Origin: Candidatus Contendobacter odensis Run_B_J11
GTDB taxonomy: Bacteria > Pseudomonadota > Gammaproteobacteria > Competibacterales > Competibacteraceae
Direction: 5' to 3'
Assembly (NCBI RefSeq): GCF_000531125.1
Contig: NZ_CBTK010000124.1
Coordinates: 1 to 39,490 of the forward strand
Length of the DNA: 39,490 bases
Positions within the stretch are counted from its first letter, which is position 1, and each line of letters opens with the position of its first letter. Under the pieces are notes generated by a model. The model did no database searches and had not been told where the DNA came from. It was given only the letters and a program-made list of their open reading frames with translations. Shown in pieces: positions 1 to 39,490 of this stretch. A program made the position numbers and the translations under genes.

Positions 1-240
1 TGGGCCATTGAGAATGCCCCGCACTGGGTGTTGGACGTGCAATTCGGCGAGGATGCCTGCCGAACCCGCCGCGATCACGCCCCGGAAAACCTGGCCCTGA
101 TCCGCCGTGTCGCCCTGAACATGCTGCGCCATAATGGCCCTCCACGCGATAGCATCCGCCGCCGCAAACTCCGCGCCGCCCTCAACGATGCCTACCGGTT
201 ACGTCTGCTCTTCGGCCCACCCAGTCCGGCTACCCCATAG
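1..240 (+). pseudogene. ISAs1-family transposase, C-terminal fragment
   Basis: The reading frame is open from the first base of the window, so the gene starts outside it. The visible residues (HWVLDV, FGEDACR, a Pro-Glu-Asn-Leu-Ala run, then RRVALNMLRH and a basic SIRRRKLRAA stretch) match the end of ISAs1-family (H-repeat) DDE transposases. The family C-terminus normally stops near the LRLLFG residues seen here; the last residues (PPSPATP) look like read-through into the next element. An IS66 fragment follows in a different frame, so this copy is broken on its 3' side. Whether the upstream part is intact cannot be seen. Family assignment is from recalled family features and is fairly secure; activity is unlikely. 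Confidence 0.75.
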
Positions 241-250
241 CGCGATTGCC

Positions 251-601
251 CTGCGTCTACCCCCGCTTACTGCCGGGAAAAAGCCGAAACAGCGAGGCCG
301 CCCGGCCCAGACGCCACCCCTCAATCTGCTTAATCGGCTGCGGGATTTTAAGCCACAAACCTTGGCGTTCATGGCGGACTTCCGCGTCCCGGTTGACAAT
401 AACCAGGCGGAACGGGATGTGCGCATGATCAAGGTCAAACAAAAGACCTCGGGCGGATTCAGGACGCTGGAGGGCGCGAAAAACTTTGCGCGGATTCGGG
501 GGTATCTCTCAACCGCTCGCAAGAACGCAGTGAATGTGTTCGGTGCCATCCGGGAGGCGTTCTCCGGTCAACCCTTTATCCCTTTCTGTGCCTCTCAGTA
601 G
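251..601 (+). pseudogene. IS66-family transposase (TnpC), C-terminal fragment
   Basis: This is the last ~115 codons of an IS66-type transposase. The signature LAFMADFRVPVDNNQAERD, then RMIKVKQKTSGGFRTLEGA and FARIRGYLSTARKN, is the conserved C-terminal catalytic part of IS66 TnpC proteins, including the final acidic residue in NNQAERD. The N-terminal four fifths, and TnpA/TnpB, are absent. The frame is open back to 134, but there it overlaps the ISAs1 fragment in another frame, so homology probably begins around 215-255. The start given is the approximate first homologous codon, not a real start codon. It is a remnant fused to the end of ISAs1. Confidence 0.8.
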
Positions 602-634
602 TCGTATTCACCGTGATTACGAACACGACTACTG
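596..634. repeat. 10 bp perfect inverted repeat at the IS66 fragment end
   Basis: CAGTAGTCGT (596-605) is followed after 19 bases by its exact reverse complement ACGACTACTG (625-634). The TAG stop codon of the IS66 fragment lies inside the left arm. No T-run follows, so a Rho-independent terminator is not supported. It may be part of the IS66 3' end or a junction product. Confidence 0.5.
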
Positions 635-647
635 AGTACCTGAGTAG

Positions 648-1097
648 TTACGTTTTATCAATGCAGCGAAAGAAGTTTTTGGGAAAAAAGTCCAGATCGT
701 AGTCGATCGATTTCATGTCGCTAAATTATATGGAAAGAGGTTGGATGAATTACGCAAAAAAGAGTTGGCGCGCCTGCGGAAGACCTTACCGAAAGAGCAA
801 TATAAAGAGTTAGAAGAGGTGATGTGGATTTTGCGTAAAAGACCTGATAATTTAGAGTTAAAAGACCAGGAAACTTTAGAAAAATTATTCCAGCACTCCC
901 CTCTTCTTAAACAAGCATATCAATTGAAAAATGAGTGAACAAATCTATTTGATAACAACATAGATCGCTGTCGCGGTAAGCAGAGAATTACCGGATGGAT
1001 GAACCGGGTTAAAAATAGTTCAGTCCATTGTTTTGATACGTTTTTAAAGACAGTAGAAGCCTATAAAAATGAGGTAGCAAATTATTTCCTCCTGTAA
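648..1097 (+). pseudogene. ISL3-family transposase, internal fragment with in-frame stop
   Basis: Reading in one frame from 648 gives residues ending in VVDRFHVAKLYGKRLDEL, the ISL3-family hallmark around a catalytic Asp, followed by a Lys/Glu-rich helix and HSPLLKQAYQLKNE. A TGA at 936-938 interrupts the frame, but family-like sequence continues in the same frame (TGWMNRVKNSSVHCFDTFLK, then EVANYF) as far as about 1088. There it runs into the inverted-repeat element, and the frame closes at 1095-1097. The N-terminus, the final catalytic Glu region and the C-terminus are missing. The gene is therefore dead three ways: 5' truncation, a nonsense codon and 3' interruption. Base composition is clearly more AT-rich than the chromosomal genes to the right. 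Confidence 0.75.
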
Positions 1098-1230
1098 ATT
1101 TTCCTGTGATCGGAATTGTGGGGCAGGCAGGTAAAATGAATATCATTTGGTTGGATCAATAGGTTAGATGCAGTCAACGCCTTAGCCTGACGCTGCTAAC
1201 CCTCGCCATCACAGGAAAATTTACAGGACC
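1088..1230. mobile_element. MITE-like element A (~143 bp)
   Basis: The left arm contains TCCTGTAAATTTTCCTGTGA (1090-1109) and the right arm its exact reverse complement (1209-1228); the match extends one base inwards. The two outermost bases do not pair (CC at both ends), unlike element B. No coding potential is seen in the ~98 bp centre. No target duplication is visible: 1080-1087 and 1231-1238 differ. It abuts the truncated end of the ISL3 fragment, so it probably inserted into it or came with a later rearrangement. Confidence 0.65.
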
Positions 1231-1238
1231 ATACCTTT

Positions 1239-1380
1239 CCTCCTGTAAATTTTCCTGTGATGGCGATGATTTGCGGCCTGGGCTAGAACATCGGCTTCAT
1301 CTAACTCTTTGATCTTGCTGAGAGGTGTGCGTTGTACTCACCCAACCCGTCGTGCGAATCACAGGAAAATTTACAGGAGG
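1239..1380. mobile_element. MITE-like element B (142 bp) with 8 bp target duplication
   Basis: Perfect 23 bp terminal inverted repeats span 1239-1261 and 1358-1380; the core is TCCTGTAAATTTTCCTGTGA. The unit is flanked by the direct repeat ATACCTTT at 1231-1238 and 1381-1388, which reads as an 8 bp target-site duplication. The target lies in the transposase fragment to the right (codons for Lys-Gly-Ile). The ~96 bp interior is non-coding and differs from element A. The length, perfect ends and duplication fit a non-autonomous element moved in trans. The end sequence and 8 bp duplication would be compatible with an IS256-like parent, which is inference only. Confidence 0.75.
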
Positions 1381-1676
1381 ATACCTTTGATTAAACTGTG
1401 TGTGTTTCCACTATATTTAAGTTTCACCATTTCAATTTTTTTGGAATAGTTTTTATCCTGAACACGGTCGTCTAAAACCAGGTAGGATTCACTACTATTA
1501 TTAATCAGTGGTTCAGCTCATTCCCATAACGTATGTGCAGTGTGCTTTTCACGCCGCAAATAATCATTAATGGCGTCATGGCTGACTTTCTCTAAATGAG
1601 CCGCTCGATTCGTACCGGTATAGTTCATCGGAGTACTGATGACGTACTCTACATACTGTTGCTTTGTGATTGTCAT
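1381..1676 (-). pseudogene. IS701/IS4-like DDE transposase, N-terminal fragment with in-frame stop
   Basis: On the minus strand an ATG at 1676 opens MTITKQQYVEYVISTPMNYT, followed by RAAHLEKVSHDAINDYLRRE. A TGA at 1520-1518 (codon 53) interrupts it, but the same frame continues with family-like sequence LVLDDRVQDKNYSKKIEMVK and KYSGNTHSLIKGI up to element B. The pattern (STP...NYT, VSHD...DYLRRE, VLDD.VQDK, YSGN) is typical of a group of DDE transposases annotated as IS701/IS4-like; the exact family needs a search. The rest of the protein is missing. It is AT-rich and non-functional. Confidence 0.6.
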
Positions 1677-1712
1677 TTGATCATTATATCAGATCATAAG
1701 GGGTTTGGAACT

Positions 1713-1877
1713 CTAAGCGAAAGTCCTATTGGAGAAGAACGGGTTGGAGAGCGCTTTCATAACCAGAGCGATCTTGTCTTTGTTGGCGCTCGGTTGCGCC
1801 GATGCCATCGGCGGTACGGCCCAGGTTATCAGCCCGACCAACACTAGCGGTAACCAGCGATTGAGCAGAGTATTCAT
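1713..1877 (-). pseudogene. Periplasmic sugar-binding protein of an ABC transporter, truncated N-terminus
   Basis: ATG at 1877 (minus), preceded by AAGGA about 8 bases upstream, encodes a clear signal peptide: Asn-Arg near the N-terminus, a hydrophobic stretch (LPLVLVGLITWAVPPM), then an ASA cleavage-type site. Mature residues KIALVMKALSNPFFS are the opening beta strand typical of RbsB-like (peripla_BP type) sugar-binding proteins. Homology ends after Phe-Phe-Ser (about 1731), and the frame runs to a stop at 1713 in foreign sequence. About 49 codons of an expected ~310 remain. No permease or ATPase gene remains nearby. The breakpoint coincides with a short match to the end of the ~112 bp repeat seen at 35015 and 38384. 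Confidence 0.65.
1715..1727 (-). repeat. Candidate end remnant of the ~112 bp repeat
   Basis: The minus strand reads AGGACTTTCGCTT, identical over 13 bases to the outer end of the repeat copy at 38384-38496. It begins within a few bases of the point where the truncated sugar-binding protein loses homology. Only one end is present, so this may be an insertion scar or chance. Confidence 0.35.
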
Positions 1878-1927
1878 GGTCTTATCCTTAAATAGCTGTT
1901 ACGTTTATTGGGTGTTCATCTGAAGCC

Positions 1928-2446
1928 ATGGCGAACTTTCTCGGCGAATTTGAATGCAGACTCGATTCCAAGGCGCGAATTGCGCTGCCGGCCGCGCTGA
2001 GAAAACAAATCCCGGTTGAAGCAGAAGGCCGTTTCGTAATCAACCGGGGTTTTGAGCAACATCTGCTGTTGTATCCACTGAATGAATGGCAACGGGTCAC
2101 TACTGAAATTAACCGGCTGAACCTGTTCGTCAAGAAAAACCGTGAGTTCGTCCGTTATTTCCACCGGGGCGCTACCGAGCTGGAACTTGATAGCAGTGGC
2201 CGGCTGCTGTTGCCTCGGCGGCTGCTGGATTACGCCAGCATCCACGACAGCGTGATTCTGCTGGCCTACGCCCATCGCATCGAGTGCTGGGACGCGACGT
2301 TGTACGAAAGCCTGCTGGGCAACGAACCGGCTGACTTCGCCCGGCTGGCCGAGGAGATTATGGGCGGCCTGGAAAGCCCGGATCGGGATAAGGAGCGCTT
2401 TCCCGATTTCCATCTGCCGCCGGCCCCGCCGAATTCACGGCATTAA
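1928..2446 (+). CDS. mraZ: MraZ-family transcriptional regulator (orphan)
   Basis: The 172-residue product has the two tandem AbrB-like MraZ halves, each with its signature: LDSKARIALPAALR (about residues 12-25) and LDSSGRLLLPRRLL (about 66-79). MraZ proteins are DNA-binding ring oligomers that repress the division and cell wall (dcw) cluster. Here the usual next gene, rsmH, is absent: the downstream gene is on the opposite strand. The segments FVINRGFEQHLLLYPLNEW and FVRYFHRGATELELD resemble, from memory, MraZ of Bacteroidota more than the E. coli protein; I treat this as possible transfer. Only one TGGGT-like half box (1909-1913) lies upstream rather than the usual repeated MraZ boxes. The ribosome binding site is weak. 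The C-terminal tail is Pro-rich. Confidence 0.85.
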   Translation: MANFLGEFECRLDSKARIALPAALRKQIPVEAEGRFVINRGFEQHLLLYPLNEWQRVTTEINRLNLFVKKNREFVRYFHRGATELELDSSGRLLLPRRLLDYASIHDSVILLAYAHRIECWDATLYESLLGNEPADFARLAEEIMGGLESPDRDKERFPDFHLPPAPPNSRH

Positions 2447-2478
2447 ATCAGGGCAAGTGTCTGAACCATTGACCGATT

Positions 2479-2730
2479 CTATTGATCGACTTTGGAAGCG
2501 CCCGAATTCTTGGGGGCTTCCCGCACCCGCGCCAAATAGCGATCCGACCAGCGCGCCAAAGCATAGATCGGATAGCCGATCACCATGACCGCCAGCAGGA
2601 TGCAGACGATCAGGGCTACCGCCGTGGGCAGCTGCGCCCACCAATGGTTAATAAAGTACACCAGCCCCCAGATCAGCAGGCCGATGACACCGAGGGAAAC
2701 CAGAAAGGCCAGGAGATCGCTGCGTTGCAT
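2479..2730 (-). CDS. Small two-TM membrane protein downstream of chrA
   Basis: The 83-residue protein has two strong hydrophobic segments (about residues 8-27 and 36-56) separated by a short loop containing NHWWAQLP, and a basic, hydrophilic C-terminus that should be cytoplasmic. It starts 12 bp after the stop of chrA on the same strand, so the two are probably cotranscribed. I do not recognise a named family; it could be an accessory subunit or an unrelated small inner-membrane protein. The frame and context make it a likely real gene. Confidence 0.6.
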   Translation of the reverse strand: MQRSDLLAFLVSLGVIGLLIWGLVYFINHWWAQLPTAVALIVCILLAVMVIGYPIYALARWSDRYLARVREAPKNSGASKVDQ

Positions 2731-2742
2731 GGGTATGTCCTG

Positions 2743-4080
2743 CTAGAAACCAGTCAGTAGCTTATAACCCAATCCCGCTACCGCGCAGCCGCCAATGACC
2801 GGAATAACACCGGCGCGTTGCCGGTATAGCACCCCAAAAGCGACGATACCGATCAGCGCAGCCGACCCCTCGAATGACCCTTTCCACCCTGCGGGCCACA
2901 GCGTGTGCCAGGCGAAGAACAGCGCGAGGTTGCCGATCACGCCGACTACGGCGGCAGTAATCCCGATCAGCGGCGCAGTGAACTTGAGATTGCCGTGAGT
3001 AGACTCGATCAGCGGCCCGCCGATCAGGATGAACAGGAACGACGGCAGGAAGGTGAACACGGTCGCCACCGTTGCGCCAAAGATCCCGGCCAACGCCAGC
3101 GCCTCCGGCCCGAACAGCTCCCGACCCCAACCGCCGACGAAACCTACAAACGCTACCACGATGATCAGCGGTCCCGGCGTGGTTTCGCCCAGCGCCAATC
3201 CATCCACCATCTGCGCGGCGCTCAGCCATTGATAATGCCCAACCGCGCCCTGATAAACATAGGGCAAAACAGCGTAAGCACCACCAAAGGTCAGCAGCGC
3301 CGCCTTGGTGAAAAAAACGCCCATTTGGGTGAGCGTGCCATGCCCGCCGAACAGCGCCGCCAGCAGACCCAGCAGCCCACCCCAGAGTAGCAGGCCGATC
3401 CCGATGAACCGCAGCAGGCGTGGCCAAGAAAAGTGGGTATGCGGCGGTGGCGGTGTGTGCTCGTCGATCAATGCGGAATCGTGGGACGTTACCGTTTTGG
3501 CATGACCGCCACTTGGCTGGAACACAACGGGAGCCAGCCACCCACCGAGTAAGCCCATCAGCCCGGCGCCAAGAATGATGGCGGGGAAGGGTACAGCGAA
3601 TAGCGTCAGAGCCAGGAACGCGGCGACAGCAATCATCCACAAAGCCGGATGGTGCAGGGTGCGGGATCCGATTCGCCAGGCGGCCAAAGCAACCAGAGCA
3701 GTGACCGCCGGCTTGACGCCGTAGAGTACCCCTGCGACCACTGGCGTCTGGCCGAACGCCATATAAATCCAGCTCAGCGCAATGAGGATGAACAGGGACG
3801 GCAGCACAAATAGCGCGCCGGCAAGGATGCCGCCCCAGGTTCCATGCAACAGCCAACCCAGATAGGTAGCGAGTTGCTGAGCTTCCGGGCCAGGCAGCAT
3901 CATGCAGTAGTTCAGTGCATGCATAAAACGCCGCTCGGAGATCCAGCGCCGCCGCTCAACCAGCTCCTGGTGCATCAGACTGATCTGCCCGGCGGGTCCT
4001 CCGAAACTGATGAAGCCGAGTTTCAACCAGTAGATGAGAGCCTGGCGCAACGATGGGAGAGCGATAGAGGAAGCAGTCAT
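2743..4080 (-). CDS. chrA: Chromate transporter, ChrA (CHR) family
   Basis: The 445-residue polytopic inner-membrane protein has two homologous CHR halves, the usual long-chain ChrA form. The N-terminal half has GFISFGGPAGQISLMHQELV and MLPGPEAQQLATYLGW. The C-terminal half repeats the pattern with FTKAALLTFGGAYAVLPYV and ALGETTPGPLIIVVAFVGF. Each half carries about five to six hydrophobic segments, joined by a His-rich hydrophilic linker (DEHTPPPPHTHFSW, about residues 206-219). Family members export chromate, with sulfate-like anion recognition; not every homologue gives resistance. The small membrane protein downstream probably shares its transcript. No chrB regulator is visible. Confidence 0.9.
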   Translation of the reverse strand: MTASSIALPSLRQALIYWLKLGFISFGGPAGQISLMHQELVERRRWISERRFMHALNYCMMLPGPEAQQLATYLGWLLHGTWGGILAGALFVLPSLFILIALSWIYMAFGQTPVVAGVLYGVKPAVTALVALAAWRIGSRTLHHPALWMIAVAAFLALTLFAVPFPAIILGAGLMGLLGGWLAPVVFQPSGGHAKTVTSHDSALIDEHTPPPPHTHFSWPRLLRFIGIGLLLWGGLLGLLAALFGGHGTLTQMGVFFTKAALLTFGGAYAVLPYVYQGAVGHYQWLSAAQMVDGLALGETTPGPLIIVVAFVGFVGGWGRELFGPEALALAGIFGATVATVFTFLPSFLFILIGGPLIESTHGNLKFTAPLIGITAAVVGVIGNLALFFAWHTLWPAGWKGSFEGSAALIGIVAFGVLYRQRAGVIPVIGGCAVAGLGYKLLTGF

Positions 4081-4209
4081 GAGCGTTGATGTGTAAGATT
4101 GCCAAGATGGCGATGAGACTTCGGGGAAGTGAGTAAGGACAAAGTTCGAGCGACCCTTTAAGATTATTAGGTTTTATCCGATAGTCCTTGGTTGTGGAGC
4201 AAAAACACG

Positions 4210-5259
4210 ATGTGGAAAGCACTGATCCGATTTTTTACGGGGAGAAAACCACCGGAATCTCCAGAATTGACTTCGCAGCATCCCGCGCAAATCGTTGAAG
4301 TTTCGCTCGGCATTGAACAAGAAAAAACGCAGATTACTGACTTCGATCTCGATGAAACTTTTATTCGATTGGTTCTGGGTGTTGACGCTTTTACTGATGT
4401 AAAACCTGGCAGATTTGAACAGGCTGTTCTGAAACAACTTGACGAGTTACTGGCATCTACCGGTCTTAATGAGAAGATGTTGCCTCGATTGCCAGCGGTG
4501 GTTCCACAACTATTAAGTTCATTAAAAAATGACGACACTTCAGGCAAGTATTTAGCGGAGCAGATCGGCCATGACCCCGTATTGGTCGGTGAAGTAATCA
4601 GACTCGCAAACAGCCCTTTTTATTACCAGACAAATCAGAAAATAAATAGCCTGCAACGAGCAGTCGTCATGTTGGGTCAGTCTGGACTGAAGCGGCTGAT
4701 TGCCAATGTTGTTATGAAACCTATCTTTAATGTACAAGATGGCTATTTTGGTCATCTTGCCAAAAACCACCTGTGGTCACAATCGGAGTATTGTGCATAC
4801 GCCTGTTCTTTATTGGCAAAAAATCGCTATGATCCTTTTGATGCCTATTTGGCTGGAATCGCAGTGAATATCGGCATGATTGTTACAATACGGACCATGG
4901 ATCAGCTTCGTAAACACCGGGAAGTCCCAGAATCAACAACATTCTACAAAATGCTCTCGGTTAAAACCAGGAAACTATCGGTGCAGATTGCAGAAAATTG
5001 GCGGTTTCCTACTACGGTACTGGATGCATTGCAAGATCAGATTGATGTCGATCATCAACCTGATCTATCAACTTTAGGCGGTATTTTATATGCCGCAAAT
5101 TGCCTTAGCCAGTTGCATATTTTGGTTAAAGAAGGACGCATTGAAGATGACATTGATTCACTAAATGATCGACTGGGTGGACAACTGACGGATAGGTATT
5201 TTCGGTGTTATGCCGAGCTAAAGCGTATCTCCAAAGCGAATACTAAAAATGTCCAGTAA
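4210..5259 (+). CDS. HDOD domain protein
   Basis: The 349-residue protein has an HDOD domain at about residues 90-290: LPRLPAVVPQLLSSLKND, then a DPVLVGEVIRLANSPFYY block and LQRAVVMLGQSGLKRLIANV. HDOD proteins are catalytically inactive relatives of HD phosphohydrolases and serve in signalling, often tied to cyclic-di-GMP or motility. No GGDEF or EAL domain is present. The frame is open from a TTG at 4192, but the ATG at 4210 is preferred because GGAG lies about 10 bases before it. The gene is notably AT-rich with A/T-ending codons, unlike its neighbours, which suggests recent acquisition or atypical expression. It stands alone between chrA (divergent) and a small inverted-repeat element. 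Confidence 0.8.
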   Translation: MWKALIRFFTGRKPPESPELTSQHPAQIVEVSLGIEQEKTQITDFDLDETFIRLVLGVDAFTDVKPGRFEQAVLKQLDELLASTGLNEKMLPRLPAVVPQLLSSLKNDDTSGKYLAEQIGHDPVLVGEVIRLANSPFYYQTNQKINSLQRAVVMLGQSGLKRLIANVVMKPIFNVQDGYFGHLAKNHLWSQSEYCAYACSLLAKNRYDPFDAYLAGIAVNIGMIVTIRTMDQLRKHREVPESTTFYKMLSVKTRKLSVQIAENWRFPTTVLDALQDQIDVDHQPDLSTLGGILYAANCLSQLHILVKEGRIEDDIDSLNDRLGGQLTDRYFRCYAELKRISKANTKNVQ

Positions 5260-5285
5260 TTGTTTATAACTTCTATTTCCAATGG

Positions 5286-5488
5286 TTCGGACAGTTTTTA
5301 GTTTCGGCCTCGTGAACGGAAAATACATCGGTGCATGGAACCTCTTGAAAAATCAGAGCTTCAAGCATTCGTTATAGGTCAAGCAAAATCAACGAGTTAT
5401 TTTATCCAACTCAGGCGAACCCCTGACTTTGATTTAATTCAGCCTATGAAGGCTAACCTGTTGATTGTGATCACCAAAACTGTCCGAA
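5286..5488. mobile_element. 203 bp element with 13 bp perfect terminal inverted repeats
   Basis: TTCGGACAGTTTT (5286-5298) pairs with AAAACTGTCCGAA (5476-5488) perfectly. The 177 bp interior is AT-rich and holds no recognisable gene. No target duplication is evident at the edges. It occupies most of the 351 bp gap between the HDOD gene and patB. The ends look like insertion-sequence termini, so a non-autonomous element or the remains of an IS are likely. The rest of the gap (5489-5610) shows only AT-rich sequence likely to contain the patB promoter. Confidence 0.55.
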
Positions 5489-5610
5489 GTATTGATTTCC
5501 TAAGTGCCTGATTTTAGATCGTAATGCCCATTTTCAATGCGCAAGTTATTTTTTAGCATCCGACTTTCTTTTTTATTTCAATTGATTATCACTAGCAGGA
5601 ATTTATCCTC

Positions 5611-6774
5611 ATGCCTTACGACTTCGATCATTCGCCGATCCGGCGCGGCACCGACAGCCTGAAATGGCAGCGTTACGGCGCTGCGTTGCCACTGTGGGTG
5701 GCGGACATGGATTTTGCCGCGCCGGAACCGGTGCTGGCGGCATTGCACGAGCGGGTGACGCATGGCGTATTTGGCTATGGAGCGCCACCGGAGGAATTGA
5801 CGGAAATCCTGTGTGCGCGAATGGAGGAACGGTACGGCTGGGCGGTCGCCCCGGAGCAGATCGTGTATCTGCCGGGGCTGGTGAGCGGGCTGAATGTGGT
5901 CTGCCGGGCGGTCGGCGAACCGGGCGATGAGGTGCTGGTGCAGACGCCGGTGTATCCACCGTTTCTGACTGCGCCGGAACATCAGGATCGGCGACTGGTT
6001 ACTGCCGAGTTATGCGCCGAACGTCGCGATGGCCGGTTGCACTACAGCTTCGACGATACTGCCTTCGCGGCGGCGATGGGTTCGCGCACCCGGTTGTTCA
6101 TCCTCTGTCACCCGCACAACCCGGTCGGGCGGGCGTTTAGCGTGGATGAACTGAGCCGGTTGGCAACTCTGTGCGAACGCCACGATCTCACGATCTGCTC
6201 GGATGAGATTCACTGCGATTTGCTGCTGGATGGACGCCGGCATACCCCGCTGGCCGCACTGGCGCCAGACATCGCCCAGCGCTGCATCACCCTGATGGCG
6301 CCCAGCAAGACCTTTAACATCGCCGGCTTGGGGGCCAGTTTCGCGGTCATTCCAAATTCTGAACTGCGGCGACGCTTCAAGCAGGCCATGCGCGGCATCG
6401 TGCCGGATGCCAACATTCTCAGCCTGAGCGCCGCACTGGCGGCGTACCGTCATGGCGACGACTGGCTGCGGGCGCTGCTCGATTATCTCACGGCGAACCG
6501 GGATTACCTGGTGGAATATGTTAGCCATCATTTGCCCGGTATCAGTTCCACCGTCCCGGAAGCTACTTATCTGGCTTGGCTGGATTGCCGGGGCGCGAAT
6601 CTTCCCGGCAATCCACATCAGTTTTTCCTCGAACAGGCGGGGGTGGCATTGAACGATGGCGCTGCGTTCGGACCCGGTGGCGAGGGCTTCGTGCGGCTGA
6701 ATTTCGGTTGCCCGCGATCCATGCTGACGGAAGGGTTAGAGCGGATGCGGGCGGCGCTGGCCGGGCGACCGTAG
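5611..6774 (+). CDS. patB: PatB/MalY-type pyridoxal phosphate C-S lyase
   Basis: The 387-residue fold-type I PLP enzyme is of the MalY/PatB group, which cleaves the C-S bond of cystathionine or cysteine conjugates to give a thiol, pyruvate and ammonia. Diagnostic blocks are the N-terminal FDHSPIRRGTDSLKW with LPLWVADMDFAAPEPV, the LCHPHNPVGRAF cofactor loop, CSDEIHCDLL (Asp and His of the PLP pocket) and the Schiff-base lysine Lys233 in APSKTFNIAGLGAS. The length is normal for the family. AGGA lies about 10 bases before the ATG. It is a single-gene unit; the next gene converges on it. Substrate cannot be told from sequence. MalY-like regulatory moonlighting is known in E. coli but not implied here. 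Confidence 0.88.
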   Translation: MPYDFDHSPIRRGTDSLKWQRYGAALPLWVADMDFAAPEPVLAALHERVTHGVFGYGAPPEELTEILCARMEERYGWAVAPEQIVYLPGLVSGLNVVCRAVGEPGDEVLVQTPVYPPFLTAPEHQDRRLVTAELCAERRDGRLHYSFDDTAFAAAMGSRTRLFILCHPHNPVGRAFSVDELSRLATLCERHDLTICSDEIHCDLLLDGRRHTPLAALAPDIAQRCITLMAPSKTFNIAGLGASFAVIPNSELRRRFKQAMRGIVPDANILSLSAALAAYRHGDDWLRALLDYLTANRDYLVEYVSHHLPGISSTVPEATYLAWLDCRGANLPGNPHQFFLEQAGVALNDGAAFGPGGEGFVRLNFGCPRSMLTEGLERMRAALAGRP

Positions 6775-6815
6775 CGACAAGACATGCGCCACCCGGCTGC
6801 CCGGATTGCGCTGAA

Positions 6816-11987
<5,172 letters not shown>

Positions 11988-12212
11988 CGAAGGCTCCTTG
12001 AAGTGGCAAAAGGGGAGTGGAAGCTTGGCGACGGAGGCGATGCATCATCATTCTGATCAGGCGCCGCGCCAGCTCTAATAATAGCGAGATCAGCACGAGT
12101 TTTAGAGGGATCAAGCAGTGGATGGCGGCGGTTCGCATATCCACCATGGCGAAACGCGGTTCGTTATGAAAAAATAGGATGAATAATTTATTGCAAGGTA
12201 TTGGTTTTCACC
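11988..12212. promoter_or_regulatory. Divergent intergenic region, A2M gene / rppH
   Basis: These 225 bases separate the minus-strand alpha-2-macroglobulin gene from plus-strand rppH and must hold both promoters. The rppH side is AT-rich (about 12160-12195). I could not identify a convincing -35/-10 pair or operator. Confidence 0.35.
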
Positions 12213-13049
12213 GTGATTGATTCGGAGGGTTATCGGCCAAACGTCGGCATCATCCTGTGCAATGCCGATGGGCGTTTGTTCTGGGCGAAACGGATCGGGC
12301 AATATTCCTGGCAGTTTCCCCAAGGCGGCATCCGACGGGATGAATCGCCCGAGCAGGCCATGTTTCGTGAGCTGGCCGAAGAGATCGGTCTGCGGCCGGA
12401 ACATGTGCAAGTCATTGGTTGCACCAGGGGCTGGTTGCGCTATCGTTTGCCTAAAAGCCTGATCCGGCAAGGCAACCAGCAGACGTGTATCGGCCAGAAA
12501 CAGGTCTGGTTCCTGCTGCGGATGGTGGGCGGCGAGGACACGGTACGGCTGGATTCTACCGAACGGCCTGAATTCGATCACTGGCAGTGGGTGGATTACT
12601 GGTATCCGCTGCGAGCCGTAGTACCGTTCAAGCGCCATGTCTATTGGCGTGCCCTGCGTGAACTGGCACCGCTACTGCTTCCTTGCCGCCGGTCCCAGCG
12701 GACCTTCAGGGAGAGAACACCCCGGCCCGACCGTTCGTCGGCGCCGATCCAGTCACACCAGGCGGACGTAACCATGGATGTAACTATCGCTACGGCCAGG
12801 CCACTAGAACCCGCCCACCCGCCACCAGAGGTCAAACCGACGGCTGTCCTGCTACTACGGCGGACGGAAGTCCGCAAGCATCCGGTGATTACTCGGATGG
12901 TGGTTTCAGCACGGCGCAGCGGAGTCATTGATCCGCTGACCGGAGTCGCCGCGCCGACGCGAGAGTCGTCGGTCGTTGCGTCGGTCATGGACGATCCGTG
13001 CTTGCCCCGTCCGCCTACGCCGCACCCGCGCCGGTTTTTCCAGCGCTGA
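12213..13049 (+). CDS. rppH: RNA pyrophosphohydrolase RppH with long C-terminal extension
   Basis: RppH is a Nudix enzyme that removes pyrophosphate from mRNA 5' ends and so triggers RNase E decay. The Nudix box is perfect from Gly38 to Leu60 ([20 protein letters not shown] within it: E44, R52, E53, E56, E57). Flanking family motifs are [30 protein letters not shown] and [13 protein letters not shown]. The GTG at 12213 is chosen because the family start aligns there; an upstream TTG at 12201 would add four residues. RppH is normally ~160-180 residues, but this frame gives 278. Residues after about 165 are Pro/Arg-rich and resemble no domain I know. The tail may be real, or may reflect a frameshift. 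ptsP follows after 41 bp, as in E. coli. Confidence 0.88.
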
Positions 13050-13090
13050 GCGCGCCCTTTCTTTCTTCGCCTTCAACCGAGGCCGGTTCC

Positions 13091-15355
13091 ATGCTGGATA
13101 TCCTGCGGCGCATCGTGCAGGACATAAACGCGACCCGCGACCTGAACGAGGCGCTCAACCTGATCGTCGCCGAGGTCAAGGCGGCGCTTCACACTGACGT
13201 CTGCTCGGTGTACATCACTGACCCGGTGCGGGGCGAGCATGTCCTGATGGCTACCGACGGCCTGCGGCCGAGCGCAGTCGGCAAGGTACGCTTGAAACTG
13301 GGCCAGGGTTTAACCGGACTGGCTGCGGGTCGGGTCGAACCGATCAATGTCGAGAACGCCCCCGCTCATCCCGCCTTCCGCTACATCGCCGCCACCGGCG
13401 AGGCGCCTTTTCACGGTTTCATTGGCGTCCCTATCCTCCGCCGCCGCAAGGTGCTGGGGGTGTTGGTGGCGCAACAACGCGAGCAGCGTAAATACACTGC
13501 CGACGAAGAATCGTTCCTGGTCACGCTGGCCACACAGTTGGCGGCTTGTATCAATCAGGCGGAAATCCGCCAGGCGCTGGATCGGCTCGACGATGACGTG
13601 CTGTCGGGTACGCTGTTTTTGGAGGGTGTGGCCAGCGCCCATGGGCTGGCGCTTGGTGAGGCGGTGGTGGTGTTTCCAGCCGCCGCGCTGGATCGGGTGC
13701 CGGACAAGGACATCGAGAATCCTGACGCCGAGGCCTCGCGCTTCCGCCAGGCAGTTGCAGCGGAGCTGGCCGAACTGCAACGGCTCAGCGAGCGGATGCG
13801 TCTCCTGCTGTCAGCGGGTGACCGGGCGCTGTTCGACGCTTACGCCCTGCTGCTGGGCAGCGATAGCCTGGTGAATGGCACCCTGGAGCGGATTTACGCT
13901 GGCAACTGGGCGCCGGGCGCACTGCGCGCCACGGTGCTGGAATACGCCAACATCTTCACCGAGATGGATGACCCTTATCTGCGGGAGCGTGCTGCCGACA
14001 TCCTCGATCTCGGCCAGCGCCTGTTGAACCGGTTGCAGGAAGAACAGTCGTTCAACCGCCATTATCCCGACGAAACGATCCTGATGGGTGACGAGATCAG
14101 CGTTTCCCAATTGCTGGACGTACCCACTGAAAAACTCAAGGGGCTGGTATCGGTGCGCGGCACTGGCGCTTCGCATGTCGCTCTGCTGGCGCGTGGGTTG
14201 GGCATTCCAGCGGTATTCGGAGTCAGCAATCTGCCGCCGGGCCGGCTGAACGGTCGCGAGGTCGCGGTAGACGGCTACACGGTGCGGGTCTGCATCCAGC
14301 CCAGCCCGGCGTTGCGTCAGGAATATCTGAAGCTGATCGCCGAAGAAGCCAAGCTGTCGCGTGGCTTGCAACACCTGCGCGACTTACCGGCGGAAACCCC
14401 GGATGGCCACCGGCTGGAACTTCATGCCAATTCCGGGTTGTTCGCCGATATCGCTGCCGCCCGCAATAGCGGGGTACACGGGGTAGGGCTGTACCGCTCG
14501 GAACTGCATTTCTTCCTCCGCGACCGTTTCCCCGGAGAAGAGGAGCAGACCACGCTTTACACCCGGGTGTTACGGATCATGGACCCGCATCCGGTGGTGC
14601 TGCGCACCCTGGATATCGGCGGCGACAAGCCACTGCCGTATTTTCCGATCATTGAGCAAAATCCTTTTCTGGGCTGGCGCGGCATCCGCATCAGCCTGGA
14701 TCAGCCCGATCTGTTCAAGACTCAGTTGCGGGCGATGTTGCGGGCCGGGGCGGCCTATCCGAATCTTTCCATTCTGTTTCCAATGATCAGCAGTGTCAGC
14801 GAGCTGAGTGAGGCATTGGAGCTGCTGCGCAGCGCCCAGGCGGAATTGCAGGAAGAGGGGGTGGCGGTAACGACCCCGAAGATTGGAATCATGGTGGAAG
14901 TGCCGTCGGCGGTTTTCCAGATTGATGCCCTGATCCAGAGGGTGGATTTCGCCTCCATCGGCAGCAATGATCTGACCCAGTATCTGCTGGCAGTGGATCG
15001 CAACAACGACCGGGTGGCCAAGCTGTACGATTCGCTGCATCCGGCAGTACTCAAAGCGATCCATCATGTAATCGAACGAGTCCAGGCTGCGGGCCGACCG
15101 GTGAGCGTCTGCGGGGAGATGGCTGGCGATCCGGCGGCAGCTCTGTTGCTGATGGCGATGGGGGTGGACAGTCTGAGCATGAATCTGGGCGGCCTGCTCA
15201 AGATCAAGTGGATGATCCGCAGTATCCCTTATGTCGAAGCTCAAGCCTTATTAACCGAGGTAATGACTCTCAATAGCACTGCCGCCATTCGCGACCGCGC
15301 CCATGCGTTCCTCGATCAACACGGCTTGGGCGGTCCATTGCGGATCGGGAAATAG
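13091..15355 (+). CDS. ptsP: PtsP (EI-Ntr), phosphoenolpyruvate-protein phosphotransferase with GAF domain
   Basis: This is the first enzyme of the nitrogen-related phosphotransferase system. It autophosphorylates from PEP and passes phosphate to NPr. The 754 residues comprise a GAF domain (about 1-150: MLDILRRIVQDINATRDLNE, VCSVYITD, FIGVPILRRRKVLGVLV), then the EI N-domain. The active His362 lies in GTGASHVALLARGLGIPAVF. A PEP-binding TIM barrel follows, with LRTLDIGGDKPLPYF, SIGSNDLTQY and a Cys in SVCGEMAGDPAA. The frame is open from 12998, overlapping rppH, but the ATG at 13091 matches the family N-terminus and leaves a 41 bp gap. It is probably cotranscribed with rppH. HPr-like NPr and EIIA-Ntr genes are not in the window. 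Confidence 0.92.
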   Translation: MLDILRRIVQDINATRDLNEALNLIVAEVKAALHTDVCSVYITDPVRGEHVLMATDGLRPSAVGKVRLKLGQGLTGLAAGRVEPINVENAPAHPAFRYIAATGEAPFHGFIGVPILRRRKVLGVLVAQQREQRKYTADEESFLVTLATQLAACINQAEIRQALDRLDDDVLSGTLFLEGVASAHGLALGEAVVVFPAAALDRVPDKDIENPDAEASRFRQAVAAELAELQRLSERMRLLLSAGDRALFDAYALLLGSDSLVNGTLERIYAGNWAPGALRATVLEYANIFTEMDDPYLRERAADILDLGQRLLNRLQEEQSFNRHYPDETILMGDEISVSQLLDVPTEKLKGLVSVRGTGASHVALLARGLGIPAVFGVSNLPPGRLNGREVAVDGYTVRVCIQPSPALRQEYLKLIAEEAKLSRGLQHLRDLPAETPDGHRLELHANSGLFADIAAARNSGVHGVGLYRSELHFFLRDRFPGEEEQTTLYTRVLRIMDPHPVVLRTLDIGGDKPLPYFPIIEQNPFLGWRGIRISLDQPDLFKTQLRAMLRAGAAYPNLSILFPMISSVSELSEALELLRSAQAELQEEGVAVTTPKIGIMVEVPSAVFQIDALIQRVDFASIGSNDLTQYLLAVDRNNDRVAKLYDSLHPAVLKAIHHVIERVQAAGRPVSVCGEMAGDPAAALLLMAMGVDSLSMNLGGLLKIKWMIRSIPYVEAQALLTEVMTLNSTAAIRDRAHAFLDQHGLGGPLRIGK

Positions 15356-15472
15356 AAAGACCTCTTCAAGCACCGGGAGACCCGCCGGCCCTCACGGCTT
15401 ATTCCAACCCGACCTCCCGACAATTGCTGCTATTATTCGCGTTTACCTGCCCGATCCAGGAGAGTGCTTGCG

Positions 15473-18400
15473 ATGCTGCGTTTCCGTGGAAGCCCCGCCC
15501 TGTCGCCATTCCGTCTGGAGAAGCTGCTGGCTCTATTGCGGCAGCAAGTTCCGATAGTGACCGACGCCTACGCCGAGTTCATTCATTTCGTCGAGGGTCG
15601 GTTGATCACCCACGACCGCGAGGTGCTGGATCGGTTGCTGCACTACGGGCCTAGCGCTGAGCAACGGCATCTGATCAGCGAACCCACCTTTTTAGTCGTT
15701 CCCCGTCCCGGAACCCTTTCCCCGTGGTCGTCCAAAGCCACTGACATCGCCCGCAACTGCGGCTTGCAGCATGTCCGCCGGATTGAACGCGGTGTAGCCT
15801 GGTACCTGGAATCGGCAGAACCGTTGAACGCCGATGATCGGGCGGCGCTGCAACCGCTGGTGCACGACCGGATGACCGAGGCGGTTTTATCGCCTGACGA
15901 TGATCTCACGGTGCTGTTTGCCCGCGCCGATCCGGCCCCACTGACCACCATCCAGATGCTGAGTGGCGGGCGGACGGCATTGGTGATCGCCAACCGTGAA
16001 TTGGGGCTGGCACTGTCGGAGGACGAAGTAGATTACCTGCTGGACAGTTTTACCCGGCTGGAGCGCAATCCCACTGACGTAGAGCTGATGATGTTTGCGC
16101 AGGCCAATTCCGAGCACTGTCGGCACAAGATTTTCAACGCCGATTGGATCGTAGACGGGGTGAAGCAGGATCGGTCGCTGTTCGCCATGATCCGCAACAC
16201 CTATGCCTGCCATCCCGACGATGTGCTGTCGGCCTACCACGACAACGCGGCGGTAATGTGCGGCTTCTCCGCTGGACGCTTCTTCCCTGATCCCGCCGAC
16301 GGCCAGTATCGCTACCACCCGGAAGCGGTGCCTATCCTGATGAAGGTGGAGACGCATAACCACCCGACTGCGATTTCGCCGTTCCCCGGTGCCGCCACCG
16401 GCTCCGGCGGCGAAATCCGCGATGAGGGCGCTACCGGACGCGGCGCCAAGCCCAAAGCCGGGCTGTGCGGCTTTTCGGTCTCGAATCTGCGGATTCCCGG
16501 TTTTATCCAGCCGTGGGAGCGAGAGTACGGCAAGCCCAACCGCATCGCTTCAGCGCTGGACATCATGCTGGAAGGACCCCTCGGCGCGGCGGCGTTCAAC
16601 AACGAATTTGGCCGCCCCAATCTGGCCGGCTATTTCCGCAGCTTCGAGCAGGACGATCCCGACGGGCAGCGGCGCGGCTACCACAAACCGATCATGATCG
16701 CCGGTGGGTTGGGCAACATCCGTGAACCGCATGTCGATAAAGCCGAACTGCCGCCGGGAACCGCGATTGTGGTTCTGGGCGGGCCAGCGATGCTGATCGG
16801 TCTGGGTGGCGGCGCGGCGTCGAGCATGGCAGCGGGCAGTTCGCACCAGGATTTGGATTTCGCCTCGGTGCAGCGCGGCAACCCGGAAATGCAACGCCGT
16901 GCCCAGGAGGTCATTGACCGCTGTGTAGCGCTCGGCGAGAACAACCCTATTCTCTCGGTTCATGATGTAGGCGCCGGCGGATTGTCCAACGCAGTGCCGG
17001 AAATCGTCCACGGCGCGGGGCGGGGCGGGTGCTTCGAGTTGCGCGAGGTGCCGAACGACGATCCTGGCATGTCGCCGATGCAGATTTGGTGCAACGAGGC
17101 GCAGGAGCGTTATGTGCTGGCGATTGCTGCCGAAGGGTTGGAGGCATTCAAAGCGCTGTGCGAGCGGGAACGCTGCCCCTATGCGGTGATCGGCGTGGCG
17201 ACGGCGGACCCGGAACTGAGGATCAGCGACCGACAATTTGCCCATCAACCGGTCGCTTTGCCAATGAATGTGCTGTTCGGCAAGCCGCCGAAAATGCTGC
17301 GTGACGTGACGCATCAGATTCAGTGTCCCCCTTTTCTGGCGGGAGAGGGTTTAGTAGGGGCGAGGGCCGATGGCGAGGGAACCGAACCCTTGCATCTCGC
17401 CGAAGCGGTGGCGCGGGTACTGCGTTTCCCAGCGGTGGCCGACAAGAGCTTTCTGATCACGATTGGCGACCGCAGCGTGACCGGGCTGGTCTGCCGCGAT
17501 CAAATGGTCGGGCCGTGGCAGGTGCCAGTGAGTGATGTCGCGGTCACTGCCACCAGCTTCGACACCGAGACGGGTGAAGCAATGGCGATGGGCGAACGCA
17601 CGCCGCTGGCCGTATTCAACGCCCCTGCATCCGGGCGGATGGCGGTCGGTGAGGCGCTCACCAATATTGCCGCTGCCCGCATTGAAAAGTTGGGCGATGT
17701 GAAGCTGTCGGCCAACTGGATGGCGGCGGCGGGTCATCCCGGCGCGGACGCTGACTTGTTCGACACGGTGCGGGCGGTCGGGATGGAGCTTTGTCCAGCG
17801 CTGGGTATCGCTATTCCGGTGGGCAAGGATTCGCTGTCGATGAAAACGGTTTGGGAAGCCGGCGGTGAAGCCAAGAGCGTGGTTGCGCCGCTATCGCTAA
17901 TCATAACGGCCTTCGCGCCGGTTCAGGATGTGCGCCGGACCTTGACCCCGCAATTGCGCAGCAACCGGGGGGACACGGATCTGATTTTGATCGATCTCGG
18001 TCGGGGTCAAAATCGGCTGGGAGGTTCGGTGTTGGCGCAGGTTGATCAGCCGATGGACGCCGCCGTGCCCGATGTAGATGCGCCGGATGATCTCAAAGCG
18101 TTCTTCGCCGTGATTCAGGAATTGAACGCAGCGGGCCGCCTGCTGGCTTACCACGACCGTTCCGACGGGGGCCTGCTAGCAGTGCTGGCGGAGATGATGT
18201 TTGCCGGTGGTTGTGGCGTAACCGTGTTGCTCGACGATCTGGGTGAAGAACCGCTGGCAGCATTATTCGCTGAGGAACTGGGCGCGGTGATTCAGGTACG
18301 GGTGGCAGATCGGGCGCGGGTGCTGAATCGGCTGATCGCGGCGGGACTGGGCGAATGCAGCCATGTTATCGGGACGCTGAACGTCGAGGATCAGTTGATT

Positions 18401-19393
18401 TTGCGCTATGCCGGCGAGACCGCATTTGCCGCCAGCCGCGTCGAATTACGGCGGTTGTGGTCGGAAACCAGCTATCAGATGCAGGCGTTGCGCGATCATC
18501 CAGAGTGCGCCCGCGAGGCGTTTGAGACGGTCTGCGATCCGGCTGATCCGGGGCTAAACGTCCGACTGACGTTTAATCCCGCTGAGGATATCGCCGCGCC
18601 GTTCCTCGCCAATGGCGCGTGGCCCCGGATCGCTATTCTGCGTGAACAGGGCGTCAATGGTCAGGTGGAAATGGCGGCGGCGTTTGATCGGGCCGGTTTT
18701 GCAGCAGTGGATGTCCACATGAGCGACCTTATCGCCGGGCGGGTGACACTGGCTGATTTCCACGGCTTCGCTGCCTGCGGTGGCTTCTCCTACGGTGACG
18801 TGCTGGGCGCGGGGGAAGGTTGGGCCAAGTCGATCCTGTTCAATCCGCGTACCCGCGATGAGTTTGCCGCGTTTTTCGCTCGGTCAGACAGCTTCGGGCT
18901 GGGGATTTGCAACGGCTGCCAGATGATGTCCAATTTGCATGAACTGATCGGCGGTGCGGAACTCTGGCCGCGGTTCGTGCGTAATCGGGTGGAGCAATTT
19001 GAAGCGCGGTTGAGTCTGGTCGAGGTGCTGTCGTCGCCGTCGCTGTTCCTGCGCGGGATGGAAGGTTCGCGCTTGCCGATTGCGGTGGCGCATGGCGAGG
19101 GTCGAGCCGAATTTCGGACTGAGGATGGCGCGGATACGGCGCTGGCGGCGGGCATAGTACCGATGCGCTTTGTGGACAATTTCGGGCAAGCGACCGCAAG
19201 CTATCCCGCCAATCCCAACGGTTCGCCGGGAGGCATTGCTGGCCTGTGCAGTCGCGACGGGCGCTTCACCATTCTGATGCCGCACCCGGAACGAGTATTC
19301 CGTACCGCGCAGCATTCCTGGCATCCCGACGGCTGGGGCGAAGACGGACCGTGGTTGCGGCTGTTCCGCAATGCCCGGCGCTGGCTGGGGTGA
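15473..19393 (+). CDS. purL: Phosphoribosylformylglycinamidine synthase (PurL, single-chain)
   Basis: PurL catalyses step four of purine synthesis, converting FGAR plus glutamine and ATP to FGAM. The 1306-residue product is the large fused form found in proteobacteria. It has an N-terminal PurS-like domain ([32 protein letters not shown]), tandem AIRS-like halves ([35 protein letters not shown]) and a C-terminal glutamine amidotransferase with nucleophile Cys in [14 protein letters not shown] and a final MPHPERVFR histidine block. The frame also offers a GTG at 15464, but AGGAG at 15459-15463 is properly spaced (9 bases) only for the ATG at 15473. purM and purN follow on the same strand. Confidence 0.95.
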
Positions 19394-19446
19394 AGGCAGC
19401 AACCTGACAATCGTTGGAATCTATCGCGCTACCGCTTTGAATCTTC

Positions 19447-19465
19447 AACGGGCAGGATGCCCGTT
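19447..19465 (+). repeat. 8 bp stem, 3-base loop hairpin between purL and purM
   Basis: AACGGGCA and TGCCCGTT are exact reverse complements separated by GGA. The stem is strong, but no T-run follows, so it is not a standard terminator. It could protect the purL 3' end or tune purM expression. An ATG lies across the loop edge, which makes that ATG an unlikely purM start. Confidence 0.5.
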
Positions 19466-19513
19466 CCACTCCAATTTTCTGGTTTACCGGATACCTGTCG
19501 AGGCCCGCTATTC

Positions 19514-20566
19514 GTGAACGATCAACCGCCACCATCCTCTTCGCTCAGTTACCGCGATGCCGGAGTAGACATCGCCGCCGGCAATCGGCTGGTGGATCGC
19601 ATCAAGCCATACGCCCGCCGCACGCTACGCCCCGGCGTGCTAGGGGGTTTAGGTGGCTTTGGCGCATTGTTTGAGCTGCCGCTGGATCGCTATCGTCACC
19701 CGGTGCTGGTGTCCGGCACCGATGGGGTCGGGACCAAGCTCAAGCTGGCGCTGGAACTGAACCGGCATGACACCATTGGCATTGATTTAGTGGCAATGTG
19801 CGTCAACGATGTGCTGGTGGTGGGCGCTGAACCACTGTTTTTTCTGGATTATTACGCCACCGGCCAGCTTGATGTGGACGTGGCGGCGGAGGTAATCAAG
19901 GGCATCGCCGATGGCTGCGAGCAGGCCGGCGCAGCATTGGTGGGCGGTGAAACCGCCGAAATGCCGGGGATGTACCACGACGGTGATTATGATTTGGCCG
20001 GTTTCTGCGTCGGCGTGGTCGAGAAAGCGCGGATCATTGACGGCTCCAAGGTGCGGGCCGGCGACATACTGCTCGGTCTGGCCTCCTCCGGGCCGCATTC
20101 CAACGGCTATTCGCTGATCCGCAAGATTCTGGCGGTCAGCGGCGCAAAACTGGATCAGCCCTTCGCTGGCAGTACGCTCGGCGCGGCGTTATTGGCCTCC
20201 ACCCGCATTTACGTCAAACCGATCCTGAAGCTGCTGGAACAGGTCGAGGTCCACGCTATCGCCCATATCACGGGTGGCGGTTTGACCGAAAATTTGCCAC
20301 GGGTGTTGCCGGTGGATACTAAGGCAGTGATCCATACTGCCGGTTGGCAACGGCCCGCAGTGTTCCAATGGCTGCAACAACAGGGCGGCGTAGCCGAGAC
20401 GGAAATGTGGCGCACCTTCAACTGCGGGGTCGGGTTGGTGGTCTGCGTTGCCGCAGAAGCTGCGGAGCAGGCGATGTCCATGTTGCGGGATGCGGGCGAA
20501 ACAGTCTGGCCGCTGGGCCATATCGCCGCCGGTGAAGGTGAACCGTTGGTGGAATTCCAGCCGTGA
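19514..20566 (+). CDS. purM: Phosphoribosylformylglycinamidine cyclo-ligase (AIR synthetase)
   Basis: PurM closes the imidazole ring, converting FGAM to AIR with ATP, and so uses the product of PurL encoded just upstream. The 350 residues from the GTG match the family length. Motifs are [46 protein letters not shown] and [11 protein letters not shown]. The open frame extends to an ATG at 19457, but that codon lies in a hairpin and would add 19 unusual residues. GTG 19514 has CGAGG about 10 bases upstream and gives a family-like N-terminus. Its stop overlaps the purN start by 4 bp (GTGA), which implies translational coupling. Confidence 0.93.
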
Positions 20567-21225
20567 GCGTGGTTCGGAAGATCCGGCTGGTGGTGTTGAT
20601 TTCCGGGCGCGGTAGCAACTTGCAGGCGATTTTGGACCAGGCTGCCGGCGGCACATTACCGGTCGAAGTGGCCGCTGTCATCAGCAATCGCCCCGGTGTG
20701 TACGGCTTGGAACGGGCGCGGCAAGCGGGCGTCCCGGCCCTGGAACTGGATCATCAGGACTTCGCCGACCGGCCCAGTTTTGAAGCGGCGCTGATCGAGA
20801 GGATCGATGACTATCAACCGGATTTGGTGATTTTGGCGGGATTCATGCGGGTACTCACCGCCGGTTTTACTGAGCATTACCGGGGCCGGTTGCTCAACAT
20901 TCACCCGTCATTGCTACCCAAATTTCGTGGCTTGCACACCCATGAACGCGCTATCGCTGCCGGTGAAACCGAGCATGGTGCCAGCATTCATTTCGTGACC
21001 GCTGAACTGGACGGTGGCCCGGTGATCGTGCAGGCGCGGGTGCCGGTGCTGCCGACGGATGATCCCGACACACTGGCGGCGCGGGTGCTGGAACAGGAAC
21101 ACCGGCTGTATCCGCAGGCGATTCGCGGGTTCGCGGAAGGCCGATTAAAGCTGGATGGGGAGCGGGTGCTGTTTGACGGGAAGTGGTTGAATCAGCCGTT
21201 GCGACTGGAAAATTTTACCCGTTAG
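20563..21225 (+). CDS. purN: Phosphoribosylglycinamide formyltransferase (PurN)
   Basis: PurN is the 10-formyl-tetrahydrofolate-dependent GAR transformylase, step three of purine synthesis. The 220-residue protein shows [45 protein letters not shown], the catalytic stretch [20 protein letters not shown], and [19 protein letters not shown] with the conserved Asp. The start is GTG inside the end of purM (4 bp overlap). The last 4 bp overlap the stop of the convergent Uma2-type gene. With purL and purM it forms a three-gene purine cluster covering consecutive steps. Confidence 0.93.
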
Positions 21226-21836
21226 TCGATGAACAGTTCGCTTAGGCGAATCTCAACTTCTGGTAATAGCAACGGCGTCAATGCACCCTCACCCACATGC
21301 AACCGGGTCTGATAGCCACCGTGTTCCGGTTGTGGATAGCGGTAAACCTCGATATGGCGTCGTTGCGGCCCCACCACCAGCCACACTTCGGGAATACCGT
21401 GACGGGCGTATAGCGGCACTTTAGTCTTGCGGTCGAATTGCACCGTGCTATCGGACACTTCGATCAGCAGCAATACATCCTCAGCGCGGGGATGCGCCTT
21501 CAGATAATAATCCGGGCGCGGACGCAGCAATGCAATGTCGGGCTGCGGTTCGGAGTGGTCGTCCAGCACGATAGGATTCTGAGAATCAACAATCGCTGTA
21601 TCAGCCACTAATCGCATGAACAGGCGATTAAGAATGTTAACGGTTCCCGCATGAAAACTGCCAATCGGTGCCATCTCAAATAATTCCCCCGCAATTAATT
21701 CCAGCCGCGCTTCTGGATTAAGGAAGCCGGTTTCTCCCATGCGCTGAAATTCGTTCACCGTCCAGCGATGCCGAATTGGAAAAGTCTCAGCAGTAGCGGG
21801 CGTAACCTCCGGTGCTAACGATACGGATGCAGACAT
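21222..21836 (-). CDS. Uma2-family (DUF820) putative endonuclease
   Basis: The 204-residue protein belongs to the Uma2/DUF820 family, restriction-endonuclease-like fold proteins common in cyanobacteria and scattered elsewhere. It has an N-terminal RWTVNEFQRMGETGFL, LELIAGELFEMAP, then the putative catalytic core QPDIALLRP ... VLLLIEVSDSTVQFDRKTK (Asp, Glu, Lys pattern) and VPLYARHGIPEVWLV. Function in the cell is not established; some relatives are linked to mobile elements. It lies downstream of dcd on the same strand (27 bp gap) and shares its stop region with purN (TTAG overlap). Confidence 0.85.
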   Translation of the reverse strand: MSASVSLAPEVTPATAETFPIRHRWTVNEFQRMGETGFLNPEARLELIAGELFEMAPIGSFHAGTVNILNRLFMRLVADTAIVDSQNPIVLDDHSEPQPDIALLRPRPDYYLKAHPRAEDVLLLIEVSDSTVQFDRKTKVPLYARHGIPEVWLVVGPQRRHIEVYRYPQPEHGGYQTRLHVGEGALTPLLLPEVEIRLSELFID

Positions 21837-21863
21837 GGCTTTTTCCCTCCATAACTCACAGTT

Positions 21864-22466
21864 TCAATGCCCTTTATCGAGCGGTTCGTCATCGCCGATC
21901 CGACTCGGCGTCGGTCCGCTCTGCCGTTGGTACTTGGCATCCTGCCGCTTGGAATAGGGGCGAATGGCGGGACTGGTCAGCGTCTCGAAGCTGATGGCGC
22001 AGATTGCCATGCCGGGGCGCAATGCCAGCGGCAATTTGCCGCTGTTGTAGCATTCCAGCACGATGGCACCGCTCCAGCCGGGATCAATGCGGTGGGCGGT
22101 GACATGCACCATTAGCCCTAATCGAGCCAGGCTGGAGCGACCATCCAGCCAGCCGACCAAATCATCCGGCATCGTGATGATCTCGGCGGTCGCTGCCAAC
22201 GCCAGTTCGCCGGGATGAATGAAAAACGAAGCGTCATCGGCGATCCTGATCTCCTTGCTCATGATCCGGTTGATCGCGTGATCCACCTCCTCACGCGGCC
22301 CGCTGAGATCGATGTAGGGTGCGGCATGATCGTTGAACACCCGAAAGCGGCTGCCCAGATGCAAATCCACGCTAACCCCGTTGATCTTGCCTGGCGCAGG
22401 GCGCGGTTCAATGCGGATTCTGCCCTCGTCCAGACCGCGTTCGATGTCTCGATCACTGAGCCGCAT
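21864..22466 (-). CDS. dcd: dCTP deaminase
   Basis: Dcd deaminates dCTP to dUTP, the main route to dTMP precursors in gammaproteobacteria. The 200-residue length fits the homotrimeric family. Characteristic blocks are [57 protein letters not shown], the active-site [20 protein letters not shown], then [16 protein letters not shown] with the catalytic Glu. It starts 11 bp after the stop of mrp and is probably in the same transcript. Confidence 0.93.
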
Positions 22467-22477
22467 AGTGGCGAGTC

Positions 22478-23569
22478 TCAGTTGTTTTGAATCACGATGC
22501 TGGGGAATTTGTGGCTGTAGTTCTTCGCTTGCAGCGACAGGCGGGCACTGGCGTGGCGGGCGATGTCCCGATACAGCCCGGCGATGCGGCTGTCCGGTTC
22601 TGCCGCCACCGTCGGTTGGCCGTTGTCGGTTTCCTCGCGGATGCGAATGTCCAGCGGCAGCGAACCAAGGAACGGTACGTTGTATTGCGCGGCCATGCGC
22701 TGACCGCCGCCCGCGCCAAAAATGTATTCTTCATGGCCGCAGTTGGAGCAGATGTGAATGCTCATGTTTTCGACAATACCCAGCACCGACACCTCAACCT
22801 TTTCAAACATCTTCAAGCCTTTGCGAGCGTCCAGCAGCGCGATGTCCTGCGGGGTGGTGACAATGATCGCGCCACTCACCGGCACTTTCTGCGATAAAGT
22901 CAGTTGGGTATCGCCGGTGCCGGGCGGCAGGTCAATAATCAGATAATCAAGGTTGTCCCAGCGGGTATCGCGCAACAATTGCTCCAGCGCCTGGGTCACC
23001 ATCGGCCCGCGCCAGACCATCGGCGTTTCTTCTTCGATGAGATAGCCGATGGACATGGATTGAATGCCGTGACTGATCACTGGCAACAACGATTTGCCGT
23101 CCGGCGATTCCGGGCGCTCGTTCGATCCCAGCATCCGGGGCTGGCTGGGGCCGTAAATGTCAGCATCCAATAGCCCGACTCGTGCGCCTTCGACGCTCAG
23201 CGCCAGCGCCAGATTGACCGCGGTGGTGGATTTGCCCACCCCGCCTTTGCCGGACGCCACCGCGATGATGTTCTTGACTCCCGGCAGTGGCTTCAGACCT
23301 TTCTGCACTTCGTGGGAGATGATCTTGCTCTCCACCCGGACAGTGATTTCAGCGCCGCCCGGCAACGTCGCCAGACATTCATGCAACGCCGCAATCAGCG
23401 CATCCCGATAACCCGCTGCGGGAAAGCCCAATTCCACATCCACCTCGATCCGGCCTTCCTCAGTTCGGATCTGCTTGATGCAGTTGGCGACCACCAGATC
23501 CTGGCCGAGATAAGGGTCCACATAGCCCTTGAGGGCGGTTTCCACATCGGTACGCGAAACGGCTGTCAT
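22478..23569 (-). CDS. mrp: Mrp/ApbC-type iron-sulfur cluster carrier ATPase
   Basis: The 363-residue P-loop protein binds and delivers Fe-S clusters. It has an N-terminal MIP18-like domain (about residues 8-85), then a deviant Walker [10 protein letters not shown] at 107-115, [27 protein letters not shown] (Walker B) and the cluster-binding CxxC, Cys274 and Cys277, in [14 protein letters not shown]. It is upstream of dcd and divergent from metG, a pairing also seen in enterobacteria (mrp next to metG). Start ATG at 23569. Confidence 0.93.
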
Positions 23570-23645
23570 CGGTTATTCCTCATTGAATTGCACACAGTAG
23601 GCGTTCAGAAAAACCGTTCGCGGATTGCACCGCCCGGGTTATCAC

Positions 23646-23945
23646 TCAATACTCGGCCAGACATTTTTGCCTCGCCGCATCCAGTTTTATACTGGAATTG
23701 GACTTCATGGCCGCGATCACGCACTGCCAATAGGACGGTTGATAGTAGTTCAGCAACCGGCAACTGACCAGATTCAGTGCTTCCGGCGCTTCGCCGCGCT
23801 GCTTCGCCAGTGACACCGCCTGTTCGCAAAAATTCTCGCTCCAGATTTCCTCCGCCAGTGAACTCTCATTACCGCTGGCCGAATTTGCCACCAGCAGTAT
23901 TCCGGCAATGACTATACTTTTCTTATACAACTGATTGATTTTCAT
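23646..23945 (-). CDS. Small secreted protein with four cysteines, unknown function
   Basis: This 99-residue protein has a signal peptide (Lys-rich start, hydrophobic VIAGILLVANSASG, likely cleavage around residue 25) and a mature region of ~75 residues with four Cys (in NFCEQ, VSCRL, WQCVI and QKCLA), which could form two disulfides in the periplasm. The spacing C-x21-C-x13-C-x19-C recalls small helical Cys proteins, but I do not recognise a family. It lies between mrp (76 bp away) and the divergent metG. The gene is more AT-rich than its neighbours. The signal peptide and conserved-looking Cys pattern support a real gene. Confidence 0.6.
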   Translation of the reverse strand: MKINQLYKKSIVIAGILLVANSASGNESSLAEEIWSENFCEQAVSLAKQRGEAPEALNLVSCRLLNYYQPSYWQCVIAAMKSNSSIKLDAARQKCLAEY

Positions 23946-24056
23946 TGGTTATCTCCATTGTGGATTCCTCAACCGTACTGACCAGCGGGTGACAGCGGCG
24001 CGGCAATGCTGCTAACTTAGCGGCCTTTCCGACCGACTGTGATTGCCCGTACCGCT

Positions 24057-26078
24057 ATGAGCCAACCCACCCGCCGCATCCTCGTCACCAGCGCCCTGCC
24101 CTATGCCAACGGCCCGATCCACATCGGCCATCTCGTTGAATATATTCAGACCGACATCTGGGTCCGCTTTCAGAAAATGCGCGGCCATGAATGCCACTAT
24201 CTTTGCGCCGACGACGCGCACGGCACCCCGATCATGTTGCGTGCCGAGCAGGATGGCGTCAGCCCGGAACAGCTCATCGAACAGGTTTGGCAGGAGCATC
24301 GCGCTGATTTCACCGATTTCCTGGTTGAGTTTGACAACTATTATTCCACCCATTCCCCGGAAAACCGCCATTACGCCGAACTGATTTACCGCCGGCTGAA
24401 CGAAAGCGGCCACATCAGCCAGCGGGTCATCACCCAGGCCTATGACCCGGAAAAGCTGATGTTCCTGCCGGATCGCTTTATCAAGGGCGAATGTCCACGC
24501 TGCGGTGCAGCCGATCAGTACGGCGACAGTTGCGAAGTCTGCGGCGCGACTTATTCGCCCACCGATCTGAAAAATCCCCGCTCGGTGGTGTCCGGCGCTA
24601 CCCCGATTCTCAAAGAATCGCTGCATTTCTTCTTCAAGCTGGGTGATTTCGAGGCCATGCTGGCGACCTGGATCGCCAGCGGCTCGATTCAGACTCAAAT
24701 GGCGAATAAGCTCAACGAATGGTTTACCGCCGGCTTGCAGGAATGGGATATTTCCCGCGATGCACCCTATTGGGGCTTTGAAATCCCTGATGCGCCCGGC
24801 AAGTATTTTTACGTTTGGCTGGATGCACCGATTGGCTATATGGCCAGTTTCCAGAACTACTGCGACCGCACCGGACTGAACTTTGACGACTTCTGGAATC
24901 CCGATAGCAGCGCTGAAGTAGTTCACTTCATCGGCAAGGACATCGCCTATTTCCATATTTTATTCTGGCCGGCGATGTTGACCGGGGCTGATTTCCGCAA
25001 ACCGACTGCGGTGCATTGCCACGGTTTCCTGACCGTAGACGGCCAGAAAATGTCGAAATCTCGCGGCACCTTCATCAAGGCCCGCACCTATCTCAACCAT
25101 CTGCGCCCGGAATACCTGCGCTACTACTTCGCCAGCAAACTGAGCGATGGCATTGACGATCTCGACTTGAACTTTGACGACTTTCTACAACGGGTTAATA
25201 GCGACTTGGTAGGCAAAGTGGTCAATATCGCCAGTCGCTGCGCCAGTTTCATTACCCGCCGCTTCAATGGTCAACTGGCCGACAGCGTGGCGGAACCGGT
25301 GCTTTATGCCGAATTCGTGGTCGCCAGCGACTCCATTGCCCAAGCCTACGAGCAGCGCGAATTCGGGCGGGCAATGCGCGAGATCATGGCGTTGGCCGAC
25401 CGCGCCAATCAGTACATTGATGAGAAAAAGCCGTGGGCGCTGGCGAAACAAACCGGCGCTGTGACCGAGGTACAGGCCGTATGCAGCATGGGACTCAATC
25501 TGTTCCGGTTACTGGCGCTTTACCTGAAACCGGTATTGCCCGGCGTCGCCGCTGAAGTTGAACAGTTTCTGCAAATTCCGCCGCTGTGCTGGGATGATAT
25601 TGCTAAACCGATGCGCAACCATGTCATCGCCGAATTCAAGCCGCTGATGCAGCGGGTGGAAATGGCGCAGATCGCCGCAGTCGTTGAGGATTCCAAGGAA
25701 CAGTCATCTGCCAGTGAAGAAGCCGTCGGACCCTTGGCCGATGATCCGATTAGCCCAACCATTACGATTGAAGATTTCGCCAAGGTGGATTTGCGGATAG
25801 CCCGCATCGTCAAAGCGGAAGCGGTAGCGGGCGCTGACAAACTGGTGCGATTGGAGCTGGATCTCGGCGGCGAAACCCGCCAGGTGTTCGCTGGGATCAA
25901 ATCAGCCTATGCCCCGGAGGATTTACCAGGTCGGCTGACCGTGATGGTCGCTAATCTCGCCCCGCGCAAGATGCGCTTCGGTGTTTCCGAGGGGATGGTC
26001 CTGGCGGCTGGCGGCGGGGGCGGGATTTATCTACTCAGCCCGGATAGCGGCGCAGAACCGGGAATGCGAGTGAAATGA
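24057..26078 (+). CDS. metG: Methionyl-tRNA synthetase
   Basis: MetG charges tRNA-Met and is a class I synthetase. The 673-residue product includes HIGH at 22-25 ([12 protein letters not shown]), the knuckle [19 protein letters not shown] that binds zinc, KMSKS at 331-335 ([11 protein letters not shown]), and an anticodon-binding helical domain. A C-terminal EMAP/Trbp111-like tRNA-binding domain (about 575-673: [32 protein letters not shown]) completes the long form found in E. coli. The frame extends to a GTG at 24039, but the ATG at 24057 matches the family start. It runs towards prsR with only 24 bp between the stops; no terminator hairpin was seen there. Confidence 0.95.
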
Positions 26079-26102
26079 GCGAAGAGATGTGGCCGACGCG
26101 CT

Positions 26103-27458
26103 TCAAGCCTTCAGGCCATACCTGTTGAGCAGGGCGTACATGGTCGGTCGGCTGATGCCCAGCAGATCAGCGGTTTGGGAAACATTGCCGTCGGCGTAGT
26201 TTAGCGCCTCCTGAATGGCCCGCCGTTCCGCCCGCTCCCGAGCCTGGCGTAGATTGAGCGGCGTCACTGACATCTCATTGGCTTCCAACTCCAGGTCCTG
26301 GGCGCTCACCAGATCAGACTCACACATGATCACCGCCCGCTTGAGCCGATTTTCCAGTTCCCGGACATTGCCGGGCCACGGATACAGCTTCAGTGCATTC
26401 AGCGCGTCCGGACTGAGATTTAGCTGCGACCGTTTTAACTGCCGACTATAGCGATTCAGCAACATACGGGCGATCAGCGGCACGTCGCCCTCCCGGTCGC
26501 GCAGCGGTGGAATCTGGATGGTGACTTCGCTGATCCGGTAGTAGAGATCCTGCCGGAACGCCCCATCAATGATCAATGCCGGCAAATCGCGATGGGTAGC
26601 GCAGATCACCCGCACGTCCACCGGGATGGTCTCGCGCCCACCGACCCGCTCGATCACCCGCTCCTGAAGAAATCGCAGCAGCTTGGCCTGCAACGCCAAC
26701 GGCATGTCGCCTACCTCGTCCAGCATCAGCGTACCGCCGTTGGCGTATTCGATCTTGCCGCGCATCTGCTTGACCGCACCGGTAAAAGCGCCTTTCTCGT
26801 GCCCAAACAGTTCGCTCTCTAGTAAAGCATCGGGAATCGCGGCGCAGTTGATGGCGACAAAAGTCTCCTTGTCCCGCCCGCTTAACTCATGCAGCGCTTG
26901 CGCCAGCAATTCCTTGCCGGTACCGCTCTCGCCCAACAGCAGCACGTTCGCCCTGGTCGGCGCGATCTTCTCCACGCTCCGACAAATCCGCAGCATCGCC
27001 GGACTGGCGGCGATCACGCCTCGCAATGGCATGATCGCCTGTTGCGCCAGCAATTCCCGATTCTCCCGTTCGAGCGCGTACAGGTTATAGGCGCGATCTA
27101 CCAGCAGCCGCAGCACGTCGGCGTCCACCGGCTTCTGATAAAAATCGTAGGCGCCCATCGCAACCGCTTGCAGGGCGTTTTTACGCTCGTCGTTACCGGT
27201 GACCACGATAACCTTGGTATCGGGTTCCAGCGCCTTCATCTGCTCCAGCGCTTTCAACCCTTCCGAAGCATTGGCCGGGTCCGGTGGCAAGCCTAGATCC
27301 AGCAACACAATCGGCGGTGAATGCCGTTGCAACAGGTTCAGCGCTGACTCGCGATCCGCAGCCGTCAGCGTTTCGTAACCGTCGAAACACCAGCACAACT
27401 GATTGCGCAGACCGGGATCGTCCTCAACAATCAGGAGCTTTCTACTGCATGGTTCCAT
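26103..27458 (-). CDS. prsR: PrsR, sigma-54-dependent PEP-CTERM system response regulator
   Basis: The 451-residue NtrC-type activator has a receiver domain (1-125, phospho-acceptor Asp54 in VLLDLGLP), a sigma-54 AAA+ domain (about 147-375; Walker A GESGTGKE at 176-183; GAFTGA at 223-228, intact for sigma-54 contact; GGTLMLDEVGDMP as Walker B) and a C-terminal Fis-type HTH (NVSQTADLLGISRPTMYALL). The start has GGAGG 7 bases upstream and lies inside the end of prsK (28 bp overlap). In exosortase A organisms this regulator partners PrsK and activates PEP-CTERM protein and polysaccharide genes from sigma-54 promoters. Identity as PrsR rests on the pairing and the adjacent sugar transferase. Confidence 0.9.
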   Translation of the reverse strand: MEPCSRKLLIVEDDPGLRNQLCWCFDGYETLTAADRESALNLLQRHSPPIVLLDLGLPPDPANASEGLKALEQMKALEPDTKVIVVTGNDERKNALQAVAMGAYDFYQKPVDADVLRLLVDRAYNLYALERENRELLAQQAIMPLRGVIAASPAMLRICRSVEKIAPTRANVLLLGESGTGKELLAQALHELSGRDKETFVAINCAAIPDALLESELFGHEKGAFTGAVKQMRGKIEYANGGTLMLDEVGDMPLALQAKLLRFLQERVIERVGGRETIPVDVRVICATHRDLPALIIDGAFRQDLYYRISEVTIQIPPLRDREGDVPLIARMLLNRYSRQLKRSQLNLSPDALNALKLYPWPGNVRELENRLKRAVIMCESDLVSAQDLELEANEMSVTPLNLRQARERAERRAIQEALNYADGNVSQTADLLGISRPTMYALLNRYGLKA

Positions 27459-29566
27459 TCATTTGCCTCCGATCCATCATCTGCCGTGCCCGGATTTTCC
27501 AACCATGGCAGGCGTAAGAAGAAGGTGGAACCCTGTCCCGGCTGGCTGACGACCGTCAGCGAGCCGCCCGCCGCTTGGGCAAATTCACGGCTTTCATACA
27601 CCCCGATGCCCATGCCGGCGTTGCCCTTGGTGGTGGTGAACGGTTTGAACAGCCGCTCACGGATAAACTTTGCGTCCATCCCGCAGCCGTTGTCGCGGAT
27701 CGCCGCCACCGCCATTTGATTCTCGGAATACACAGAGACTTCAATCACGCCCTCGGCGTGAGTCGCTTCCTGGGCATTCTGGATCAGATGCTCCAGCACC
27801 GCGATCAGGCGTTCCTGATCAACCCGTACCCACGGCTCGTCGTCTGGCGCGATATGCGGGGTCGGGGTAGGACGCCGGGCAGCGCGGGCGGCAATCGCCT
27901 GGCACACCGCTGCCGCCAACGCCACCGGTTGCACCGATCCACCGATCCGGGTTTCCTTGCGCAACTGCGCCAGCAACCGGTTCATCTTTTCGGTGGCATT
28001 GGCAACCGTGCTGAAGGCATCCTCAACGAAGACCGGATTGGCCTTGTGGCGAGCGGCGTTGGACACCACCAGCGCCAGTTGCGCAGCAATATTTTTGAGA
28101 TCATGGACCACATAAGCGGACAGTCGGTGAAAGGCCTCGAACTGGCGGGACTCCCACAGCGCCTCAGTGGTTTCCAGTAGTGCGACGTAACTGGCCACCT
28201 GGCGACCGGCGGTCTTGAGCAGATCGCGATCTTCCCAATTGAGTTGTTGTTGGGCGCGGGACTCGGCCAGCACCAGAAACCCTTTCAGTTCTTCGCCGTG
28301 CAGCAGCGGTATCACCAACCAGGCCCGGTGTAGTTCCCGCAACCATTCGGGCAATACCAGATCGCCATACAGTTCAGGATCCTGTTCACACTGATCCAGT
28401 TCGATGACCCATTGCTGCTCCTCCATAAAACTAATCAGTGGCGAATCACCCGGTTCCGAGCGAACACTGGGTTCATTCAGGTTCCAGGTGGCTGCCAAGC
28501 TAAAATCACCAGGCTCCCGCCGGGTCCAGAGCAGCCCCCCGTTACTGTGGACAATCTCGGCAGCGGCACGAATGGCGCGCTCGCGCAACGGCTCGTTCGG
28601 CTCACCGGATGACAGGGTATGGGTAAAACTCAACCACTCTTCGCGATAATCGTATTTGTAATTGAAAAAGTGCTTGCTGAGTATCACCCGCGCCTTGGCG
28701 CGAAGTTGTCCGGAAAACAGCAGCACAAACAGCAGTACCCCGGCGCCAGCCACAAACGCCAGTTGCAGGGTTGTACCCCAGTTGCCACCGTAGGCACGGA
28801 TGTAATAGCCCATTCCCGCCATCGCCAGCAGATAAATTCCGGCGCCAAAAATGGCCGCCGAGTGCAACACCATCCGGCGGGAGACAAACACGTCCAGCGA
28901 CCATTCTGGATTCCGGGACGCGGCTACGGCAATCAGCGGCACTGCCATCGCGCTGACCAGGCCGCGCGCTTCCCAAACTGCCGGGTCGAGCCGCTTGAAG
29001 AGCAGGGCATCGGCGTATAGAAAGAAGTCATAGGCGAAAATCAGGCCCAGTCCCAGATAGAGGAACTTGGTCGCCCAGCGCCGGTGCGGTCGGGTATTAC
29101 GGAACAGTTGCTCGATCAGCGCCAAACCGCCAATCGCCAAGCCGATATGTCCCAAGGTGGCAGCGTCCGCCGGCGGATCAAACGGAAGGCTCAATCGCGT
29201 GGACTGCTCAACGCCGACCAGCAGCACTCCGTAACCGACCAGTGCCGGCCAGACCCAGCGCAGCCAGCGACCGCTCCCGCTGTCCCGCAGCGACGGTTCA
29301 AGCAACTGCACCAAAAACACCAGCCACATCACGCCACGGCTGACTTCCAGCAGTTGATACCACCAGTCGGGGCCACTGGCCCCAGCGCTGGCGTAATGAG
29401 CGGCTCGCAGCGCCCACAGCATGCTGATCATCACCGCAGTCACGATCAGTCCACCCTGCAAGCGCCCACGCCAACTGGTCAATAGCAGCAGGAACAGAAG
29501 TAGCCAGCAGACCGCCGCTACTCCATAACTAAAAACACCGAGATTGCTGATGGACGCTTCCATCAT
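27431..29566 (-). CDS. prsK: PrsK, PEP-CTERM system membrane histidine kinase
   Basis: The 711-residue sensor kinase has an N-terminal membrane domain with about eight hydrophobic segments (residues ~10-290), a GAF-like domain (about 310-460, including VIPLLHGEELKGFLVLAES), a dimerisation/phospho-acceptor helix with His488 in SAYVVHDLKNIAAQL and a HATPase domain (DNGCGMDAKFIRERLFKPFT, GMGIGVYESREFAQAAGG). This architecture is that of PrsK of exosortase A loci. The stop overlaps prsR, and its start follows the sugar transferase stop by 1 bp, so the three form one operon. What the membrane domain senses is unknown. Confidence 0.9.
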   Translation of the reverse strand: MMEASISNLGVFSYGVAAVCWLLLFLLLLTSWRGRLQGGLIVTAVMISMLWALRAAHYASAGASGPDWWYQLLEVSRGVMWLVFLVQLLEPSLRDSGSGRWLRWVWPALVGYGVLLVGVEQSTRLSLPFDPPADAATLGHIGLAIGGLALIEQLFRNTRPHRRWATKFLYLGLGLIFAYDFFLYADALLFKRLDPAVWEARGLVSAMAVPLIAVAASRNPEWSLDVFVSRRMVLHSAAIFGAGIYLLAMAGMGYYIRAYGGNWGTTLQLAFVAGAGVLLFVLLFSGQLRAKARVILSKHFFNYKYDYREEWLSFTHTLSSGEPNEPLRERAIRAAAEIVHSNGGLLWTRREPGDFSLAATWNLNEPSVRSEPGDSPLISFMEEQQWVIELDQCEQDPELYGDLVLPEWLRELHRAWLVIPLLHGEELKGFLVLAESRAQQQLNWEDRDLLKTAGRQVASYVALLETTEALWESRQFEAFHRLSAYVVHDLKNIAAQLALVVSNAARHKANPVFVEDAFSTVANATEKMNRLLAQLRKETRIGGSVQPVALAAAVCQAIAARAARRPTPTPHIAPDDEPWVRVDQERLIAVLEHLIQNAQEATHAEGVIEVSVYSENQMAVAAIRDNGCGMDAKFIRERLFKPFTTTKGNAGMGIGVYESREFAQAAGGSLTVVSQPGQGSTFFLRLPWLENPGTADDGSEANEWNHAVESS

Positions 29567-29567
29567 G

Positions 29568-30974
29568 CTAGTGTGCCCCCTTGCCCCAGAGAACGGTATG
29601 CACTGTCTGTAACAAAATTACTACATCAAAGAAGAAGCTGTAATTTTTGATGTAGTACAGGTCATACCGCAATTTCTCGCGGGCATCCTCTTCAGAAGCG
29701 CCGTAGGGGTAACAGATTTGCGCCCAGCCGGTGATCCCCGGCTTGACCATGTGGCGCATCGAGTAGAAGGGAATGTTCTTACCCAGATCAGCGACAAACT
29801 GCGGACGTTCAGGACGCGGGCCAACGAAGCTCATCTGGCCCCACAGCACATTGAACAACTGCGGCAACTCGTCAATGCGGGTTTCGCGCAATATCGCACC
29901 GACCCAGGTGATACGACTGTCGTTTTGCCCGGCCCAGACGGCCTTGCCATCCTTCTCGGCATCCACCCGCATGCTGCGGAACTTGATCACCTCAAAGCAT
30001 TGCTCTTTGCGGCCAACCCGGATTTGCCGATACAGGATCGGCCCGCGCCCGCCGGATTCGATCCAGACGGCCAAGGCGGCCAACAGCATGATCGGCCAAG
30101 CCAGCGCCAGTAAAATCAGGCTGGTGATCAGATCGAAAGATCGCTTGGCGAAACGCTTGAACAGCGCCGCGTGCAACCCATCAGCAAAGATGAAGTTGCT
30201 CGGACGCAAGGCGTCGAGTTCAATTTTTCCGCTTTCCCGCTCGAAGAAATTCAGGAAATTGCTGACCATTACACCCTGCATCTTGCACTCCAGAATCTCG
30301 TCAACAGGAAACCCCTTCCGGCGGTCATCCATCGCGGTCACAATTTCGTCAATGCGCAGCTTTTCGGTCAGGTCATACAAAGTGCCGGTGACCTGAATCG
30401 CCCGCGCTTCCGACACCTGCCGCGCTTCATCCTCGTGAACCCGCACGTAACCCATGACCCGAAAACTCGTGGCTGCAGTAGCGGGATGTTCCTGCAACTC
30501 CTCAATCTGGGCAGCGTGCTGACCTACACCCAACACCAGCACCCGACGTTTGAGCAGATCATGGTCGGTCGCCTGGAAAAATACGAAACGCAGCAGCAAC
30601 ACCCCCACGAAGGCAATAACGAACGTCAGGCTAAACTCGCCCCGGCCCAGGTAAAGATCGGGAAACAGATAGTAAATGCTTGTCATCACGAACAGGCCCA
30701 GCAGAAAGCTGATGCTCACCCGTAGCAGCATATCGCCCTTACCGCGCCAGAAATGACGCTCGTACAGACCCAGCGCAACCATAATCGTGATCATGACCGC
30801 AGTGAAAAGCAGCGCATTGGGGACAACCTCGCCGAAATGTGGCCATGACCACTGATAGCTCTGTGCCATCCGCAGGGTTCGGCCAAAATAAATCGCCCAG
30901 AATAGATTGAGCGCTTCCGCAATGAGCAGCGTTAATAACGCTTGGGAAATGTAATGTCGGAACAGCCGGATCAT
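29568..30974 (-). CDS. PEP-CTERM/XrtA-system sugar transferase (TIGR03013-like)
   Basis: The 468-residue membrane-bound initiating glycosyl-phosphate transferase puts the first sugar on undecaprenyl phosphate. The N-terminal half has about five hydrophobic segments and a Rossmann-like CoA-binding-type domain (RRVLVLGVGQHAAQIEEL). The C-terminal catalytic domain (about 270-468) has KRSFDLITSLILLALAWPIM, GPILYRQIRVGRKEQCFEVIK, FRSMRVDAEKD, RETRIDELPQLFNVLWGQMS and FVGPRPERP. The combination and the adjacent PrsK/PrsR match the family tied to exosortase A loci. A GGAG-type binding site lies about 12 bases before the ATG. It is first in the operon. Confidence 0.88.
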   Translation of the reverse strand: MIRLFRHYISQALLTLLIAEALNLFWAIYFGRTLRMAQSYQWSWPHFGEVVPNALLFTAVMITIMVALGLYERHFWRGKGDMLLRVSISFLLGLFVMTSIYYLFPDLYLGRGEFSLTFVIAFVGVLLLRFVFFQATDHDLLKRRVLVLGVGQHAAQIEELQEHPATAATSFRVMGYVRVHEDEARQVSEARAIQVTGTLYDLTEKLRIDEIVTAMDDRRKGFPVDEILECKMQGVMVSNFLNFFERESGKIELDALRPSNFIFADGLHAALFKRFAKRSFDLITSLILLALAWPIMLLAALAVWIESGGRGPILYRQIRVGRKEQCFEVIKFRSMRVDAEKDGKAVWAGQNDSRITWVGAILRETRIDELPQLFNVLWGQMSFVGPRPERPQFVADLGKNIPFYSMRHMVKPGITGWAQICYPYGASEEDAREKLRYDLYYIKNYSFFFDVVILLQTVHTVLWGKGAH

Positions 30975-31149
30975 GGATTCGGGACCTCTCCTGATGGCTT
31001 ATAGATTTTGTGTTCAATCATTGTATTTTCATGTCCGGGCCTACGATAGCTGACCGCCATCCAGCGGAAAAAACGGATATGCCCTCTCCTGGTTTCTCTA
31101 AACTATACTAGCTGAATTCACCACTCTCACTATGAACGGAGCATGACCG
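30975..31149. promoter_or_regulatory. Divergent promoter region of the polysaccharide block
   Basis: These 175 bases lie between the divergent sugar transferase and UDP-sugar dehydrogenase genes. On the plus strand, TATACT around 31105 is a fair -10 candidate without a good -35. I looked for a sigma-54 -24/-12 pair (GG...GC) because PrsR is nearby and found none convincing. The plus-strand gene has an ACGGAGC ribosome binding site at about 31135-31141. Confidence 0.35.
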
Positions 31150-32427
31150 ATGCTTGATCTCGCCACCATCCGCCTCGGCATTGTCGGTCTTGGCTATGTG
31201 GGACTGCCGCTGGCGGTCGAATTCGGCAAAAAATTCCCTACTATCGGCCTGGATATCAACGCAACCCGCATCCGGCAACTGCAAGCAGGCACCGATAGCA
31301 CTCTGGAGGTCACGCCTGAGGAACTGCGGCAGGCCGAACATCTGCGCTATACCCACCATGTTGAGGATTTAGCGACTTGCAACGTGTATATCGTCACGGT
31401 GCCTACTCCGGTAGACGAGTATAAGCGCCCGGATTTCGGGCCGCTGATCGGCGCCAGCACCACCGTGGGCCGCGTGCTGGAACCGGGCGCCGTGGTGATC
31501 TACGAATCCACCGTCTATCCCGGCGCCACCGAGGAAGTCTGCGTACCGATCCTGGAGCGGGAATCGGGCCTGCGCTTCAATGTGGATTTTTTCGCCGGCT
31601 ACAGTCCGGAGCGCATTAACCCCGGCGACAAGGAACATCGGCTCACCACCATCCGCAAGGTGACTTCCGGCTCTACGCCCGCCGTAGCCGAGTTCGTGGA
31701 TGCACTGTATCGCTCCATCATCACCGCCGGCACGCACCGGGCCACCAGCATCCGGGTTGCAGAGGCGGCCAAGGTCATCGAGAACACCCAGCGCGATGTC
31801 AACATCGCCTTGGTCAATGAATTGGCTTTGCTGTTCAACCGGCTGGGTATCGACACCGAAGAAGTGCTGCTGGCTGCTGGCTCGAAGTGGAATTTTCTGC
31901 CGTTCCGACCGGGGCTGGTAGGCGGCCACTGCATTGGGGTAGATCCTTACTACCTGACCCACAAGGCGCAGCAGATCGGCTATCACCCGGAAATAATCCT
32001 GGCCGGACGGCGGATCAATGACGGTATGGGCGCTTATGTGGTGCAGCGAGTGGTCAAGCTGATGAACCAGCGCCGAATTGCGGTGATGGACGCCAAGGTG
32101 CTTATCCTGGGCTTGACCTTCAAGGAAAACTGCCCGGATTTGCGCAACACCCGGGTGGTGGACATCGTGCAGGAATTCTGCGACTACAACGCCCATGTTG
32201 AGGTGTACGACCCGTGGGTGGACGCCAGAGAAGCGCAGCATGAATACGGCATTGAGACGATCCCGGAACTGATACCGGGGCGTTATGACGCCATTATTCT
32301 GGCGGTGGCGCATCGACAGTTTCGGGAGATGGGCATTGCGCAGATTCGCGCTTTGGGTAAACCGGCGTCGGTACTGTTCGACGTGAAGTATCTGTTTCCG
32401 GCGGTGGAAGTGGATGGTCGGCTATGA
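31150..32427 (+). CDS. tviB: UDP-N-acetylhexosamine 6-dehydrogenase (TviB/WbpO type)
   Basis: The 425-residue NAD-dependent nucleotide sugar dehydrogenase oxidises C6 of UDP-GlcNAc or UDP-GalNAc to the uronic acid. It has an N-terminal Rossmann motif [54 protein letters not shown], the Vi-type [14 protein letters not shown], and the catalytic Cys261 in [17 protein letters not shown]. The C-terminal domain carries [28 protein letters not shown] and the overall pattern point to the TviB/WbpO group rather than plain UDP-glucose dehydrogenase. Its stop overlaps the epimerase start by 4 bp (ATGA). The product would feed the polysaccharide made by the adjacent system. Confidence 0.88.
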
Positions 32428-33431
32428 AGGTCTTAATTACCGGTAGCGCCGGATTCATCGGCGCGGCACTGACGTTGCGCCTGCTGGAACGCGGCGACGA
32501 GGTTATCGGCTTCGATAACCTGAACGACTATTACGACGTCAAGCTGAAGCAAGCACGGTTAGCTCGCTTGCAGGCATATTCCAGCTTTACCGACGTTCGG
32601 GCCAGTCTGGAAGATCGGGAGGCATTGACCGAAACTTTTGCCCAACACCGACCGCAGCGGGTGGTCAATCTGGCGGCGCAGGCCGGGGTGCGCTATTCGT
32701 TGCAAAATCCCCATGCCTATGTGGATTCCAACCTGGTCGGCTTCATGAATATCCTCGAAGCCTGCCGTCATCACGCGGTCGAGCATCTGGTGTACGCCTC
32801 GTCCAGTTCGGTGTATGGAGCCAACACCCGGATGCCGTTCTCGGTGCATGACAATGTGGATCATCCGGTCAGCCTGTACGCAGCGACCAAAAAAGCCAAC
32901 GAGTTGATGGCTCATACCTACAGCCATCTCTACGGTTTGCCGACCACCGGGCTGCGCTTCTTCACCGTTTATGGCCCGTGGGGCCGGCCCGACATGGCGC
33001 TATTTCTGTTCACCCGCAGCATCCTGGCGGGCCAGCCGATTGAGGTGTTCAATTACGGCCATCACCGGCGGGATTTCACTTACGTTGATGACATCGTTGA
33101 AGGGGTAGTGCGGGTTCTGGATCAGGTAGCGGCACCGAATCCGGCCTGGTCGAGCGAGACCCCGGATCCCGCCACCAGCCGCGCCCCCTACCGGCTGTAC
33201 AACATCGGCAGCAACCGGCCGATTGAACTGCTGCGTTATATCGAGGTGCTGGAGAATTGTCTGGGCCTTCAGGCGACCAAGAACCTGCTGCCGATGCAGT
33301 TGGGTGACGTACCGGATACCTATGCCGATGTTGATGCGCTGGTTGAGGATGTCGGTTACCAGCCCGCTACGCTCATCGAGGACGGCGTAGCCCGTTTTGT
33401 AGCCTGGTATCGGCAGTATTACCGGGTTTAG
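32424..33431 (+). CDS. NAD-dependent UDP-sugar (uronate) 4-epimerase
   Basis: The 335-residue extended SDR enzyme shows [18 protein letters not shown], the [18 protein letters not shown] segment typical of UDP-glucuronate 4-epimerases, [36 protein letters not shown] and the catalytic Tyr152-x3-Lys156 (YAATK), then [16 protein letters not shown]. The close relatives epimerise UDP-glucuronic acid to UDP-galacturonic acid. Given the coupled TviB-type gene, the natural substrate here may instead be the N-acetylated uronic acid, as for TviC. This is inference. Its TAG stop overlaps the convergent dnaQ stop by 4 bp. Confidence 0.85.
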
Positions 33432-34165
33432 GCCGATTCCGCCGCGTCCAGTCGCTGCCACACGCACAACCCGCCGCTGCTCTGATCCAGCATTTCCAGA
33501 TAGTGGGCATGTTCCGCCTGCTCTGCGACATCGGCGCGGATCACCGGCAACGATGGGCGATTCCGGGACAACGCCGTCTGTCGCGCCTTGCCGTGTCGCT
33601 CCGCCGCCGCACTGGCGGTTTCCTGCACGAATAGCGAATCCTGCTGACGGGTCATCACCAGATACACGTCGGCCAGGATTTCCGCGTCCAGCAAGGCGCC
33701 GTGCAGAGTGCGCTGCGCGTTGTCGATGGTGTAGCGCTTGCAGAGTGCGTCCAGACTGTTGCGCTGACCGGGGTGACGCTGGCGGGCCATCAATAAGGTA
33801 TCTGTCACCGTGCAAATTTGTTCCAGCGTGAGATGACCGCGCCCGCAGCGCCGTAGTTCGTGGTTGAGGAAGTTCAGGTCGAATGCTGCATTGTGGATAA
33901 TCAATTCGGCATTGCGGATGAAGTTGAGGAACTGATCCGCGATGTCGGCAAAGCGCGGCTGATGGGCGAGAAATTCGCTGGTAATGCCGTGAACCCGCTG
34001 CGCCTCTTCGTCAATAGCGCGATCCGGTTGCAGGTAGACATGGAAGTGCTGGCTGGTCAGCCGCCGGTTTACCAGTTCGATGCAGCCGATTTCGATGACC
34101 CGGTGCCCTTGGGCGGGATCAAGGCCGGTGGTTTCGGTGTCGAGGACGATTTGGCGTTCGGTCAT
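33428..34165 (-). CDS. dnaQ: DNA polymerase III epsilon subunit (proofreading exonuclease)
   Basis: The 245-residue 3'-5' exonuclease subunit has the DEDDh active site: Exo [13 protein letters not shown] (Asp, Glu), Exo II around [17 protein letters not shown] (Asp) and Exo [21 protein letters not shown] (His, Asp). The C-terminal ~65 residues, Ala/Arg-rich followed by HAHYLEML, would bind the alpha subunit. The length is normal for proteobacterial DnaQ. The usual neighbour rnhA is not present: the gene is flanked by the UDP-sugar epimerase (convergent) and rsmE (same strand, 56 bp upstream). Confidence 0.92.
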
Positions 34166-34221
34166 GAATTTCCTGTTTTAAGCGATGGCGAAGGTTGAAA
34201 GGAACAGTGGAGCGGCGCTAA

Positions 34222-34956
34222 CTAAACCCAGTCGCCCCACAATGCCTGCATCGCCGCCAGCGCAGCCATACCGGCGGTTTCGGTGCGCAGGATACGTGGC
34301 CCCAGTCGAATGCCGCTAAATCCCACCGTCCCGGCTTGAGCGATCTCGGCTGGACTTAGGCCACCTTCGGGGCCGATCAACAGCGTCACCATTCCCGTCG
34401 GCGGTTCCAATCCGCGCAAGCCCCGTTCGGCCAGCGGATCGAGCAGCAGGCGCAAACCGGGTTCCGCCGACCGCAACAGCCACGTCGTCAGCGTAAGCGG
34501 CTCCCGCACTTCTGGTAGCCGGTTGCGACCGCATTGTTCACACCCGCCGATCACGATGCCGCGCCAGTGCTGCACCTTACGATCCAGCCGTTCGCCGCTC
34601 AGCGCGACCCCGCTGCGTTCGGTAAATAACGGCTGGATGGCGACGACACCCAATTCGACGGCTTTCTGCAAGGTGTAATCCATCTTCTCGCCGCGCGAGA
34701 TGCCTTGCGCCAGAACGACGCGCAACGGTGATTCCACCTCGCCGGGGGACGCTTCAGTGATCCGCACCTGAGCCTCGCGCTTGCCAATGTCGGTCAGCGT
34801 CGCTGCAAACGCCCCGCCTTCGCCGTTGAACAGCACCAAGGGCGCACCCGGGTTGAGCCGTAGCACCCGCACCGCGTGATTGAAAGCGTTGTCGTCCAGC
34901 AGCACGGTCGCGCCGACTTTTAACGGCAGGGAGAGATAAATTCGGGGAATGCGCAT
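34222..34956 (-). CDS. rsmE: 16S rRNA m3U1498 methyltransferase RsmE
   Basis: RsmE methylates N3 of U1498 in 16S rRNA using SAM. The 244-residue SPOUT (knotted) enzyme begins MRIPRIYLSLPL, has a PUA-like N-terminal domain (FNHAVRVLRLNPGAPLVLFN) and a C-terminal knot: LIGPEGGLSPAEIAQA and LGPRILRTETAGMAALAAMQ. The open frame extends 36 codons further to 35064, but that extension runs through the repeat element at 35015-35126 (the WIPADAGMTESES peptide is repeat-encoded), so ATG 34956 is the real start. No good promoter was identified. Confidence 0.93.
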   Translation of the reverse strand: MRIPRIYLSLPLKVGATVLLDDNAFNHAVRVLRLNPGAPLVLFNGEGGAFAATLTDIGKREAQVRITEASPGEVESPLRVVLAQGISRGEKMDYTLQKAVELGVVAIQPLFTERSGVALSGERLDRKVQHWRGIVIGGCEQCGRNRLPEVREPLTLTTWLLRSAEPGLRLLLDPLAERGLRGLEPPTGMVTLLIGPEGGLSPAEIAQAGTVGFSGIRLGPRILRTETAGMAALAAMQALWGDWV

Positions 34957-35324
34957 TGGATTGATGAGGGCAGGTGAATAAACTTCCCTCGCTCGCTGCG
35001 GGGGGGAAGAGCCAAGGCTTTCGCTTTCCGTCATTCCCGCGTCAGCGGGAATCCAGTAAGCCACTGAAAAAATTGGATACCCGCTTTCGCGGTTATGACG
35101 ACTTTAAGGGGCTTGGCGAAAGTCCTGAGAGCTGTCAAGGCTGAGGTTTCAAGCGGGTGTGATTCAAAGTGATGCAGGCCCCATAATACCGCATGACCGA
35201 CGGATACCGTCCAAGGAGACCCCACGATGGAGTGGGCAGGTGAAGCGAAAATCGCCTAACAGGATCCCGCTCCACAGAAACCCTCGAAGAACCAAAATTA
35301 AAATAGGCTGTATTTTCGCTGTTC
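34957..35324. other. Intergenic region rsmE / bluB
   Basis: 368 bases without a credible gene. 35015-35126 is a copy of the two-hairpin repeat. 34981-35010 is a short GC-rich stretch with a G-run. 35127-35324 shows only weak hairpin-forming sequence (for example AGCGAAAATCGCC around 35239-35251) and no recognisable regulatory element. The rsmE promoter should lie here. Confidence 0.5.
35015..35126 (+). mobile_element. ~112 bp two-hairpin repeat (MITE-like), copy 1
   Basis: The element is bounded by imperfect inverted ends (AGGCTTTCGC left, GCGAAAGTCCT right). It holds two hairpins: ATTCCCGCGTCAGCGGGAAT (35033-35052, 8 bp stem, 4-base loop) and one at about 35077-35096 with a single mismatch. 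The first hairpin fits the ATTCCC-N8-GGGAAT pattern known as dRS3 in Neisseria, a motif also common in other proteobacteria. A second copy lies inverted at 38384-38496, about 93% identical by eye over ~120 bases. No target duplication is visible. It can be read through as an AKAGIQFFQ peptide, a frequent false ORF. Confidence 0.75.
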
Positions 35325-36050
35325 CTATCCGCTGATTTGGCCTTCGCCCCGCCAGCCGTTCTCCCAGACCTGCTCGCGCAGTGGCTGCGGTTTGGCCCAA
35401 CCTTCCGACTCCAGCATCGGTTTATCGTAAAACTGTTCAACTGGCCCTAAACACAGCACCGCAATCGGTCGCGCTCCCTCCGGTATTCCCAGCAACGCCG
35501 CCAGCTCGACCGGATCGAACAGCGATACCCAACCCATTCCCACCCCTTCCGCCCGTGCGGCCAGCCACAGATTTTGAATCGCGCAGGCTACTGAGGCCAA
35601 ATCCATCTCCGGCAAAGTGCGACGACCGAAGATATGCCGCTCGCGCCGGTCCATCAGCGCGACTACCAGAACTTCCGCACAGTCCAGCACCCCTTCGACT
35701 TTGAGGCGCATGAACTCATCCTCACGTTCGCCCAAGGCGCGGGCGGTACGGATGCGCTCGTATTCAATCAAGGCATGAAGGGATCGGCGCAAGGTTGGAT
35801 TAGTAATGCGGATGAAGCGCCACGGCTGCATAAAACCAACGCTGGGTGCTTGTCGGGCGGCCTCCAGCAAGCGCGATAGCTGCTCCTCAGGAATGGAGCC
35901 GGGGCAGAAGTGGCGGATGTCGCGGCGCAAGGCGATGACTTTGTAAACTGCGTCAATTTCGGCGGCGCTGAAGCGGCCGGTCGGCGGTGGCACGTTATCG
36001 GCAACCGAGTCGTTGATACGCGGGCGGTTCAATGGATCGAGGATGGTCAT
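35325..36050 (-). CDS. bluB: BluB, 5,6-dimethylbenzimidazole synthase (nitroreductase fold)
   Basis: BluB cannibalises reduced FMN to make 5,6-dimethylbenzimidazole, the lower ligand of vitamin B12. The 241-residue flavin-fold protein shows VIALRRDIRHFCPGSIPEEQ, LLEAARQAPSVGFMQPWRFI, HIFGRRTLPEMDLASVACAI and QNLWLAARAEGVGMGWVSLF, which are BluB features beyond generic nitroreductases (notably GRRTLPE...D and GFMQPWRF). No other cobalamin gene is in the window, so it is either part of a scattered pathway or serves lower-ligand remodelling. It lies downstream of the mocR-type gene on the same strand (92 bp gap), so cotranscription is possible. Confidence 0.87.
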   Translation of the reverse strand: MTILDPLNRPRINDSVADNVPPPTGRFSAAEIDAVYKVIALRRDIRHFCPGSIPEEQLSRLLEAARQAPSVGFMQPWRFIRITNPTLRRSLHALIEYERIRTARALGEREDEFMRLKVEGVLDCAEVLVVALMDRRERHIFGRRTLPEMDLASVACAIQNLWLAARAEGVGMGWVSLFDPVELAALLGIPEGARPIAVLCLGPVEQFYDKPMLESEGWAKPQPLREQVWENGWRGEGQISG

Positions 36051-36142
36051 GGGTGGAATAGGGCCTTGCTGGTATCGTAAGGCGCGATTGTAGCGCGATG
36101 CCAGGGTTGGGTATGGCCCGTTCTAAGCTATCTGCCCACTGG

Positions 36143-37606
36143 CTACGGTTGACCTCCGGGATCATGGTCCAGCGCCAGTTCCAGGAATCGCAGCAAATCC
36201 GGGTGGCTGGATGACGCCAGGTTGAAACGCAGCCACGAGGACGGCAGTTGGCTGGGTGAGAACAGACTGCCCGGCGCCAGCAGCAGCCGTTGCTCGTAGG
36301 CACGGGCGGCAAGCACATTGCTATCGCGTCCGGCATCCATCCAGGCGAACATCCCGCCCTGCGGATCGGTGAACACCCGCAAACCCAGCCGCTCCAGTTG
36401 AGCCAATACCGGTTCGCGCTGCGCTGCCAGCCGTGCACGCAGCCGTTCGAGGTGCTTGCGATAATGGCCTTCCGCCAATATTTGATGGATCACCCGCTCG
36501 CCTAATTCCGGGGTGGTCAGCGCCGCCAACAGCTTGCGATCCGCCAACGCCCGCGCCAGCTCGCGCTCACAGGCGATGAAACCGACCCGCAGGTTGGCCG
36601 CTACGGTTTTGGAAAAGCTGCCGACGTAGATCACGCGATGAAGCTGATCCAGCGCCGCCAGCCGCATCGCCGGCATCCCGCAAAAGTCGGCGTAAATGTC
36701 GTCTTCAACCACGGTAACGCCATACTGTTCGGCCAGCCGCAGTACCTGAAACGCCTTGGCCGCAGTCAGCGAGGCACCGGTCGGGTTATGCAACACCGAG
36801 GTGGTAACATACAGCGGCGGGCGATGCTCCTGGAGCAGTTGTTCCAGCACCGCCAGATCGGGGCCGTCGGCCAAGCGTGGCACTCCGACCGGTCGAGCGC
36901 CGAGCGCGGCGAACATACCGAACATCAGGAACCAGCCGGGATCATCCACCAGCACCGCATCCCCCGGCCGCAGGAATTGGCGAGCGATAATATCAATGGC
37001 CTGGGTGACGCCCGCAGTGAGTACCAATTGTTCCGGCGCAGCGGCGATCTCGATCTCAGCCAGCTTGACTTGTAATTGACCCCGCAGCGGTAGATAGCCT
37101 TGGGGTTCGCCATAGCCAAGCAACGGCGCGGCACCACCCCGCGTTACCGCCCGTACCCCGCGCCCGATCAGGGTGCTGTCCAGCCAGTCGGGAGGTAGCA
37201 ATCCCGATCCAGGCATTCGCTCCGGCGGCAAATCCTGAAACATGGCGCGCACCAGCCAGACCACATCGAGCGTCGGCGGGGTCGGGTCGGCTCCCGGTGG
37301 CGCCGTCAGGGCACGGCGCTCGCGGACATAGAAACCGGAACCACGCCGCGATTCCAGATAACCCTGCGCCACCAACCGCTCATAGGCTTCGACTACGGTA
37401 AAGCGGGAAACCCCATACCGATCAGCAAACTGACGGATTGAAGGCAGACGGTTGCCGGGGCGTAGCAGACGCTCATCCATGCGACGGCGCAGCCACCCCA
37501 CGATGCGTTCGACCAAGGTAGCATCGGACTCGCCAGCCAGCGGTAAACCGCCCAGCAGCGGTTCCTCAACCACGCCGGCACTGCGATCAGGAATAGCCAT
37601 TGTCAT
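36143..37606 (-). CDS. MocR-type GntR/aminotransferase transcriptional regulator
   Basis: The 487-residue chimera has an N-terminal GntR winged helix (about 30-95: RPGNRLPSIRQFADRYGVSR, TVVEAYERLVAQGYL) and a fold-type I aminotransferase-like domain. It contains LHNPTGASL, VVEDDIYADF and the PLP lysine Lys333 in YVGSFSKTVAANLRVGFI. MocR regulators use PLP and an amino-acid-like effector to control adjacent genes, often PLP metabolism or amino-acid transport. It is divergent from a LysE-type exporter with a 134 bp intergenic region carrying paired repeats, so lysE is the likely target. All PLP residues I can check are present. Confidence 0.9.
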   Translation of the reverse strand: MTMAIPDRSAGVVEEPLLGGLPLAGESDATLVERIVGWLRRRMDERLLRPGNRLPSIRQFADRYGVSRFTVVEAYERLVAQGYLESRRGSGFYVRERRALTAPPGADPTPPTLDVVWLVRAMFQDLPPERMPGSGLLPPDWLDSTLIGRGVRAVTRGGAAPLLGYGEPQGYLPLRGQLQVKLAEIEIAAAPEQLVLTAGVTQAIDIIARQFLRPGDAVLVDDPGWFLMFGMFAALGARPVGVPRLADGPDLAVLEQLLQEHRPPLYVTTSVLHNPTGASLTAAKAFQVLRLAEQYGVTVVEDDIYADFCGMPAMRLAALDQLHRVIYVGSFSKTVAANLRVGFIACERELARALADRKLLAALTTPELGERVIHQILAEGHYRKHLERLRARLAAQREPVLAQLERLGLRVFTDPQGGMFAWMDAGRDSNVLAARAYEQRLLLAPGSLFSPSQLPSSWLRFNLASSSHPDLLRFLELALDHDPGGQP

Positions 37607-37639
37607 GGTGGTAGCTCCAGGCCAATCAGGTTGTTAAGT

Positions 37640-37689
37640 CCAATACAGATTTGATAACTCTGTTGATAAGTGTCTATGCACTGTATTGG
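37640..37689. promoter_or_regulatory. Candidate MocR operator between mocR and lysE
   Basis: CCAATACAG (37640-37648) and its exact reverse complement CTGTATTGG (37681-37689) are 32 bases apart. Between them is the direct repeat TTGATAA at 37651-37657 and 37663-37669. Their place in the centre of a divergent mocR/lysE promoter region suggests binding by the MocR-type protein, whose family often recognises paired sites. The lysE gene has GAGGAG about 10 bases before its ATG. Promoter hexamers could not be assigned with certainty. Confidence 0.55.
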
Positions 37690-37740
37690 CAGGATAGCGT
37701 AGTGTACGCCCTCACTTTCTACCTTTGAGGAGCTGCCGCC

Positions 37741-38376
37741 ATGCTGCCAGAATCTGCCTCACTCGCGCCTTGGACCGCGCTCGCGCTGTTCGCCTTCGCC
37801 ACCACGATCACGCCCGGCCCGAATAATCTGATGCTGACGGTGACTGGCGCCCATTTCGGCTTACGCGCCGCCGCGCCGGCGATAGCAGGCATTCTGATCG
37901 GAATGTCGGTGTTGATCGGTTGTGCGGGCGCTGGGGTCGCTTCGCTGCTGTTGGCCTTTCCGGGGCTGGAACTGGCGCTGCGCGGCGTCGGGCTGGGCTA
38001 TCTGCTGTGGCTATCGTGGAGGCTGTGTGCGCCCAACCCCAGTCTGGATGCGCGTGAAATGCGCCGCCCATTCACTATCCGCGAGGCGATTTTGTTTCAA
38101 TTCGTCAATCCCAAAGCCTGGATGATGGCAGTGACTGCGGCCTCCACTTTTCTGCCAGGGCTACTGCCGGTTGCGGCAAATGCCGGTGATCGAGCAGCGG
38201 CGACGCTGGCGGTGGCGCTGTGTTTTGCGGTGGTGGGTGGCCCGTGCATTACCAGTTGGGCGGTGCTGGGTGCCGCGTTACAACGCTGGTTGCAGCAGGG
38301 ATCGCGGCTGCGTGGATTCAATGCGACGATGGGTGTCCTGCTGGCCGCCACCGCGTTGGGTATGGTGCTGGTCTAA
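37741..38376 (+). CDS. LysE/RhtB-family amino-acid exporter
   Basis: The 211-residue inner-membrane protein has the family N-terminus TTITPGPNNLMLTVTGAHFG (TPGPNN is diagnostic) and about six hydrophobic segments. It also has LALRGVGLGYLLWLSWRL and EAILFQFVNPKAWMMAVTAA, the second conserved region. LysE/RhtB proteins export amino acids or related metabolites in exchange for protons; the substrate is not predictable. It is transcribed divergently from a MocR-type regulator and ends 7 bp before the repeat element at 38384, whose hairpins could serve as its 3' end. Confidence 0.88.
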   Translation: MLPESASLAPWTALALFAFATTITPGPNNLMLTVTGAHFGLRAAAPAIAGILIGMSVLIGCAGAGVASLLLAFPGLELALRGVGLGYLLWLSWRLCAPNPSLDAREMRRPFTIREAILFQFVNPKAWMMAVTAASTFLPGLLPVAANAGDRAAATLAVALCFAVVGGPCITSWAVLGAALQRWLQQGSRLRGFNATMGVLLAATALGMVLV

Positions 38377-38383
38377 TGCTGTC

Positions 38384-38496
38384 AGGACTTTCTCCAAGCC
38401 CCTTGAATTCGTCATACCCGCGAAAGCGGGTATCCAATTTTTTCAGCGGCTTACTGGATTTCCGCTGACGCGGGAATGACGGAAAGCGAAAGTCCT
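38384..38496 (-). mobile_element. ~113 bp two-hairpin repeat (MITE-like), copy 2
   Basis: Inverted copy of the element at 35015-35126. The ends read AGGACTTTC at one side and GCGAAAGTCCT at the other, a better terminal inverted repeat than in copy 1. Hairpin ATACCCGCGAAAGCGGGTAT (38414-38433) is perfect here, whereas the dRS3-like hairpin (38458-38477) has one mismatch; copy 1 shows the reverse pattern. It starts 7 bp after the lysE stop. Confidence 0.75.
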
Positions 38497-38527
38497 GGCC
38501 GTTTCTTATTAACGTGAATTCTGGCTA

Positions 38528-39412
38528 TTATTTTTTACAAGTCAACAAGTTAAGCTGGTTTTTGGACAAATTGAGCGAGGGCTTGCACGGCGGGTGCGTG
38601 TAGGCCACCAAGGCGGCCAGGCCGTGGACCATGGCGTTGATCAGACTACGATGACGGGTATGCTCGATCTGCACGATGTTCTTCAGTGGATTATGGATGG
38701 TTTCAATAATCGCCCGTTTGCGCAACAACAGCGTATCGGCCAGGGGCATGAGCGTGTTGTGCCTGTTCTTGCGAATGTTGGTGATCCGGTGCAAGCCCCG
38801 CTCCCAGAGAACCTGGAACCGTGGGTGGGAAATAGAGCCGCGATCCCCGACCCGTTTGCCGGTCAAGCCTTGAGTGAGTTCGGGTACCGGTTCCCGGTCA
38901 TCGACAGGGCCGGGGGTGATACGGGAGGCGAGCAATTCCCCACGGTCGTGGACCACGAGAGGGAGCTTGAAGCCGTAGAACCCGTCCATGGAGGTTTTGC
39001 CCCGGCGCGCCACTTTCTTGAACACGTTATGGCGGTGGATGCGGCGGTTGTGGCAGACCACCAGGGAGGTGGCATCAATGAAGGCGATCCCGGTGTCCTC
39101 GCCCCGGCGGGTGTGCCGGTAGAGGCACATCGGCATCAGGGCGGTGGGAATCAGCGCCACAAACCGATTATAACTCAACAGGTTGGGAAACTCATCCCGA
39201 CAGTGCCGGCGCAGATGCAGCAGGTCAAACGCCTTGAAGTTGCGATACTGGGACGAAGGGAAGGAGATCAAAATCGTCATGATCTCGCCGAGCGTCAACC
39301 GGCTGGCCCGTCGCCGTTTCCGCTCGCCGCCGGTCAGCAGTTGGCGATGCCAGGCGGGTAGGAGCAACTGACAGAAATCATCAACGTCGCAGAACAGTTC
39401 ATCTAAGCCCAT
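38528..39412 (-). CDS. IS982-family transposase
   Basis: The 294-residue DDE transposase looks intact. It begins with LDELFCDVDDFCQLLLPAW, then RLTLGEIMTILISFPSSQYRNFKAF and FPNLLSYNRFVALIP. The catalytic Asp lies in GIAFIDATSLVVCHNRRI, the second in TPGPVDDREPVPEL and the final Glu in RKRAIIETIHNPLKNIVQIEHTRHRS. These are IS982 signatures. The last ~12 residues (KNQLNLLTCKK) are not family-like and may run beyond the usual end. I could not define terminal inverted repeats; a 10 bp direct repeat ACAAGTTAAG occurs at 38545-38554 and 39418-39427. Whether it is an active copy cannot be judged. 39413-39490 shows no gene. Confidence 0.85.
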   Translation of the reverse strand: MGLDELFCDVDDFCQLLLPAWHRQLLTGGERKRRRASRLTLGEIMTILISFPSSQYRNFKAFDLLHLRRHCRDEFPNLLSYNRFVALIPTALMPMCLYRHTRRGEDTGIAFIDATSLVVCHNRRIHRHNVFKKVARRGKTSMDGFYGFKLPLVVHDRGELLASRITPGPVDDREPVPELTQGLTGKRVGDRGSISHPRFQVLWERGLHRITNIRKNRHNTLMPLADTLLLRKRAIIETIHNPLKNIVQIEHTRHRSLINAMVHGLAALVAYTHPPCKPSLNLSKNQLNLLTCKK

Positions 39413-39490
39413 CGGTCACAAGTTAAGAATTTTCGAGGCTTGTCAAGCTCCCAAAGGGTGCCAGCATGGTAGGCTAACCACTTGTTTCAG

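Follow-up and report, generated by a model that had tools for sequence, protein, structure and literature searches.

The closest precedent for the elements described here is the Correia element (CREE/NEMIS), a Neisseria MITE with a form of about 155 bp, inverted ends of about 24 bp and a high copy number. Binding of IHF in vitro has been reported for its internal IHF site and a role of that site in end synapsis has been suggested; its ends carry TA, and in the sections cited here the mobilising enzyme was not known to the 2007 and 2009 papers (PMC2229807; PMC2649163). QMITE1, a MITE of Coxiella burnetii, is described in the cited sections as having a conserved WATCAANNNNTTR, a length of about 400 bp, a 21-bp TIR and duplications of 2 to 4 bp (PMC5896051), and WATCAANNNNTTR is given there and elsewhere as the IHF consensus (PMC5896051; PMC3281130). 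Among full insertion sequences, the ISMich2 group is described by Guerillot et al. (2014), in the part cited, as having a two-ORF transposase with a conserved -1 frameshift, within a superfamily that has IRs of 18 to 39 bp and duplications of 8 to 9 bp (PMC3942029).

The units analysed here are like the Correia element in being short MITEs with inverted ends, a high copy number and an internal IHF site, which here is predicted, and they are like QMITE1 in being MITEs with a conserved WATCAANNNNTTR. Nezha, a cyanobacterial MITE of about 134 bp with ends of about 24 bp and 8-bp duplications, is similar to them in its shortness, its end length and the size of its duplications. The units differ from QMITE1 in their length, their TIR and the size of their duplications. 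They differ from the Correia element in their AT-rich 8-bp duplication, in that an IS with the same ends was identified and in having the core at the midpoint in five genera, and these features, including a midpoint position held across genera, set them apart from both Correia elements and QMITE1. We rejected the possibility that the units are Correia elements themselves because their ends begin with CC or GG and their duplications are 8 bp long, whereas Correia elements have TA ends. No earlier account of this Competibacteraceae MITE was found in the open PubMed Central literature.

Two related units and their copies

The window, which is the whole stretch of 39,490 nucleotides that was analysed, is contig C124 of the 4.6-Mb, 319-contig assembly of Candidatus Contendobacter odensis Run_B_J11 and contains two units, A and B (Table 1). 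An initial annotation had reported four copies of a 20-mer, two units and an 8-bp duplication of ATACCTTT around B, and all of these were confirmed by coordinates and by shuffling. The 20-mer TCCTGTAAATTTTCCTGTGA occurred without mismatch at 1090 (+), 1209 (-), 1241 (+) and 1359 (-), and when the window was shuffled 100 times by dinucleotides, four matches were never reached (mean, 0.01). The perfect 23-bp ends ascribed to B and the copies of ATACCTTT on either side of it were present, as was TCCTGT twice per end, 6 bases apart. The idea that this repeat forms a double transposase-binding site is weak: of the 62 ends of 31 non-redundant units, 39 have the inner CCTGTG and 28 have the outer CCTGTA. 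No ORF of at least 60 aa was found within 1088-1380, and no known RNA family was found at gathering scores in 601-2100. Both strands of A and of B folded strongly as single-stranded DNA (z of -6.3 to -7.8), which the inverted ends alone would give.

Table 1. Positions of the two units and of neighbouring features in the window.
Feature	Position	Strand	Remark
Broken ISL3-family transposase gene	654..1087	+	ends at unit A
Unit A	1088..1230	+	MITE of subfamily A, 143 bp; left end CCTCC, right end GGTCC; without target duplication
Left terminal inverted repeat of A	1088..1110	+	sequence
Predicted IHF-like core of A	1154..1166	+	GATCAATAGGTTA, 8/9 defined positions of WATCAANNNNTTR; about 1 bp off midpoint
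Right terminal inverted repeat of A	1208..1230	-	sequence
Target duplication ATACCTTT, left copy	1231..1238	+	abuts A
Unit B	1239..1380	-	MITE of subfamily B, 142 bp; 23-bp inverted ends perfect; opposite-strand relative of A
Left terminal inverted repeat of B	1239..1261	+	sequence
Predicted IHF-like core of B	1302..1314	-	GATCAAAGAGTTA, 8/9 defined positions; 1.5 bp off midpoint
Right terminal inverted repeat of B	1358..1380	-	sequence
Target duplication ATACCTTT, right copy	1381..1388	+	sequence
Broken IS701-family transposase gene, N-terminal part	1381..1676	-	ends at B/A; extent by DNA match to L252

Unit A had been described as having the same ends as B, a different interior and no duplication. 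The absence of a duplication was upheld, since A is flanked by AATTATTT on the left and ATACCTTT on the right, and its two ends were found to be identical at 21 of 23 bases, with tips of CC and GG; the interior, however, proved to be related to that of B once it was reverse-complemented. With the ends left out, the interiors compared on opposite strands were identical at 55 of 96 positions and gave a score of 11, against a mean of -25.1 (sd, 5.2) for 2000 shuffles (z 6.9), compared to a z of 0.9 for the same strand. When the genome that contains the window (hereafter the own genome) was searched, A and B gave reverse-strand matches of about 70%, ends included. The relationship of the interiors on opposite strands argues that A and B are diverged subfamilies of one MITE of about 142 bp, read in opposite orientation. 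One further copy in the own genome (L026) looks intermediate between A and B by eye.

The 20-mer, with up to 3 mismatches allowed, had 55 + 58 occurrences in the own genome, and a reversed-pattern control had 0. At least 46 distinct units were recognised there, and the question of whether the interiors of the genomic copies form families was answered by 32 A-like and 12 B-like units, with 2 left unassigned by the script. Among the matches listed, a perfect, AT-rich 8-bp duplication was carried by 12 of the 45 own-genome units that have both flanks (7 A and 5 B), while non-self left/right flank pairs matched perfectly in 3 of 2025 cases. Other loci that share these ends and carry duplications of 8 bp, which had been named as a check on the MITE interpretation, are many and are dispersed in the own genome. 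Since the units are dispersed insertions with target duplications and not tandem, cassette-spaced sites, an integron attC array, raised beforehand as a reading that would overturn this interpretation, is not supported. The other 33 of the 45 units, among the matches listed, lacked a target duplication, even though near-identical copies have one. Their flank pairs scattered around the AT-rich background and, in the own genome and among the matches listed, none matched at 7 of 8 positions, so the missing duplications do not appear to have simply decayed. With a length of 142 to 143 bp, no transposase gene, 23-bp ends, many copies and, A itself excepted, duplications together with filled and empty sites (12 of 45 units; 7 empty sites for B), the units have the features of a MITE. 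By eye, some units are set in or directly beside the terminal repeat of another unit (L013, at about 1484-1520, and L022, at the right flank, 1520), and the AT-rich unit end may itself be an insertion target in these cases.

The ends were found in 19 of the 39 genomes and 8 of the 13 genera of the GTDB family, whose members are wastewater bacteria. A scan of 84,980 species for the exact pattern gave 41 stretches with a whole unit, each from Competibacteraceae/Contendobacter or from one of four proteobacterial MAGs; there were no plasmid matches, and viral contigs gave 0 exact pattern matches. Elsewhere in the family, a perfect duplication flanked 2 of the 29 units longer than 135 bp and 6 of the 28 shorter ones. 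Two further size classes share the same ends. Units of 118-120 bp (L112, L193 and L194 in genus g8; L133, L137, L141 and L147 in g2; L180 and L297 in g1) were found mainly in two other genera, and the g2 copies have ACACTACATGTAGTGTT-like palindromes. Units of 206-218 bp were found at L120 1309-1518, L176 115-312 and L186 124-329, and in these, by eye, a long palindrome, GAATCACGGAT ... ATCCGTGATTC, replaces the IHF core in mid-unit.

Insertion sites in broken transposase genes

The site occupied by B was compared to uninterrupted relatives of the broken IS701-type gene. A 232-aa ORF in L252 is continuous through the insertion site of B, and seven relatives from five genomes, which are part of the 18 DNA matches to this gene outside the own genome, are uninterrupted through the same site and lack the second copy of the 8-mer. 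The empty-site alignment starts at the first base of the 8-mer in six of the seven and at base 4 in L255, and exact ATACCTTT is present in two of the seven empty sites, both in genome G028. B inserted in a target adjoining A, inside the IS701-type transposase gene.

Unit A joins two unrelated broken genes, of ISL3 type and IS701 type, the arrangement that would follow if two copies had recombined or had been joined by a deletion, and A is most likely the trace of such an event involving two copies of the MITE. Recombination as the process behind the missing duplications in general was set aside on the count of non-self left/right flank matches, only 3 in the own genome among the matches listed. 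The same low count, together with the division of the assembly into 319 contigs, several of which have an end inside or near repeats, is consistent with another explanation, in which the duplication-free units, A included, are joins made by short-read assembly at 142-bp repeats and no real rearrangements took place. Copies with perfect duplications assembled from the same data, however, and the low duplication rate recurs in other assemblies, which are themselves fragmented; we regard assembly joins as a serious possibility whose chances fall somewhat below even. Separately, L097 (1360-1680) has a subfamily-A unit that precedes the 3' portion of an ISL3 gene and sits at almost the position in the gene that is seen in the window, with AACTATTT compared to AATTATTT at window 1060-1090 and with the unit in the opposite orientation. 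This position in the ISL3 gene, shared by L097 and the window, is a possible insertion hot spot.

Longer insertion sequences with the same ends

Longer insertion sequences with the MITE ends were found in L142 (same genus, about 1.5 kb) and in L132 and L242 (other genera), with the degenerate right end of L242 placed by eye. The full-length IS with these ends and with 8-bp duplications that had been anticipated was recovered with regard to its ends in all three, but not with regard to its duplications: no matching 8-mers were found at the edges of L142 and L242, and L132 starts at a contig end. In the own genome, one arm of a longer element bearing these ends lies at the edge of contigs C41, C101, C276 and C281, and the opposite arm was found at the ends of C56, C59 and C70 and also in C299. 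By eye, C276 and C56 share the 8-mer GAAAATTT and C281 and C59 share AAAAAATG, which makes two sharing pairs among four left and four right contig ends and leaves the other four without a partner. C299 (L079) contains ORF1 and the start of ORF2 followed by other DNA and is an interrupted fragment; no intact parent copy was found in the own assembly, which holds the contig-end pieces and this fragment. A search with the ORF2 transposase of L142 gave matches in 7 of the 39 family genomes and 0 in the own assembly.

The best profile match of ORF2 was NF033572 (transpos_ISKra4) for both L142 and L132 (E values of 1e-26 and 4e-32), at scores of 93.7 and 111.8 bits, respectively, which are under the NCBIfam cut-off of 205; the two ORF2 products are 53% identical. 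An A8 run was present at the ORF1/ORF2 junction in all four elements (L142, L132, L242 and L079), and ORF2 was assigned to the -1 frame from ORF coordinates for L142, L132 and L079 and by elimination for L242. The transposase is probably made by -1 frameshifting at the A8 run, as predicted from this arrangement. These elements are like the ISMich2 group (ISKra4 family, p-MULT 4) in their two-ORF transposase with a predicted -1 frameshift and in the range of their end lengths, and the 8-bp duplications of the MITE agree with those of its superfamily; they are unlike it in that the window units are geneless and in that the IS with the same ends scores under the NCBIfam ISKra4 cut-off.

Three other relationships were considered. 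When the MITE interiors were compared to L142, L132, L242 and L079, all eight local-alignment scores were within the shuffle range, so that none of the eight gave a signal that the interiors derive from the IS. ISL3 was rejected as a parent because the ISL3 genes examined were broken genes beside units, with the exception of L005. At L005 1490-1990 a MITE-type end is followed, by eye, by an ISL3-like N-terminal reading, and this could be another element that has the end in common, or one insertion nested in another. For ISAzo13 as a parent candidate, PF07592 gave 0 matches in the own genome and equally 0 in all 14 controls, so that the result does not discriminate.

The IHF-like core at the midpoint

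The 104 unit rows were grouped into 31 clusters at 80% interior identity. WATCAANNNNTTR was perfect in 13 of the 31 clusters and was present with at most 1 mismatch in 21, compared to 0.09 (maximum, 2) and 1.7 (maximum, 5), respectively, for dinucleotide shuffles. In 17 of these 21 clusters the match was no more than 2.5 bp off the midpoint; it was 7.5 bp off in L013, 9.5 bp off in L184 and more than 20 bp off in L185 and L188. We then aligned 23 non-redundant units of 141-146 bp from five genera, which were oriented with the centre masked. The B row is the window copy, since the first member, L009, has a deletion, and the 8 clusters whose lengths fall beyond 138-148 bp (118-132 bp and, for L013, 160 bp) were left out; L013 represents a nested copy of subfamily A and so is not independent. 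Pairwise identity among the 23 units was 87% in the core, 87% in the ends and 48% in the other interior, and the mean majority frequency was 0.92 for the eight core positions, 0.91 for the ends, 0.68 for the 4-base spacer and 0.62 for the other interior. In this alignment the core window ranked first of 84 in conservation, and the aligned core was 1-2.5 bp off the element midpoint in all 23 units. The core was perfect in 11 of the 23, was off only at the first (W) position in 7, which include subfamilies A and B, and was off otherwise in 5. Perfect cores came from genera g1, g3, g9 and g13, and a W-only core came from g4.

Forty further loci, 24 of them in one genome, were picked among the matches listed and scored for a core with at most 1 mismatch whose middle was 66-78 bp from the outer end. 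Such a core was found inside the end at 16 of the 40 loci and outside it at 1 of 40; without L276, a reused place, the counts were 15 of 39 and 1 of 39 (Fisher p 1.2e-4, which is indicative, as copies within a genome are related). Among these loci, the core was present in all six units of 138-148 bp whose partner end has no more than 5 mismatches (5/5 without L276), and L302, a 142-bp unit whose partner end has 6 mismatches, had none. The IHF core was also absent from the five clusters of 118-119 bp. Within the own genome, no extra conservation of the core over the other interior was found (P values of 0.29 for A and 0.76 for B), and G occupied the first core position in 25 of 29 A copies and 10 of 10 B copies. 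For the longer IS, the idea of a midpoint IHF site was rejected, since a single site lies close to the middle in L132 and in L142 whereas nine are scattered over L242. The own genome contains an IHF-beta gene above the profile cut-off and a second protein, L236, which matches PF00216 and resembles IHF-alpha.

Taken together, we propose that A and B are subfamilies of one non-autonomous Competibacteraceae MITE with the ends, of about 23 bp, of an ISKra4-related, ISMich2-like IS of the prokaryotic Mutator superfamily. The IS transposase would cut the MITE and insert it at AT-rich sites, duplicating 8 bp, and we infer this action in trans from the shared ends, the duplications and the empty sites that are read directly in the DNA. 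The explanation as a whole, in which an ISMich2-like transposase would move the MITEs in trans and a central IHF bend would help the ends to pair, has in our estimate a probability of about 0.8, a value lowered by the IS edges described above. For the bend itself, in which the predicted midpoint IHF site would bend the 142-bp unit so that both ends can pair in so short a DNA, we put the chances at roughly even.

The same MITE could instead have a central IHF site that serves the host or neighbouring genes through transcription control and not transposition, and, in the sections cited, the Correia IHF site is described as affecting mtrCDE transcription (PMC10969869; PMC2649163). Pure regulation needs no midpoint, however, whereas here the midpoint is fixed in dispersed units of five genera, and the window units sit between and inside broken transposase genes, so we consider this unlikely. 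We are comparably doubtful that the core has no IHF function and is either left over from common descent or a site for the transposase or another protein. The aligned units do look homologous, so that the position would be inherited, IHF is named from its consensus, and the core shows no extra conservation in the own genome; yet the other interior has diverged down to 48% identity while the core has stayed as conserved as the ends, and the letters that are conserved match the IHF consensus, with a freer 4-base spacer (majority base, 68% versus 92%). Finally, the first origin of the common MITE apart, it is very improbable that A and B arose separately, as first annotated, by internal deletion from a parent IS or by end capture around unrelated DNA. 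The ends alone are common to the units and the longer IS, but A can be aligned with B along its whole length when the strands are opposed (z 6.9), and a copy intermediate by eye (L026) occurs in the same genome.

The proposed movement in trans with a central IHF bend could be taken further, tentatively and at what we judge to be slightly unfavourable odds. The 142-bp unit would be a minimal "folding" transposon in which, besides the ends, the midpoint IHF bend alone is under clear selection and the arm lengths are held, allowing DNA below one persistence length (about 150 bp) to synapse its ends. The transposition complex of this Mutator-superfamily element would then require IHF as an obligate component, and the 118-bp class would proceed by another route.

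The pairing of the two ends of a very short MITE poses a mechanical problem, and participation of IHF in it has, in the sections cited, only been suggested, for Correia elements (PMC2229807; PMC2649163). The present case combines a MITE, an IS that shares its ends and a midpoint IHF-like site conserved across genera, and this combination makes the idea that IHF helps to pair the ends open to direct test.
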